Shown: piece after piece, positions 1-64,000 of the stretch | Numbering within the stretch: the first letter of the stretch is position 1 | Layout: each line of letters begins with the position of its first letter | NCBI GenBank assembly: GCA_905478775.1 | Contig: CAJQKB010000036.1 | Location: 1 to 64,000 of the forward strand | DNA length: 64,000 nt | Direction: 5' to 3' | From: an uncultured Opitutales bacterium | GTDB taxonomy: Bacteria; Verrucomicrobiota; Verrucomicrobiia; Opitutales; Seribacteraceae | Notes under the pieces: generated by a model | The model's input: the letters and a program-made list of their open reading frames with translations, nothing else | Told to the model about the DNA's origin: nothing | Databases searched by the model: none | Made by a program: the position numbers and the translations under genes

Positions 1-170
1 TTTCGCTGCGCATATTCATTAATCCAATGCCCGTGCCCACAACCAATCTCTAAATCAATTGAGTGCTTATTCGTTGAATTGATAAGCGGAGTAATCTGGT
101 TGGAGAAAAACTGCCTTACCCTACCCTCTCGCTCCTTTTGGAGGGAAAAAGTTTTAAGAAAGTAGTCCAT
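1..170 (-). CDS. trmB: tRNA (guanine-N7-)-methyltransferase-like, 5' part only
   Basis: The first 56 codons of a minus-strand gene are visible, starting at ATG 170; the rest lies beyond the window edge. Around residues 39-48 it shows a glycine-rich SAM-binding motif (LEIGCGHGHW), the motif I form typical of TrmB, which makes m7G46 in tRNA. The start lies 6 bases after the mnmG stop, so mnmE-mnmG-trmB is probably one transcript. rsmG (gidB) often follows mnmG, but the motif here does not look like RsmG. The class I methyltransferase call is safe; the TrmB assignment is likely but rests on one motif. Confidence 0.6.
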   Translation of the reverse strand, partial: MDYFLKTFSLQKEREGRVRQFFSNQITPLINSTNKHSIDLEIGCGHGHWINEYAQR

Positions 171-176
171 TTTGAA

Positions 177-2057
177 TCAATTAGTATTTGATTTAGCTAA
201 GAGTATCATTAATACACTAATATCAGAAGGATTAACGCCAGATATCCTGTTCGCCTGGGCAAGTGTCTCAGGCTTGATCACAGAAAGCTTTTCAGCACTT
301 TCTTTTCGTAGCCCAGGAATGTCTTCGTAACTGAAACTCTTAGGGATTTTGATACGTTCTGAATCCTTCATTCTATCAATATTTTTTAATTCACGTAACA
401 AATAACCTTCATATTTAACTCGGTAAAGAATTTCAGATCTGGTCTCTTTGTGTAGTTTTCTAAAATCCTCAGGCAGTACCATTTCGTTTTCCCCTCTTTT
501 AACTAAATCTGCGTAGGTGTCATTTGCGTATACCTTTTCTGTTCTCATCCGCAAAACCCATTCATTAATTAGTTTAGCTTTTGAAACTATAGCCTGTTTT
601 CTCTCTCGTGAGACTAAATTAATAATTTGTAGTTTTGGTAGATATCTTAATTCAGAACTAGTATGATTAAAGAGTAATCTATATTCTGCACGGCTTGTAA
701 ACATACGATATGGCTCTGTTGTTCCTTTAGTAACCAAATCATCAATGAGCACTCCAATATAACCCTCATCTCTACCAAATATTATAGGATTCTGATCCAA
801 TGCTTTTCTTGCGCTATTTATTCCTGCAACGAGCCCTTGTGCGGCAGCTTCTTCGTAGCCCGATGTGCCGTTGATCTGACCCGCAAAAAATAAAGATTCG
901 ATCTTTAAAGACTCAAGGGATCTTGTAAGTTGGGTTGGATTTGCATAATCATATTCAACCGCATACGCAGGCCGGATTATAATCGCTTGTTCAAGACCAG
1001 GTATAGATTGAACCACATCTTTTTGTACATCAAAAGGTAAACTAGTCGAAAGCCCATTTACATACCATTCATCGGTATTGATTCCTTCTGGCTCAAGATA
1101 GATTCGATGACCTTCTTTCTCTCCAAATCTAACAATTTTATCTTCGACACTAGGACAATATCTTGGACCTGTCCCTGATATGTCACCTTTATATAAAGGT
1201 GATAAGTGAAGATTCTTATTTATTATCTCAGCCGTTTGAGATGTGGTTCGTGTAGTAAAGCATTGAACAGTGGGAAGCGGTTGGGATTGTTCCACGTGGA
1301 ACCATCTTCCTTTTTGTTCCACGTGGAACATTTCTTGGTTGCGGGTATCATAAAAGGCAAACTTAGTAGGCTCTTTGTCACCATACTGTGTTTCTGTTTT
1401 TTCAAAATTAATGGAGCGGCCAAGTAGGCGTGGAGGAGTGCCGGTTTTAAATCGATTGAGTTCTATTCCGTATTCTGTAAAGTCAGCAGATAATCCCTTT
1501 GCTACATGATCGCCAAGTCTTCCGCCCTCCGCTTTTTCTTTACCAACGTGCATCAGTGCACGTAAGAATGTGCCGGTTGTAACAACGATTGATTTTCCGT
1601 AGAAGTTTATGCCCAGGGTTGTTTTGACGCCAACACATTTATCTTTCTTAATAATTAAGCCATCTACTATACTTTGAAATGTTGTAATGTTCTCATTTAA
1701 TTCGAGAACATGTTTCATTCTAAGCTGGTACGCTTTTTTATCACACTGCGCTCGAGGTGCTTGAACAGCCGGTCCCTTTGAGGAGTTAAGTAATTTGAAT
1801 TGAATTGCTGATAGATCAGTGTTCAGAGCCATTTCTCCGCCTAAGGCGTCAATTTCTCTAACAATTTGTCCTTTAGCTTGGCCCCCAATTGCTGGATTAC
1901 AACTCATTTGAGCAACAGTATCGAGGTTGCCCGTCAAAATAAGAACTTCAGCCCCACACCTAGATGCTGCCAAAGCTGCCTCGCAACCAGCATGCCCTGC
2001 ACCGCAAACAATTACATCATAGGGATTTAGCTCATCTGTTTTTAATCCCGTATTCAT
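177..2057 (-). CDS. mnmG: tRNA uridine-34 carboxymethylaminomethyl modification enzyme MnmG (GidA)
   Basis: MnmG is the FAD/NADH subunit that, with MnmE, installs (carboxymethyl)aminomethyl groups at C5 of the wobble uridine of certain tRNAs. The N-terminus carries the FAD dinucleotide motif (CGAGHAGCEAA), then the conserved CNPAIGG, PRAQCDKKAY and GPRYCPSVEDK blocks; the length of about 626 residues is normal. I place the start at ATG 2057, which overlaps the mnmE stop as ATGA; a TTG four codons upstream is also open. Codons 243-257 encode two FHVEQ peptides and a short linker, forming an extra segment of about 18 residues compared with E. coli MnmG. At the DNA level this insertion is two parS-like palindromes, described separately. 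The catalytic blocks are intact, so the enzyme should be functional. Confidence 0.96.
   Translation of the reverse strand: MNTGLKTDELNPYDVIVCGAGHAGCEAALAASRCGAEVLILTGNLDTVAQMSCNPAIGGQAKGQIVREIDALGGEMALNTDLSAIQFKLLNSSKGPAVQAPRAQCDKKAYQLRMKHVLELNENITTFQSIVDGLIIKKDKCVGVKTTLGINFYGKSIVVTTGTFLRALMHVGKEKAEGGRLGDHVAKGLSADFTEYGIELNRFKTGTPPRLLGRSINFEKTETQYGDKEPTKFAFYDTRNQEMFHVEQKGRWFHVEQSQPLPTVQCFTTRTTSQTAEIINKNLHLSPLYKGDISGTGPRYCPSVEDKIVRFGEKEGHRIYLEPEGINTDEWYVNGLSTSLPFDVQKDVVQSIPGLEQAIIIRPAYAVEYDYANPTQLTRSLESLKIESLFFAGQINGTSGYEEAAAQGLVAGINSARKALDQNPIIFGRDEGYIGVLIDDLVTKGTTEPYRMFTSRAEYRLLFNHTSSELRYLPKLQIINLVSRERKQAIVSKAKLINEWVLRMRTEKVYANDTYADLVKRGENEMVLPEDFRKLHKETRSEILYRVKYEGYLLRELKNIDRMKDSERIKIPKSFSYEDIPGLRKESAEKLSVIKPETLAQANRISGVNPSDISVLMILLAKSNTN
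1288..1303. other. parS-like ParB-binding palindrome, copy 1, inside mnmG
   Basis: The sequence TGTTCCACGTGGAACC matches the known chromosomal parS 16-mer (consensus TGTTNCACGTGNAACA) except for the last base. It lies within the mnmG reading frame and encodes part of a FHVEQ peptide. ParB is known to nucleate on such sites, usually close to the replication origin, for chromosome segregation. No parA or parB gene is in the window, so ParB binding is inferred. Confidence 0.7.
1315..1330. other. parS-like ParB-binding palindrome, copy 2, inside mnmG
   Basis: TGTTCCACGTGGAACA is a perfect 16-base palindrome and fits the parS consensus at every position. It sits 27 bases, centre to centre, from copy 1, which is exactly nine codons, so both copies are read in the same frame and give the same FHVEQ peptide. 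I noticed no further copy of the CACGTG core in this sequence context elsewhere in the window. Confidence 0.75.
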
Positions 2058-3412
2058 TTTCCAATACAAAAATTTTTAAACAACTGGTCTAGCATATCTT
2101 CATTATCTGTGCGTCCGATAATACTGTTAATACACTCGATTGATAATTTTAATTCCTGTAATATGATTTCTTCATTAATGGAAGATGAAATGAGAGATAC
2201 TACTTCATCTAAATGGGCTAGTGCATCTACAAGATGATTAGACTGTCTTTTATTAACCAAGATATCACTTGATGGGTTTATTTTAAACTGATCCGATAAC
2301 ACTTTCTCTATTTCGGATATAATATTTTCTGAACAACCATCTTCTATCATTGAAGTCGTGATTACTTTTGAGTTTCGAGGATAATTGCTGGAGGATATCT
2401 CGCGTTTTAGGTCATTTTTATTTTCTACAACTATTATCGCTTTCGATTTAATTTCTTTCCGGATGCTATTATAAAATTCGGTAGGGTAGGGGAGTGAAGA
2501 ATCAAATACTAACAGAACAATAGCCGAATCATCTATAAGACGAATAGAATTTTGTATCCCCAGTTGTTCAACCTCAGAGGTTGTTTTACGGATCCCTGCA
2601 GTGTCAAATAATTCAACTTTATAGCCTCCTATATTTAATTCCTTTGATAGATAATCTCTTGTTGTCCCTGAGTCTTTACTTACCAGTGCACGATTTTCGT
2701 GAACAAGATTATTAAACAATGTACTTTTACCTACATTGGGAGGACCAATCAGTGAAATTTTAATACCCTGAGACAATGTTGACTTTATATTCGTCGAGTT
2801 AATTAGTTGAGTAATTGCAGATTTAAGTGGCTTTACAATTGTCAATATTTCACCAACATTTTTTTCTTTAATTTCATCTTCAGGAAAATCTATACTTGCT
2901 TCGAATTGTGCCTGTAAATTAATTATCCCAGACTGAATAACATGAAGACGTTTACTTAAGCTTCCTCTCAATTGATGATTGGCAATTTCAATCTCAATTT
3001 CACTAGAGGCTGAAATTAACTCCGCAACTGCTTCAGCTTGGGAAAGGTCTATTTTCCCATTTAAGAATGCCCTTTTTGTGTATTCTCCAGGTTCAGCAAG
3101 TCTGCATTTTCTTTTAATCAGGTCATCTAAAATCTGATTAGCAATCAATGGGTTTCCATGAAAAGTAAGTTCTAGTGTTTGTTCTCCAGTGTATGATTTA
3201 CCATTTTCAAAGAATGTAAGTAAAACTTGATCAACGGTTTTACCTTTTATGGACAAATAGTTTCTTACAGTTGCTGTCCTTGGGGTAGGGGTTGTAATGT
3301 TAAATATATCCTTGCAAAGAGTTTTACATAACTTACCGCTTACTCTAATCACCCCCAATGCAGACTCTCCTGCGATGGTAGCAAGAGATACAATCGTATC
3401 ACCTTCTCTCAC
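2054..3412 (-). CDS. mnmE: tRNA modification GTPase MnmE (TrmE)
   Basis: MnmE is the GTPase partner of MnmG in tRNA wobble-uridine modification. The 452 residues show the N-terminal formyl-THF-binding domain (about 1-118), the helical domain, and the inserted G domain with P-loop GPPNVGKST (223-231), the switch region DSGTTRD and DTAG (270-273). The C-terminus ends in the diagnostic CIGK, whose cysteine is needed for activity. The start is GTG 3412, 14 bases after the recA stop, with no better ATG. Its stop overlaps the mnmG start, which couples the two subunits. Confidence 0.96.
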   Translation of the reverse strand: MREGDTIVSLATIAGESALGVIRVSGKLCKTLCKDIFNITTPTPRTATVRNYLSIKGKTVDQVLLTFFENGKSYTGEQTLELTFHGNPLIANQILDDLIKRKCRLAEPGEYTKRAFLNGKIDLSQAEAVAELISASSEIEIEIANHQLRGSLSKRLHVIQSGIINLQAQFEASIDFPEDEIKEKNVGEILTIVKPLKSAITQLINSTNIKSTLSQGIKISLIGPPNVGKSTLFNNLVHENRALVSKDSGTTRDYLSKELNIGGYKVELFDTAGIRKTTSEVEQLGIQNSIRLIDDSAIVLLVFDSSLPYPTEFYNSIRKEIKSKAIIVVENKNDLKREISSSNYPRNSKVITTSMIEDGCSENIISEIEKVLSDQFKINPSSDILVNKRQSNHLVDALAHLDEVVSLISSSINEEIILQELKLSIECINSIIGRTDNEDMLDQLFKNFCIGK

Positions 3413-3426
3413 AGTTATTTATGGAA

Positions 3427-4482
3427 TTAGTCAGAGTCCTCGTCGTTGTTCTGTGCTAGGACAGAACCGACGGTGACTTCAACTTTTTCTAAGATCGCGG
3501 CTGTGATTTCAGCCATCAATTTTTCATCTTCTGCAAGAGTTTGTTTTGCAGCTTCACGACCTTGCCCTATCAAGTCACCTTTGTAGGAAATCCAGGCTCC
3601 TTTTTTCGTCAAAATTTCATGTTCAATCCCAAGATCTAATACGGAACCTGTTCGGGAAATACCCTCGCTGTACATGATATCAAATTCACATGCTGTAAAG
3701 GGTGGAGCAACTTTGTTTTTAACAATTTTTACCCGCGTCCTGTTTCCTACTACTGTTCCATTAGATTCCTTGATCTGCCCAATTCTTCGAATGTCCATTC
3801 TGATAGAACAGAAGAATTTTAATGCTCTTCCACCGGGTGTAGTCTCCGGACTGCCAAACATTACGCCTATTTTTTCCCGAATTTGGTTTGTAAAAATACA
3901 AACACAGTTGGTTTTAGAAATTGCTGCGGTGAGCCGTCTCATTGCTTGACTCATCATACGAGCCTGTAGACCGACTGTAGCATCCCCCATTTGCCCATCT
4001 AGTTCCTGTCTTGATACTAATGCTGCTACTGAGTCTAAGACAACAACATCAATTGCCCCTGACCGAATGAGTGTTTCAGTAATATTGAGTGCGTCTTCAC
4101 CACTTTCTGGTTGTGAAACCATAAGGTTATCGAGGTCCACACCGACTATTTTAGCGTATCTAGGGTCTAATGCATGTTCTACATCAACAAATACAGCATT
4201 TCCTCCATTTCTTTGCGCTTCTGCGATCACACTTAAACAAAAGGTTGTTTTACCGGATGATTCAGGACCATATATTTCCACAATCCTACCTCTGGGTAAG
4301 CCGCCAGCACCTAACGATAGATCAACAGCCAATGATCCAGTTGAGATAACCGACACATTCATTTTAGTTGCGTCCCCAAGTCTCATTAGGGCACCTTCTC
4401 CAAATTTTTTATTAATTCCCTGAAATGCTAAATCAAGGTCTGGGTTTTTGTCTTTTCGTTTATCGGTAGTGTTTTTAGCCAT
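3427..4482 (-). CDS. recA: Recombinase RecA
   Basis: RecA is the DNA strand-exchange ATPase of homologous recombination and the co-protease of the SOS response. Walker [10 protein letters not shown] lies at residues 72-80, followed by the [10 protein letters not shown] block and the signature [11 protein letters not shown]. The 351 residues counted from ATG 4482 match the family; a TTG twelve codons upstream adds a tail unlike RecA and is rejected. It is the first gene of a recA-mnmE-mnmG-trmB run. I saw no convincing LexA-type operator in the 226 bases upstream, so SOS control cannot be claimed. Confidence 0.97.
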
Positions 4483-4708
4483 TTTAAATATATGTATATA
4501 ATCACAATGATTTTTCAAGAGATAGAATCAAGCAGTTTAAGTAAATTTGTTTATATTTCTTATTGTTTAGTTACTATGCACGAATTTCTTATCAATAATT
4601 ATGATCGAGTCTGTTCCTATATTTTGCTTCTTCTTTAAGAATGGAAAAGAGGGCAGGGCACGGTTATTCCAAAATATGGTCCCTCACTACAAAAACCAAA
4701 GCATGTAA

Positions 4709-5350
4709 ATGAAATATTCGCACATAATTTGGGATTGGAATGGAACAATAATCGACGATGCCCGTCTTTGCGTAGATTTAGTTAATGAACTCTTAGATGA
4801 ATTTAATTTAGAGCGAGTTACAATTGCGTATTACTTAAATAACTTCAGTTTTCCTGTTAAATCTTACTACGCAAGCCTCGGTTTACCTATTGACTCAAAG
4901 AACTATAAGGCTCTGTCGGAAAAGTTTATAATTAATTATCGGAAAAGTTTTGCGAATTGCAAGTTACAGAAGGGTGCAAGGAATTGCTTTCAATACTTCC
5001 AAAGAAATTCAATAAAACAAAGTGTTCTTTCAGCTGGAAATCAAAAAGATCTGAATGACTTTATATCTTTTCATAATCTTTCTCTATTCTTTGATTTCGC
5101 AAGCGGTGTGGATGATGTGTTTGCTCAAGGGAAAGCGGAACTTGCGAAACATCATTTTAATAAAATTGGTTTACCGGCATCTGAAGTTTTACTCGTTGGG
5201 GATACATTACATGATGCTGAGGTAGCAGGTGAATTAGGTCTAAATTGTATATTATTTAGCGGAGGACATAATTCAAAAGAATTACTTTTGAAACCTTCAT
5301 ATCCTGTAATAGAATCTTTGGAGGAATTAAGTAATTGGGTTCAAGATTGA
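4709..5350 (+). CDS. HAD-family hydrolase, phosphoglycolate-phosphatase-like
   Basis: This 213-residue protein belongs to the haloacid dehalogenase superfamily. Motif I reads IIWDWNGTIIDD, with nucleophile Asp9. The usual second aspartate is Asn11, a DWNGT variant common in one HAD subgroup, so I do not take it as inactivation. A helical cap follows, then motif II-like SAGNQ and the metal-binding motif LLVGDTLHDAEVA near residues 165-177. The family hydrolyses small phosphate esters; the substrate here is unknown. It is divergent from recA and lies 34 bases before miaB on the same strand. Confidence 0.8.
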   Translation: MKYSHIIWDWNGTIIDDARLCVDLVNELLDEFNLERVTIAYYLNNFSFPVKSYYASLGLPIDSKNYKALSEKFIINYRKSFANCKLQKGARNCFQYFQRNSIKQSVLSAGNQKDLNDFISFHNLSLFFDFASGVDDVFAQGKAELAKHHFNKIGLPASEVLLVGDTLHDAEVAGELGLNCILFSGGHNSKELLLKPSYPVIESLEELSNWVQD

Positions 5351-5384
5351 CCCCAATTTTACTTAGTATATCAATTCTACATTC

Positions 5385-6728
5385 ATGAATCGTGTATTTA
5401 TCAAGACATACGGCTGCCAAATGAATGAAAGGGATTCTGAAGCTGTGGCGTTCAAGTTGAAAGCTAGAGGATATGAAATCGTTTCAGACGAGGCAATTGC
5501 TGACGTTGTTTTGCTTAATACATGCAGTGTTAGGGATCAGGCAGAACAAAAAGCAATCGGAAAAGCAGGCCACCTTGCTCATCGTAAGAAAAAAAATCAA
5601 AAATTTATTTTTGGAGTTATGGGATGTATGGCACAAAATAGGGGAGAGGAGTTGTTTGATATACTTCCTGACCTCGATTTGGTTGTGGGTACGCAAAAAT
5701 TTCATCGTATCCCGGAATATTTAGACAAAATTACTGGAAAAACTGAACCAAAGACTACAAATATTATTGATTTAGAAGACGAGGAGTTTTCGCAGGAAGA
5801 AATTCGAGATCATTTATATACTTCTCAAAATAAAGTGACCGCGTTTGTATCAATCATGCAAGGTTGCAATATGAACTGTACTTTCTGCATTGTTCCAAAA
5901 ACAAGAGGTAAAGAGAGATATAGGAGCATCGCAAGTATTACGAAAGAGGTACAGGAACTAGTTGACCGAGGTGTTCGGGAAGTTACATTACTTGGTCAAA
6001 TTGTGAATGCATATGGTCGAGGTTCTTTACCTCGTATCGATAATAAATCTCCTTTTGTTCAATTGCTTGAAAAATTAAATGAAATTGAAGGCTTGTATCG
6101 TATTCGTTTCACTTCACCACATCCAACCAGTTTTGGGGATGATTTAATCGAATGTTTTGCTCGTTTATCAAAACTATGTGAGCATGCACATTTACCTATG
6201 CAAAGTGGTTCAGATAGAATTTTAAAACTGATGAATCGTCCCTATACTAGGAAAAAATTTTTAGCCATTACAAAAAAATTACGAAATGCACATTCCAAAA
6301 TGAGAATTAGTACAGATGTGATTTTGGGTTTTCCGGGTGAAAGTGACGAAGATTATGCTTTAACCAAGTCGGCTTTTATAGAAGCAACTTTTGAAATGGC
6401 TTATATTTTTAAGTACAGCGAAAGATCAGGAACTCCTGCAGTAGAATTATCCGATTCTGTCCCAAAGGATGTAAAAGAAATGCGCAACCAAGATTTACTT
6501 ACACAGCTTGAAAAACAATCGTATGTTTCCAACTCTAGTAGTGTAGGAAAACGATATGAAGTTCTTGTAGAGGGAAAAGCCAAAAGAGGAAAAGATATGC
6601 TAATCGGTAGAACAAGGTGTAACCGAAGAGTTGTATTTGAGGGGAATCAGGTATTGGCAGGTGAGTTATTAGATATTGAAATTAAGGATGTGAGTGCGAC
6701 TACTCTAATCGGGGAAAATAACCAATGA
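5385..6728 (+). CDS. miaB: tRNA-2-methylthio-N6-isopentenyladenosine synthase MiaB
   Basis: MiaB is a radical-SAM enzyme that methylthiolates i6A37 in tRNAs reading UNN codons. The N-terminal domain has the three auxiliary-cluster cysteines (C11 in YGCQMN, C47 in NTCSVRD, C81 in MGCMAQ). The radical-SAM cluster cysteines are C161, C165 and C168 (GCNMNCTFC). The C-terminal part fits a TRAM RNA-binding domain, and 447 residues is normal. Its TGA overlaps the next ATG as ATGA, so the downstream membrane protein is translationally coupled. Confidence 0.95.
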   Translation: MNRVFIKTYGCQMNERDSEAVAFKLKARGYEIVSDEAIADVVLLNTCSVRDQAEQKAIGKAGHLAHRKKKNQKFIFGVMGCMAQNRGEELFDILPDLDLVVGTQKFHRIPEYLDKITGKTEPKTTNIIDLEDEEFSQEEIRDHLYTSQNKVTAFVSIMQGCNMNCTFCIVPKTRGKERYRSIASITKEVQELVDRGVREVTLLGQIVNAYGRGSLPRIDNKSPFVQLLEKLNEIEGLYRIRFTSPHPTSFGDDLIECFARLSKLCEHAHLPMQSGSDRILKLMNRPYTRKKFLAITKKLRNAHSKMRISTDVILGFPGESDEDYALTKSAFIEATFEMAYIFKYSERSGTPAVELSDSVPKDVKEMRNQDLLTQLEKQSYVSNSSSVGKRYEVLVEGKAKRGKDMLIGRTRCNRRVVFEGNQVLAGELLDIEIKDVSATTLIGENNQ

Positions 6729-7264
6729 ATTTATATTATTATACTTTAACAACAGCATCCTTATTAGGTGTTATGGGTTTATTTATTTTCAGTAAACCAA
6801 AAATTGCATTGGGGAATATTAGTGATTTAATCAGGTCTAAAAAAGCAGCGATCTTTTTTCTCGTTATTGGACTAGTCTGGTTTTTATATGAACATGTCCA
6901 AAATTTGGGGGATGCAGATTTTGGTGAATACAAATATATTATAGGGTTTATAGCCGCAGGTGTTGCGATTTCCTCGTATTTCTTTATCAGTGACTTTCTG
7001 TCTGTGCGAGCATTCTGTATTCTTGCCTTATTGTATTCTAGGGAAGTACTTGACTCTGCATTTTTACAAGAACCTCAATCGAGGCTCTTTTTAGTTTCTG
7101 CAATCTACTGTATTATAATTCTTTCACTCTATTTTGGTGCATGGCCCTACCGAGCAAGAGATCTAATTAAATGGTTCGATTTCAGTTTAAAAAGAACAAC
7201 AATATTAGGTGCGATTTTAGTGATTTATGCCGTACTATTATTTGTAGTTTCGTTTAGTTATTGA
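6725..7264 (+). CDS. Small polytopic membrane protein of unknown function
   Basis: I do not recognise the family. The 179 residues contain about five or six hydrophobic helices (near 8-25, 41-58, 68-86, 91-108, 119-139 and 158-177) joined by short charged loops, so it is an inner-membrane protein. No catalytic motif is visible. It overlaps miaB by 4 bases and ends 12 bases before gmk, which puts it in a miaB-membrane protein-gmk operon; this context gives no clear functional hint. Confidence 0.65.
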   Translation: MNLYYYTLTTASLLGVMGLFIFSKPKIALGNISDLIRSKKAAIFFLVIGLVWFLYEHVQNLGDADFGEYKYIIGFIAAGVAISSYFFISDFLSVRAFCILALLYSREVLDSAFLQEPQSRLFLVSAIYCIIILSLYFGAWPYRARDLIKWFDFSLKRTTILGAILVIYAVLLFVVSFSY

Positions 7265-7276
7265 TCTATTTCATTA

Positions 7277-7864
7277 ATGAATAGTATTGCCTTAGTAATT
7301 TCAGGACCTGCGGGTGTAGGAAAGACAACTTTGTGCGATAGATTACTATCAGACTTTGAGACTCAATTAACCCGGGTTATTACTGTAACAACAAGACATC
7401 CAAGAGAAGGAGAAGCAGACGGTAAAGATTATCTTTTTATTACAAAATTGGAATTCGAAGATCTAATTGAAGTGGATGCTTTTATTGAATATGCTCAAAT
7501 CCATGATAATTACTATGGTAGTTTAAAGAAAACATTTCTTGAACTTTTTCAAAAAGATCAGGATGTTTTATTGAATATCGATGTACAAGGAACCACATCT
7601 CTAAAAAACCTAGAAAGTAGTTATCCATTTCTCAAAAATCGGGTAATTAGTGTTTTTGTGATGCCTAAATCGTTAAACGAATTAAGAGATAGATTAAAAA
7701 CGAGAAATTTGGATACGACTGAGGAAATTGAAAAACGATTAACGACTGCAGCTAACGAGATTAAGTCTAACGGAATTTTTGATTACACTATAGAATCAAG
7801 TACTAAGGACGAAGACTATAAAAGGTTGGTCGAGATTTATAAATTACATTCACAAAATTTGTAA
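7277..7864 (+). CDS. gmk: Guanylate kinase
   Basis: Guanylate kinase phosphorylates GMP to GDP using ATP. The P-loop is SGPAGVGKTTL near residues 9-19, and the GMP-binding block TTRHPREGEADGKDY follows. A 195-residue length is typical. The gene is last in a three-gene plus-strand group after miaB and converges on gnd with only 12 bases between the stops, leaving no room for a clear terminator. Confidence 0.94.
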   Translation: MNSIALVISGPAGVGKTTLCDRLLSDFETQLTRVITVTTRHPREGEADGKDYLFITKLEFEDLIEVDAFIEYAQIHDNYYGSLKKTFLELFQKDQDVLLNIDVQGTTSLKNLESSYPFLKNRVISVFVMPKSLNELRDRLKTRNLDTTEEIEKRLTTAANEIKSNGIFDYTIESSTKDEDYKRLVEIYKLHSQNL

Positions 7865-7876
7865 GTTCTTCTTTTA

Positions 7877-9382
7877 TTAAACCTGAACCTCAGGACGATT
7901 TGGGTGGAGCCAATCGAGGTGAAAGAATTTACCCCGTTCTTCATCTGTTCTTTCATAGGTATGTGCACCAAAATAATCCCGTTGTGCTTGAAGTAGGTTT
8001 TGAGGAAGTCGCTCAGACCTGTAACTATCGTAATAGGAAAGAGCGGATGAAAAAGTAGGCACAGGGATTCCAGATTCAACAGCAAGGCTAATCACTTTCC
8101 TCCAGTTGGGTTGATAAATACTTAAGCATTCCTTGAAGTAATTATCTAAAAGGAGGTTAGCTAAAGTCGGTTCTTTTTCATATGCCTCAGTAATCTTCTG
8201 TAAAAATGCGGCTCTAATTATACATCCCCCTCTCCATATTTTAGCTATCTCACCAAAGTTGAGATCCCAGTTGTATTCTTTCTGAGCTTCTCGCATAAGT
8301 TGAAAACCTTGGGCGTAGGAGCAAATTTTCGAGCAGTAAAGAGCGTCTCTAATCGCGGATACGATAACTTGTTTATTATCAGATTTAATCTTAACGATTG
8401 GTCCAGTTAAGATCTTAGATGCAGCGGTCCTTTCATCCTTAATTGCACTAAGGCATCGTGCGAAAACTGCTTCTGAAACAGTTGGTGCTGGTACTCCCAT
8501 ATCTAGAGCATTAACTGATGTCCATTTCCCTGTTCCTTTTTGTCCTGCTGTGTCCATGACAATATCAACGAATGGATTATCCGTGCGGGGATCTTTTTGT
8601 TTGAGAATATCGCCAGTTATTTCAATGAGGAATGAATCGAGTTCTCCCTTGTTCCATTCGTTAAAAATATCACCAATTTCACAGGGAGTTAAATCCACAA
8701 TCGAAGACATTAAATGGTACGCTTCGCAAATCATTTGCATATCACCATACTCGATACCGTTATGAACCATTTTAACATAGTGACCCGCTCCATCATTCCC
8801 AATATAGGCGGAGCAAGGTACACCACCTTGGATTGGCTTTCCAGGAAGTGCGCCTTCTAAAGGTTTTCCGTCATCAGGGTTTACTTTTGCGGATATTGAG
8901 TCCCAAATTGGCTTTATTAAATTCCATGCCTCTTGGGATCCTCCAGGCATCAAGGATGGTCCAAACCGTGCTCCCTCTTCGCCCCCGCTCACTCCCGATC
9001 CAACAAAGAAAATATTCTTTTCCTTAAGCATTTTTTCTCGTTCGATAGTATCTGTCCATTTCGCATTTCCACCATCAATAATAACATCACCCTTTTGAAG
9101 GAGTGGGACAAGAGATTCAATAACAGAATCAGTCGGACGACCTGCTTGAACCATGATGATAATCTTCTTGGGACTTTGGAGAGAATTTACAAAAGACTCA
9201 ATATTTTCGTAACCGGATAAATTGGGAAGATTCTTTCCATTTTTATCTAAAAAACTTTCTGTTTTAGAAAAAGTCCTGTTATACACAGAAATTTTATAGT
9301 CATGGTCCGCGATGTTAAGAGCCAAATTTTGCCCCATCACTGCGAGTCCAATAAGTCCAATATTTGAAGTTGAATCTGTCAT
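7877..9382 (-). CDS. gnd: 6-phosphogluconate dehydrogenase, decarboxylating
   Basis: This enzyme of the oxidative pentose phosphate pathway converts 6-phosphogluconate and NADP+ to ribulose-5-phosphate, CO2 and NADPH. The N-terminus has the nucleotide-binding [13 protein letters not shown], then [18 protein letters not shown] and the catalytic block [17 protein letters not shown]. At 501 residues it is somewhat longer than the usual 470-480. The extra length includes a segment of about 18 residues just before the catalytic block, around the residues [16 protein letters not shown]. The active-site lysine and the His-Asn pair are present. Confidence 0.95.
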
Positions 9383-9468
9383 TTATATTTCAATAAACTT
9401 CTATCCCGTAGATCGCGAGAAAAAACAAAAATTAACGGACCGAAAAATCTATCTTTTGGGGTCTAATT

Positions 9469-11550
9469 TTATATTGGCGATGCGACCGGGAATTTATCTT
9501 TAAATGGAAGTGATTCTTCTTCTACAGCATCTGGATTTGAAAAAATTCGCGTTGGATTTGTGTAAAGTGGATTTATGTTAAATTTTCTCATTAAAAAGAG
9601 CATATCTTGTGAGCTTGTTTGAATGGTTTTAACTGCCATTGAGCTATTAGCTTTTACAGCAGCTTCGTCGTTTGTTTTCTTGATAGCAGATTTGATCGCC
9701 ATTGATGATTTAATTTCAACTATATCAGCAATCGCACTGTCATAACCTAATGCAAGCGAGGCACCCACCGTTGCGCCTTCCGTAGTTCCTTGGTAAATCG
9801 CCTGTTTAATAATGAGCCCATCTTCTCCTGATTCTATTCCACCTGTAATTGCGCCATAAGTGGAACCGTAGCTTACGGCTTCTGCGGCAGCAATTGTTTC
9901 GAAGTCATATGTCCTTTTATCTGGCATGGAATCGTTCTTAAGACCAACAACTTGAAATAATGCACCATGAGCGGCACCATGTGCTAATGCTCTTGCAATT
10001 TCGATCTCAAATTCCTCTGTAACCCCCTTTGGCTTATCAATTAAGGATAAGTTCTTGGCTGTTATTCCACCCGTTGTTGCTCCTTGTGCTGATTGGCTAA
10101 TAATGGGTTGTAATAATGTGGGATAATAAACTGCTAAACCAGTATTTCCAATTAACGAACCTAGGGCAGATCCACTAGCAATATCAAGAATTTCTCTTCG
10201 TGAAGTTTTATCATTAGTATCTTCAACAGTGGGGTCGTTTTCAATATACTGGCTTGCGGCATTAATTGCACCATATGCACTTCCTTTGGAGGAAGCCTTC
10301 GCTAAATTGTTTCGATTGTAAAGTTCCCAACCATCTTCAAATTCCCACGATTTATCTAATACGCTTGCCATCTGTGCTCCCATTGCAGATCCAAATGATG
10401 CTGATTCTGCTAGCCGATGTAACAAGTGACCATTTTGTTGAGCAATAGATGAAATTATTATTTGAGACGAAATTGCTTGAGAAATTGATTCCGCCGCAAT
10501 TTCTGCAAGCATCAGTTCCCTGTACTCTTCAGTGGAAGCACTGTTGTAAACTGCACTAAGTGTAAGACCAGTGGAAAGAGCTTTCGTTACCTCGTATGTA
10601 AATAAGCTATTATCGCCTTCCAATGAAGAAAGGTATTCAACCGCTCCAGATATCGTAGACTCTCCCAGGACTTGTGAATAAACTTGGATGTTTTCTGCAG
10701 ACAGTGGGGTGGAATCATTGGCAAAAAAACCATCCGCAAGTCCTTTGGCTGTAAATTCCAGCAATCGAGTTTTTTCAGTATCAAACTTCATGAATGATGC
10801 GGTTCCATCGAATGACATTTCCTGACTTGCTACTTCCCTGGAGGGATCTACGGGAGTAATGCTAGGTAGTAAGCCATTTGACTTAATTGTGGAATCATTA
10901 ATTATCTGTAACACGGTTGAAGTAGTTGCTTTTGATGCCAGTTTTTTTAATTCGTTCTTATCTGCCGTTATGTTAGCTTCGGAAATCGACTCCATGAGGG
11001 TAATCGATAATTCTTTTGCCCAAGTTGGAATGTTTCCTCCCCAGGAATCAACTTTAACTGGAATTAAATTTTTGAAGACAATTCCAGGTAAATTGGGGAT
11101 TACTTCCAATAAGTCGCTGCCTGTTGATTCGCTTGAATTAAGAAACGCAATTACACTAGATTTAATTCCTGCTAGTAAATCTTGGTCAGATAAATTGAAA
11201 TTTTCTTTATTATTTGAAAGATAGTTTATTGAGTATTCTACCGCTTCCAACAGATTCTCGTTAGGAAAACTAGAAAAAGTACTGGTTAATGAACTAGTCA
11301 GTGGATCGATTTCGGGAAGTGATGATCTGTTTAAATCAATGATTCCCTGAATAGAAGTACCGGCATTCACACTCAAACGTCTTTGATTTGTATTTCGAAT
11401 GTTGTCGGTAGAACTGGGGAATTCCTGCAGATTAATTAAGATTGCAGATTCCACTAGTGCTTTGTCGATAGTTGCCCCTGTGCAAATGTTTCCACAGTAA
11501 AACAATGAAAAGAATAACAGATTTATGGAGCAGTAGGATCTTCTATACAT
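9469..11550 (-). CDS. Exported protein with tandem Gly-zipper-like repeats, unknown function
   Basis: I do not recognise a family. The 693 residues begin with a signal-peptide-like hydrophobic segment (about 9-25). The C-terminal half carries roughly ten copies of an Ala/Ser/Gly-rich motif of the form (A/S)xxxG(S/A/T)xxG(A/S). Copies start near residues 266, 296, 324, 384, 419, 457, 487, 521, 558 and 584. Examples are ASFGSAMGAQM, AVSYGSTYGAIT and AIYQGTTEGATV. The spacing of about 30-37 residues suggests a helical repeat array whose helices pack through glycine faces. It sits downstream of the polysaccharide ligase/polymerase on the same strand, so a surface role is plausible but unproven. 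Confidence 0.6.
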   Translation of the reverse strand: MYRRSYCSINLLFFSLFYCGNICTGATIDKALVESAILINLQEFPSSTDNIRNTNQRRLSVNAGTSIQGIIDLNRSSLPEIDPLTSSLTSTFSSFPNENLLEAVEYSINYLSNNKENFNLSDQDLLAGIKSSVIAFLNSSESTGSDLLEVIPNLPGIVFKNLIPVKVDSWGGNIPTWAKELSITLMESISEANITADKNELKKLASKATTSTVLQIINDSTIKSNGLLPSITPVDPSREVASQEMSFDGTASFMKFDTEKTRLLEFTAKGLADGFFANDSTPLSAENIQVYSQVLGESTISGAVEYLSSLEGDNSLFTYEVTKALSTGLTLSAVYNSASTEEYRELMLAEIAAESISQAISSQIIISSIAQQNGHLLHRLAESASFGSAMGAQMASVLDKSWEFEDGWELYNRNNLAKASSKGSAYGAINAASQYIENDPTVEDTNDKTSRREILDIASGSALGSLIGNTGLAVYYPTLLQPIISQSAQGATTGGITAKNLSLIDKPKGVTEEFEIEIARALAHGAAHGALFQVVGLKNDSMPDKRTYDFETIAAAEAVSYGSTYGAITGGIESGEDGLIIKQAIYQGTTEGATVGASLALGYDSAIADIVEIKSSMAIKSAIKKTNDEAAVKANSSMAVKTIQTSSQDMLFLMRKFNINPLYTNPTRIFSNPDAVEEESLPFKDKFPVASPI
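9766..10755 (-). repeat. Region encoding about ten Gly-zipper repeats
   Basis: This stretch encodes residues 266-595 of the exported protein. The period is about 90-110 bases per unit with variable linkers, and the units are strongly diverged at the DNA level. The repeat is recognisable only in protein, through the paired small residues four positions apart. Confidence 0.5.
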
Positions 11551-11599
11551 AAATGAGAGGGGGAATTTAAAATACTGCTAAATATTGTGAAGTTCAACC

Positions 11600-13198
11600 C
11601 TAATGCAATTTAAATTTCTTTTGGGATAAGTAAGAATATTTTGCCGCTAATCCGATTACAGTAGAAAAGATCAATAAGCAAGCGGGTGTTTGAGAAGGAA
11701 AATCAACTATTGAATAAGCTAAAAAAACAACAGCACTAATTATCAAAGTTTTTGAAATTATCGATGGTGATTTTGAAAAAATAAAAAATAATTTTAATAA
11801 ATAAGGTAAAGATATTAAAAACCCTACTAATCCAAACTCCGATATTTTTTCTAACCAATCATTGTGACCATATTTTATTAAAGGGGTGAACCGATGATGG
11901 GCATTGGATAGAACGATCGATCGCATAGCACGAACTTCACTAGATTGGTAAATTGGATTAACAGCACTGTAAGAGTTGAATCCAAAGCCAAAAATTGGTT
12001 TTTGTGAAATTTGATTACATAGATCTTTCCATAATAAAATTCTTAATGGTGATTCTCCGTGCTTTAAGCCATTCACTTGTGTTTTTAAATTAGTAATCAT
12101 CTCAGTTTGTGAAGCCCGATGTAACTTATTTACAAATAGAAAAAGTAGACAAATGATCACTGTACTACTGGTGGTGTATAAAAACCAAGTCTTGAGCCTT
12201 TTAATTTTCCGAGATCTGAGAACAAATAAAATTACAATAAAAATGGAAAGCACTAATAATAATGAACCCGATCGCGACCCAGAAAGTGGAATTGAAACAA
12301 TGGTAAAGCATAAGCTTAAAAATAACAGTATAGTTTGAATGTTTCGCAGACATTCACTTCCGTATTTTCTCCAATTATGGATCAATAAAGCAAATGTTAT
12401 ATAAACACTAACAAGAGCAAATGCACACCAATGATTTTTGTAGGTAAAGGTAGAAAAATAATATCTTGGCTCTGGGGCATCCCAAATACCGAGAATTTCT
12501 AAAATAGTATCGGAAGGAATATAGTTAATCTTTTGCCAAATTCCAACCATGGCAAGTAATCCAGTATTGAGAGAAAACATTAGTAATATTCTTCTAATAA
12601 TTATTCTTTTATTACATAAGTAAAAAAATAGTAAGCCCATGGAAAGTTGGCAAACCTTATGTATAAAATGAAGATAGGTGCTTTTGTCACTAATTGCTAA
12701 AGTAGGTAGAAATAAGTGGGGAGATAGTGTAATTAAATTCTCGTACTTAATAATTAACTTTGCCGAGGAAGTAATGCTATTCGGAAACTTATCAAAGTAG
12801 CGATTTTTAAAATCAAAAAACACAGTATGTGATAGGGAAGGATTCGTTTTTGAAAGAACCATTATATTTTTGAAAGATTCCGACACCATGACAATTTTTT
12901 CGATATCGGTCTCTTGTGCTAGTGAGTTTTCGATTTCTAATTTTGCCCAGTCTTTATTTTCAAGAACTTGATAGGTCGGATTATGGTAAGAAATTAAAAA
13001 TTGGATTATTATTAATGCTATTGGGACAAAACTTACTAGTGAATGACTCAGTGATTTATTTCGTACTAATAAAAAAATAAAAGAAAGTGTTACCGTGGCA
13101 TCTACAGCAAACAATATCCAATCACCTGCAAGCCCCGCTTTTGCCCAGGAGGCTAAAAGTAAAATACAAGTAAGGAGATGTAATAGGGATTTATTCAA
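11600..13198 (-). CDS. O-antigen ligase / Wzy-type polymerase family membrane protein
   Basis: The 532-residue protein has about a dozen hydrophobic helices and one long periplasmic loop. Near the C-terminus it shows the family hallmarks FGFGFNSYSAV and HNDWLEKISEFGLVGFL, which resemble the Wzy_C / WaaL loop, and upstream the SGSRSGSLLLV segment seen after the polar helix. Such proteins join or polymerise lipid-linked oligosaccharides on the periplasmic face. Ligase and polymerase cannot be told apart from sequence. The start is TTG 13198, with no near ATG. It is divergent from the export genes that begin at 13271. Confidence 0.8.
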   Translation of the reverse strand: MNKSLLHLLTCILLLASWAKAGLAGDWILFAVDATVTLSFIFLLVRNKSLSHSLVSFVPIALIIIQFLISYHNPTYQVLENKDWAKLEIENSLAQETDIEKIVMVSESFKNIMVLSKTNPSLSHTVFFDFKNRYFDKFPNSITSSAKLIIKYENLITLSPHLFLPTLAISDKSTYLHFIHKVCQLSMGLLFFYLCNKRIIIRRILLMFSLNTGLLAMVGIWQKINYIPSDTILEILGIWDAPEPRYYFSTFTYKNHWCAFALVSVYITFALLIHNWRKYGSECLRNIQTILLFLSLCFTIVSIPLSGSRSGSLLLVLSIFIVILFVLRSRKIKRLKTWFLYTTSSTVIICLLFLFVNKLHRASQTEMITNLKTQVNGLKHGESPLRILLWKDLCNQISQKPIFGFGFNSYSAVNPIYQSSEVRAMRSIVLSNAHHRFTPLIKYGHNDWLEKISEFGLVGFLISLPYLLKLFFIFSKSPSIISKTLIISAVVFLAYSIVDFPSQTPACLLIFSTVIGLAAKYSYLSQKKFKLH

Positions 13199-13270
13199 AC
13201 CGAAATATAATTTTTATGGAGTCGGAATTTAAGCACGAATATATTGACAAAGGTTTAATAATTTATTGTC

Positions 13271-14554
13271 ATGAAAGTGTACTCGTACTCCGTTTTGCGC
13301 AATTCAAAATACTTCAAGATCACAATCCAGTTAGTAATATTATTTACTACGACATGTGATAATTTATTTGCCTTGATTGAAGGTGACTTTGGGAAAATTG
13401 ACGGTACCGCCACGCTGAGCGGAGAGTATGATTCTAGGGTCTTTGGGATTTCATCTGATTCCTTTCAAGGTGCAAAGACTTCAAGCAGTCCTTTAATTTC
13501 ATCGAATGAACTCAAAAGTGAAGATGATTTTATAATTCGCTTTTCTCCTGCTTTGCATTTCACAAAAAAGCTTAAATGGTTTTCATTTACAGGAACTGCT
13601 GGAATTGAGTTTGCACAATTTATTAAAAATGATGATAAAAGTTATACTCAGCCTATTACCACTTTCTCCATTGATTTCGATGACACACTTTCCAAGAAAA
13701 AACGTGTTTCCAACAATGCCAAAATTCGCTTCGATGCGACGTTCGATATTGGTCAAAGTGTAGGAGCTAGCATACTCGAGCAAGATTTGGTTTCTTACAC
13801 CTACTTTGTTGCTGGTCTTAACCTTAGGTACAATTATAGTCCTAAATTTGGAGTCGGAGCCAGTACCTCTTACAATCTCAAGCATTACCAAACAGGATCC
13901 ACTCAAACCCGTGTTTACCAAGATATAGCCACGTTACCATTATCACTCAGGGCTTTTTATATCTATTCCGAGAAATTGGATTTTTACACAGATTATACCT
14001 TTTCAAGAACAAAAGATGACCAAGCGAATTCTCTTACTTTGACAGATAGCCAATCTCATTCAATTTCATTTGGTGCTCAGGGTGATTACTCCTCGAAGTT
14101 ATCTGGTAACGCCAATGTAGGATATTCGGTACAAAATTACGATAACAGCAGTGTTTCCAAACAAGACAACTTAGTTACCGGGGTTGGACTAGATTGGAAG
14201 TACAATTCCAAAACTTCATTTAATTTTAACCTAAATCGGGCCTTTTCGCCATCTGCTCAAGGTTTTTCTACATTTAGTACAATGGTTCGATTGAGTGCCA
14301 CTCACCGATTGACCGAAGATGTTAGTTCGACAGCTTATTTTTCAGTTGGTAAGGTAGAGTATACTTATCCACCCTCTGGTCAGACTGCTCGAGATTCTTC
14401 TTCTCTTAATAATTACGGTGTCGGTATCAATTTGAATAAACAAATCTCAGATAGAATCTCAGCAGGAACTGGTTACGACTATACCTTTGTGGACAGGGCA
14501 TCCGAAAGTTATGGCAGACATTTATTGCGGGCAGACATAACGGGAAGATTCTAA
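13271..14554 (+). CDS. Outer-membrane beta-barrel protein of a polysaccharide export locus
   Basis: The protein has 427 residues with an N-terminal signal-like segment (about 15-36) followed by alternating polar/hydrophobic strands rich in Tyr, Ser and Asn. It ends in Phe (ADITGRF), the usual barrel-assembly signature. Its sequence style matches beta-barrel proteins found beside Wza/Wzc homologues in exopolysaccharide clusters. It is 4 bases from the Wza-like gene, so the three genes 13271-17485 form one operon. A role as an export pore or surface anchor for the polymer is inferred from context. Confidence 0.7.
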   Translation: MKVYSYSVLRNSKYFKITIQLVILFTTTCDNLFALIEGDFGKIDGTATLSGEYDSRVFGISSDSFQGAKTSSSPLISSNELKSEDDFIIRFSPALHFTKKLKWFSFTGTAGIEFAQFIKNDDKSYTQPITTFSIDFDDTLSKKKRVSNNAKIRFDATFDIGQSVGASILEQDLVSYTYFVAGLNLRYNYSPKFGVGASTSYNLKHYQTGSTQTRVYQDIATLPLSLRAFYIYSEKLDFYTDYTFSRTKDDQANSLTLTDSQSHSISFGAQGDYSSKLSGNANVGYSVQNYDNSSVSKQDNLVTGVGLDWKYNSKTSFNFNLNRAFSPSAQGFSTFSTMVRLSATHRLTEDVSSTAYFSVGKVEYTYPPSGQTARDSSSLNNYGVGINLNKQISDRISAGTGYDYTFVDRASESYGRHLLRADITGRF

Positions 14555-14558
14555 TAGC

Positions 14559-15212
14559 ATGAAGCCGCTTTTTCTTCAAACAATTTGGTTTGTGTCGTTA
14601 TTAAATATTATCTTCTTGGTTTCGATTTCTGCTCAATTAAAATTTAATAATGACCCCTCTATTTTAAAAGATCCTACTGGCTACAAAATTAGGACTGGCG
14701 ATAGAATTCGAATTTCAGTTCGAGGAGAATCCGAAACAAATGTTGAGGCATTGATTGATCGTGATGGAAAAGTAAGAGCTGCCTACTTAAGCGAACTTAA
14801 AGTTTCTGGCTCAAGTACAAAACAAGTTGAGGCGTTAATTACAAATGAGTACAAAAGAAATTTAATTTACAAAAATCCTATTGTTAGCGTCTATGTGCTT
14901 AAATATTCTGACCGGGTAGTTTTTTTATCTGGGTCAGTTAATAGAAAGGGTCCCTATGTCTTACCCCCTGAGGTTGAAGCGATGAATGTGGTGGAAGTTA
15001 TTGCACGGGCAGGTGGATTTACAGATATTGCTCGAAAAGATAAAATTTTTATTACTAGAACCTTTTATAACGAACGGGGTGAAGTGAAAGATACCAAAAC
15101 TTATGAGGTTAATGTGGAAGCATTAAGCACTGGGTCATTAGACCGAGATTCTTCGAAAAGATTTTGGATCTATCCAGGCGACCGTATTGAAGTACCTGAA
15201 AGGTTGTTTTAA
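14559..15212 (+). CDS. Polysaccharide export protein, Wza/BexD type
   Basis: The protein has 217 residues: an N-terminal signal peptide ending near SAQ (about residue 27), a Poly_export domain (about 40-120; YKIRTGDRIRISVRGE) and one SLBB-like domain (about 122-195; VVFLSGSVNRKGPYVLP). It is shorter than E. coli Wza and has no lipobox cysteine at the cleavage site, so it lacks the usual acyl anchor and may rely on the neighbouring barrel protein. The stop shares one base with the start of the Wzc-like kinase, which shows tight coupling. Confidence 0.86.
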   Translation: MKPLFLQTIWFVSLLNIIFLVSISAQLKFNNDPSILKDPTGYKIRTGDRIRISVRGESETNVEALIDRDGKVRAAYLSELKVSGSSTKQVEALITNEYKRNLIYKNPIVSVYVLKYSDRVVFLSGSVNRKGPYVLPPEVEAMNVVEVIARAGGFTDIARKDKIFITRTFYNERGEVKDTKTYEVNVEALSTGSLDRDSSKRFWIYPGDRIEVPERLF

Positions 15213-17485
15213 TGGACGACGAATTTGATAATTTAGATTCCAACACTCCAAGTCGCAAGGTTAGTAAAACAAAAGGTATCGGCGAATTTCTATTAGTTAT
15301 TCGTGATAGATGGTTGCTCGCAGTGGCACTAGCTTTGCCATTCTCTCTTGGATATGTTTATGTTAAGTTCCAAGACACTGAATTTTTCCAATCTTCTGCT
15401 TCTTTTAGATTAATTCCTCCCCCTGCTGTTCTTAATTTACAAAAAGTGGATCGAGATACTCAAGTGCAGGGACTCGTCGCGAAGCATACTGAGGGACTGA
15501 ATAGTCAAGAACTTCGTGCAAGTGTCATACAGAAAATCTCCGATAATCCTGAATCCAAATCAATCATGCTTGCTCCCTATTTACGGGACGGTATGCCAGT
15601 GGGAATATCAGCGACTGTTTCTTATTCGATTTCAGTTACTCCACCATCAGACGGTCGCCCTCGTTTTATAATATCCTCAACCTCTAGAAGCCCGAAGGGC
15701 GCAATGTTAATTGCTGACATCGTACAGTCTGAATATGAAAAAATCCATAAGAGCCGGAAGAGCCAGCAGGTTGAATCAGTACGAAACTTGTTAGAGAATC
15801 TACTCAAACAAAGTATGTTAAAAGAGCAAAGTCTTGGTGATGAAATGGCTACCTATAAGAAAGAAAAGAACCTGCCTTTTATTGAGGATGAGAAAAAAAA
15901 CAGTTCTGTAAGGAAAGGCCAATATTCTTCTGAGATAACCAATTCGAAGCTTGGGCAAATAAAAATTGATTCATTACTTAGGCAAGTTCTTCAAATTCAG
16001 GCTAGGATTGGAACTCGTGCAAATTCAAGCAAATCTTCGGATATTGATAACGATATCGCGGTAATTAAAGATTTCTTTGAAATTGATGCAATTGAGAGCT
16101 TTGGTAATGTACCAGCACTCCGAAAAACTTTGTATGATTTAGAAAAAACTCGCCAAAGATATGAAGAGGGCAACCCTGGTTACTTAGAGAGGCACCCTAA
16201 AATGTTGGAAAATGCGAGAAGTGTACAAGAAGTCAAAAACTCTCTCATTGCTGAGGTAACTGCATCCATTGAAGATCTTAAGGACAAGAGAATACAATTA
16301 ATTGCCCAAGAAAGGGAATTTCAGCAGGCAATGGGAAAAGTGCAACAACAATCAATGCAACTTAGTGAAATCGAGGAATGGCTTGTAAATAAAGGGAGAG
16401 AGTTAGCTGTAGTTCGAACAAGTACAGATCAAATTCAGAGAAGACTCAATGAAGTGCGAATTGAACAGGCACTTCCGTCAGAACAGGAAGAACCCCTCCA
16501 CAAAGAACAATTTGCATACCTACCAGGCGCTCCATTTACTCCTAATAAAGCAAATATAAGAAACACCGGACTTTATATCTTTTTTGGACTATTTGTACTG
16601 ATCCCTGTATGCCTAGAATTCGTTGATAATCGGGTCAAGTCCCCATTTGATGTTGAGGTTTTTATCGGGAAAGACCTTATTGCAGGAATTCCAAAAATAT
16701 CCGATGTAGAGGAGATTCAGCGACCGTTGATTGTAGGAAATGACTTAGATGATGGATTAACGGAATCATTTCGCAGTATGTATAGTAAAATACAGATGAA
16801 TTCAGTTACTGATTATCCCAAAAGTATTCTAATCACTTCTGCAATTCCTAGTGAGGGAAAGAGCCTGATTTCTGCAAATCTTGCATACAGTTGTGCGAAT
16901 CACGGTAGAAAAACGATTTTAATAGATTTTGATTTAAGGCGACCCGGTTTGCATAAGTTTTGTGATCTAGAAAATAAACAAGGTTTAGTTACCCTCATAA
17001 ACGAAGCATCATCAAGTCCAGACACAATAGATTCCTCTATTAAGAGTACAGCACACGAGATTCATCCTAATTTATATATATTGCCCTCGGGAGGAAAAAC
17101 TCGAGCTGCAACAGAAATGTTAGAGCAGAAGGAATTTGATATTGTACTTGCCGCGTTAAGGAGAGAATTTGATGTGATTATTGTTGATAGCCCTCCTATT
17201 GGATTATTTCCTGATTCCTTGGCAATTGCCCGCAAAGTAGATGAGGTTCTTTTTGTAACTCGGTATGGAAAGGTTTCAAGAAAAGTAGCAAAGAATTTGG
17301 TGGAAAACCTAGAAGAAACTGGAGTGAATGTATTGGGAGTAGTTTTAAACGATTTACCCCAGAAGAAGACTCCGGGTTATTATTATTCTGGTTATTATGG
17401 GTACGGATACTTTCGTTACAAGTACTACAATAAATACTATGGTAAAGACACTGGCGAAGAAGTTTCATTTAAGAAAAAAAGTTAA
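15212..17485 (+). CDS. Wzc-type polysaccharide co-polymerase with tyrosine kinase domain
   Basis: The 757-residue protein combines a Wzz chain-length domain with a cytoplasmic bacterial tyrosine (BY) kinase. Transmembrane helices lie near residues 30-48 and 450-470, with a long periplasmic coiled coil between. The kinase has Walker A (SAIPSEGKSLIS, about 541-552), Walker A' (LIDFDLRRPGL, about 568) and Walker B (VIIVDSPPIG). The C-terminal tail, about 722-745, contains some twelve tyrosines and is the expected autophosphorylation cluster. It governs polymer length and export together with the two genes before it. Confidence 0.93.
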   Translation: MDDEFDNLDSNTPSRKVSKTKGIGEFLLVIRDRWLLAVALALPFSLGYVYVKFQDTEFFQSSASFRLIPPPAVLNLQKVDRDTQVQGLVAKHTEGLNSQELRASVIQKISDNPESKSIMLAPYLRDGMPVGISATVSYSISVTPPSDGRPRFIISSTSRSPKGAMLIADIVQSEYEKIHKSRKSQQVESVRNLLENLLKQSMLKEQSLGDEMATYKKEKNLPFIEDEKKNSSVRKGQYSSEITNSKLGQIKIDSLLRQVLQIQARIGTRANSSKSSDIDNDIAVIKDFFEIDAIESFGNVPALRKTLYDLEKTRQRYEEGNPGYLERHPKMLENARSVQEVKNSLIAEVTASIEDLKDKRIQLIAQEREFQQAMGKVQQQSMQLSEIEEWLVNKGRELAVVRTSTDQIQRRLNEVRIEQALPSEQEEPLHKEQFAYLPGAPFTPNKANIRNTGLYIFFGLFVLIPVCLEFVDNRVKSPFDVEVFIGKDLIAGIPKISDVEEIQRPLIVGNDLDDGLTESFRSMYSKIQMNSVTDYPKSILITSAIPSEGKSLISANLAYSCANHGRKTILIDFDLRRPGLHKFCDLENKQGLVTLINEASSSPDTIDSSIKSTAHEIHPNLYILPSGGKTRAATEMLEQKEFDIVLAALRREFDVIIVDSPPIGLFPDSLAIARKVDEVLFVTRYGKVSRKVAKNLVENLEETGVNVLGVVLNDLPQKKTPGYYYSGYYGYGYFRYKYYNKYYGKDTGEEVSFKKKS

Positions 17486-17551
17486 CATCACTTCTTCTTA
17501 GTTTTATATACATTACAACCTAGATTATTTATTAAAATTGTTAATGAAATA

Positions 17552-17773
17552 ATGGTAAACCAAAAACAATTCGAGTATAAAACGGTTTCAATATCTCCGG
17601 TTGGGATTAGAATCAAGGGAGACGATATAAGTGAAAAGCTAGCTGATTTACTGAATAATAGGAGTAATGAATTAGCGAAAGAGAGATGGCGCCTGTTATC
17701 AATTTTACCTTCTTTAAAAAGTGAAGGTGCTGTGGCTAAACTTCTCGTTACTTTTGAAAGAACGGTAGAGTAA
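17552..17773 (+). CDS. Small DUF4177-like protein
   Basis: The protein has 73 residues with the pattern FEYKTVSISP at the start, a helix containing LLNNRSNELAKERWRLLSI, and a final strand AVAKLLVTFERT. This matches the small DUF4177 fold (Y-E-Y-K start, a G-W-E-L-like middle and a terminal strand), although the usual Gly-Trp is Arg-Trp here. Function is unknown. It lies 66 bases after the Wzc-type gene and may be transcribed with it. Confidence 0.6.
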   Translation: MVNQKQFEYKTVSISPVGIRIKGDDISEKLADLLNNRSNELAKERWRLLSILPSLKSEGAVAKLLVTFERTVE

Positions 17774-17784
17774 GAATTTTCGAA

Positions 17785-18213
17785 TTATAAATACTCAATA
17801 TTCACCACGTTAATATCGTTTGTTGTTACCACAAAGAAGTCTCTATTTTTTTTACAAAATTTAAATTCGAGAGAACTTGCACCCCATTTCGATTCTACGA
17901 TATCTTCCCATTTGTATAGTCTTCTTTCCCAATTTTGCCCTAATTCTTTATTTTGTGCTAGAACTAGGTATTTAAAACCAACCAAGTTATTGAACTGACT
18001 ATTGGGTAATCCAGTTTTTACTTGTAATAAAAGATTACTTTCAAGCGAATTAAGCCTGTCTTTGGCGCTCGATTCAAGTTCTTCCTGATAATGTACCTGC
18101 TTAAGCTTTATATGCTCAGCTTGGCGACTGAATTGTTGATCAGGGTCCCATTGTTCTTTGCATGAACTGACTGACAGGGTTATAGATAGTAAAATAATAT
18201 AGTTTGGATTCAT
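17785..18213 (-). CDS. Putative small lipoprotein
   Basis: The protein has 142 residues. The first 18 are hydrophobic and end in a lipobox-like VSSC, with Cys18 as the likely lipidated residue. The rest is polar, with a short Gln/Glu-rich helical stretch (about 25-65) and a strand-rich C-terminus. I recognise no family. It converges with the DUF4177-like gene and is divergent from the next gene, so it stands alone. Confidence 0.55.
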   Translation of the reverse strand: MNPNYIILLSITLSVSSCKEQWDPDQQFSRQAEHIKLKQVHYQEELESSAKDRLNSLESNLLLQVKTGLPNSQFNNLVGFKYLVLAQNKELGQNWERRLYKWEDIVESKWGASSLEFKFCKKNRDFFVVTTNDINVVNIEYL

Positions 18214-18247
18214 CGATAAGTTTATTAAATGGCACTGAAGTTGCTTA

Positions 18248-18796
18248 TTGTATTTGTTGAAACTACCCCATTTATCATTCGCGCATCTGATTGAGCGTCA
18301 AGCCTCGACTCTTTCTGCGTCCTTAGTTTTACCGGAACCTAATTCAGATAATTTCTGCATGCGACTATCTAGGTTCCCCAATGAAGGCACAGAAACTATT
18401 TTAGATATTCACACAGTAGGCACACGAGTTTTTGTTACAGTTACGAGATTTTTAAATTCACTTCGAGAGCGAATCACAACTTTTACAGATGAAAATGGCC
18501 AAGATTCTAACTTCCCTTCTGTTGATATTTCTATTTCTGAAATCAGCGAGACAGACCCAATCATCAGAGAAATTCTATCCAATCAAATATTCGATTTAAA
18601 AAGTGATTTAAATCAGGAAATCAGAGACAATCATTTCTTCTTATTCTTTACTGATTCACAAAATTGTGTATCTGCAGCAATTTCGAATCCGTTTCAAAAA
18701 TTAAATGAACAATGGGTTCGACTGATTAACCGTTCATACGGCACTGAATTAAAAGCTCCGCGTCGAGATATGCAAAAGCTTCATTTCTCATTATGA
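18248..18796 (+). CDS. Conserved-looking protein of unknown function upstream of pssA
   Basis: The protein has up to 182 residues and no recognised motif, signal peptide or membrane helix. The longest frame starts at TTG 18248; an internal ATG gives a start at residue 38, so the N-terminus is uncertain. The stop overlaps the pssA start as ATGA, which supports its being a real translated gene in a two-gene operon. Its link to phospholipid synthesis is by position only. Confidence 0.5.
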   Translation: MYLLKLPHLSFAHLIERQASTLSASLVLPEPNSDNFCMRLSRFPNEGTETILDIHTVGTRVFVTVTRFLNSLRERITTFTDENGQDSNFPSVDISISEISETDPIIREILSNQIFDLKSDLNQEIRDNHFFLFFTDSQNCVSAAISNPFQKLNEQWVRLINRSYGTELKAPRRDMQKLHFSL

Positions 18797-19587
18797 GTCC
18801 GATAGGTTCAAGTAATCAAAACAAGAAAATTTCTCTGCCTAAGTTGCTACCTAACATTTTCACCACTATTGGACTATGTTCTGGTTTGACGGGAATTCGT
18901 TTTGCACTGGATGGTAATTGGCAGAATGCAGTCTTTTGTATACTCGTTGCTGCATGCTTTGATATGATTGATGGCTTATCTGCAAGACTACTGAAAGCAT
19001 TTTCCCCTTTTGGTGCAGAACTTGATAGTCTTGCGGATACAATTAGCTTTGGTGTATCTCCGGCAATTATAACTTTTCTTTGGATTCGCGAACCTATTAT
19101 ATCAACAGATCAAGAATTTTTATTGGAATGGTATTGGATTCCATTTTTGTTTTATTCTGCATGCAATGCCTTCAGACTTGCTCGATTCAATGTCATGCAT
19201 ATGGGACAAACGGCCGAAAAAGAAAGTAAAAGCTACTTTTTAGGCGTACCTGCACCTGCCGCAGCGGGACTCGTTTTAATGCCACTTGGCCTCGATTTTA
19301 TTTTTGCTCGCTTTGATGTTAGTTTTACAACCTCTTCTTATCCAGTATTGATAATTTGTTGGGTCTTTTTAATTTCTTCTTTAATGATATCAAGGCTTCC
19401 TACTTTTTCATTTAGGAATGTGAGATTCAATGTTGCTTCCAATAAAGCACTCTTAGTACTTCTTGCGGTGTGCTTAGGAGTTTCTATCTTTATGAAAGAG
19501 ACATGGATTTTCTTATTCTCTGTCGGAGTGCTTTATTTTCTAAGTATTCCCATCGCTAGTATTGCTTCGAGAAAAGATAATATTTGA
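18793..19587 (+). CDS. pssA: CDP-diacylglycerol-serine O-phosphatidyltransferase
   Basis: The enzyme joins serine to CDP-diacylglycerol to form phosphatidylserine, the precursor of phosphatidylethanolamine. The full CDP-alcohol phosphotransferase motif is present near residues 56-81: D-x2-D-G-x2-A-R-x8-G-x3-D-x3-D, visible as DMIDGLSAR followed by FGAELDSLAD. The 264 residues form about eight membrane helices, and LPNIFTTIGLCSGL at the N-terminus is typical of the bacterial PssA type II group. No phosphatidylserine decarboxylase gene lies in the window. Confidence 0.9.
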   Translation: MSPIGSSNQNKKISLPKLLPNIFTTIGLCSGLTGIRFALDGNWQNAVFCILVAACFDMIDGLSARLLKAFSPFGAELDSLADTISFGVSPAIITFLWIREPIISTDQEFLLEWYWIPFLFYSACNAFRLARFNVMHMGQTAEKESKSYFLGVPAPAAAGLVLMPLGLDFIFARFDVSFTTSSYPVLIICWVFLISSLMISRLPTFSFRNVRFNVASNKALLVLLAVCLGVSIFMKETWIFLFSVGVLYFLSIPIASIASRKDNI

Positions 19588-19589
19588 AT

Positions 19590-20954
19590 TCAAGCGATCT
19601 TTTCAATCATTCTAATTGCTTCCGAATGATTGTTTTCCAAATCAAGCACGATTTTAAAGTGCATTTTTGCTTTTGAAGTATTTTTTAAGTTACATTCAAT
19701 TTTACCCAATTCGAAGTGAGATTCGCAGTGTTCCCAGTTATTATGACATGCTTTGGTAAACATCCTTTGAGCATCCTCGATTCGATTTTCTTTGATGAAA
19801 TGTAAGCCTAGCTCAAAATAAGATTCGAAATAATCAGGGTTTAATTTTATCGCAGCCGTAAGTATTTCTTCTTCCTTTTGGTGTATTTTTAATAATTTAT
19901 TAATTTGGTAATTTCTAATAATAATTTTCGATCGTAATTTTTTTTTCTTAAACGCAATTTTCAAATGTTTTCTAGCAAGAACGAAGTTAGAGGCTTCGCA
20001 GTAAAGATTAGATATAGTGTATTCATGTTGTTCTTCTAGAACGACAATTTCAGATGCAGTTTTAAGGTGTTTTATTGCTCTTTTGTGCTCTTTTTTTAAG
20101 GAGCAAATTTCTGCAATGTGCAGCAGGCAATTACTTTTTTTGACATCTAGGCTTAAAGCTTCAAGAAAGTATTTTTCTGCTTCGGCTGGTTTTTTGTAAT
20201 GCAGATTTATTATCGCAAGTTGATAGGCAGATTTACCTTTCGTTTCCTTATATCTATGAGCTTTTCTAAAGTTCGTAGAAGCTATTTTGATTTGTTTTCT
20301 AGAATGGTTCAATTTTCCAAGGTAATACCAAGGCACTCCGGAACTAGATTTGATTTTTGTTGCAGAATCAAAAAGCTTTTCAGCTTTTTGCAGATTTGTT
20401 TTAGAAATCGAATCTCTCTCGTGGTCATTTCCCGTAGTTTGCTCCATATAAATCCTTGCTAGGTCGATTATAGGTTTTATGTCATTGGGTAATAACTCAA
20501 TGGATATTTCGAGCAAAAGTATTTTTCTTCTTATTTCAGTTTCATCATTCAATAATTGTGAAAGTGAATAGTGAGATTCTCCATCCAAAGGGCAAAGATC
20601 AACAAGCTTTTCAAGGTAGGGAATCGCTTGATTTTCTTTTCTAGATTGAACTAATGTTTTATGTGCTAATTTATAAAATCTGACCTCATTAGAATCGCAT
20701 TGGATTGCTTTATCAATAAAGACAATCGCTTCCTCGTAATTTTGGGTTTCAAAATATAGCTTTGCTTGTAAAAAATAAAAAGATGAAACATTGCTAGTAT
20801 TAGAAAGTGCATTAGTAAGGATCACCTGTACCTCACTAAAGCTTTTCTTTTTTACTAGAATTTCACAAAGTTTTACAATGGATGGTAAATGTTGCGGATC
20901 ATTTTTAATTGCAACTTTTAAATGATAAATTGCTTTTTTTTCAATACTGTCCAA
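19590..20954 (-). CDS. TPR-repeat protein, last gene of the cyclase operon
   Basis: The protein has 454 residues of tetratricopeptide-like helical repeats over its whole length, more diverged than those of its upstream neighbour. It has no signal peptide or membrane helix, so it is probably a cytoplasmic protein-protein scaffold. The start is TTG 20954, one base after the upstream stop, with no ATG nearby in frame. Residues 171-187 hold a loop insertion like two found in the upstream TPR protein, which suggests common origin. Its partners are unknown; the neighbouring adenylate cyclase and coiled-coil rod are the obvious candidates. Confidence 0.8.
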   Translation of the reverse strand: MDSIEKKAIYHLKVAIKNDPQHLPSIVKLCEILVKKKSFSEVQVILTNALSNTSNVSSFYFLQAKLYFETQNYEEAIVFIDKAIQCDSNEVRFYKLAHKTLVQSRKENQAIPYLEKLVDLCPLDGESHYSLSQLLNDETEIRRKILLLEISIELLPNDIKPIIDLARIYMEQTTGNDHERDSISKTNLQKAEKLFDSATKIKSSSGVPWYYLGKLNHSRKQIKIASTNFRKAHRYKETKGKSAYQLAIINLHYKKPAEAEKYFLEALSLDVKKSNCLLHIAEICSLKKEHKRAIKHLKTASEIVVLEEQHEYTISNLYCEASNFVLARKHLKIAFKKKKLRSKIIIRNYQINKLLKIHQKEEEILTAAIKLNPDYFESYFELGLHFIKENRIEDAQRMFTKACHNNWEHCESHFELGKIECNLKNTSKAKMHFKIVLDLENNHSEAIRMIEKIA

Positions 20955-20955
20955 G

Positions 20956-22560
20956 TCAAGTTTTTCTTTTATTTGCTTTGTTGGTTTTCTCGTTCCCTCG
21001 GATACTTTTTTTACTCTTTGGTTGAGGATCTTTTTCTAATGCGTTTCTTGCATCCTTATTCATTAATAATATTGCTAAACTATAATGTGCTTTGGGGAAC
21101 TTAGGGTCTAGTTTAATTGCCTGTTCAAAATTATATAATGCAGTGGTATATTCCTTTTTTTCATAGAGGAGGATACCTAAACGGTAAAAAGCTTTCGCAA
21201 ATTTAGGATCAATTCTAATCGCATGCTTAAAGTGTTTTTCGGCCTCATCTAATTTTGGTTCTTTCAGTAGTGTACCATCATTTGATAGTCGCTCTCCAGT
21301 TGTCAGTAGTTTTGCAAACCAATAATGTGAGTCTGCCATATCAGACTTTATTTCAATTGCTGTTTCGTAATTCCTGACAGCTTGGTCATGCTCAGATGGA
21401 CTCTTCAGAATTCTTGCCAAATTGAAATAAGCATCCACATAATTCTGATCTACATCTGTGGCTTTTTGAAAGTGTATTTTTGCTTCATTGATATCACCGT
21501 TTTTTTCTGAGTGGTGTGCTAATTCATAAAAGGCAACTGCATACTCGGGATTGATTTCTAGAGCCTTAAAGAAGTGTTTCTTTGCGAGGGTAGGGTCATC
21601 ATCTTCTCTCAATAGCATTGCTAGATGGAAATGTGCCTCTGAATGAAGAGGATCAAATAAGACCGCTTTTTTAAGATTTTCTTCCGCTTTTTTCAATTCA
21701 CCAGACTCGCTCAGTATAACTCCGAGTCGAAAATGTGACAGTGCATTTTCTTGGTGAAATTTGAGCGATAAATTATAATGAGATTTCGCTTTTTCAATAT
21801 CTTTGGCTTCCTCATAAACATAGGCAATTAGATAATGTGCTTTTGAATATTCGGGATTGATGTTGAGAGTTTTTGTTAAATGCTCTTTTGCTTTTATGAA
21901 GTCTTTTTCAGTACAAAGAATTTTTGCCAAATTGTAATGCGCTTTCGCATGATCCTTATTAAGTTTAATAACAGCATTAAAGTGTAGTTTTGCTTCTGAA
22001 AGATTTGTTCTGTCTATGATTGTCCCTTCTTTATTAGTTGCAACGCCTCCGGATAGTAATTTCCCCATGGAGTAGTGTGCTTCTACATATTTTTCATCAA
22101 TATCCAATGCTGTTTCGTAGTTTTTTCTAGCATCTTCATAATCGTCTGCATTGGTCAATAAAGTGGCTTTGTGGTAATAAGCCGGAGCATAGTTTTGATT
22201 AATTTCGGTAACCTTATCAAAGTTGTTTTTAGCTTCTTCAATGTCTTTAATCTGAATTAATAATAATGCATAATTAAAATATGCATAAGCATAGTTCGGG
22301 TTAATTTCCAGTGAGTTTAGAAAGTGATTACGGGCATTTTCATGATCTCCATCCGCAGTCAGGGCAATTGCTAATTCGCATTGGGCTTCTGCAAAATCGT
22401 TATTAATGCTAACTGACTTCTTTAAGTTCTTTACAGATTCTTTAATCTCACCTTGTTCCTTGAGGAGCATACCCAGTTCGTAGTATGCTTCGGCGAACTC
22501 TGGATTTAGTGCAATTGCTTTTTCTAAGTGGATTTTGGCATTCATAGCTGTGGGTTCCAA
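20956..22560 (-). CDS. TPR-repeat protein
   Basis: The protein has 534 residues with about fourteen TPR units of 34 residues, for example AEAYYELGMLLKEQGEIKES and KAHYNLAKILCTEKDFIKAK. It ends in a basic, disordered-looking tail (about 505-534). Two units, at residues 169-186 and 419-436, carry a similar extra loop containing EGT or DGT; they are 250 residues apart, as if a block of TPRs had been duplicated. The start is TTG 22560, two bases after the cyclase stop, or ATG 22545. It is probably a cytoplasmic scaffold; its cargo is not known. Confidence 0.85.
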   Translation of the reverse strand: MEPTAMNAKIHLEKAIALNPEFAEAYYELGMLLKEQGEIKESVKNLKKSVSINNDFAEAQCELAIALTADGDHENARNHFLNSLEINPNYAYAYFNYALLLIQIKDIEEAKNNFDKVTEINQNYAPAYYHKATLLTNADDYEDARKNYETALDIDEKYVEAHYSMGKLLSGGVATNKEGTIIDRTNLSEAKLHFNAVIKLNKDHAKAHYNLAKILCTEKDFIKAKEHLTKTLNINPEYSKAHYLIAYVYEEAKDIEKAKSHYNLSLKFHQENALSHFRLGVILSESGELKKAEENLKKAVLFDPLHSEAHFHLAMLLREDDDPTLAKKHFFKALEINPEYAVAFYELAHHSEKNGDINEAKIHFQKATDVDQNYVDAYFNLARILKSPSEHDQAVRNYETAIEIKSDMADSHYWFAKLLTTGERLSNDGTLLKEPKLDEAEKHFKHAIRIDPKFAKAFYRLGILLYEKKEYTTALYNFEQAIKLDPKFPKAHYSLAILLMNKDARNALEKDPQPKSKKSIRGNEKTNKANKRKT

Positions 22561-22562
22561 TA

Positions 22563-24848
22563 CTATTTACTGGTCATTACCCATACTCCGTCCCAATCCC
22601 CCTTAGGTGGATTTTTTTTCATATGATCGCATCGGTCTAAATATAATTGGGCTGCCTTATCTTGCGGATTAATTTTTTGAACATTCTTAAATAATTTAAT
22701 TGCTTGATCCCATTTCCCTTCGTTCCATGATCGGTATCCGTCATTAAAAATACCGAGTGCGTCGACCAAGTTTGGGTAGGAGTTTTCATTATGAAAATCA
22801 AGCACCTCATAGATTCCAACTGGTTCTGTTTTACCTTTTACAATAACATAGTCTACCGGGCGGGTCCGATATGTTGCCTTCACTGCTTTATGGGTATATT
22901 CGCTAATTAAGATATGCGCACCATATTGCTTACAGGCACTTTCAATTCTGGCAGCGAGGTTCACCCCATCTCCAATAACAGTGTAGTCCATTCTTTTAGG
23001 CGACCCAATATTACCCGAAACTATGGAGTCAGTGTTTATCCCCATCCCATGATCTATGGGCATTTTGCCCTCTGATGCCCGCTTATCATTAAAGACATTT
23101 AAATCTGTCATCATTCGAATAGCAGCTCGAACTGCTCGATCTGGGTCATCATCGTGGGCAACAGGCGTCCCAAAGATACACATCATCGCATCTCCAATGA
23201 ATTTATCCAACATCCCTCCCTCGTCTGTGATGCAGTCCACCATGATTGTGAAGTAATCATTGAGTAGCTTTACCGTACCCTGTGCTCCGAGTTCCTCTGT
23301 AATTGTAGTAAAACTTCTCACATCAGAAAATAGTACTGTTCCAACGCTTTGTTTACCCCCCATTATATCATCTCCATCCCCAGCTGCCATAAGCTGATCA
23401 GCTAATTCTGGATCCATATACCTCGACATAGTAGACTTCATTCTTTTTTCGGAACTAATGTCTTCGATCATTAACATTGTGCCTAAGTTCTCATTTTTTT
23501 GTCCGAGTAGTGGCATTAAGGAAATATTTACCGATAGTTTTTCTCCTTCGATAGATAATTCTGCATCCAAAAACTCTTCCTGTTCTTCCACTAATTCTAA
23601 TTTTTTAAGCAACCAATCATTAGGACCCTCAAAAAATTCCTTTACTGGTTTTTCTAATATTTCTGATAAAATGGGGACTTTCAGAATTCGTAAACCGGCA
23701 CTGTTACAAGTTTTGATTACTCCATGTTCATCTAAAGTTAACACCGCATCGTGCATACTTGAAAGGATACTCTCCGAGTAATTTTTTTGATTTTGGACAT
23801 CATCGAAAAGCTTTGCATTCTCAATTCCCATCGATATCTGCGAAGTAAAAGCACCTAGTCGTTTTTCATCTTCAGAATTAAATGCCCCTCCTCTTTTATT
23901 GAGAACCTGGCTGACTCCAATCGTTTTACCTTCTTTATTGAGGACGGGCATGCAGAGGATAGACCGTGTGAAAAAGCCTGTCTGTTTGTCAAAACTTGGA
24001 TTAAAGCGTAAGTCCGCGTATGCATGGGGAATATTAACTGGCTTTGCGGATGTAAAAACAGTACCAGCAATACCTAAATGATTGGGGAATTTAATAACAG
24101 ACTTTTCATCAAGACCTTCTCCCACCTCAGTATATAATTCATTTGTTTTCTCATCGTTAATAAACAAAGTTGCTCTTTCGCAATCGAGCATCGTTGAAAT
24201 AGTGGTGATGATTTTTTGGAGTAGGGGGGTGAGCTCCAATTCAGAGGAAACCTGAGATACTACATCTAGAAATTCCAATTCCTGCTTTCGAGCTGCTTCG
24301 ATTTGCTCAACTATAATGTTTCCTTGAATTGCAATTGCAGCCTGTTCGGTCATCGCCTCAAGCAGGTCGAGGTCATCCTGTTCAAATTCTCCGTCAATTT
24401 TATTTAAAATCTGGGAAACACCAATTTCTTCCCCTGAAACAGTTCGGAGTGGAGCACAAAGAATACTTTTGGTTCGAAACCCTGTTCTTACATCAACCGC
24501 TTTGTTAAATCGGTCATCTTTATAAGCATCATGTATGATTGCACCTTTATTTTGTGTAAAAACCCATCCAGCGACGCCTTTTGTATTGAGAATTCTGATC
24601 TCTCTGCGAAAACTGCCTTGCGCAATTCTTGAATACAGTTCCCCAGTGGCAGCATCATTTAAAAAAATTGTACCTCTCTCTGCACCAATCGTCGAAGTGG
24701 TTATTTTGACAAGCGTTTCGAGAGCTTCGTCCAAGCTTTTTGTTTTGGCCAGGTCAGTGGTGACCTGCAGAAGCATGTCAGAAAATCTGGCTGTCCTTTT
24801 TGACTTTGGATGTGATTTTTTCTCTGTATTTTGATCTTTATCTTGCAT
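22563..24848 (-). CDS. GAF-GAF-PAS adenylate cyclase (class III)
   Basis: The 761-residue soluble signalling protein has two GAF sensor domains (about 45-190 and 205-350), a PAS-like domain (about 355-470) and a class III nucleotidyl cyclase domain (about 500-680). Metal-binding aspartates sit in VLFSDVRSF and GDAMMCIFG; the preceding DKFIGD contributes the purine-binding lysine; VIGDGVNLAARIES gives the transition-state Asn and Arg. The residue pattern predicts ATP and not GTP. The C-terminus has a TPR-like tail ending WDGVWVMTSK. The start overlaps the end of the coiled-coil gene by 11 bases. It probably makes cAMP in response to ligands bound by the GAF domains. Confidence 0.9.
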   Translation of the reverse strand: MQDKDQNTEKKSHPKSKRTARFSDMLLQVTTDLAKTKSLDEALETLVKITTSTIGAERGTIFLNDAATGELYSRIAQGSFRREIRILNTKGVAGWVFTQNKGAIIHDAYKDDRFNKAVDVRTGFRTKSILCAPLRTVSGEEIGVSQILNKIDGEFEQDDLDLLEAMTEQAAIAIQGNIIVEQIEAARKQELEFLDVVSQVSSELELTPLLQKIITTISTMLDCERATLFINDEKTNELYTEVGEGLDEKSVIKFPNHLGIAGTVFTSAKPVNIPHAYADLRFNPSFDKQTGFFTRSILCMPVLNKEGKTIGVSQVLNKRGGAFNSEDEKRLGAFTSQISMGIENAKLFDDVQNQKNYSESILSSMHDAVLTLDEHGVIKTCNSAGLRILKVPILSEILEKPVKEFFEGPNDWLLKKLELVEEQEEFLDAELSIEGEKLSVNISLMPLLGQKNENLGTMLMIEDISSEKRMKSTMSRYMDPELADQLMAAGDGDDIMGGKQSVGTVLFSDVRSFTTITEELGAQGTVKLLNDYFTIMVDCITDEGGMLDKFIGDAMMCIFGTPVAHDDDPDRAVRAAIRMMTDLNVFNDKRASEGKMPIDHGMGINTDSIVSGNIGSPKRMDYTVIGDGVNLAARIESACKQYGAHILISEYTHKAVKATYRTRPVDYVIVKGKTEPVGIYEVLDFHNENSYPNLVDALGIFNDGYRSWNEGKWDQAIKLFKNVQKINPQDKAAQLYLDRCDHMKKNPPKGDWDGVWVMTSK

Positions 24849-27216
24849 TGGTATCCTCTAATTCAGCCCGTAGTTCAATGATTGTTGCCTGCAGATCTTT
24901 AAACTCCATTGTTTTGATTTGGTTTTTTTTCTGCAAACTTTGTTCATGTAAATTCTTTTTTAAATCAATCTCATCTCTCAATGCATTTACCATGCTTTTA
25001 AAATGATTGATTTCTCGTTGTTGTGTCGAGACAGCTTTTTGTATGGCATCTTCTTTACTTATTTCTAATTTTTCTATTTCGTATCTTAGTGAAGTTACAT
25101 TTTCTCTCAATTGTTTAATTTCACTTGCTGCTAATGCGATACTTCTTTGCTTTTTATCTTCTTTCCTCTGCCTGAATTCGTCCATTTGGGTTCGTAAAGA
25201 TAATATAGATAACTTTAGAATCTCATTTTCTTTGTAAGTAGAAAAAACTGCTTTCTGTAAAGATTCTTCTTTTTCTATGCCCTTGAGATCTAATTCTTCT
25301 CTTAGTTGCGAAATATTAAGTTTCAAAAGTTTAATTTCACTTTCCCTGGAAGCAACTGCCTGCTGTATTGCATCCTGTTTGTCGAAAGTCAGTTTATCAA
25401 TTTTGTCTCTGCCTAGTGAAACGCTTTCTCTTAGCGTCTTTAATTCAATGGAAAATGAAGCTTCTACTTTTTGAACAATTTCGATTTCGTTGTGTTGTGC
25501 GTTTTCAAGTTCAAACCTTAAGTTTTTAATTGTATTTCTAAGGGAACTAATTTCAGTTTCGGATCTTGACAGGTTTCTCTGAATTTTATCCTCCGTGCGA
25601 GATTTTGATAATTCTAGTTGGTCGCGTAAGTTTTGTAAGGAATTCTTTAATTGGTTAATCTCGTTAAGAGAACTTGAGTAGGCATTCTGTACATTTTCTT
25701 CTTCTTTAATTTGTGCCCTATCTAGTTCATCACGCAAAGAAGAACTTAATTCCTTGAGGGAGCGAATGTCGTTTTCTTTTGTAGCAATGGCTCGTTGTAC
25801 TTCTGCTGCTGTATCTAACTGTGCTTTCTCCAGTTGATTTCTTAGAGTGACTAAAGAACCCTTTAATTGATTAATTTCTTTGTTAGACAGTGAGACTGCT
25901 TCTTGGACTGATTGTTCCTTTTCAATAGTGCTCTTTTCTAGTTCCTCTCTTAGTTCTGAAACGGTGCTTTGAAGTGTCCTTGTTAAAATATTTGCCTCCG
26001 CAGTAGCTTTCTGAACTTTATCCTCCTCCCTTGCTTTAGAATTTTCTAAATTATTACGAACCATTGATAAAGAATTTTTTAATTGTTGAATTTCGCTCTG
26101 TGCAGTGGAAACAGCAAGTTGCACAGATTCGTCTTTTTCAATTATTACTCTTTCTAGTTCTACTCTAATTTCCGAAATCGTTCTTTTTAATGAGCTTATC
26201 TCTTTTTGGGCAGTGGCACTTGCTTTTTGAATTCGATCCTCTTCTCTTGCTTTTGAAAGCTCTAGGTTGTCACGGGATAAAGAAAGAGATGCCTTTAGCT
26301 GACGAATTTCATCCTGTCCAAGTGCTACCGCTTTTTGAACATTGATTGCTTCTTTAGAAAGTGTATTTTCCAGTTCTACCCGTAGGTGTTGGATTGTTGA
26401 TTTGAGTGAATTGATTTCTCTGGAATTGGAACTGTTTATTTTTTGAACTTTTTCATCTTGTTCGTTTTGGTGTCTTTCCAATTTTTCTCTGGCTAACAAG
26501 AGTGTTGCTTTTAGTGAAGCGACTTCAGAAATATTAGTTGAATTAATTTTTTGTATTGCATCAAGTTTACGGTTTTCTGCTCCCTCCACCTCCATGCGCA
26601 AGGCCTTAATTGTTTTCTTCAGGTCATTGATCTCATTGAGTGAAGAAGAGCGAGTTTTTTGGAGCTTTTCTTCATTATCTGATTGGATGGACTCGATTTT
26701 TTCTCGCAGTGACTGTGACGATTTTTGCAATTGTTGAATTTCTTGCTGAGCGCTCCGTTTGGCTTTTTGTTCAATATCACTTTTTTCTGCCTCTGATTGG
26801 TCTAATGCATGACGAATTTCCAAAAGGCTTTTCTTTAGTCCTAGGTTTAATTGATTTTCCTGACCAATTGCTTTTTGTATGGTTTCTTCTGATTTTGAAC
26901 GGGTAATTTCAAGTTCTAACCTTAAGTTTTTAATTACTTCTTTTAGCTGGTTTTCATTTTGAATGTTGGATGATCGAATCGATTGTTTTTCATCCTCTGC
27001 TACGCCAGCAATTTTTTCATTTTCATCTCTTTGCTTTTCGATAATCTGCTTTAAATCTTTGATTTCTTTTGAAAACTCTAAAGTATTGGATTGTAATACG
27101 GAAAGTTGTTCATCAGATGCCCTTTCTAACTCAGTTCTAAGATTTAAAATCGTTTGTTTAAGAAAACGATTTTCCTGAGTGAGTAATCCAGCCTCTTCTT
27201 GAGATAATTGAGACAT
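24838..27216 (-). CDS. Coiled-coil rod protein with exact 36-residue repeats
   Basis: I recognise no named family. After 15 leading residues the 792-residue chain consists of 21 consecutive 36-residue units plus one partial unit of 21, with no insertion or deletion. The consensus unit begins IxxLKxxIxxLRxELE, and its second half has the form xxxxxExxVQKAxxSxxxE. Thirty-six residues are ten turns of an undistorted alpha helix, so a long straight rod is predicted, roughly 110 nm if fully helical and continuous. There is no signal peptide or membrane helix, so it is cytoplasmic. It is first in the four-gene operon with the adenylate cyclase and TPR proteins, which suggests a scaffold or cytoskeletal element. 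Confidence 0.85.
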   Translation of the reverse strand: MSQLSQEEAGLLTQENRFLKQTILNLRTELERASDEQLSVLQSNTLEFSKEIKDLKQIIEKQRDENEKIAGVAEDEKQSIRSSNIQNENQLKEVIKNLRLELEITRSKSEETIQKAIGQENQLNLGLKKSLLEIRHALDQSEAEKSDIEQKAKRSAQQEIQQLQKSSQSLREKIESIQSDNEEKLQKTRSSSLNEINDLKKTIKALRMEVEGAENRKLDAIQKINSTNISEVASLKATLLLAREKLERHQNEQDEKVQKINSSNSREINSLKSTIQHLRVELENTLSKEAINVQKAVALGQDEIRQLKASLSLSRDNLELSKAREEDRIQKASATAQKEISSLKRTISEIRVELERVIIEKDESVQLAVSTAQSEIQQLKNSLSMVRNNLENSKAREEDKVQKATAEANILTRTLQSTVSELREELEKSTIEKEQSVQEAVSLSNKEINQLKGSLVTLRNQLEKAQLDTAAEVQRAIATKENDIRSLKELSSSLRDELDRAQIKEEENVQNAYSSSLNEINQLKNSLQNLRDQLELSKSRTEDKIQRNLSRSETEISSLRNTIKNLRFELENAQHNEIEIVQKVEASFSIELKTLRESVSLGRDKIDKLTFDKQDAIQQAVASRESEIKLLKLNISQLREELDLKGIEKEESLQKAVFSTYKENEILKLSILSLRTQMDEFRQRKEDKKQRSIALAASEIKQLRENVTSLRYEIEKLEISKEDAIQKAVSTQQREINHFKSMVNALRDEIDLKKNLHEQSLQKKNQIKTMEFKDLQATIIELRAELEDTNAR
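24904..27171 (-). repeat. Twenty-one tandem 108-bp coding units (36 codons each)
   Basis: Each unit is exactly 108 bases. Units are diverged in DNA, so they are ancient and not a recent slippage array. Alternate units resemble each other more than neighbours do: units 9, 11 and 15 share an (S)KAREED-type segment, while 10, 12, 18 and 20 share an IEKxxSVQxAVS-type segment. This implies a 72-residue (216-base) higher-order repeat over part of the array. Confidence 0.8.
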
Positions 27217-27261
27217 AATGGACTTTTAGCACATAGATTAGAGGACAAATTTGCAAACAAT

Positions 27262-27328
27262 AAGATTTAAGAAATTAATTTTGCTTGCAAAGATATCATC
27301 AAAGATTTTGCTTAATTTTTCTAATCTT
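27262..27328. promoter_or_regulatory. Imperfect inverted repeat in the divergent promoter region
   Basis: Between the rod operon and the divergent lipoprotein gene, the arm at 27262-27278 (AAGATTTAAGAAATTAA) and the arm at 27312-27328 are inverted copies, matching at 14 of 17 positions, with 33 bases between. The spacer repeats TTTTGCTT twice. This could be an operator shared by both transcripts, but the region is AT-rich and chance similarity is possible. Confidence 0.3.
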
Positions 27329-27345
27329 ATCCATTACCCCGATAA

Positions 27346-28533
27346 ATGAAACATTTATACATTGCCAATTCGGTGCTATTAATTTTGACCGTTGCATCAT
27401 GTTCGGAACATGACGATGGCCAAGCACATCCCTCTGATACAACTACACCTGAGGCGGGCGAAATCAAGGATTTCGAGGAGGGGGTTAGTATAGACCGTTC
27501 AAGACTCGATGAATTAGATTTCGAAAGTCTGTTGAGTCAGGATAGTAATGTAGTCGCAATCGATGTTGCAGGTGCTTCTGATTTCACTACTGATAAGGAT
27601 CATTCAGAAGTGAAAAGCGAGCCCATTCCAATAGGTGCTAAAATGACCAAAGAATTAGAGGCAGAAACTGCTTTGAAAAACTTGGAGGTACATTCAATCC
27701 AGCGACAAAAATCAATCGAAGATTTAAGAAAGATTAATAACAACAAGGACCAAACTATAGCTGCTCTTTCGCAGTTAAACGATGAGTTAATTTCTGAAAT
27801 TAAAAGGATTAAAGGGGATCTCTATCGGGATAGTAATACCGATGATCTCAGTAAAGGTCCTAGCACTCAATTAGATTCGTTAAAGTCAGAGGTAAAGAAA
27901 CTTAAAAATAATTTAGCATTAAAATCAGAAGAATTAAAAAGTTTAAGATACCGAAATGACTCTCTTGAGGGAAGAATTAGCGACTTAGAATTATCACCCA
28001 CCACTAATAAATCTGAATTACTTCCCACATTTTCTTCAATTAATTCCTACCCCTCGAGAAATATTAATCCGATTAGTCAAAAAAGAACCGGTCAATGTAA
28101 GTTGCGATTTGAGGCAGTAGTCACCGCATTAAATGGGAAAAGTAAAGAAGCTTTCTATACGGAATTTTTTATCTTACCGATCAGTTTAGAAAATATTATG
28201 AGGAAAGGGGGGATTGAATTAGCAAACTACTCCGGTATCGATACTTACGCTGAGCTTTGGGCACGTTCCAGAAAAAATGCATTCCTATTTCCTGATGTAC
28301 ATAAAAAAATCAGGTCATTATTGCTAAATTTTGAAGATAGAGGAGAGGGTAAAAGAGTACGTACTGATGTGGATGGATCGGCTATGCTAGATGGTCTGCC
28401 AGCAGGAAAATATTTTGTGATTGGCACTGCATCCTTAGGAAAGGTAGGAGTGACTTGGAGTGTCCCAGTCAGCTTGAATACTGGCAATAATAAGATCTCT
28501 CTTACTTTGGCAAATTGTTCTTGGAGTCTATAA
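27346..28533 (+). CDS. Coiled-coil lipoprotein with C-terminal Ig-like (carboxypeptidase regulatory-like) domain
   Basis: The protein has 395 residues. Hydrophobic residues 5-18 end in lipobox TVASC, with Cys19 as the acylation site. An acidic linker follows, then two predicted coiled coils (about 100-155 and 170-215). The C-terminal globular domain (about 245-395) ends with TDVDGSAMLDGLPAGKYFV, the pattern of carboxypeptidase-regulatory-like beta-sandwich folds. It is therefore an envelope-anchored protein that could form oligomers. It is divergent from the cytoplasmic coiled-coil rod operon; a shared promoter region suggests, but does not prove, joint use. Confidence 0.6.
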   Translation: MKHLYIANSVLLILTVASCSEHDDGQAHPSDTTTPEAGEIKDFEEGVSIDRSRLDELDFESLLSQDSNVVAIDVAGASDFTTDKDHSEVKSEPIPIGAKMTKELEAETALKNLEVHSIQRQKSIEDLRKINNNKDQTIAALSQLNDELISEIKRIKGDLYRDSNTDDLSKGPSTQLDSLKSEVKKLKNNLALKSEELKSLRYRNDSLEGRISDLELSPTTNKSELLPTFSSINSYPSRNINPISQKRTGQCKLRFEAVVTALNGKSKEAFYTEFFILPISLENIMRKGGIELANYSGIDTYAELWARSRKNAFLFPDVHKKIRSLLLNFEDRGEGKRVRTDVDGSAMLDGLPAGKYFVIGTASLGKVGVTWSVPVSLNTGNNKISLTLANCSWSL

Positions 28534-28547
28534 ACTGAATTATTTTT

Positions 28548-28575
28548 TAGGTTTGCCAAAAAGTGAACAAACCTA
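28548..28575 (+). terminator. Probable Rho-independent terminator after the lipoprotein gene
   Basis: TAGGTTTG (28548-28555) and CAAACCTA (28568-28575) form a perfect 8-bp stem with a 12-base loop, 14 bases after the TAA. The following bases are TCTTTTA, a moderate T-tract. It separates the lipoprotein gene from the DUF1538 gene that starts at 28626. Confidence 0.5.
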
Positions 28576-28625
28576 TCTTTTAAAGTTTATTAAGTTTTCT
28601 AATTCTTAAAATACCACCTCATATT

Positions 28626-30794
28626 ATGGCACCAGAACAATCATCTGACCAAAGTAAGTTGCAGTTAAGCATGCAACAAAAAATAAGTATTCTTTTATCT
28701 TTCGCGAAAGATAAAGTCATTGAACAGATTCAGTGCGTTTGGTTCATCATTATGTATCTGGTAGTCTTTCAAATACTGGTACTGGGTTTACCAATTGTGT
28801 ACTCACTAATGATTGCCGTCGGTATTCTCATTGTGATTGTCGGATTAGCCTTTTTTATGGAGGGCTTAAGACTTGGCTTAATGCCATTAGGCGAGACATT
28901 AGGTTCTACTTTACCGAGGAAGAAAATACTCGGTATTCCTTGTTTGCCTGCTAGTTTGGCTTTCGGTTTTGTTTTGGGAGCTTTTGCAACATTCGCCGAA
29001 CCAGCGATTGGAGTACTTCGAGCAGCAGGATCTGGGGTTGACCCAACTGCTGCACCATTACTTTGGACAATACTCAACACTGGAGCAGCCATGCTCGTTA
29101 ATTGTGTAGGTGTTGGCGTGGGTATTGCAGTATTACTTGGTGTTTTGAGGTTTTACAAAGGGTGGTCATTGAAGCCCTTTATTTATGTAGGGGTTGTTGT
29201 CTTATCGTGCATTACTCTCTACATGCAGTTTTCCGATGATAGGTTAAGGCATGTACTTGGACTTGCTTGGGATTGTGGAGCAGTTACAACAGGTCCTGTT
29301 ACAGTACCCCTTGTTTTGGCTCTTGGGATTGGTGTTTGCCGTATCGTTTCAACTGGAGGCTCTAGCAACACTGGTTTTGGCGTTGTTACACTCGCTTCCC
29401 TTTTCCCAATTTTGGCAGTGATGTGTTACGCTTTGTTTCTTTTCAACGGAGACAATTACTACATGGCTAAGCACTCAAAGGCTGATTGGCATATCAATGC
29501 CGGCGAGTACGGTAAAAACTACCCAAAGGACCTTCAGCAATATGGGGATATTGTTGCTGCTGAAAGATTAGCCGCTTCAGGTGCCATTGATGAGACCGAA
29601 TTATTTTGGTCTCTTTCAAGTGCGGAGAGGGAATCAGTTGATAAATATCTTCAAGAATTTCATAAATTACCAGAAGGCTATGCTTTAAAGACAAGAATAA
29701 CGGAGGGTAAAATTGTACCCAACTCAATTGGGGGGGATAATGATGATTCCCGCGAGAATGTTGAGGTTCAGGGAGCCAAGACTTATGTGGTAAGAGAAGG
29801 ATTTAAGGCACCGGACGGCGTTTGGGATGAGGATGCTGATATTGCGACTGCATTTACTAATAAATTTGATTTCTTCCCAAATACTTTTAAGCCCGAAGAA
29901 GATAAAAACGGAAACGGGATATTAGATGCAGGTGAAGATTTTTACAGTGTCAAGGAGAGTGGAGTGATAGATTACACTAAGAAAAACGGCGAGCTTGATG
30001 GCCCTGATCAAGATAGGGGAGCATTGGAAGGAGCTGTATGGGCAATTGTTCCATTGTGTTCGATTCTTTTACTTGTATTAATGGGTGGACTAAGGCAAAA
30101 ACCTAAACATTTAGATGAGTTATTTATCGGTATCGCATGTGCTGTTATTGGTATGTGTTTATTCAATCTTGGTATCGCACTTGGATTAACACCCCTTGGA
30201 GAACAGTTGGGTGGAAATGTTGTATCTAGTTTTACCTCTATACAACCATGGCAAAGCGAAGGTTTTGTAGAACCTCTCTTCAAAACGTCGACTGCCGGAA
30301 AATGCTTAGCGATCCTTTTCGGTTTTATTCTAGGGTATGGTGCAACACTTGCAGAACCAGCACTTAATGCATTAGGTTCAACCGTAGAAAAAATAACCGT
30401 GGGAGCGTTTAAGAAGAATCTGCTGATGCAAGCAGTTGCAACAGGGGTTGCTCTTGGTATTGCCACTGGTGTTGCTAAGATTGCTTTTAATTTAGAACTT
30501 TGGTATTTATTAATACCGCCTTACGCATTTCTCCTCGTCCTTACATATTTCTCAAGTGAAGATTTTGTAAATTTTGGTTGGGATAGTGCAGGGGTAACTA
30601 CAGGACCAATTACAGTTCCGCTTGTACTCGCAATGGGATTAGGCATCGGTGCTAAAACAGGTGCAATTGACGGATTTGGTGTTCTTTCATTAGCATCTGT
30701 TGGACCAATCATAACAGTTCTAACTGTAGGACTATTAGTGAAGAAAAAGCCGAGCGCATCTGAGAGTATTGAAAATTCAATGGAGACTGCATAA
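28626..30794 (+). CDS. Tandem DUF1538 membrane transporter with a soluble insert
   Basis: The protein has 722 residues and two homologous DUF1538 membrane halves. The paired motifs are FATFAEPAIGVL-like at about 120-131 and YGATLAEPALNALG at 571-584, and CGAVTTGPVTVPLVLALGIG (217-236) and AGVTTGPITVPLVLAMGLG (655-673). The families in this group are membrane proteins commonly found beside PII-like genes and are thought to be transporters; the substrate is unknown. Residues about 273-468 between the halves form a hydrophilic insert holding an EF-hand-like loop, DKNGNGILDAGED (426-438). The PII-like gene follows after one base, so the two are coupled. Confidence 0.85.
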   Translation: MAPEQSSDQSKLQLSMQQKISILLSFAKDKVIEQIQCVWFIIMYLVVFQILVLGLPIVYSLMIAVGILIVIVGLAFFMEGLRLGLMPLGETLGSTLPRKKILGIPCLPASLAFGFVLGAFATFAEPAIGVLRAAGSGVDPTAAPLLWTILNTGAAMLVNCVGVGVGIAVLLGVLRFYKGWSLKPFIYVGVVVLSCITLYMQFSDDRLRHVLGLAWDCGAVTTGPVTVPLVLALGIGVCRIVSTGGSSNTGFGVVTLASLFPILAVMCYALFLFNGDNYYMAKHSKADWHINAGEYGKNYPKDLQQYGDIVAAERLAASGAIDETELFWSLSSAERESVDKYLQEFHKLPEGYALKTRITEGKIVPNSIGGDNDDSRENVEVQGAKTYVVREGFKAPDGVWDEDADIATAFTNKFDFFPNTFKPEEDKNGNGILDAGEDFYSVKESGVIDYTKKNGELDGPDQDRGALEGAVWAIVPLCSILLLVLMGGLRQKPKHLDELFIGIACAVIGMCLFNLGIALGLTPLGEQLGGNVVSSFTSIQPWQSEGFVEPLFKTSTAGKCLAILFGFILGYGATLAEPALNALGSTVEKITVGAFKKNLLMQAVATGVALGIATGVAKIAFNLELWYLLIPPYAFLLVLTYFSSEDFVNFGWDSAGVTTGPITVPLVLAMGLGIGAKTGAIDGFGVLSLASVGPIITVLTVGLLVKKKPSASESIENSMETA

Positions 30795-30795
30795 T

Positions 30796-31908
30796 ATGAG
30801 CGAACTTACAATTAGCAATAGTGTGTCTTTATTGACACTAATCTTACCAAAAGAATCCGTAGGGCATGTTGCCAAGGCAATCTCGGAAGCAGGTGCAAAA
30901 GGGATTGTTCAAATTAGTGCAAGAGGTTCCGTTTTAAACGAAGGCGGTTTTTTGCAGAAAATGTTCCCTCCCCCTGCACCTGAGCAGCAGTTGCTACAAG
31001 CTTTGGTTCCAAACTCAAAGATTGAGGAGATCTCAGACAAAGCAATTGAAGTTGGTAATCTTGATAAAGTAGGGGGTGGTGCAGTATTTACAATCTCATG
31101 TAATGATGCTCATTTTTCAAAGAATTTCCCTACGAATATAGGAGATTCTGAAAGTAACGACACCAATACTTCCTCCGGTAACTTGGAGGCAATTTGTTGT
31201 ATTTGTGAAATAGGTGTTGCAGATGATATTGCAAAGGCGGCACTACAAAACGGTGCTCCTGGTCCTACTGTTACCTTTGGTGAAGGAGGAGGAGTTAGAG
31301 ATAAAATTCCTATTTTACGAATTACAAAAGGTCCAGAAAAGGAATTCGTATGGTGCGTAGTCGACAAATCTGATTCAGACGCAATTTTTGCCGATATGGC
31401 TAGAGCAGGGCGAATTACAGAACCTGGTAGAGGCTTTATGTATTCGATTCCTGTTAGTTCTGGACTGATCAATGTCTCCAGTACGGTTTCATCTTCTGCA
31501 CATGGAGCAAACATGGAACAAATTATCGCAGCACTCGATGACCTTAAGGGTGATAAAGATTGGAGGCAGTCGATTGATGCTCAAAAGGGTAAAACTCTTA
31601 AAACCACTTATTTAGAAAATTTAGTTGGTATTTATTGTATAATTCCGAGAGATAATTACTCAGAAGTGTATGATGCAGTTCTCGCTTCTGGTGCTCCTGG
31701 TGTGAGCACGAATTTTGGCGTGATGGTAGATTCTGATAGTGACCAACAACAAAATGAAGAATGGGCACTAGTTTATACTTCGGTTGGCCCAAATAGTGTT
31801 GATGGATTAAGAACTACTGTGGAAGAAAAGATTGAATCACTTGGCATCGACAGGTTCGCATTTTATACTTTACCAATACCGAGAGCTTTGACCTACCTGG
31901 GTGGTTGA
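30796..31908 (+). CDS. Three-domain PII-like regulatory protein linked to DUF1538
   Basis: The chain of 370 residues is counted from ATG 30796; an upstream TTG would add nine residues and overlap the transporter gene. Three successive segments each read as a beta-alpha-beta-beta-alpha-beta, ferredoxin-like PII unit: about 9-102 (SLLTLILPKESVGHVAKAI), 129-225 (AICCICEIGVADDIAKAAL) and 272-366 (GIYCIIPRDNYSEVYDAVL). Each helix is followed by a GA-containing turn and a T-loop-like variable segment. Canonical PII proteins are homotrimers, so this may fold as a single-chain pseudotrimer. It probably senses a nucleotide or metabolite and gates the adjacent transporter. Ligand and partner are inferred. 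Confidence 0.75.
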   Translation: MSELTISNSVSLLTLILPKESVGHVAKAISEAGAKGIVQISARGSVLNEGGFLQKMFPPPAPEQQLLQALVPNSKIEEISDKAIEVGNLDKVGGGAVFTISCNDAHFSKNFPTNIGDSESNDTNTSSGNLEAICCICEIGVADDIAKAALQNGAPGPTVTFGEGGGVRDKIPILRITKGPEKEFVWCVVDKSDSDAIFADMARAGRITEPGRGFMYSIPVSSGLINVSSTVSSSAHGANMEQIIAALDDLKGDKDWRQSIDAQKGKTLKTTYLENLVGIYCIIPRDNYSEVYDAVLASGAPGVSTNFGVMVDSDSDQQQNEEWALVYTSVGPNSVDGLRTTVEEKIESLGIDRFAFYTLPIPRALTYLGG

Positions 31909-32796
31909 TTAATTTGCATTCAACATCTGTATCCTAATCAAGCTCCAATCGTTCATTTTTTTAATAACGGTTTTGGAGTCAACACCCAGTTTTTTCAGTG
32001 TTGCTTTAAAGTACTGATCCAACTCTGAGCATTCTTTACTGAGTATTCCGGATAATATCAGTACCCCATCGTTATTAACTAATGTAATCAAGGTTTCTGC
32101 ATTTTTTTGTAGAATATCAGCTTGAATATTTGCGACTACAAAGTTGTATCTTTTATTTCCTGTTACTGTATCTAAATCGGCCGTTTTAAAATTAACCTTG
32201 TTGTTATCATTCATTTCCGCGTTTTCTTGTGAGACTTTAATTGCAAGCGGATCATTATCAATAGCAAGAATTTCTTCAAAACCTAGAATACTGGCTGTTA
32301 ATGCAAGTATACCGGACCCGCATCCGACATCCAAAAAATTATGTTTCAAATGATTTGGAATTTTCTCGTTTAATTCTACAATCTCTTCCAGGCACAATTT
32401 TGTAGTCTCATGATTCCCTGTACCAAAGGCCATACCTGGATCAAGGAATAACCTAAAGTTATCCTTCGGTATAATATAACTTTTTTTACACCAAATCGGG
32501 ACCCAATGGAATGTACCAATAGACCATGGATGAAAATGTTTTTTATAGGAGTTGACCCAGTCTTCTTGATCGAGTTCAGAAATCAATAATTCAGGTATCT
32601 CTATTATTTCTAATGTATACAATAATTCTTTTAAGGATTCTTCCGCATCCAACGAATTATCGAAATAACCTTCTAGAAATGAAGTGCTCTTCGAATGGCG
32701 GAAATGCAAAACCCAATTGTGTGGCGTAATTTCGTATAGTGCATCCTCTAATTGTTCTACTAAATTTTCCTCAATTGGTAAATGAGCTTTGATCAT
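31909..32796 (-). CDS. prmA: Ribosomal protein L11 methyltransferase
   Basis: PrmA trimethylates ribosomal protein L11. Residues about 95-130 carry the substrate-binding segment (FGTGNHETTKLCLEE), followed by SAM motif I FLDVGCGSGILALTASILG and the acidic end of strand 2 in LAIDNDPLAI. NIQADIL is the catalytic-loop equivalent of the NILA block. The 295-residue length is normal. It overlaps purN by 4 bases (ATGA), and its stop abuts the stop of the convergent PII-like gene with no gap. Confidence 0.92.
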   Translation of the reverse strand: MIKAHLPIEENLVEQLEDALYEITPHNWVLHFRHSKSTSFLEGYFDNSLDAEESLKELLYTLEIIEIPELLISELDQEDWVNSYKKHFHPWSIGTFHWVPIWCKKSYIIPKDNFRLFLDPGMAFGTGNHETTKLCLEEIVELNEKIPNHLKHNFLDVGCGSGILALTASILGFEEILAIDNDPLAIKVSQENAEMNDNNKVNFKTADLDTVTGNKRYNFVVANIQADILQKNAETLITLVNNDGVLILSGILSKECSELDQYFKATLKKLGVDSKTVIKKMNDWSLIRIQMLNAN

Positions 32797-33383
32797 TCTA
32801 TAAAAGGAATCACCCCAATAGCTAGATCACGTATAACCCATGGCAGTAACATATGCTCCGCTGCGTTTACCTTTTGCTTCACAAGTTCGAGTACATCTCC
32901 ATTCATTATTCGTACCGGTGCCTGTGCGATTATTTCACCGCCATCAATTTCTTCGTTTACCCAGTGGACTGTACACCCGGTAATTTTAACCTTCTTATTA
33001 AATGCCCTCTCGATAGAATTTAATCCTGGAAAACTTGGTAATAAACTTGGGTGGAGGTTAATAATTTTATTTTTAAATTCTGATAAAAATTTCGGTTTCA
33101 AAATCCTCATAAATCCTGCGAGCACAATTAAATCAGGATTTAATTCTTGGATTGAATGGATCCATCTATCTTCTTCTGTCACGCTAATTATAGTTTTTTG
33201 AATTCCAGGGTCCAAGTACTTGGAGTAAAAATTAAAACTTTTTGCATGTTCTAAAATCATTGCTTCTTTTACGTCGGAGAAGATACCTACAATCTCAGCT
33301 TCTCCTAACTGTTGCTCTATTGCAGCTTTCATAATTGCAACTGCATTTGTACCCTCACCTGATCCTAAAATAACAATTCTCAT
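32793..33383 (-). CDS. purN: Phosphoribosylglycinamide formyltransferase
   Basis: PurN transfers a formyl group from 10-formyl-THF to GAR in purine synthesis. The catalytic triad is visible as Asn and His in INLHPSLLPSFPG and Asp in EEIDGGEIIAQ. The N-terminus VILGSGEGTNA is the GAR-phosphate-binding loop, where the second position of the usual GSGxGSN is slightly changed. A 196-residue length fits. It is translationally coupled to prmA. Confidence 0.93.
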   Translation of the reverse strand: MRIVILGSGEGTNAVAIMKAAIEQQLGEAEIVGIFSDVKEAMILEHAKSFNFYSKYLDPGIQKTIISVTEEDRWIHSIQELNPDLIVLAGFMRILKPKFLSEFKNKIINLHPSLLPSFPGLNSIERAFNKKVKITGCTVHWVNEEIDGGEIIAQAPVRIMNGDVLELVKQKVNAAEHMLLPWVIRDLAIGVIPFIE

Positions 33384-33392
33384 TTAAATCGA

Positions 33393-33893
33393 TTAATCAA
33401 AATTTGAAACTATATTATTTATTAGAGACGATGTACTTCTTCCAGGCAAGAAAGATACGAATTCAATTTTTGATTTCACTTCCTTTAAAGCTTCGTGCTC
33501 GGCGGTATTAATTTTCGATTCATCATAATCTCCTGCCTTTGCATAGATATCGGGTTTAAGAAGAAGAATTTCATCAACCAGTCTTGTAGAATCAAAAATA
33601 GTTACACCCGCAACACATTGAAGACTAGTTAGTAAATAGGCACGATCAATTTCGTTTATAATTGGCCGTTTTGGTCCCTTCAGGTTTTTTATGCTAGAGT
33701 CAGAATTAATCGCTACCCATAGGTAATCTCCTAGCTTACTTGCTTCTATTAATGAAAAAACATGACCACTATGTAAGAGGTCAAAGCATCCGTTTGTTAA
33801 CACAAAAGTTTTCTTTTCTTTCTTTGCCTTATTCCTAAAGCTCACGGCATCTTGTAATGATACCGCCGAATTTTTAATCAGGTTTTTATCCAA
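33393..33893 (-). CDS. rfaE2: Heptose-1-phosphate adenylyltransferase-type nucleotidyltransferase (RfaE2)
   Basis: The protein has 166 residues with the cytidylyltransferase-like fold. It shows TNGCFDLLHSGHVFSL (the HxGH nucleotide-binding motif) and INSDSSIKNLKGPKRP, the pattern of the C-terminal domain of HldE. That domain adenylylates D-glycero-D-manno-heptose 1-phosphate for lipopolysaccharide core synthesis. Here it stands alone, without the kinase domain. The start is TTG 33893. It lies 9 bases before purN and 8 bases after dnaJ. Confidence 0.82.
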   Translation of the reverse strand: MDKNLIKNSAVSLQDAVSFRNKAKKEKKTFVLTNGCFDLLHSGHVFSLIEASKLGDYLWVAINSDSSIKNLKGPKRPIINEIDRAYLLTSLQCVAGVTIFDSTRLVDEILLLKPDIYAKAGDYDESKINTAEHEALKEVKSKIEFVSFLPGRSTSSLINNIVSNFD

Positions 33894-33901
33894 AATACAA
33901 A

Positions 33902-35050
33902 TTAATCAAATAATCTTTTCGCTTTTTCTAAAAATCCCTCATCTGCTTGAAGATCTTCTTCGCCGGACGCTTTCGCAAAATCAACCAATTTTTCTCTCTG
34001 TAATTTAGTTAACTTTTGCGGTACATGAATGATTATTCTAGCATAAAGATCTCCTTTTCGTGAAGGTGATCTTAGATTTGGCATTCCTTTATCTTTAATT
34101 CTAAAAGTTTTATTTGCCTGCGTTCCGCCAGGGATTTTAAGAGATACCTTCCCTTCGAGTGTAGGAACTTGGGCAACACCACCCAATGTAGCTAGAGTAA
34201 AAGGTATTAATAGATCATGAAATAGATCGTCGTCATCTCGGTCAAATTTTGGATGTTCTTTGATCCTTACATCAACATAAAGGTCACCGGCAGGTCCTCC
34301 CATCGAGCCTGCATCTCCTCTTCCTCTCGAGCAAAGTCGATTTCCGTCACTTACTCCGGGTGGTATATTTACCTTCACTTTATCTGGAGATTTTATTCTT
34401 CCATCTCCTCTGCATGCCTGGCAGGGGTTTTCAATGGTGACTCCACTTCCGCGACAGGCTGGGCATGTTCTTCTAATGCTTATGAATCCTTGATTGGATG
34501 CAACCTGCCCAATCCCTCCACAAGTTGAACACATAGATTTCCCTGATCCGCTCGTGGCTCCTGATCCTGTGCATTCCTTACATGTCGCATGGTGTTGATA
34601 CTTAATTTCTTTTTCGACACCTTTTGCGGCCTGTTCGAGCGAGATATCAACGCTTACCCTTAAATCTGAACCCCTCGTGCCTTCATTGGCACTAGCGGAG
34701 TTGCCACCTCCAAAAAAATCTTCAAATATACTACCAAAACCGCTGTTACCACCACCCGATCCACCTCCAAATGCATCTCGAAAAAGGTCAAATGGATCTA
34801 CTCCTTGTCCACCACTAGGACCCCCCCGGAATGCATCATGCCCATACTGATCGTACTTTCTTCTTTTATCTGGATCTTTTAAAATTTCGAAAGCAGCAGA
34901 AATTTCCTTAAATTTTTCTTCTGACTCTGAGTCCCCGGGGTTTTTATCTGGATGAAACTTAATTGCTAGTTTTCGATATGCTTTTTTAATATCGGCTTCC
35001 GTTGAGTTTCGTTCTACGCCGAGAACTTGGTAGTAGTCTTTATCTGACAT
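33902..35050 (-). CDS. dnaJ: Chaperone DnaJ
   Basis: DnaJ is the Hsp40 co-chaperone that delivers clients to DnaK and stimulates its ATPase. The J domain (1-70) has the HPD motif in [12 protein letters not shown] Gly/Phe-rich region follows (about 75-125). The zinc domain has four CxxCxGxG repeats ([32 protein letters not shown]), then the C-terminal substrate-binding domains. At 382 residues this is full-length type I DnaJ. It follows grpE by 10 bases; dnaK is not in the window. Confidence 0.96.
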
Positions 35051-35060
35051 AAATAAAATT

Positions 35061-35654
35061 TTAGTTTTCTTCTTTTATTTTTTTTGAAAGAACGACGCTT
35101 GCCGGTCTTAAGAGTTTTTCACCTAATTTATATCCGTTTCGAATGGTTTTTATCACAATACCATCTTCCATATCTTCTGATTCTTCATAACTTATTGCTT
35201 CATGAAATTTAGCATCAAAGGCCTGGTCCGTTGGCTCTATAATACTCAGCCCGTATTCGCTGAGAATACTTTCTAATTGGTTCGTTGCCATAGCAAAGCC
35301 TTCGACATAGCTTTTGGCCTCGTCATGTTTTGATGCTTCAGAAAGACCCATTTTAAAAGAGTCAATTATGGGCAACAAGTCGCCTATAAGTTGAGTGCGT
35401 GTTCTTTGTACAGCATCCTCTCGCTCTCTAATTGCTCTTTTTTTAATATTTTCTAAGTCAGCATGAACTCGAAGGTATTTGTTTTGAAGGTCATCCTGTT
35501 TGCCGTAAGCTTCTGTCAGTTTAGTTTCTAACCTATCCTGTGATTCTTCATCAGCTTTAGCTGCCGTGCTCTCGTCTGAATGACCGGAGTTATCATCACT
35601 GACTTTGTCACTAGTACCATTATCATCTATGTTGTTTTCTTGAGGGTCTTCCAT
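35061..35654 (-). CDS. grpE: Nucleotide exchange factor GrpE
   Basis: GrpE releases ADP from DnaK. The 197 residues begin with an acidic, low-complexity tail (1-38), continue with a long coiled-coil helix ([21 protein letters not shown]) and end in a beta domain with the signature [24 protein letters not shown]. It sits directly upstream of dnaJ in a grpE-dnaJ unit. I saw no CIRCE element before it. Confidence 0.94.
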
Positions 35655-35675
35655 AATTCAAAGTATAATATTAAA

Positions 35676-35697
35676 CCAATCAAAAAATCTTGATTGG
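35676..35697 (-). terminator. Possible terminator hairpin between manA and grpE
   Basis: CCAATCAA and TTGATTGG form a perfect 8-bp stem with a 6-base loop just after the manA stop. Read on the minus strand it is followed by TTTAATATT, a weak T-tract. It may end manA transcription before the grpE-dnaJ unit. Confidence 0.4.
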
Positions 35698-35706
35698 GAC
35701 TTGGGG

Positions 35707-36693
35707 TCAATTGGAAACAAGCCCGCCTAAGTTATATTCATTTACAAATTGGTCCGTTACTAAGAAAACTGAATCGCTTAAGAGGGTTACATTGCATTCC
35801 GATGAAAAAGGGGATAGGACTTGCTCCCCTTTTTTTATTAAATCGGTACCGATCTGAATAGAACCTGAGATTAGGTGAATAATGGAGCAATCTATGTCTG
35901 CAACTTTAAGATTTATCATTGTTCCTTTTTCTAAACTGTATTTTTTAATCCTGAAAAATTTGCAGTCGGCCAAGGTTAGAATTCCTTCAGAATTCTGAGT
36001 ATTGAGTAGAGTAGGATTTATATCATTAAAATTTATACTCTTTAAAGATTCTTCGATATGAAGTGTTCGAGATCTGTTATTCTGGTCAATTCTTCCCCAA
36101 TCATAGACCCTGTATGTGGTATCTGAGTTTTGTTGAATTTCAAGTATTAAGTTCCCTCCGTCAATTGCATGAATTCGACCACTTTCGACGAGAACGGAGT
36201 CGCCTTCTTTAGATTCTATTCTGTGGCATAGGTTTTCCGCATCTTTATTTGCAAGTGCTTTTTTGAAATATTCCTTGTTTGTAGTTTCTTTAAACCCGAT
36301 AAACAAACCAGCATCTCCCGTAGCATTTGCCACATACCAATTTTCAGTTTTTGGTTCACCATGAAGTGCAGATGCAATACTCTCGGGTGGATGAACTTGT
36401 AAGCTGAGTCTTTCATGGCAATCAAGCCATTTTACTAAAATCGGGAACCTTGCCTCTTTTTGCCAAATAGGCCCCATAATTGTATCGCAGTTGTTTGCGA
36501 TAATCTCCCTTAGTGGCATCCCTTCGTACAAATCGTTTAATGCGATTGATTGTGCTTCATTGCGATCTACAATATCCCATGACTCACCCACTTTATCGGA
36601 GTCTAGTTTTATTTCTCTTTTAAAGAAAGTACTAAGCGAGGTTCCCCCCCACGGTCTTTCTTTATAAATAGGTTCAAACTTGATAATAGTCAT
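35707..36693 (-). CDS. manA: Mannose-6-phosphate isomerase (type I)
   Basis: This zinc enzyme interconverts mannose-6-phosphate and fructose-6-phosphate, which feeds GDP-mannose and polysaccharide synthesis. Visible motifs are YKERPWGGTSL near the N-terminus, zinc ligands in LSLQVHPPES and KTENWYV, and ESGRIHAIDGGNLILE with the third-site histidine, followed by TYRVYDWGR. At 328 residues it matches the short Bacillus-like class. It is divergent from ftsK, and the hairpin at 35676 lies downstream. Confidence 0.9.
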   Translation of the reverse strand: MTIIKFEPIYKERPWGGTSLSTFFKREIKLDSDKVGESWDIVDRNEAQSIALNDLYEGMPLREIIANNCDTIMGPIWQKEARFPILVKWLDCHERLSLQVHPPESIASALHGEPKTENWYVANATGDAGLFIGFKETTNKEYFKKALANKDAENLCHRIESKEGDSVLVESGRIHAIDGGNLILEIQQNSDTTYRVYDWGRIDQNNRSRTLHIEESLKSINFNDINPTLLNTQNSEGILTLADCKFFRIKKYSLEKGTMINLKVADIDCSIIHLISGSIQIGTDLIKKGEQVLSPFSSECNVTLLSDSVFLVTDQFVNEYNLGGLVSN

Positions 36694-36764
36694 AGAATTG
36701 TATTTTATAAGAATATGTGGTGGATTAAAAATTATGCTAGAATGTTAGCATTGTAGGGAGTTGA

Positions 36765-39371
36765 ATGACTAAAGCAATTATTGAAAAACAAGTTGGCATT
36801 AAGAAGGCAACTCCTGAAAAGCAAGCAACCTTAGGTTTTGTTTTTGGTATTATTTCTATTTTGAGTTTTGTTTCACTTTGTGATTACGACCCAGGTAGCT
36901 TTCATTCATCACCCCCTACGCAAAACTCACCGTTATTGGGACAAGTTGGATTATCCTTAGCAAGTAATATTCTCGGTATTTTTGGCATTTCTGCATGGTT
37001 GTTGCCTTGGCTTTTTGGAACTTTATCCTTTCTTTCGTTTAGAAAAACTCAAAATAAAGAGAAACTGAGCAAATTTGTAACAATTGCATTATCAATTCTT
37101 TCAATTTGTATTTTAGCCAATATTCGTGATGTTCAAATTCGCGAAGACGGTAAGAGTAGTCTTTTTAATCCTAACATTTATGTTCATGGCGCTGGAGGTT
37201 CTGTTGGTGCCTTCATATATTCAGGTCAACCGATAAGCTCTCAACCGGAGGAGCAGGTTGGCGGATTTTTAAGACTATGGCTGGGTAGTTTAGGGGCAAC
37301 GATGTTGGCACTTTGTATTCTGTTTTTTTGCCTTTCCATTCACTTCTCTTTCTCACCACTCCAGTTTTTTCTGACTCGTATAAAAATAGGGAAAGAATTT
37401 TTGAAACAAAATGGAGCGGAAAGCAGCAAGGAAACTCAAACCAAAGAGCCTAAAGAGAAAAATGTTCCAGATGAGATCGAGGTGTCCAATAAAGAGGACA
37501 AAAAGAAAAAATGGAAACTCCCTTGGAGTTCAGATGATGGGGACGAAGATTTGTTATTTGGTGATGTTTCTAAAGAGAATTCCAGTGAAAAATCTCCGGT
37601 AAAAGTTAAAGCTGTCAATACTGATTCGGTAAGGAGTGGGCCTGACGAAAAGAAAAGTAACAAAATCGAACCAACTATTTCTCAAGAACCTGAAGCAAAG
37701 AAACCCATCGATATACCTATTGAAAAAATTGAACCGATTGTTGATACTACTGGGCAAGATTCGAATTCAGAAACGAATGAAGGTATGGAAGGTTTCAAGG
37801 TAGTTAGAGCTGCCAAAACTGAAAAAGCAGGCGATCTATTTCCCGAGAGAAAAGGCGATTATCATTTTCCCCCCATGGAGTTACTAATGGAACCTCCGGA
37901 AGAAGAAGCGATTGGAGATGATGATCACATTCTGAAAGCAAAAAGACTTCAAGACACTTTAAGGGAATTCAAAATTGAGGTTGAAATGGGCGAAGTACAT
38001 ACTGGCCCGGTTATAACAAGATACGATTTACATCCTGCCGCTGGTGTACGCGTTGAAAAAATTGCTAATTTGGACAAGAATTTAGCGATGGCATTAAAAG
38101 CTGAAAGCGTGCGCATCCTTGCACCCGTGCCCGGGAAGGGTTGCGTTGGCATTGAGGTTCCTAATGCAACACCGATGCCTGTATGTATGAAGGAAATACT
38201 GCAGTCAAAAGCTTGGCATGAGGCAGGTGCAGAGATACCCATTGTTTTAGGAAAAGAAGCGAGCGGAAGACCGCTAGTTGCTGATCTTACTAAAATGCCG
38301 CATTTGCTTGTCGCTGGCTCAACTGGTTCAGGAAAAACCGTATGTATAAATGCAATAATTGCTTCCTTATGTTACCATTCCAGCCCAGAAGATGTCCGCT
38401 TCATCATGGTTGACCCGAAGATAGTCGAAATGAAGGTTTATAATGATTTACCTCATATGTTGATACCTGTTGTGACGGAGCCAAAAAAAGTGCCAGGTGC
38501 ATTAAAGTGGCTTTTAATCGAAATGGAGAGGCGGTACCAAATCTTTTCCAAAATCGGCGTTCGGAATATTGCTGGATTCAACGCGAAAATACTCAAAGAT
38601 AAGGCAGAAAAAGAGAAAGCTCAATTATTGGACGCACTAATGACTCCAGAGGAACGTGCGGCACTTAGTTCAATTGAAGTGCCCAGGGATGATGATGCCC
38701 TCGAGATACCAGAAAACAAGCTTCCATACATTGTTTGTATAATTGATGAATTGGCAGATTTGATGATGGTTGCCCAGGCTGATGTAGAGACTGGTATTGC
38801 CCGCCTTGCACAACTTGCGCGAGCTGCCGGAATCCACCTAATAATAGCTACGCAAAGACCCTCGGTTAATGTCATAACGGGTGTGATTAAGGCAAATTTG
38901 CCTAGTCGTATATCCTTTCGAGTTGCTTCTTATCGGGACAGTATGACTATTTTGGACGGCAAGGGTGCAGAGGCTCTGATCGGTAAGGGTGATATGTTAT
39001 TCATTCCTCCAGGTAGTTCAACCTTTGCGAGAGCGCAGGGTGCTTTTGTGAGTGATGATGAAATTAATGGAATAGTTGATTTTCTTAAAATTAACGGACC
39101 TCCACAGATTATAGAAGAAGTCAGGGACCAAATCGATTCAGCCGGAGAAGAGGACGTTCTTGGAGGGAGCGACGATTCTGATGATGATCCAATGACCAAA
39201 AAAGCAATTGAGATCATTCGTTCAACGAAGAGAGCATCCACTTCTAATTTACAACGGAAATTAAGTATTGGTTATAATCGAGCGGCACGTATTATGGATG
39301 ATCTTGAAGACCGGGGATTGGTCGGCCCGGATGTGGCAGGTCAAGGAAGAGAAATTTTAATGGATTTATGA
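36765..39371 (+). CDS. ftsK: DNA translocase FtsK/SpoIIIE
   Basis: FtsK is a septal membrane protein that pumps chromosomal DNA and aids dimer resolution at division. The N-terminal 215 residues hold about four membrane helices, followed by a charged linker rich in Lys and Glu (about 216-360). The motor has Walker A AGSTGSGKT (about 519) and Walker B-like IVCIIDELADLMM. The last 65 residues form the winged-helix gamma domain, which reads KOPS-type sequences (SNLQRKLSIGYNRAARIMDD). At 868 residues it is a compact FtsK. AGGGAG 4 bases before the ATG is one of the few good ribosome-binding sites in the window. Confidence 0.95.
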   Translation: MTKAIIEKQVGIKKATPEKQATLGFVFGIISILSFVSLCDYDPGSFHSSPPTQNSPLLGQVGLSLASNILGIFGISAWLLPWLFGTLSFLSFRKTQNKEKLSKFVTIALSILSICILANIRDVQIREDGKSSLFNPNIYVHGAGGSVGAFIYSGQPISSQPEEQVGGFLRLWLGSLGATMLALCILFFCLSIHFSFSPLQFFLTRIKIGKEFLKQNGAESSKETQTKEPKEKNVPDEIEVSNKEDKKKKWKLPWSSDDGDEDLLFGDVSKENSSEKSPVKVKAVNTDSVRSGPDEKKSNKIEPTISQEPEAKKPIDIPIEKIEPIVDTTGQDSNSETNEGMEGFKVVRAAKTEKAGDLFPERKGDYHFPPMELLMEPPEEEAIGDDDHILKAKRLQDTLREFKIEVEMGEVHTGPVITRYDLHPAAGVRVEKIANLDKNLAMALKAESVRILAPVPGKGCVGIEVPNATPMPVCMKEILQSKAWHEAGAEIPIVLGKEASGRPLVADLTKMPHLLVAGSTGSGKTVCINAIIASLCYHSSPEDVRFIMVDPKIVEMKVYNDLPHMLIPVVTEPKKVPGALKWLLIEMERRYQIFSKIGVRNIAGFNAKILKDKAEKEKAQLLDALMTPEERAALSSIEVPRDDDALEIPENKLPYIVCIIDELADLMMVAQADVETGIARLAQLARAAGIHLIIATQRPSVNVITGVIKANLPSRISFRVASYRDSMTILDGKGAEALIGKGDMLFIPPGSSTFARAQGAFVSDDEINGIVDFLKINGPPQIIEEVRDQIDSAGEEDVLGGSDDSDDDPMTKKAIEIIRSTKRASTSNLQRKLSIGYNRAARIMDDLEDRGLVGPDVAGQGREILMDL

Positions 39372-39428
39372 AATCTCAGCTTGCTAATTTGTTAGAAGAA
39401 AGAAAAACTAGACTTCTTAAAATTTAAT

Positions 39429-40214
39429 ATGGCAATAGGGCAAAAATTAGAAGAGGCAAGAAACCGCAAGGGTATTTCACTCCGAGAGGCATCGGAGAGT
39501 ACTAAAATTCGGGGTGATTACTTAAGTGCAATGGAAGCAAGTTCTTTCGATATAGACCTCCCCGAAGTGTACTTGCGTGGATTCGTAAAGTTATACGCTC
39601 GGTTTCTAGATTTAGATCAAGAATCTATTTTAGCAGATTTGGACTTAGAATTAGGTAAAGTATCTGGCAAAACTGCCAGAAAGTCTCTCGGTTCGATCGC
39701 TAATACTGAAGTTTCTGAAAATTCAGATTTTGCTAAATCTACTTCAACTGGAAGTTCTTCACCAAGTAAATACGATTCTAATTTGTCAAAACCAATATTT
39801 TTCGCGATTGGTTTGGTAGCAATAGTTCTTTTAATTGTGGGTATACTATATCTTACTTTTTCCGGAGAATCAGAAATATCACCCAAGGGGGCTAATGAAA
39901 ATTCTACTATTCAGGAAGTGACTGTGAACCCGTTGTCTGTTCCTCTTTTGAAAGAGGGCGAAAATCCATCGGATATCTTTACACTTAAATTAGCCGCTAT
40001 CGGACCAATTGAATTATTAATTATTGATGACCAAGGGGAGGGCACATTGAGGGATTTTAAAAACTTGGATACTGGTTGGGAGTACCAAATGAAAATTGCG
40101 AAATCTTTTCGATGTCATTGTTCAAATCTAGAAAATTTAAGATTTGCAATCGATGACGGAAAAGAAAAACAAATCGATTCAAGTGGTGCCGGCAACTTTA
40201 GCTGGAGTCCATGA
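39429..40214 (+). CDS. RodZ-like helix-turn-helix membrane protein
   Basis: The protein has 261 residues: an N-terminal XRE-type HTH domain (about 1-70; [22 protein letters not shown]), a Ser/Thr-rich linker, one membrane helix (about 121-144), and a periplasmic beta-rich domain (about 165-261) similar in layout to the DUF4115 domain of RodZ. RodZ links the MreB cytoskeleton to cell-wall synthesis. The HTH sequence fits the protein-binding form seen in RodZ, so a role in cell shape is more likely than transcription control. It lies 57 bases after ftsK. Confidence 0.75.
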
Positions 40215-40358
40215 TTGAATTTAAAGGTCGGTTTGCCTTTAGAATATATGGTTTGTTACTGTAGTTAAAAAATTACAGAATTAATGGTAACATAATTCGT
40301 ATTTAATTAAGAGAAGACCATCAAAGAGGACTATTTGTTTGATTAGAGTAGGTCTGGA

Positions 40359-41513
40359 CTAATCATCCATGAATGCTTTCTTTGCAAACCAAAACCATGT
40401 ATTCCCTTTTGTAATTGCTGAGAATTCAATCTTCGCAAGTGAGTCGTCATTTTTAGTAAGCCGAACGGCAACATCTTTTACGTTTTGATTGTCTATAATG
40501 TTGCTGATTGCTTCTCTTGCTATATCGAGATCTTGAGGGCATATGAAGTTTAAGAAAGGCTTTCCCTTCAAAATATCTACAGAATATCCCAGGAAATCTG
40601 ACCATGCGGAATCATTTCCGTGAAAGATGATTTCTCCGTCTATAATTTCCATTGTTCCTGAAAAGTCAGAATCGGAAGATAGACCATCAAGGGTAAATGT
40701 TTTTGTCTCTACTGGTACAGAGCCTTTTTGGGACAGTTTGAAATTTTGGTAGTGCTTTGGTGTTATATCGATTCTTTTCTTAAACGCTCGATGGAAGTAA
40801 TGAACACTTTCAAATCCACATGCTACGGATACCTGCTTGACGCTTACCTTAGTGGTGGAGAGCATTTTCTTGGCTTGTGAGATTCTAGTTTTGATTAAAT
40901 CTTCTGTTGGGCTGGTTTTGAACTCCTGCTTGTATAATGATGCAAACCGACTGCTACTGAGGCTAAGTTTTTCAGCCATTTTTTTGATCGTCCATGGAAG
41001 ATGAAAAGTTTCGTGTACTTCCGATCGCAAGTCCCGTAGTTTTTGGGAGTGGTCTGGCATAGATAATACAAAATCTTGCTTCGAGAAACGAATAATTTTA
41101 GTGAGTAATTCGTCAAGCGTGCATGCTACTACTCGATCCCACATCATATCTAGTGCACGACATTCCTTCGATATTTTTTCTAAAAGTGCATCGATAAAAT
41201 AGGACTGAAGTGGGGAATGAATTTCGTTTGTTTCAAACCCGACTTGATTTACTAAACGTGAGGCATCGGATCCTTTAAATGCAAGCGAATCATAATTCCA
41301 TTGTTCGCCTTTACTTTTAATGTAATGAGGGAAACCCGGTGCAATTAAAATACAATCACCTGCGGTTACATCGTGAAGTCCAATTTTAGTTTTAACTAGA
41401 ACAGGATTTTTGAAAAAGTATAAGGTATACTCTCTTTTTCCCTTTGCTAGATCTATTATATCAGTACTCTTTTGTTTTACGGCGATATCACAGGCAGTAA
41501 TTCTAATTTTCAT
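40359..41513 (-). CDS. AraC-family regulator with a C-terminal PAS domain
   Basis: The 384-residue protein has three parts. An N-terminal cupin-like sensor (about 1-150) contains DVTAGDCILIAPGFPHYI. An AraC double HTH lies at about 171-258, with the diagnostic VACGFESVHYFHRAFKK in the second half. A PAS domain follows at about 285-380 (FHGNDSAWSDFLGYSVDILKG). AraC regulators usually end with the HTH, so the trailing PAS is unusual. A cupin sensor suggests a sugar or other small ligand. Both flanks are non-coding, so the target is not evident. Confidence 0.85.
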   Translation of the reverse strand: MKIRITACDIAVKQKSTDIIDLAKGKREYTLYFFKNPVLVKTKIGLHDVTAGDCILIAPGFPHYIKSKGEQWNYDSLAFKGSDASRLVNQVGFETNEIHSPLQSYFIDALLEKISKECRALDMMWDRVVACTLDELLTKIIRFSKQDFVLSMPDHSQKLRDLRSEVHETFHLPWTIKKMAEKLSLSSSRFASLYKQEFKTSPTEDLIKTRISQAKKMLSTTKVSVKQVSVACGFESVHYFHRAFKKRIDITPKHYQNFKLSQKGSVPVETKTFTLDGLSSDSDFSGTMEIIDGEIIFHGNDSAWSDFLGYSVDILKGKPFLNFICPQDLDIAREAISNIIDNQNVKDVAVRLTKNDDSLAKIEFSAITKGNTWFWFAKKAFMDD

Positions 41514-41792
41514 AATTTAGTTAAAATGTAAGTTAAAACTTAAACTTATATGCAGGGAGCATAATAAGTCAACTTTCTTAAATTGCCATCATGTGGCAGA
41601 GCTTAATCGGAGTAAAATTCTCTTTTAGGATAATTTTTTATTAATTCCGCCTCTCGTCATAGGTGCTGAAATTAATTATATTCACAAATATACTATTGAT
41701 TATGGGTTGTTGGGAGGTAGATGGATATAGGTAATTTCACTGTATACTAAGATGAAAGTAATCTTGGAAGCCGTACAAATAAACAATTATCT
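41514..41792. other. Non-coding stretch upstream of the AraC regulator
   Basis: This stretch is AT-rich and free of long frames on both strands. It presumably holds the promoter of the AraC-type gene, since the inverted motif AAGTTTTAACTT / AAGTTAAAACTT occurs close to its start near 41530. I see no tRNA, RNA structure or recognisable operator beyond that. Confidence 0.4.
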
Positions 41793-41962
41793 TTGAAGAA
41801 TATTATTGAAATTAAGTGCACCTCTCCGGATGAGAAATCAGCACAACTTCCAAGGCTTACAGATACATAATATTTAGTGAGTCAAATGCAAGAGGTGCAA
41901 GTTTAGTTCTTGCGACATCTTCGGTTGCGCTAAATGGGGGAAGTATCTTCAGGAAAGATTAA
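41793..41962 (+). pseudogene. Possible frameshifted remnant of a bacterial Ig-like domain
   Basis: One frame reads IKCTSPDEKSAQLPRLTDT up to the stop at 41868. Another frame, entered at about 41867, continues IIFSESNARGASLVLATSS and ends at the stop at 41960. Joined, they recall Ig-like (Big_5-type) repeats, which start with a TSP motif and then read ITFSE. This would be a single-base deletion in a decayed adhesin fragment. There is no start, and the match is by eye only. Confidence 0.25.
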
Positions 41963-42261
41963 TTATCCGCATTGGGATCGACGCATTTGGGGCCTTTCAA
42001 TGCGTCAATTTGGCCAACGATTTGAGGATGATTTTCCGCTTCTTCGTTGAGGCTAACCCACTCTTGTAATTCATCAGGAACATCCATGTCAGGGAAAATT
42101 GCCTCTACAGGGCATTCGTCCATGCATGCGTTGCAATCAATGCAAGTTTCTGGGTTTATGTAAAGTCGATCGGGTAGTTCATGGAATGCGTCAACTGGGC
42201 AAACAGAGACACAACTCGTAAATTTACAGTCAACACATTTTTCGGTTACAACATAAGTCAT
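41959..42261 (-). CDS. fdxA: Seven-iron-type ferredoxin (FdxA-like)
   Basis: The 100-residue electron carrier has eight cysteines in the FdxA arrangement: C9, C12, C17 and C21 (CVDCKFTSCVSVCPVDAF), then C40, C43, C46 and C50 (CIDCNACMDECPVEAI). In homologues C9, C17 and C50 hold a [3Fe-4S] cluster, and C21, C40, C43 and C46 a [4Fe-4S] cluster. The C-terminal extension (WVSLNEEAENHPQIVGQIDA) is also typical. It lies 29 bases downstream of the glutaredoxin-like gene and probably shares its transcript. The redox partner is unknown. Confidence 0.88.
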   Translation of the reverse strand: MTYVVTEKCVDCKFTSCVSVCPVDAFHELPDRLYINPETCIDCNACMDECPVEAIFPDMDVPDELQEWVSLNEEAENHPQIVGQIDALKGPKCVDPNADN

Positions 42262-42290
42262 GTTTACAAATTAGTTTTAGTTTTGTTAAA

Positions 42291-42641
42291 TTAAAAAAAG
42301 CGAACAGGTGAGCCTTCTTGTGCTTCTTTTGCTTGCCTTGCATGCTCTTCGTCGGAGCATGGGGAGTTAGTTGGTACATTTGCCTCGTTTGAAGTTGAAT
42401 TAACAAGTTTGTTACTAAGAAGATAGTTTTCCACTTCTTCACCGCTCACATCGGCAAGCATTATACCGTCAACTTCTACGCAGGGAGAAAGTGGTTGAGA
42501 AGACTTTTCTACCATTTCCGCGTATATTGCTTGGTTGTTGATAATATCGAGATCTTCGTATTCTAATGAATATTTATCCATTATCGCACGAACTCCCATG
42601 CTCCAACCGCACTGAGGTTTTAGGTATGCTTTTATTTTCAT
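42291..42641 (-). CDS. Glutaredoxin-like protein with a CGWS active site
   Basis: The protein has 116 residues. The N-terminal 80 fit the glutaredoxin fold, with the active-site motif PQCGWSMGVRAIM in place of CPYC or CGFS, so only Cys11 is available as nucleophile. The SPCVEVDGIMLADVSGEEVENYL part gives the cis-proline region (here Ser-Pro) and the glutathione-binding helix. A polar tail (about 85-116) carries one further cysteine. It may act as a monothiol oxidoreductase or help with iron-sulfur transfer to the ferredoxin encoded next to it. That link is inferred from position. Confidence 0.75.
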   Translation of the reverse strand: MKIKAYLKPQCGWSMGVRAIMDKYSLEYEDLDIINNQAIYAEMVEKSSQPLSPCVEVDGIMLADVSGEEVENYLLSNKLVNSTSNEANVPTNSPCSDEEHARQAKEAQEGSPVRFF

Positions 42642-42684
42642 ACTAATTTTAATAAATAAAAAATTTCAAAATAGCAAATACAAG

Positions 42685-43539
42685 GTGAACTTTACTAAAA
42701 CGAGGTATATATTTTGGAAATTTTCGGAATACCTTAACATTTTAAGTTTAGATGCCCCTTTGGTAGTTCTCGTATGGCAGGACTTTTTTGCTGATATTTT
42801 AGAAGTTGAACTAACTTATTCAAATAGGTTAGTTTTTTTACTTTCTGTTTGGCTAGCCTACAGTGCTGACCGAATATTAGAATGCGTAGGCGCAAAGTCG
42901 GGAAGGAAATTATTTAAAAGACATTTGTTTTTTTATCAAAACTACAAACAATTTGGTTTTGTTTGGGGTGTCGTTTTATCTGTTTCTGTTCTATTGACTT
43001 GTTTGAATTTTGAACGAACAGAAGTCTTTTACTGTTTGGGTCTTTTATCTATCGTTTTGGTAAATCAAGTCTGGAGTTTTTATGAACCACGGTTTTTTTT
43101 TAAATTAATTTCCAAATCTCTTCGAACTTCAATTATTTTAACCATCGGATGTGTATTTTTACCCGTTATTTTGTGCGAGGGATTAAAAGTAAATAATTAT
43201 CTATTGATTTTTTTGATCACTCACCTGTTTTGGATTAATTGTGCATTAAGCAAGTCATGGGAGTTTGAAACCCTTGATTTAAAAAAACCTTCTCTCATTC
43301 CCTTTTTGAAGAATCAAAACTTTTATAGTGAAATTTGTGTACTTACACTATTACTTTCTTCAGTAAACCTATGCCTCTATTTTTTCAACATCCATGTAGA
43401 GATTATCTCTTTGAGTTTAATATTTACAGTTTATTTTTTAATTATATTTTTAATAAAATCGAAAATGTGTAAGGCCCAAAAAATAATTTTATTGGATCAA
43501 TTTTATTGGATTACTCCCTTATGTTATAGTTTTGTGTAA
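42685..43539 (+). CDS. Polytopic membrane protein, possibly UbiA-related
   Basis: The protein has 284 residues with about eight hydrophobic helices. The first conserved-looking segment, LSVWLAYSADRILE (about 53-66), recalls the polar motif between helices of UbiA-type prenyltransferases, but the second Asp-rich motif is not clear, so the relation is weak. The start is GTG 42685. A methyltransferase gene follows after 5 bases, which fits a lipid or quinone modification pair. I leave it unnamed. Confidence 0.55.
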   Translation: MNFTKTRYIFWKFSEYLNILSLDAPLVVLVWQDFFADILEVELTYSNRLVFLLSVWLAYSADRILECVGAKSGRKLFKRHLFFYQNYKQFGFVWGVVLSVSVLLTCLNFERTEVFYCLGLLSIVLVNQVWSFYEPRFFFKLISKSLRTSIILTIGCVFLPVILCEGLKVNNYLLIFLITHLFWINCALSKSWEFETLDLKKPSLIPFLKNQNFYSEICVLTLLLSSVNLCLYFFNIHVEIISLSLIFTVYFLIIFLIKSKMCKAQKIILLDQFYWITPLCYSFV

Positions 43540-43544
43540 ATATT

Positions 43545-44174
43545 ATGAGTTTTGATCACATTGCGCCTATTTACAATATCGGAGAAAATATTTTCTTTGG
43601 AAATCAATTAAATTTAGCGAGGACGGTTTTCACCGATGAGTTGATGAATTCCCATTCGGTACTTTTATTGGGGGAGGGGAGAGGGAAATTTCTCCAGGAA
43701 TTGCTTGCGATTAATCATAACTGTTCTGTAACAATCGTTGATTCATCTTCAAGGATGATTCGCTACCAAAAATCAAAAGTTTCGAAGGCTAACTTCGATC
43801 GCGTTAATTTCCACTGTGTTTCAATTGAAACTTTTTCAACCAATCAAAAATTTGATCTGATATGTTCATTTTTCTTTTGGGATTGTTTTACAGTCCAACA
43901 GATCAATAAGTTAGTACCATCTTGTAGTACACTTTTATTAACAAAAGGCTTATGGATTACCAGTGATTTTATTGATTTAATGAATCATAAAAACTATGTT
44001 AATTATTTTAAAATCCGATTATTATATTTATTCTTTCATTTAACTACCGGAATTCGTGCATGGCGTGTAGAACCATTCAGAAATTTTGCCCAAGAAAATG
44101 GTCTTCGTTTATTGAAAACTGATGAAACTAAGAAAAATTTCATCTGTACAGAACTTTATCAAAAGATAATCTAA
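43545..44174 (+). CDS. Class I SAM-dependent methyltransferase
   Basis: The protein has 209 residues. The opening MSFDHIAPIYNIGENIFFG is the pattern of UbiE-like methyltransferases. SAM motif I is degenerate (VLLLGEGRGKFLQELL), strand 2 ends in the ribose-binding acidic residue of TIVDSSSRMI, and SIETF and FDLICSFFFWDCF follow. The substrate is unknown; the membrane neighbour suggests a lipophilic one. Confidence 0.75.
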   Translation: MSFDHIAPIYNIGENIFFGNQLNLARTVFTDELMNSHSVLLLGEGRGKFLQELLAINHNCSVTIVDSSSRMIRYQKSKVSKANFDRVNFHCVSIETFSTNQKFDLICSFFFWDCFTVQQINKLVPSCSTLLLTKGLWITSDFIDLMNHKNYVNYFKIRLLYLFFHLTTGIRAWRVEPFRNFAQENGLRLLKTDETKKNFICTELYQKII

Positions 44175-44295
44175 TTGTGATTTTCGGTCTAAAATTCTTG
44201 ACCACTACTAGCCTAACTACAAAATAGATCGTTCTGTTGCTTGATGAGCTGGTTATATAGAATATACTAACAGTTCACACTAAACTTTTTTAAAT

Positions 44296-47200
44296 ATGAC
44301 ATTACCCCAAAAACAAGGATTGTACGATCCCGCAAACGAACATGAGAATTGCGGAATAGGCTTGATTGTAGACATGAAGGGCAGGCGCTCTCACGAAATT
44401 GTCCAAGGAGCGCTAGAAATTTGCGTAAATTTAGATCATCGAGGCGGATGCGGATGTGACCCCATTACTGGAGATGGTGCCGGTATATTTATCCAATTGC
44501 CTGACAAGTTTCTTAGGAAATCATGTTTTGCAGAAATGTCATTAACTCTACCTCCAGAGGGAGATTACGGTGCCGCATTCATTTATCTGTCTAAAGATGA
44601 GGATTTATATTCAAATGAAAAAACTGTAACCGCAGAAGTTCTTGCTGAACTGGAAATGGAATTGCTTGGTTGGAGAACTGTTCCCGTAAGAAGCGAAATT
44701 TTAGGAAAAGCTTCTGCAGAATGTGAACCCAGAATGGAACAACTTTTCGTTAAACGCCCTCAAGGAACTGAACCGGGGTTACCTTTTGAAAGAAAACTTT
44801 ATCTAGCCCGTAGGATTATCAGTCATCGCTTGAGGTTCAGCTCCAAGGATCCTGATGTTAGTTTTCATGTAAGTTCGTTTTCCTCAAAAACAATGACTTA
44901 CAAGGGAATGTTGACTACTCAACAACTAACGGATTACTTCCCGGACTTACTTGATCCTTCAATGGAGTCTGCCCTAGCACTGACTCATTCGAGATTTTCA
45001 ACTAATACATTTCCAAGTTGGCACAGGGCACAACCATTTCGTTATTTATGTCATAACGGAGAAATTAATACTGTACGAGGGAACGAAAATTGGTTGTATG
45101 CCCGTCAAATGCAACTTGCAAGCAATGTATTTGGGGATGATGTCAAAAAATTGCTTCCTATCATAAGGGAGGACGGTTCAGATTCACAAAAGTTTGATAA
45201 TTGTTTGGAGTTTCTAATACTCTCTGGTCGAAGTTTATCTCATGCAATGATGATGATGATTCCAGAACCGTGGGAAAAACATCAGGACATGCCTCAATTC
45301 AAGCGTGACTTTTATGAATTTCACGCATGCGTTATGGAGCCATGGGATGGGCCAGCTTCTATTGCTTTTTCAGATGGTACTCAAATTGGTGCCGTTTTAG
45401 ACAGGAACGGGTTGAGACCTTCGCGATATTACGTAACGAAGGATGACAAAGTAATTTTAGCTTCCGAGGTGGGGGTTCTTTCTTCCATCGATCCGTTGAA
45501 TGTTGTCAAAAAAGGCCGACTTGAACCTGGTAGAATGTTTTTAATCGATATGGACCAGGGTAGGATAATTGACGATACGGAACTCAAAAAATCGATTGCC
45601 CAGGAACAACCGTATGGGATGTGGCTGAAGGAATCGATGATAAACTCAAATTCTTTGCCTTTGCCTCAACACAAAACGGAGGATGATTTTTCCTCAATTG
45701 TTGTCACACAAAAAGCATTTGGTTACACCTTTGAAGACCTTAGGTTCTTGATTGGGCCAAGTGCTCAATCTGGTAAGCAACCGCTTGGTTCGATGGGTAA
45801 TGATTCACCGTTGGCAGTTCTCTCAGACAAATCCCAATCTCTCTATAATTATTTCAAGCAGTTGTTTGCTCAGGTAACTAATCCACCGATCGATCCCATA
45901 CGTGAGGAACTAGTAACTGCTTCAATAAGCTTTGTAGGCTCAGAAGGTAATTTAACAAAACCCGGTCCGAAAAGTTGTAAGTTGATCAAATACGATTCAC
46001 CATTGATAGACGATATTCAGACAACTCAACTTAAGGGTAAGTTACCCTCGGGTTTTATGTCATCAACTTTACCTATTCTATTTAAGCCCGATAGCTCAAA
46101 GCTTCATGGGGAAGACCTAGAAATTGCCCTAGAGGCATTATTTCGGAAGGCTGATGAAGCGATTATCGAAGGTGTTAATGTTCTTATTTTATCTGATCGT
46201 GAATTGTCCTCTGAGCGGGCTGCAATGCCTGCACTATTGGCATGTTCAGGGTTGCATCATCACCTTACAAGGAATGGGACAAGGACAAAAGTCTCCCTCG
46301 TTCTTGAATCGGGTGAGCCTCGTGAAGTGCAACACTTCGCCTTACTCATTGGGTATGGAGTGGATCTGATAAATCCATATTTAGCACTTCAAACTGTTCG
46401 TCACATGATAGTCACTGGAGATCTTAAGGGTGATCCTGTGATTGCCTGTAAGCATTTCTTGAAGGCTAATCTCAATGGAGTCATTAAGACAATGTCCAAA
46501 ATGGGTATCTCCACCGTAGCGTCTTATCGAGGTGCTCAAATTTTTGAGTCAATTGGATTAAATCAATTACTCATAGATAAATATTTTACTAAAACCGCCA
46601 CGAGAGTGGAGGGAATAGGAATTGATGCAATTGCTTCTGAATCTCGTCACCGACACAGCTTTGCTTTTGCGCCTAGACCCGATGAGCGTGCTTTACCCTT
46701 GGACCCTGGTGGCGTTTACCAGTGGAGATCTACTGGAGAAAAGCATTTATTTAATCCAAATACTATTCATAAATTACAAAAAGCTACACGGCTTGGAGAT
46801 TATGAAGTCTTTAGGGAATATTCGAATGCTGTAAATGACCAGTCTAGGGATCTCTATACATTGAGGGGACTGATGGAGTTCAAGGTTGATGATCAAACTG
46901 AAATCCCGCTAGAAGAGGTCGAACCTGCTTCGGAAATAGTTAAAAGATTCAAGACGGGCGCAATGTCTTATGGTTCAATTTCCAAAGAAGCACATGAAAG
47001 TTTGGCCATTGCGATGAACCGAATTGGTGGTAAGTCCAATACAGGGGAGGGAGGAGAGGATCTCGATCGATTTACACCAGACCCTGATGGAACTTCCCGT
47101 AGGTCGGCAATTAAACAAGTGGCAAGTGGCAGATTTGGTGTAACTAGTTATTATTTGGTCAATTCAGATGAAATCCAAATTAAAATTGTTCAAGGTGCTA

Positions 47201-48897
47201 AACCTGGCGAGGGTGGAGAACTGCCTGGTCATAAAGTCTTACCGCCTATCGCAAAGACCAGGGGAACCACACCAGGAGTGGGATTAATTTCTCCGCCACC
47301 CCATCACGATATCTATTCAATTGAAGATTTAGCTGAATTGATTCATGATCTTAAAAACTCCAACATTCATGCTCGAGTAAATGTAAAACTCGTCTCTGAA
47401 GTGGGAGTGGGTACGATTGCGGCAGGAGTAGCAAAAGCAAAAGCGGATGTAATTCTTGTTTCAGGATATGATGGTGGGACTGGTGCCTCGCCTCGGTCTT
47501 CAATCCAGCATGCGGGAGCACCATGGGAATTAGGGGTTGCAGAAACAAATCAGACTCTTCTTCTCAATGATTTGCGAAGTCGAATTGTTTTAGAAACCGA
47601 TGGTCAGCTTAAAACGGGACGAGATGTTGCCATTGCTTGCTTATTAGGTGCGGAGGAATTCGGTTTTGCGACTGCTCCTTTAGTCACGCTGGGATGTTTG
47701 ATGATGAGAGTCTGTCATAAAAATACCTGCCCCGTTGGTATCGCTACTCAAGATCCTCGTCTCCGCAAGAAATTTGCAGGAGGGGCGGATGCGGTAGTAA
47801 ACTTCATGCAGTTCATCGCCGAGGAAATGCGCGAAACGATGGCCAAGCTTGGGTTCCGCTCGATTAATGAAATGGTTGGCCGGGTGGACAGGTTAGAACT
47901 ACGCAACGCGGTGGATCATTGGAAAGCAAAGGGCCTTGATTATTCAAAAATTTTATACCGTCCTGATGTGGGTCCTGAAGTGGGGACATACTGTCAAATG
48001 AAGCAGGACCATTTGCTCGATAATTCCCTTGATCTTAGAGAGATCCTGAATGCTTCTAAACCAGCACTTGAGAATAGTGAAGCAGTTGAAATTGATTTAC
48101 CTATAGTCAATACCGATCGTGTGGTGGGTACTATAACAGGTGCTGAAGTTTCCAGAAAATTTGGTCCAGTTGGATTACCGGATGATACTATTACAATAAA
48201 ATTAAATGGCTCTGCTGGGCAAAGCTTGGGTGCTTTTTGCCCCAACGGCATGACTTTTAAAGTCGAGGGTGACACGAATGATTACTGTGGAAAAGGCTTA
48301 TCCGGGGCTAAGATAATTGTAAGACCACCCGAGAATTCATCTTTTGTTGCTCATGAAAATATAATTACGGGTAACGTATGTTTTTATGGAGCCACAGGGG
48401 GTGAGGCATATATCGCCGGAGTGGCAGGAGAAAGGTTTTGCGTGAGAAACTCAGGTGTCAAAGCAGTTGTTGAAGGGCTTGGTGACCATGGATGTGAGTA
48501 CATGACAGGAGGACTCGTTTTATGCCTTGGTAAGACAGGGAGAAACTTTGCAGCCGGAATGTCTGGCGGGGTAGCTTATGTTCTTGATGAGGATGGCCAA
48601 TTTTCGAATAAAAGATTGAACCATGAAATGGTAAAAGTGTACCCATTGGTAGAATGTGATGATTCGGAAATCCTCGAGGTCAAAGAATTGATTGCAAAGC
48701 ATGTTGATTATACGGGTTCGCAAAGAGGACAAGATATTCTTGAAGATTGGGAAACATTTTCAAACAAGTTTATCAAAATTTTACCCGAGGATTATGAACG
48801 TGTTTTACTGGCATTAAAAAAAGCAGAAGAACGAGGATTAAAAGGAGACGATGCAGCTCAGGCAGCATTCGAAGAAAATGTGGCCGCCGGTCATTAA
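44296..48897 (+). CDS. gltB: Glutamate synthase, large (alpha) subunit
   Basis: GltB makes glutamate from glutamine and 2-oxoglutarate. The 1533 residues hold an N-terminal glutaminase domain whose nucleophile is Cys19 (NCGIGL), exposed after removal of an 18-residue propeptide. The FMN-binding synthase domain follows (about 860-1230; [38 protein letters not shown]). The [3Fe-4S] ligands are C1134, C1140 and C1145 (C-x5-C-x4-C), and the C-terminal part is the GXGXG beta-helix. With gltD immediately downstream this is the NADPH-type enzyme. No Shine-Dalgarno sequence is evident before the ATG. Confidence 0.97.
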
Positions 48898-48930
48898 TAT
48901 AAACTTCATTAAGGAGATTTAAAAAAAGTT

Positions 48931-50412
48931 ATGGGTAAGCCTACAGGATTTTTAGAACATGAAAGACGACCAATACCAAATCGTGTTCCAACCGAGCGTG
49001 TAAAAGATTGGAATGAAATACATGAACCTTTCGAAGAAGAGAAGGTTCGTGTTCAGGGGGCGAGGTGTATGGATTGTGGAACACCTTATTGCCATACTGG
49101 AATGACAATAAGCAATATGGCAAGTGGATGCCCGGTTAACAACTTGATCCCGGAATGGAATGATCTTGTTTATAACAATAAATGGGAGGATGCTTTAGAG
49201 AGGCTTCACAAAACAAATAATTTTCCGGAATTTACCGGTCGGGTATGCCCTGCCCCTTGTGAGGGGTCTTGTGTACTGGGTGTTATTGAACCACCAGTGG
49301 CAATTAAAAGTATTGAATGTTCCATTATTGATAAAGGATTTGCTGAAGGGTGGGTAAAGCCAAACCCTCCCAAGTCCCGTTCGGGTAAAAAGGTTGCAGT
49401 TGTGGGATCAGGACCAGCCGGTTTGTCGGCGGCAGATCAATTAAACAAAGCTGGGCATTTAGTAACGGTTTTCGAGCGGGCAGACCGAATTGGCGGTCTA
49501 CTTGTTTATGGAATTCCTAATATGAAATTAGATAAGGAAATTGTACAAAGGCGAGTCGATTTATTGAGTGAGGAAGGAATTGAATTTGTAGTATCCACTG
49601 AGATCGGTAAAGATATACCCGCCAAACAATTACTGGAAGATTATGATTCGGTCTTGCTTTGTTGTGGTGCTACGAAACCCAGGGATCTCCCTATTGAAGG
49701 ACGGGAACTTAATGGGGTTCATTTTGCGATGGAGTTCTTAACCAAAAATACTCAAGGACTGTTGGAACTAAAAGACATTACCTCATTTGAGACAGCGGCG
49801 AAGGGAAAAGATGCAGTTGTAATAGGTGGTGGAGATACTGGTACTGATTGCGTCGGAACTTCATTGCGACATGGTTGTGCAAGTATTACGCAGCTTGAAA
49901 TTATGCCGCGACCTCCGGAAGAACGTGCTTCTGATAACCCATGGCCTGAATGGCCTAAAGTTTATAAGATGGATTACGGCCAAGAAGAAGCGAAAGAGAT
50001 TTTTGGCGATGACCCTCGAAATTATTTAACAGCAACAAAGAAATTTGTCGGAGATGAAAATGGTAATTTAAAAGCCGTTCTGATTCATGAAATTGAATGG
50101 AAACAAGACAATGGGCGTTTTACACCCGTGGAGGTTCCTGGTTCAGAGCGCGAAATTCCCGCACAAGTTGCATTTTTAGCTATGGGCTTTCTTGGACCCG
50201 AAGATATCATTGCGGAGGAATTAGGGCTAGAAAGAGATTCTCGATCCAATATTCACGCTGAATATGGAAAATTTAACACAAACATTGAAGGAGTCTTTTC
50301 TGCTGGTGACATGAGAAGAGGCCAGTCACTTATTGTTTGGGCAATTAATGAAGGTAGGGCTGCTGCAAGAGAATGTGATCGTTTCTTAATGGGCGAAACC
50401 TCGTTACCATAA
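48931..50412 (+). CDS. gltD: Glutamate synthase, small (beta) subunit
   Basis: GltD passes NADPH electrons through FAD and [4Fe-4S] clusters to GltB. The N-terminal cysteines are in [14 protein letters not shown] and [14 protein letters not shown], with [10 protein letters not shown] following. The FAD motif is [15 protein letters not shown], the NADPH motif is [13 protein letters not shown], and the C-terminal FAD block has [18 protein letters not shown]. The 493-residue length is typical. AAGGAG at 48911-48916 lies 14 bases before the ATG, a longer spacing than usual. It is in operon with gltB, with 33 bases between. Confidence 0.96.
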
Positions 50413-50417
50413 TTTTG

Positions 50418-51020
50418 ATGCAGGTTGTTTGCCTAGATTTAGAAGGAGTACTAGTTCCCGAAATTTGGATAGCATTTGCGGAAGAAACGGGAGTCCATGA
50501 ATTAAAGCGCACTACTAGAGATGAGCCCGATTACGAGGTGCTTATGCAATATCGTTTGGATATTCTGGATAAGAATGGTTTCACACTAACAGAAATACAA
50601 GAGGTTATTGGCACATTAAATCCTTTTCCGGGTGCATTCGAATTTGTAGAGACAATTAGAGAGGATTATGAATTAATTATTCTATCAGATACCTTTAAAG
50701 AGTTTGCGGGTCCGTTGATGAAAAAGTTAGGATATCCGACTTTATTCTGCCATGAGCTTGTCGTGGATGAGAATGATAAAATAAAAGCGATTCAATTGAG
50801 ACTGGCTGACCATAAAAGAAAATCGGTACAATATCTGCAAAAACTTAACTTTGAAGTCATCGCATCGGGAGATAGTTATAATGATATTGGAATGTTAAAG
50901 ACTGCCGATTATTGTACTTTATTTAATCCGCCAAGTTCCTTAGTGAGCGAGTATCCTGATATGCCTATTGTATCTGACTACCAGCAATTACACTCATTTA
51001 TACAAAAAACGGCCTCATGA
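50418..51020 (+). CDS. thrH: ThrH-type phosphoserine phosphatase / homoserine phosphotransferase
   Basis: ThrH homologues remove phosphate from phosphoserine and can transfer it to homoserine, which joins serine and threonine synthesis. The HAD nucleophile motif is [14 protein letters not shown] at the N-terminus. The downstream blocks [18 protein letters not shown] and [12 protein letters not shown] carry motif II and the metal-binding aspartates. The start is ATG 50418, with a length of 200 residues. It follows gltD by 5 bases and overlaps the FMN reductase by 4, which puts it in an amino-acid nitrogen operon. Confidence 0.88.
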
Positions 51021-51562
51021 TCTCGCTTCTTGTAGGAACAAATCGGGAGGGGAGTTTGTCTTCTGTTTTGACTAACTGGTTGGGGCAGGTTTACCAGGAG
51101 CTTGGGGTAGAACATAAAGTTTTAGAATTGAGCGATCTTCCCCCAGAAACTTTTTCTCCTCAAGCCTATACAAATAAACCGAAAAAAGTAGAGGAATTTA
51201 CAGATTTCATTCTCAATTCTTCTGGCTTAGTTGTGGTAACTCCAGAGTATAATGGAAGTATGAGCGGGGCTTTAAAATTGTTTATCGATATGTTGCCTTT
51301 TCCTGAAAGCTTTGAAAATAGGCCTATTTGTTATGTGGGTATCGCGTCCGGACAGTTTGGTGCACTTCGACCTGTCGAACACTTACAACAAGTGTTTGGT
51401 TATCGTAATGCCTATAATTTTCCAAAGCGCGTATTTGTACCGGCAGTCTATAAATCAGTCGATAAGGAAAAAGGGGTGGTCTGTGAAGATTTGGATAAAA
51501 GGTTACGTGATCAAGCAACTGGTTTTATCGAATATTGTAGTTCATTGGGAAAGAAGTTTTAA
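51017..51562 (+). CDS. NADPH-dependent FMN reductase family protein
   Basis: The 181-residue flavodoxin-like protein starts with LLVGTNREGSLSSVL, the FMN-phosphate loop, and has the family hallmark VVVTPEYNGSMSGALKLFID near residues 72-91. Family members reduce FMN, quinones or azo compounds with NAD(P)H. The ATG overlaps the thrH stop (ATGA), so it is the last gene of the gltB-gltD-thrH operon. The physiological substrate cannot be predicted. Confidence 0.85.
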   Translation: MISLLVGTNREGSLSSVLTNWLGQVYQELGVEHKVLELSDLPPETFSPQAYTNKPKKVEEFTDFILNSSGLVVVTPEYNGSMSGALKLFIDMLPFPESFENRPICYVGIASGQFGALRPVEHLQQVFGYRNAYNFPKRVFVPAVYKSVDKEKGVVCEDLDKRLRDQATGFIEYCSSLGKKF

Positions 51563-51581
51563 TATTCTTCCCTACTTTGGT

Positions 51582-52982
51582 TTACGCAAGAATTGGGTTC
51601 AGTACCCGCCCGTGAACATCGGTAAGTCGTAAATCGCGACCACCATGTCGAAAGGTCAGGTTTTCATGATCTAAACCTAACAGGTGTAGCACCGTTCCCC
51701 AAAGGTCATAAAAGTCACATTTATCTTCGGTTACATGATACCCAAATTCATCCGTTGATCCATAAACGGTTCCACCTTTAATTCCTCCACCGGCCATCCA
51801 GATGGAGAATCCATACGGGTTGTGATCTCTTCCATCCGATCCTTGGGAGAATGGAGTACGTCCAAATTCACCTGCCCAAATAACCAAAGTCTCGTCTAGC
51901 AGACCACGGACTTTTAAATCTTGAAGTAACCCGGCTATCGGTTGGTCTACTTGGTGAGCCATGGCTGAATGTCCTTTTTCTAAAACACCATGCTGGTCCC
52001 ATGGGTTAGCTGCTCCTCCCGCTCCAAGTTTTTCCGTTAAGCAGCTCAATTCAACGAATCGAACACCTCTTTCCACCAATCTTCGGGCCAGAAGGCACTG
52101 CTTGGCATAACTTGCTTTTTGAATATCTGAAGAATCTAAGCCATAAAGTTTTTTGGTGGCTTCTGTTTCCCCTTGGATCTCACACAACTCGGGAACGGCA
52201 GCCTGCATTTTATATGCAACTTCATGATTTTGAATGGCAGCCTCAACTTGTTGATTATTTCCTACCTGATGCAGAAATTGTTGATCGAAGGATTTATGAA
52301 AATCTAATCTTTTACGTTGTGAGAAAATTGATTCTCTTGGTGTTACATTTATTATTGGTTCATCTTTATCGACCTGGAGAATAGATCCTTGGTTATTTGC
52401 GGGAAGGTACCCACTTCCATATAATCCAACTCCTCCATGGGGTGGAACCGATCCACCACTATGTAGAACAACAAAGCCAGGCAAGTTCTGATTGAGGTTA
52501 CCAAGCCCATAATTTACCCAAGCCCCTGCGGTGGGATGTCCCATGAAAGGAAAACCAGTATGGATAGCATAGTTTCCCTGTGCATGTTCGTTCACTTTGC
52601 TGGTCATCGAGCGAATCACGGCAATTTCATCGATCATTTCAGCGGTTCGTGGAAATATTGAGCTAACCGGAATTCCACTTTGTCCGTACCTTTTAAATTT
52701 GAAGGGAGAGGGGAAAACATTTCCGTTATTATTGAATTGGGTACGCTCGACCTTGCCCGGCATGGGTTGCCCTGCAAACTTGTTAAGGGTTGGTTTCGGA
52801 TCAAATGTATCGATGTGAGAAACTCCACCGGACATGTAGCAGAAGATGACACTTTTAGCCTTGGGTGTGAAGTGGGGTTTTGCTGAAAGCTTGTTTTGCC
52901 CAAGCAGTCCTTGGAGGGCAAGCATGCCAAATCCGCTTGAGCAAGTGGTGAGCATTTTACGACGATTTAGTAGGCTATTCAT
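51582..52982 (-). CDS. DUF1501 family protein with Tat-like signal
   Basis: The 466-residue protein has a twin-arginine-like N-terminus ([20 protein letters not shown]), so it is probably exported folded. The blocks [29 protein letters not shown] and [20 protein letters not shown] are characteristic of DUF1501, a sulfatase/alkaline-phosphatase-like superfamily group abundant in Planctomycetes and Verrucomicrobia. These genes are usually paired with DUF1553 genes, as here with 7 bases between. The role is thought to be breakdown of complex, often sulfated, polysaccharides, but no reaction has been assigned. Confidence 0.9.
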
Positions 52983-52989
52983 AGGAAGT

Positions 52990-55900
52990 TTATTTTAAAT
53001 AAATGAATTCTTTCATATTAAAAAGGGCGAGAGCTAGATCTTGAAGTTTTGGTTTATCTGCAATTACGTTAGCCTCAAGTTCTAGGAGTCTTTTTTCTAA
53101 AGAATTTCGTTGAGCAGTAAGTTTTGTGTACAGGTTCATTTCTTCAATAGATAATGACTTCTCTGCTTCCTTAAAACTTACATAGGAATCTGGATGAAAG
53201 ATGGTATTGATTTCACTTTGAGTAAGGGCCCGGTCATAAACTGAAGCCCGACTGATACTACCGTGTAACATCCGTTGAGGACTAGCCGGGAGGTGTCTGA
53301 CACCAAAAGTAAGTACAGATTTATTTTTCTGGTACTTGTAAAGACTTGTAGTGTATGGCTTCCCATACATTTTTCCATTGCGATAACCAGTGATTTTTCC
53401 ATCAAGGGAATAAGTTATAGCAATATGAACTAATTCGTTATGGGCAATATTTTCGGGAGGTGCGGAAGGAAAAGGCTTTGTTCTGGAAAAACCATTACTA
53501 CCTGACATCCATTTCCTTGTCTCTTTTTCGGCAAAGACAATCGAATCAAAAACACTACCATTCGTGCTTTGTATTGTGATCACTCCACCAGCTCGTTGGC
53601 TGAGACTATCTAGTTCTACCCAAGTAGAAAGTGTTTTTTCGGCAACTGCTATTGGTAGGGTATCGGTTACCGCGTGTCCTCCTTTGCGAAGAATTAATCT
53701 TCCATTTTTCACAGCAGCACCATTTTTGAGGTTGGCTTTTAGACCTAGTATTTGATCTTTCAGTCCGCTTTCAAAGTTCCATTGAAGAACTGGATCAAGA
53801 GAATGCTTCTTTTTCGGACCTGTAGAAGATTTTTTGCTTTCGATTAAATTCTCCCGAACAGGGTCAATGATTCCTGAAATCTCTTTGCTTAGATTTAATT
53901 TCTTCTCGTTCAATCTCAGTATTATATTTTTTTGTTTCGCACTTTCCTGCTCCGAAACCGTTAAGTAATCAATTGATTGTTTGATCTCATTTTGAGTTGG
54001 GTTTCTTCCGAGGGAGTTTCGAAACATAACGGTTATCTTGTCTTTTAAATCGCCATTCCTATGTAAGTTTGCAAATTCCCTTGCAGCTCTGATTACCAGG
54101 GGGTCATTCATCAGCGTAAGTGACTGAGCAGGTACATTTGTAATATCACGCCTGCCTTTGGTTGAGGAGGGTACTGGTGCATCAAAAACAGATAGAAATG
54201 GGTCTAACGAATTCCGTTTCACTTGTCTGTAAACCGATCTTCTTACACTGTTAGAGGGTTCGGGGACACCTTCAGCAACCCTGTCTAATTTGATTCTGCC
54301 CGAAGCCAAAAGCATGGAGTCATGAATCGCTTCGGCTTCTAGCCTGCGGAGATTAGCATGAGAAAGTAGTAAGTTGTTTGGATCGCTCTGTTGTGCTTTA
54401 GCGGAAGGTTTTGAAGATGCCCGAAAAGCTTTGGTTGTAACAAGAAACTTGATCATACTTTTAATAGACCACCCATCTTCCCTAAATTTGGTGGCGAGGA
54501 AATCTAGGAGTTCCGGGTGTGTGGGTTTTTCTCCCAATCTTCCGAAGTTGTCAGGAGTTCTGACAATCCCGTGGCCAAATAAATGGTGCCAAATTCGATT
54601 TACGATCACCCGGGATGTAAAAGGGTTATCTTTCCGCAACAGATCTTTTGCGAATTCTAATCTGCCAATGGAATCCTTAGGGTAGGGGGTAGGATCAATC
54701 GCCTCTAAAAATCTTCTTGGTACTTTATGCGTCGGCTTCTTGTGGTTTCCTCTTTCGAATAATGCTTGTTCAAATGGTTCTCCGTCCAGTAATCCTGGAG
54801 CTAGGCGTGGTGCTTTGATCAGGGATTCAATTTTACGATATTCCGAAATGAAATTTTTACAGGTTGGTACTTCTTTTAGGGAATTGGGTAGTATGCCCTG
54901 CTTGATCAATGAATTAAGAATTCTAGCTTGAGCATCAGTTATGGAATTATCTTCCCAAGCTTTGATTGCATCCTTAATTACTCGTGCATAGAGAATTGCT
55001 AAATCTTGTGAGTTTGTTGCGGGTAAAGAAGTGGTAAATAAAGGAGAGAGAATTTCAGATACCTCATCTCTTGGTGCAGGTTCATCATGAGGAGCATAAA
55101 AAGCCTCTGTTACCCCAAACCAAGAGCGTTCAGCATTTCCTGCTTCTACTGGATGGTCACGGCTGGTGGTTACTTCGAGGTATCCGGTTTCTCCTGCCCA
55201 GTAGTCCGTTTTGAAACGGATCCATTTTTCTACCTTAGGCTCGGGTGAGGATTTTTGGTATACGGTTCCTCTTCTCGGATAATTCCATACTGAATATCGA
55301 ACGGTAGTACCTTTGTCTCCGATAACTCGAATCCAAAGGTTGCCTTTTTCAAATTTAAATCGGGGAGAAGAAAGGGTTCCATTTTGTTTGGTACTAAATA
55401 AATGAGTGTAAACACCAGCTGGCATGATATTATGTATTATCTCTTCACCCTTAAAGTTGAGGGAGAATTGCCCTGCTTTTGTTGAATGTTCGTTCAGTCC
55501 GGATCCACTCTTTTTCCATTTTGCGTAAGTCTCCTGTATGCCAAGGTTCCAATAATTTTTGTTTGAATTCTGGAGACGCGAAACAATTCGGTTTCTGCTC
55601 TCTTCAACCTGCTTCTTTAATCGTTCCCACTCCTTTGAGAATTCCTGAGCTTTAAGAGTATGAAGTTTTTTCCATGGCATTAGAAAGTCGAGAGCTTGAT
55701 CGGAAGGCGATATTTTCTGAGTACTATTTTTTAATTTGTTTTCGATATCGATTTCCATCCATGATTGTACGAATTCGTTCTTAATTTCCTGTTTTAGAGA
55801 GGTAAGTTTATCTTTATGCTCATGTAAAGTTGAAGGATCATCTATCACTTTCTGTGCAGGCCGACCGTTGGAGAGAATACCGAATAATGCATAATAATCG

Positions 55901-57006
55901 TCCTGGCTGATCGCATCGAACTTATGGTGATGACAGCGGGCACACGATACGGTCAGACCGAGAAAGGTTTTTGTTACGGTATCAATTTGGTCATCGGTAA
56001 AGCGCACATGCTCATCCAATGCATCCGTTGGAGCAAAGCCATGAAGTACAAAGCGAAGATGCGCTGTTCCGATAGTAGATTCATTAATCCCGAGAACTTT
56101 GTTAATCCTTGGCTTTTCGACTAGATCACCAGCTATATGCTCAAGGACAAGTTGATCAAAACTGATGTCTGCATTAAGTGCACGTATTAGGTAATTACGA
56201 TAGCGGAATGCATTTGGAATCCTGGGATCCCCTTCACTGCCGTGGGAGTCTGCATAGCGAACCCAGTCCATCCAATGCCTAGCCCACCTTTCTCCAAATT
56301 GAGGACTATTCAGCATTATATCACTGAATTCATGAACCGCCTTATCCATGTTTTCCTTGGATAATTCTGTGAAGCGATTTTGTTCTTCAATGGATGGGGG
56401 CAGCCCAGTTAATGCGTAGGATAATCTTCTCAAAATCGATAAAGGTTCCTCGTTTTTGTTTAGCACTAGTCCTGCACCCTTTATCTTTTTAGTAAGAAAT
56501 TGATCTACCGGGTGTTCTTTCTTCGCTGAGTAAGTATTTACCGTACGGACGGGTTGAAAGCTCCACCACAACTTTCTTTTTTCGCGAATTTTTTCCCATG
56601 AAGTTTCCTTGGCAAATTCCTCTGCAGTTGGCGGTTTTTCTCTAGGATCATAAGCACCATTAGAGATCCATTGTTCAAAATCCAAGATTATAGATTCTGA
56701 AAGCTTCGGTCCTCCCTTAGGCATTTTTAGGTTTTTTATTTCATGCCCCATTACTTTGAGCAACAAACTTTCCTTGGGGTCCTTTAAAGATATTGCTGAC
56801 CCTCGATTACCTCCCTCGATAAGTCCATTTTTATAATCTAAAATCAATCCTGACTTTGATTTATTTATACTATTGTGACAATCGTAGCAATTTTCTGCCA
56901 GCACAGGTCGAATTCTTGATTCAAAAAATTCTGCCTGATTTATCGCTTTTAACGAAGTAAGTAAAAAGAAAGAAGAAAATATGAGGGTTAGATATCTTGT
57001 AACCAT
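52990..57006 (-). CDS. Cytochrome-c-like / DUF1549 / DUF1553 protein with LamG domain
   Basis: The large exported protein has 1338 residues. After a signal peptide (about 1-21) comes a planctomycete-type cytochrome domain with one haem motif, CYDCH (40-44). The DUF1549 domain contains [16 protein letters not shown] and [14 protein letters not shown], and the DUF1553 domain contains [20 protein letters not shown]. Near the C-terminus (about 1080-1270) a concanavalin/LamG-like domain ends in [20 protein letters not shown] and is followed by a short helical tail. It forms an operon with the DUF1501 gene. The haem suggests electron transfer during polysaccharide breakdown, and the LamG part suggests glycan binding; both are inferred. 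Confidence 0.9.
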
Positions 57007-57136
57007 TACCTCTAGGATTCCATAAATGGAGCTATTGTCAAATTTGGAAATAATATTTTCGGGGGATTTTGTAAAAGGCCCTCACATTAAATAAGCAATT
57101 GACCATGGAGTTCGCTTCGTAAAGTTTATTGAATTT

Positions 57137-58180
57137 ATGAATCAACTTGTAGTAATTGCAACAAACGCATGTGGTTGGCCTAACCTTATCAAGTTAAACA
57201 ACGGGCAAGTTCTTTGTACTTATTTTAATGCCCCTAGCCATGGACTGATGGAAGGTGACTTGGTTTGCTCTCTTAGTGATCGCAATAGGAAAAAATGGAA
57301 AAAATTATCGGTAGTTGCGAAAAAGCCGAAGGGTGGAAACCGGATGCATTTAGCAGTTGGTCAGGCACATAATGGAGATTTGCTCTGCTTTAACAGCGGC
57401 TTTTTTGTTAAAGATGAAAAATTTGTCGGGTTTTCAGGTCATTGGTTATCTAGATCAAAGGACCGGGGTAAGTCTTGGGAGGTCCAAAGTAATCCTGTTG
57501 TTCCAAAAGGAATTGAATCCACTATTCCCTTTGGTCGAGTCATACAATTAGAGAATAAGGAATTGGCATATTCATCTTATCGATCACATGGGCAAGGAAA
57601 TCCAAGTGAAACATGGATGATTATTTCCGAAGATGATGGTGAAACATGGACACGGTCTTTAAAGTTCGGATCTAATGATTCTAATGAAGCTACATTATGT
57701 AAGCTAGAGGATGGACGAGTGCTCGCCGCAACGAGGACACATATTGATCACCATGTAAAACTTTGTGAACTTTCAAACCAGGGGAAAAGGTGGAAAGATA
57801 AAGGTCCTCTTACTTTACCAATGCAGCATCCAGCTGACTTAACGATCCTTTCTGAGAAATGCCTCTTGATGACCTATGGAATTCGTAATCGCGGGCTTAT
57901 GGGAATCGGTGCGAGGATTAGCATTGATGGAGGTATCACTTGGAGACCGCCTTGGGTCATTCATCAGTTTGGATCTGAAGCTAAGGACATTGGTTATCCA
58001 TCGACAGTTTTGTTAGATAAAAAAGGAAATTTGCTTACTGCATTTTATACTGACTACGAACCGAGTCTGCATAAAAAGCCAAATCGTTATCGAGTACTTG
58101 CCAAGAAATGGTCATTGAAGGATTGGCTTCATCCGAGTATTATTGAGTTAATATCGGATGGTAAGCAGCTAAATATTTAA
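57137..58180 (+). CDS. Asp-box (BNR) repeat protein, sialidase-like beta-propeller
   Basis: The 347-residue protein has three clear Asp-boxes of the S-x-D-x-G-x-T-W type: SKDRGKSWEV (about 108), SEDDGETWTR (about 167) and SIDGGITWRP (about 261). This fits a six-bladed sialidase-like propeller. An RIP-like start (GWPNLIKLNNGQVLCTYF) and FGSNDSNEATLCKLEDGRV are seen, but the arginine triad of true sialidases is not evident. No signal peptide is present, so a cytoplasmic glycosidase or lyase is more likely than a secreted one. It lies divergent from the PSD1 gene and convergent with the sulfatase. Confidence 0.78.
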   Translation: MNQLVVIATNACGWPNLIKLNNGQVLCTYFNAPSHGLMEGDLVCSLSDRNRKKWKKLSVVAKKPKGGNRMHLAVGQAHNGDLLCFNSGFFVKDEKFVGFSGHWLSRSKDRGKSWEVQSNPVVPKGIESTIPFGRVIQLENKELAYSSYRSHGQGNPSETWMIISEDDGETWTRSLKFGSNDSNEATLCKLEDGRVLAATRTHIDHHVKLCELSNQGKRWKDKGPLTLPMQHPADLTILSEKCLLMTYGIRNRGLMGIGARISIDGGITWRPPWVIHQFGSEAKDIGYPSTVLLDKKGNLLTAFYTDYEPSLHKKPNRYRVLAKKWSLKDWLHPSIIELISDGKQLNI

Positions 58181-58181
58181 T

Positions 58182-59780
58182 TTAGGATTTTTTTCTGAAC
58201 TCTTTGATATAGTCCTCCCGAACGGACATATCACTCTCATCTTCGTAAGACTTTTGTAAATTTTTGAGCCTTTGCTTGAGCTTATTTTGTAATTTCATGG
58301 TTTCTTTTTTTCCATAAAGATTAGAAAGTTCGTCAGGATCTTTGTTAAGATCGTACATTTCCCATTCATTTTTAAACTGATAGAAGTGCATGAGTTTGTG
58401 CCGCTTGGTACGAATACCATAATGGCGTGGAACCATGTGGACGCTTGGATATTCGTAATAATGATAGTAAATCTCGCTTCTCCATTTTTTAGGCTTTTCC
58501 CCTTTCATCAAGGGCACTAATGAAAGACCCTGCATATCCTTAGGTTGGGTGGCACCGGCGATTTCAAGAAATGTTTGCGCATAATCCAAGTTCTGCACCA
58601 ATTCAGTTTCACGACTGCCCGGCTTGATTACACCTGGCCATTTGACAATGAGAGGCATTTTAAGGGATTCCTCATACATCCACCTTTTATCATACCACCC
58701 ATGATCTCCAATATAGAATCCTTGATCGGATGAATAGATGACTATCGTATTTTGATCTAAACCTAGTCGGGTAAGTTCTTTTTGGAGTCGATCTACGCTT
58801 TCATCGACTCCCTTCACGCATCGAAGGTAGTTTTTCGCATATCTTTGAAATTTCCAACGGATGAGATCTTTACCCGAAAGTTTGGCCTTTCGAAAAGCTT
58901 CATCTCTCGGTGCATAGTGGGCCCTCCATGCCTTAAGTTGTTCGGGGCTCATTCTTTTCATGTTGTGCCAAGCGGACCGGTCCTGTCTTAACTGAGAGGG
59001 GGGTTGATTAAATTCAGGAGTCAAATCTACGAATAGATCGTAATTTAAATCCATATGCCGATCGATTTCCAGTTCCTGCAGCCTTGCCCCTGGTGCATTA
59101 TCTTTCCACTCATCGAATAGGGTAGGTGGTTCAGGAATTATAACATCGTCATAAAGTGACAAATGCCTCAGGGCAGGCATCCAATTCCGATGCGGAGCCT
59201 TATGTTGAACCATAAGCATAAATGGTTGTTTATCGGATCTTTTTTCCTTAAGCCACTCGACAGCCAAATCGGTCACCACATCCGTGCAATACCCGTCTAC
59301 CCGTTTTTTCCCATCGGGAAAGATCATATCAGGATTGTAATAGAGACCTTGCCCGGGAAGAACCGCCCAATCATCATATCCTAATGGTTTTCCCTTCAGG
59401 TGACTTTTTCCATAAATTGCAGTTTGGTATCCTGCCTTTTGGAGAAGCTTTGGAAAAGTTTGTTGATTCCAGTCAAAAGTATTTCCGTTATTCATAAACC
59501 CATTCTTATGACTGTGCTTTCCAGTTTGAATAACTGCTCGACTGGGACCACAAATTGAATTTGTGCAGAAGCTGTTTACAAAAAGCATACCGTCACGGGC
59601 AAGTTTATCGATTACCGGAGTCGGGTTCACCGATTTTAACCATCCATTATAAGCACCGATTGCATGAGGAGCATGATCATCAGTAAAGACAAATAATATA
59701 TTGGGACGATCCACCTTTGCCTGAATCAAGTTAAAAAAGGCTAAATAAAGGAAAGGTAATGCTTTGAAAAGGTAGTTCAT
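58182..59780 (-). CDS. Secreted formylglycine-dependent sulfatase
   Basis: The enzyme hydrolyses sulfate esters, probably on polysaccharides. I start it at ATG 59780, giving 532 residues with a signal peptide (1-22); the frame runs further upstream, but that part overlaps a hairpin and looks non-coding. All active-site positions are present: Asp34-Asp35 (FTDDH), Cys77 and Arg81 (CGPSRA, the formylglycine signature), Lys125 and His127 (GKSHL), His197 (APHRNW), Asp352-Gln353 (SDQGF) and Lys365. It needs a formylglycine-generating enzyme, which is not in the window. A paralogue without these residues lies next upstream. Confidence 0.93.
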   Translation of the reverse strand: MNYLFKALPFLYLAFFNLIQAKVDRPNILFVFTDDHAPHAIGAYNGWLKSVNPTPVIDKLARDGMLFVNSFCTNSICGPSRAVIQTGKHSHKNGFMNNGNTFDWNQQTFPKLLQKAGYQTAIYGKSHLKGKPLGYDDWAVLPGQGLYYNPDMIFPDGKKRVDGYCTDVVTDLAVEWLKEKRSDKQPFMLMVQHKAPHRNWMPALRHLSLYDDVIIPEPPTLFDEWKDNAPGARLQELEIDRHMDLNYDLFVDLTPEFNQPPSQLRQDRSAWHNMKRMSPEQLKAWRAHYAPRDEAFRKAKLSGKDLIRWKFQRYAKNYLRCVKGVDESVDRLQKELTRLGLDQNTIVIYSSDQGFYIGDHGWYDKRWMYEESLKMPLIVKWPGVIKPGSRETELVQNLDYAQTFLEIAGATQPKDMQGLSLVPLMKGEKPKKWRSEIYYHYYEYPSVHMVPRHYGIRTKRHKLMHFYQFKNEWEMYDLNKDPDELSNLYGKKETMKLQNKLKQRLKNLQKSYEDESDMSVREDYIKEFRKKS

Positions 59781-59872
59781 TTTGCGAATGATCATAATTT
59801 GAAAAATTAAAATTCTTTTACTAGAAACTCTTTTATTACAATAATAAAAAGCCCCAAAATGTGAATAAAAGA

Positions 59873-59906
59873 TGAAAGGTGCCGTCCTCCCAAACGACAC
59901 CTTTCA
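59873..59906 (-). terminator. Probable terminator hairpin between the two sulfatase genes
   Basis: TGAAAGGTG (59873-59881) and CACCTTTCA (59898-59906) form a 9-bp perfect stem. Read on the minus strand it is followed by TCTTTTATT, as expected for a Rho-independent terminator. It lies about 106 bases past the stop of the upstream paralogue, so the two sulfatase-like genes may be transcribed separately. Confidence 0.5.
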
Positions 59907-60012
59907 GGATATGCATTCCTTTGTTATAAACATAAGGGATATTTAATATCCTACAAGCTTTTTTATGTTTTTGTTGGGATTTATCCTGTTTTACAGGCAA
60001 ATAGTTGTTTAT

Positions 60013-61623
60013 TTATTCTTTTCTAGCTTCAGGCCCTCTATAAATTTTTCTCCATTCTTCCGGCATTATTGAAATATCGGATCGGTCTAAATATTTTGTT
60101 CGATTCCTGATTAGTAGTTGTTTCATTTTTTCTAATTCAGAACTGTAGGATTCTTTACTGTAAAGATTTTTGGATTCAGTGGGGTCATTTTCCAAATCAT
60201 AAAATTCCCATTCATCGAATTGATAAAAATGAATTAATTTATGTTTGAGGGTTCGAATGCCATAATGTTTTGCAATCATTTGATCACCCGGGAATTCATT
60301 GTGATGGAAATAAATTGAGTTCCTCCATGTATTATTTGAATCTTCATTATCTAACAATTGACTCATTGACTTTCCCTGCATCCCCTTGCCTTCTTGAAAG
60401 CCGGCATAGTCGAGAATTGTTTGGGCAAGATCAATATTCTGTACAAGCGAAGATACTGTCTTAGGGGAGGATAAACCTAAAGGTTTTCTTATGATAAGAG
60501 GAATTTTACTCGATTCTTCATAGATCCACCTGGACCCAAACCATCCATGTTCACCCAAAAAGCGGCCATGGTTCGATGTGTAAACAAAGAAGGCACTAGT
60601 GTTATTAGTTGCGGTTAAAGAATCATTAATTCTTTTGATATTCTCGTCAATTCCACTGACGCACCGAAGGTAGTTTTTGGTGAAGCGTTGAAATTTCCAT
60701 TGTAAAATATTCTCCTTGGATTGATTTTCTCTAAGGAACGCTTCATTTTTTGGTCTCCAGGAGAGCGTCCATGCCGAGTGTTGCTCGGGGGTCATAAGAT
60801 TCAAGTTCTTTTGGCTATTTGAATTCTCCGTCTCATTTGATTGATTACCATCTGACTGTTCGGATGGAAAAAAAAGATCATTTGAAAGTTTGAGGTCTTG
60901 TTTGATTTCCATCGATTGATAGCGGGCGGGACTGGCTTTTCCGGCGTGTTCATCAATGAAATTAACAGGTTCTGGTAAAAGTTTATCATCATAAAGCCTC
61001 AAATGCCGAATCGCAGGCATCCAGGGATTGTTGGTGGCATTAAATTGAATCAGTAGGAAGAAGGGCTTTTCATTTCTCTTTTTATGTAACCAATCTAGAG
61101 CCAAATCTGTAATAATGTCAGTTGAATGTCCTTCAATTCTTTTTTGACTTTTTGAGTTTAAAAACTCGGGGTTATATTTTTCTGTTGGATCTGCTAATAT
61201 GGACCAGTTATCAAAACACTCTGGTTCTGTACCGAGATCCCATCTACCAAAGAGTGCGGTTTGGTACCCTATTTCTTGTAAAATTTTTGGTAGATAGTTT
61301 TGGGATGTGTTGAATTTATTACCGTTCTGGATAAATCCATTTAGATGGGAATGTTTTCCGGTTAAAATTACTGCCGAGCTAGGACCAGAAACTGCATTTG
61401 TACAGAAGGCATTCGTAAATACGCTACTTTTTTGCGAAATTAAATCTAGGTTGGGCGTGGGATTTATATCAGATAAATATCCCTTGTAAGAACCCACTGC
61501 ACTTGTAGGATGACTTTCTGAAACAATCATAATAAAGTTCGGTTTTTCACTTCCAATAGTTATGAGAGAGGAACCAAAACAAAATACTTTTAAAATAATT
61601 AATTGTAACCAAATCGTTTTCAC
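60013..61623 (-). CDS. Sulfatase-fold paralogue lacking the active site (pseudosulfatase)
   Basis: The protein has 536 residues, aligns along its whole length with the neighbouring sulfatase and has a signal peptide (about 1-24); the start is GTG 61623. The fold blocks are kept (NPTPNLD, TGKHSHLNGF, WKFQRFTKNYLRC, HYGIRTLKHKLIHFYQF). The catalytic positions are not: the Asp pair is Glu36-Ser37, the Cys is Ser79 and the Arg Ser83 (SGPSSA), Lys and His are Arg127 and Asp129 (GRWDL), His is Asn198, Asp-Gln is Asn351-His352, and the last Lys is Ser364. The frame is open and codon use looks normal, so it is not a decaying gene. It is probably a binding or structural protein. Confidence 0.88.
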   Translation of the reverse strand: MKTIWLQLIILKVFCFGSSLITIGSEKPNFIMIVSESHPTSAVGSYKGYLSDINPTPNLDLISQKSSVFTNAFCTNAVSGPSSAVILTGKHSHLNGFIQNGNKFNTSQNYLPKILQEIGYQTALFGRWDLGTEPECFDNWSILADPTEKYNPEFLNSKSQKRIEGHSTDIITDLALDWLHKKRNEKPFFLLIQFNATNNPWMPAIRHLRLYDDKLLPEPVNFIDEHAGKASPARYQSMEIKQDLKLSNDLFFPSEQSDGNQSNETENSNSQKNLNLMTPEQHSAWTLSWRPKNEAFLRENQSKENILQWKFQRFTKNYLRCVSGIDENIKRINDSLTATNNTSAFFVYTSNHGRFLGEHGWFGSRWIYEESSKIPLIIRKPLGLSSPKTVSSLVQNIDLAQTILDYAGFQEGKGMQGKSMSQLLDNEDSNNTWRNSIYFHHNEFPGDQMIAKHYGIRTLKHKLIHFYQFDEWEFYDLENDPTESKNLYSKESYSSELEKMKQLLIRNRTKYLDRSDISIMPEEWRKIYRGPEARKE

Positions 61624-61792
61624 TTTCCATGTATTGAAAGGCTTTGGAATAAGTTGCGAGGAAATTAAATAAATCTTTGTAAATTGTAGAAACTTTACCC
61701 CCTGAAAATTTATAAATTTGCAGATTTTCTGCTCATTAAAATACAGAGTTTAGAGTTTGAACCTTTTATCGTGAACCTCTATGAATCTATTA

Positions 61793-63637
61793 ATGTGTGG
61801 AATAATTGGATATTTAGGTAAAGGTGCAGCCCAAGAATCACTGATAGATGGTCTCAAAAGACTTGAGTATCGGGGTTATGATTCAGCAGGGGTTGCATTT
61901 CACGAAGGAAATGAATTTTCGATGGCCCGTGAAACAGGTAGGGTGAAGAATTTAGCGGAATCGGTTCATAAAAAGGCTTCTTCCTCTTCTCTTGGTATTG
62001 CCCATACCCGCTGGGCAACACACGGCGCGGTTACCGTTTCAAATACTCATCCTCATATGAGCCAAGACGGAAAATTTGTGATGGTTCACAATGGAGTGAT
62101 TGAAAACTTTGGAACTCTTAAGAAATTTCTTGCGGGTAAAGGAATTAGTTTTGTTTCAGAAACTGATTCTGAGGTTTTATGCAATCTTATTGCCTATCAT
62201 TATTCAGAATTACCGGAAGGAGAAGACAGGTTTATCGATGCAGTGCGCTCTGCACTTCCTCAATGCCGAGGCGCGTACGGGATTGCTGTGTTATGCTTGG
62301 ATTATCCGGAAACTATGATTGGTGCAAGACGGGGTTCGCCCCTTGTTGTAGGATTGGGTGAAGATGCCAATTTTATTGCCAGTGATGCCTCGGCATTTGT
62401 GGGTCGTGCGAAAGAGGCAGTTTTCCTAAACGATGGCGAATTAGCCATTCTTAAAGGTAATGAGTTTCGGATTTCAACGATGGAGGGACAAGAAACCCAA
62501 GCAATTTCACATCCTGTTGAGCAGATCTCTGAAGAAGTCGAACTGGGGGATTATGACTCCTACATGGAAAAGGAAATATACGAGCAACCCAAGGCCTTAG
62601 AAAATACACTTCGTGGTCGATTTGGAGAAGATGGAACAACTGCGAAGTTAGGGGGACTGGAAGGGCACGAAGATGAGTTGCGAAACTTAGACCGCATTAT
62701 TTTCGTTGCTTGTGGAACGGCTCGGCATGCATGCATGGTAGGCGAATATTTAATTGAAAAGTTAGCCCGTGTACCTGTTGAAGTTGAGCATGCGTCCGAA
62801 TTTCGTTACCGGAATTCACCCAAAGCGGGAAATTCTTTGGTTATTGCAGTGAGCCAATCGGGAGAGACTCTGGACACTCTTGAAGCCGTTCGGGAGGCAA
62901 AAACAAAAGGTCTCTTAACATTGGGGATTACCAATGTTGTTGGCTCATCCCTCGCACGAGAGACTGATGGTGGAGTTTACCAACGTGTTGGCCCGGAAAT
63001 CGGAGTTGCCTCCACCAAGGCATTTTCCTCACAGGCTTGCCTATGTGCGATGCTTGGGCTTGCTCTCGGTCGAATGCGCGACCTTTCACCAACGGATGGA
63101 CAGGCCATTGTGGATGGACTGAATAAATTGCCAAAATTAGTCGAAGAAGTTTTGCAAAAGGGCGATCAAATTAAAGAACTTGCGACTAAGTATTCCAAGG
63201 CAGAACACTTGCTTTTTCTGGGTCGGCAAAGTCTTTATCCAGTTGCACTCGAAGGTGCACTCAAGTTGAAAGAGATATCCTATGCCCATGCTGAAGGTTA
63301 CCCGGCAGCTGAATTAAAACATGGGCCAATCGCCCTTATTAATCCAGAATGTCCTTCTGTTTTTATTGTGGAAGGGACAGAACTCTCCTCAAAGACCATT
63401 GCGAATATGCAGGAAGTAAAAGCACGGAAAGGGCCTGTGCTAGCGATTGCACCTCAATCTGTGGAAATTCCTCCGGAAGCAGCGGATGACATTTTTCGTA
63501 TTCCTGATGCTCATGAGGTAATTCGACCCATTTTAGCTAATTTACCTCTTCAACTATTTGCCTATCATTTTGCCCGACTACGGGGATTGGATGTCGATAA
63601 ACCCCGTAACTTAGCCAAATCTGTTACTGTTGAATAA
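61793..63637 (+). CDS. glmS: Glutamine-fructose-6-phosphate aminotransferase (isomerizing)
   Basis: GlmS makes glucosamine-6-phosphate from fructose-6-phosphate and glutamine, the entry to peptidoglycan and lipopolysaccharide amino sugars. The start is fixed at ATG 61793 because the glutaminase nucleophile must be Cys2 (MCGIIGYLG), freed by removal of Met; an ATG four codons upstream is rejected. Visible blocks are the glutaminase loop HTRWATHG and two SIS domains (CGTARHACMVGEYL, SQSGETLDTLEA). The C-terminus ends in LRGLDVDKPRNLAKSVTVE, the conserved tail. The length is 614 residues. Confidence 0.97.
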   Translation: MCGIIGYLGKGAAQESLIDGLKRLEYRGYDSAGVAFHEGNEFSMARETGRVKNLAESVHKKASSSSLGIAHTRWATHGAVTVSNTHPHMSQDGKFVMVHNGVIENFGTLKKFLAGKGISFVSETDSEVLCNLIAYHYSELPEGEDRFIDAVRSALPQCRGAYGIAVLCLDYPETMIGARRGSPLVVGLGEDANFIASDASAFVGRAKEAVFLNDGELAILKGNEFRISTMEGQETQAISHPVEQISEEVELGDYDSYMEKEIYEQPKALENTLRGRFGEDGTTAKLGGLEGHEDELRNLDRIIFVACGTARHACMVGEYLIEKLARVPVEVEHASEFRYRNSPKAGNSLVIAVSQSGETLDTLEAVREAKTKGLLTLGITNVVGSSLARETDGGVYQRVGPEIGVASTKAFSSQACLCAMLGLALGRMRDLSPTDGQAIVDGLNKLPKLVEEVLQKGDQIKELATKYSKAEHLLFLGRQSLYPVALEGALKLKEISYAHAEGYPAAELKHGPIALINPECPSVFIVEGTELSSKTIANMQEVKARKGPVLAIAPQSVEIPPEAADDIFRIPDAHEVIRPILANLPLQLFAYHFARLRGLDVDKPRNLAKSVTVE

Positions 63638-63710
63638 AACGATAAATCCCCTAAAATATTTATCTTTTTATTAGGAAATTTTGATTACTTTTATCTAGTA
63701 AGCAATTAAT

Positions 63711-64000
63711 CTATTCTGCTTTTCTCCAATTGGCGGGATCAATTCCATAAAATTCTTGCAGTGCATTATAGATCGCAGTGCATTCCCTCTTCAATCTGGA
63801 TCCGCGTTCAAAAAAAGCGGAGGTTCCGCAGGAAAAAAGTTCCGGTTTGTCTCCCTTGATGCTCTCATATCCACCATAGGCACGTATTGAATAGTTCTTT
63901 CCTCCTTCGTATGCTTGCATCAATTTTTTATGTTCGTTGTTTACTAATTCCTGCCATTGCTTGAAATCTTTTGAATTTCGTGAAACAGGAATACTTTGGG
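63711..64000 (-). CDS. 3' part of an unrecognised gene, truncated by the window edge
   Basis: The frame is open from the stop at 63711 to the window end, giving the last 96 residues of a protein. An internal ATG at 63920 is not the real start, since coding-looking sequence (SIPVSRNSKDFKQWQELVNN) precedes it. The C-terminal part contains YSIRAYGGYESIKGDKPELF and FERGSRLKRECTAIYNALQEF. I recognise no family and no signal is visible in this portion. It converges with glmS, with 73 bases between the stops. Confidence 0.6.
   Translation of the reverse strand, partial: QSIPVSRNSKDFKQWQELVNNEHKKLMQAYEGGKNYSIRAYGGYESIKGDKPELFSCGTSAFFERGSRLKRECTAIYNALQEFYGIDPANWRKAE

Follow-up and report, generated by a model that had tools for sequence, protein, structure and literature searches.

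A sulfatase homologue with all ten canonical active-site residues replaced is conserved at a glmS-linked locus in two genera of Opitutales

The stretch of DNA analysed here (hereafter the window, 64,000 nucleotides) is drawn from contig C36 of a 2.78-Mb, 185-contig assembly (95% complete) of an uncultured Opitutales bacterium. It contains two sulfatase genes, both on the minus strand and flanked by glmS and a BNR/sialidase-like gene. The upstream gene, P0001 (60013..61623, minus strand), encodes a protein of 536 residues from a GTG start, with a hydrophobic N-terminal export stretch, and will be referred to as the pseudosulfatase; the downstream gene, P0002 (58182..59780, minus strand), encodes an active S1_11-type sulfatase with the full set of ten catalytic residues. 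On one side of the pair lies glmS (glutamine-fructose-6-phosphate transaminase; 61781..63637, plus strand), a divergent conserved neighbour that serves as a marker of the locus, and on the other the convergent conserved gene for the BNR/sialidase-like protein (PF13088; 57137..58180, plus strand). The space between the two sulfatase genes holds a conserved RNA element of about 60 nt (59864..59923, minus strand), putatively a small RNA or a 3' element associated with the gene for the pseudosulfatase, together with a promoter-like stretch (59929..59956, minus strand) that is a consensus match only. The open reading frame of P0002 was called from 58182 to 59900 (572 residues, open to 59900); the start is probably the ATG at 59780, before the signal peptide, and between 59780 and 59900 the overlong N-terminus of the called frame reads through the RNA hairpin. 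In the window's genus (g1), most loci have a DUF1501 gene and a PSCyt1/PSCyt2/PSD1/laminin-G gene (51582-57006 in the window) adjoining the BNR gene; both are absent from this position at the loci of a second genus, g2, and at the loci L094 and L095.

Both frames are intact and the two proteins align over their full length at 43% identity, in keeping with the first-pass annotation, which had described an intact frame with an export signal and an alignment throughout. Its central observation, that the ten canonical residues are all different in the upstream protein and all kept in the downstream one, is borne out by alignment of P0001 to P0002 and to BT4656 (5g2v): P0002 carries D74, D75, C117, R121, K165, H167, H237, D392, Q393 and K405, all ten as expected, and at the same sites P0001 reads E36, S37, S79, S83, R127, D129, N198, N351, H352 and S364, such that 10/10 are replaced, some of the changes (D to E, K to R, D to N) being conservative. 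The Ca ligands and the catalytic Lys and His residues of the S subsite are all among those replaced. The maturation motif of S1 sulfatases, C/S-x-P/A-S/x-R, gives rise to the formylglycine nucleophile (PMC10154612), and the corresponding position of P0001 reads S79-G-P-S-S83, which departs from it. S1_11 enzymes recognise the sugar in subsite 0 via an Asp/Arg dyad (PMC10154612), Asp345/Arg347 in BpS1_11 (PMC12316285); by residue counting on the alignment, the equivalents are D361/R363 in BT4656, where they flank the catalytic K362, and D404/R406 in P0002, and the former dyad of P0001 is G363/R365, with the Arg kept and the Asp lost. Among approximately 68 sulfatase-like open reading frames of at least 380 residues identified in this genome by a motif screen, the exceptions to which were read by eye, P0001 alone is without both the formylglycine Cys/Ser and its Arg.

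The overall architecture of the protein is that of a sulfatase. P0001 has Pfam matches to Sulfatase (PF00884, 4.6e-36) and SGSH_C (PF16347, 1.7e-49), as does P0002, and its AlphaFold model (pLDDT 83.5, pTM 0.87) finds its best PDB match in BT4656, with TM scores of 0.84/0.91 for this predicted fold. By sequence, the best solved relatives of P0001 and P0002 are 9s03, BT4656 and BT3177 (7p24), of which the latter two are S1_11 enzymes. When compared with BT4656, BT3177, BuS1_11 (7lha/7lj2), BpS1_11 (7snj/7sno) and, by sequence, 9s03, P0001 shares the predicted fold and domain order at roughly 28-38% identity over the structural alignment, C-terminal subdomain included, but unlike these enzymes it has no CxPSR, Ca ligand set or catalytic Lys/His, and the Asp of its dyad is a Gly. 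Lacking a formylglycine precursor motif, an intact Ca-ligand set and the catalytic acids and bases, P0001 would be unable to hydrolyse sulfate esters, a reading to which we give, jointly with the pseudoenzyme explanation developed below, slightly better than even chances. Counting members of the formylglycine-generating enzyme family (PF03781) had no bearing on the question.

Further members were collected by a search of 92 relatives, by region fetches and by a profile search of 42 genomes of the family, yielding a set of 29 pseudosulfatase sequences from 28 genomes, the near-full-length ones scoring above 690 bits against the profile versus below 590 for active enzymes. The 27 near-full-length sequences form a monophyletic clade with a support of 100. 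Of 153 distinct S1_11-type relatives, Planctomycetes included, 120 read DDCRKHHDQK exactly at the ten sites, and the sequences with at least two of these sites replaced are exactly the 29 of the pseudosulfatase clade, which rules out chance or a sequencing artefact as the origin of the dead site in P0001. In each near-full-length member, most or all of the ten residues have been lost. None of these members retains the Cys, the Arg, either His, the metal-site Asp that precedes the Gln or the second Lys; a D at one N-terminal metal position, a K at the first Lys, or the Q persists in some. No member has both the nucleophile and the Arg of the maturation motif, the former nucleophile position being occupied by S, A, P, T, V, Q or K, and in 26 of the 27 the sugar-dyad Asp is Gly, with its Arg mostly replaced (by E in eight, K in five and S in five, among others). 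All members possess an N-terminal hydrophobic stretch consistent with export, as judged by a hydropathy check and not by a signal-peptide predictor.

The gene is present at the glmS-BNR locus in all 28 of the g1 and g2 genomes for which the locus was assembled, and no orthologue with an intact site, which the first-pass annotation would have taken as counting against its reading, was found at the assembled loci of these genera. Seven g1 genomes without the pseudosulfatase are also without a strong glmS match, and for this reason we take their absences to reflect an unassembled locus. The degenerate state is fixed across the clade and is not one of local decay. Two pseudosulfatase copies are found in G006 (L079, G006:C253), one of them of g2 type on a 3.5-kb contig, and this copy probably represents a contaminating contig in the metagenome-assembled genome.

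Under a pairwise codon model, the pseudosulfatase gives omega values of 0.05-0.33 across 11 pairs, some with saturated dS above 1.5, and an omega of 1 is rejected in 11/11 (2dlnL 21.8-350); the corresponding values for the active orthologues are 0.02-0.15. The low-divergence pairs (window-L062, 0.075; window-L061, 0.119; L078-L080, 0.332) alone suffice for the conclusion of purifying selection, and a pair without an active partner likewise gives an omega of 0.19 with neutrality rejected. The pseudosulfatase does evolve faster than the active gene. Within the clade, the ten dead sites have a mean entropy of 2.11 bits versus 1.31 at other positions invariant in active enzymes, a value reached by 0.6% of random site sets, and the active-site loops around the dead positions show above-average conservation (rank 0.36). 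As the dead sites vary and the surrounding loops are conserved, the fold and the loop scaffold have been kept and the catalytic chemistry specifically has not. In the clade, the C-terminal tail (MPEEWRRIYRGPxARK for most of g1) is under tighter constraint than in active enzymes (conservation rank 0.42 vs 0.81). The first-pass annotation had called for an estimate of dN/dS, had noted conserved scaffold segments and had proposed selection for a non-catalytic role; the non-neutral omega, the conserved loops and predicted fold, and the retention of the gene at every assembled locus all speak in favour of this proposal.

Other residues are conserved in place of the catalytic ones. Invariant or nearly so in the clade, and variable or different in active enzymes, are E164, Y235, L244, L287, N293, E294, R298 and N328, to which may be added R354, E358, F362, G363, E522, W524 and P531. 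Part of these clade-specific residues also occur in Planctomycete or other S1_11 enzymes, and for that part we therefore take the states to be old, not new. A new residue adjoining the dead Asp/Gln site, R354, is nearly invariant (23/27), and at the rim of the pocket H38, W128, W201, W361, W366 and H453 are invariant in the clade.

The active gene lies directly downstream of the pseudosulfatase and is co-directional with it in 21 examined loci from two genera, and orthologues of P0002 (71-98% identity) have all ten residues wherever the sequence is complete and unambiguous. In six genomes (G016, G026, G033, G035, G039 and G040, 89-96% complete), glmS, the pseudosulfatase gene and the BNR gene are contiguous and the active gene is missing; no orthologue of P0002 was found elsewhere in these six, the best match being a paralogue of 54-57% identity. 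Conversely, the orthologues of P0002 in genera g3 and g4, and those in other families, have no pseudosulfatase beside them. Since six genomes keep the pseudosulfatase without the active orthologue, obligate pairing with the sulfatase next to it fails on this distribution. The first-pass annotation had placed the pseudosulfatase beside its active paralogue, and as a statement of adjacency this stands; the idea that P0001 is a recent tandem duplicate of P0002 is rejected by an AU test (p 0.02), with long branches leaving its exact position unsure. W128 and N293 are common to the pseudosulfatases and most Planctomycete enzymes, where the family's active enzymes have S and D, and the tree and the residue states together put the pseudosulfatase outside the active orthologues of the family, a grouping with these being what the AU test rejects.

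The RNA element between the two genes lies roughly 95-130 nt past the stop of the pseudosulfatase gene and reads GAAAGGTGTCGT-TTGGGAGG-ACGGCACCTTTC, followed by a U-rich 3' tail, and comprises a 12-bp covarying stem, an invariant loop UUGGGAGG and a conserved leader AAGGAAUGCAUAUCCUGA; in g1, the leader AAGGAATGCATATCCTGA is conserved 5' of the hairpin. The 14-nt apex is identical in all examined g1 loci and in the g2-type loci that retain the active gene. Three stem pairs are changed on both sides across 24 cells, an outcome found in 0/500 shuffles, with 99.3% of cells paired, and the folding z is -5.1. The element is seen in the window and in L061-L082, L087, L094 and L095, is degenerate in L083 and L086, and was not found in L084 or L085. 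Across 273 genomes of the order, a covariance model recovers the element in 24, once in each, at an E of 1.5e-9 or better, all of them g1 or g2 and always just downstream of the pseudosulfatase gene, as well as three further weak matches (E 0.0016-0.007), and Rfam 15 holds no match above the gathering threshold, giving chance-level matches only. The element is undescribed, and its confident matches are confined to g1 and g2.

An ordinary terminator is insufficient to account for the invariant loop and leader and the compensatory stem changes. A leader peptide, for which the MHILKGVVWEDGTF reading frame would be the candidate, is disfavoured, given that the changes preserve base pairing and change the encoded amino acids, that third positions of the loop codons are invariant in intact copies, and that a ribosome site would abut the start codon. 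A role as leader for the active gene alone is likewise disfavoured, as L094 and L095 have an intact element but no active gene. No conserved complement of the loop was seen in the glmS leader. Most simply, the element would be a small RNA gene or a structured terminator tied to the locus. In most g1 loci, a TTG box and an A-tract stand at a near-constant distance of about 35-37 nt upstream of the RNA, and the promoter-like stretch itself consists of the A-tract, then TTGTAG, a 16-nt spacer and TATGTT.

The sequences establish the loss of the catalytic residues and of the sugar Asp, the keeping of the predicted fold, purifying selection, a fixed locus and independence from the active gene, and P0001 joins homology to an enzyme family and catalytic-residue loss to purifying selection as opposed to decay, which places it in the general class of pseudoenzymes. 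We consider it somewhat probable that P0001 is an old, exported, non-catalytic pseudoenzyme derived from S1_11, acting by binding through new surfaces. An old S1_11 paralogue would have lost catalysis, most simply once, before the divergence of g1 and g2, and since that loss a folded non-catalytic protein would have been retained, serving as a periplasmic or surface-located scaffold or binding protein. Candidate contacts are E164, Y235, L287, E294, R298 and R354, with E522, W524, R529 and P531 of the C-terminal tail. Substrate capture, which the first-pass annotation had offered as one possible role, is unlikely to proceed via the ancestral sulfate/sugar pocket, because the sulfate/Ca subsite and the sugar Asp are gone and these positions vary freely. 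The old pocket may still be doing something, given its invariant rim residues and the new and nearly invariant R354.

Pseudoenzymes that modulate active paralogues are well known from other families, and P0001 might in like manner be a partner, chaperone or allosteric subunit of the adjacent S1_11 enzyme or of a different one, in a heteromer of pseudoenzyme and enzyme. Pairing of this kind, with the active neighbour, had been among the roles first suggested, and the co-directional adjacency in 21 loci of two genera is consistent with it, but in its obligate form it does not survive the six genomes that have lost the neighbour and kept the pseudoenzyme, nor is it helped by the active orthologues of g3, g4 and other families that have no pseudosulfatase, by the terminator-like hairpin that separates the genes or by the very different evolutionary rates of the two proteins. 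The other S1_11-type sulfatases (53-57% identity) of the species without the orthologous neighbour are possible partners, and we regard a partner role, for the adjacent enzyme or one of these, as a minority possibility. Marginally less probable, in our estimation, is that the old cavity has been repurposed for another ligand, either a glycan that is unsulfated or carries a different charge or a small molecule, in a lectin-like capture. Such a role would suit the above-average conservation of the loop scaffolds, the invariant H38 and W128 and the kept rim aromatics, the new R354 and the exchange of the dyad Asp for Gly, and, as general context, related marine Verrucomicrobia grow on sulfated algal glycans (PMC8857213). 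However, the ten ligand positions and the dyad Arg vary without pattern, which is unexpected for a maintained polar ligand site, and strong clade-specific constraint is also found outside the loops, at 235-300 and in the C-terminal tail.

In several members, E36 with D or S at position 37, and Ser or Thr where the nucleophile used to be, might suggest a different catalytic chemistry on the alkaline-phosphatase fold, yet the clade as a whole conserves no set of polar residues at the old site, and a neofunctionalised hydrolase is very improbable. Less credible still, and contradicted by the data, is a decaying duplicate or an assembly artefact: the faster evolution of the pseudosulfatase relative to the active gene is what decay would produce, but the frames are open in all members, omega is well below 1 in every pair, and the gene is kept in every assembled locus with the same state in many independent assemblies. 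Beyond the favoured reading of P0001 as a binding pseudoenzyme, one may speculate that the pseudosulfatase and the RNA are one conserved unit of this marine Verrucomicrobia family, co-inherited even after loss of the neighbour in some species and jointly acting; a sensor or binding protein might, for instance, have an RNA-level output through which glycan or cell-envelope metabolism is tuned at the glmS locus. We hold this to be distinctly doubtful.

Heparanase 2 (PMC12406646) and the bacterial pseudo-orthocaspases (PMC6426788) are likewise dead homologues retained beside active relatives; they differ from the present case in belonging to other folds and families, and in the P0001 clade it is the whole catalytic set that is lost. 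No description of an S1 pseudosulfatase was found in the literature searched, from which subscription journals were mostly absent. Marine Verrucomicrobia and Planctomycetes that are rich in sulfatases are usually read through counts of sulfatase genes. Since a full-length, domain-annotated and selected 'sulfatase' can lack all catalytic residues, such counts can mislead, as can predictions of substrates. The clade constitutes a well-bounded natural experiment, with 28 genomes, intact paralogues alongside and natural deletions of the neighbour, and as such opens the role of a dead sulfatase scaffold to direct testing; the covarying RNA next to the gene is a new lead in its own right. The window's genome is itself very sulfatase-rich, with 88 places matching PF00884 in 2.8 Mb, and another of its sulfatase-like open reading frames (L218, G000:C183) reads CRPSL for the expected CxPxR, the Cys being kept and the Arg apparently replaced by Leu.
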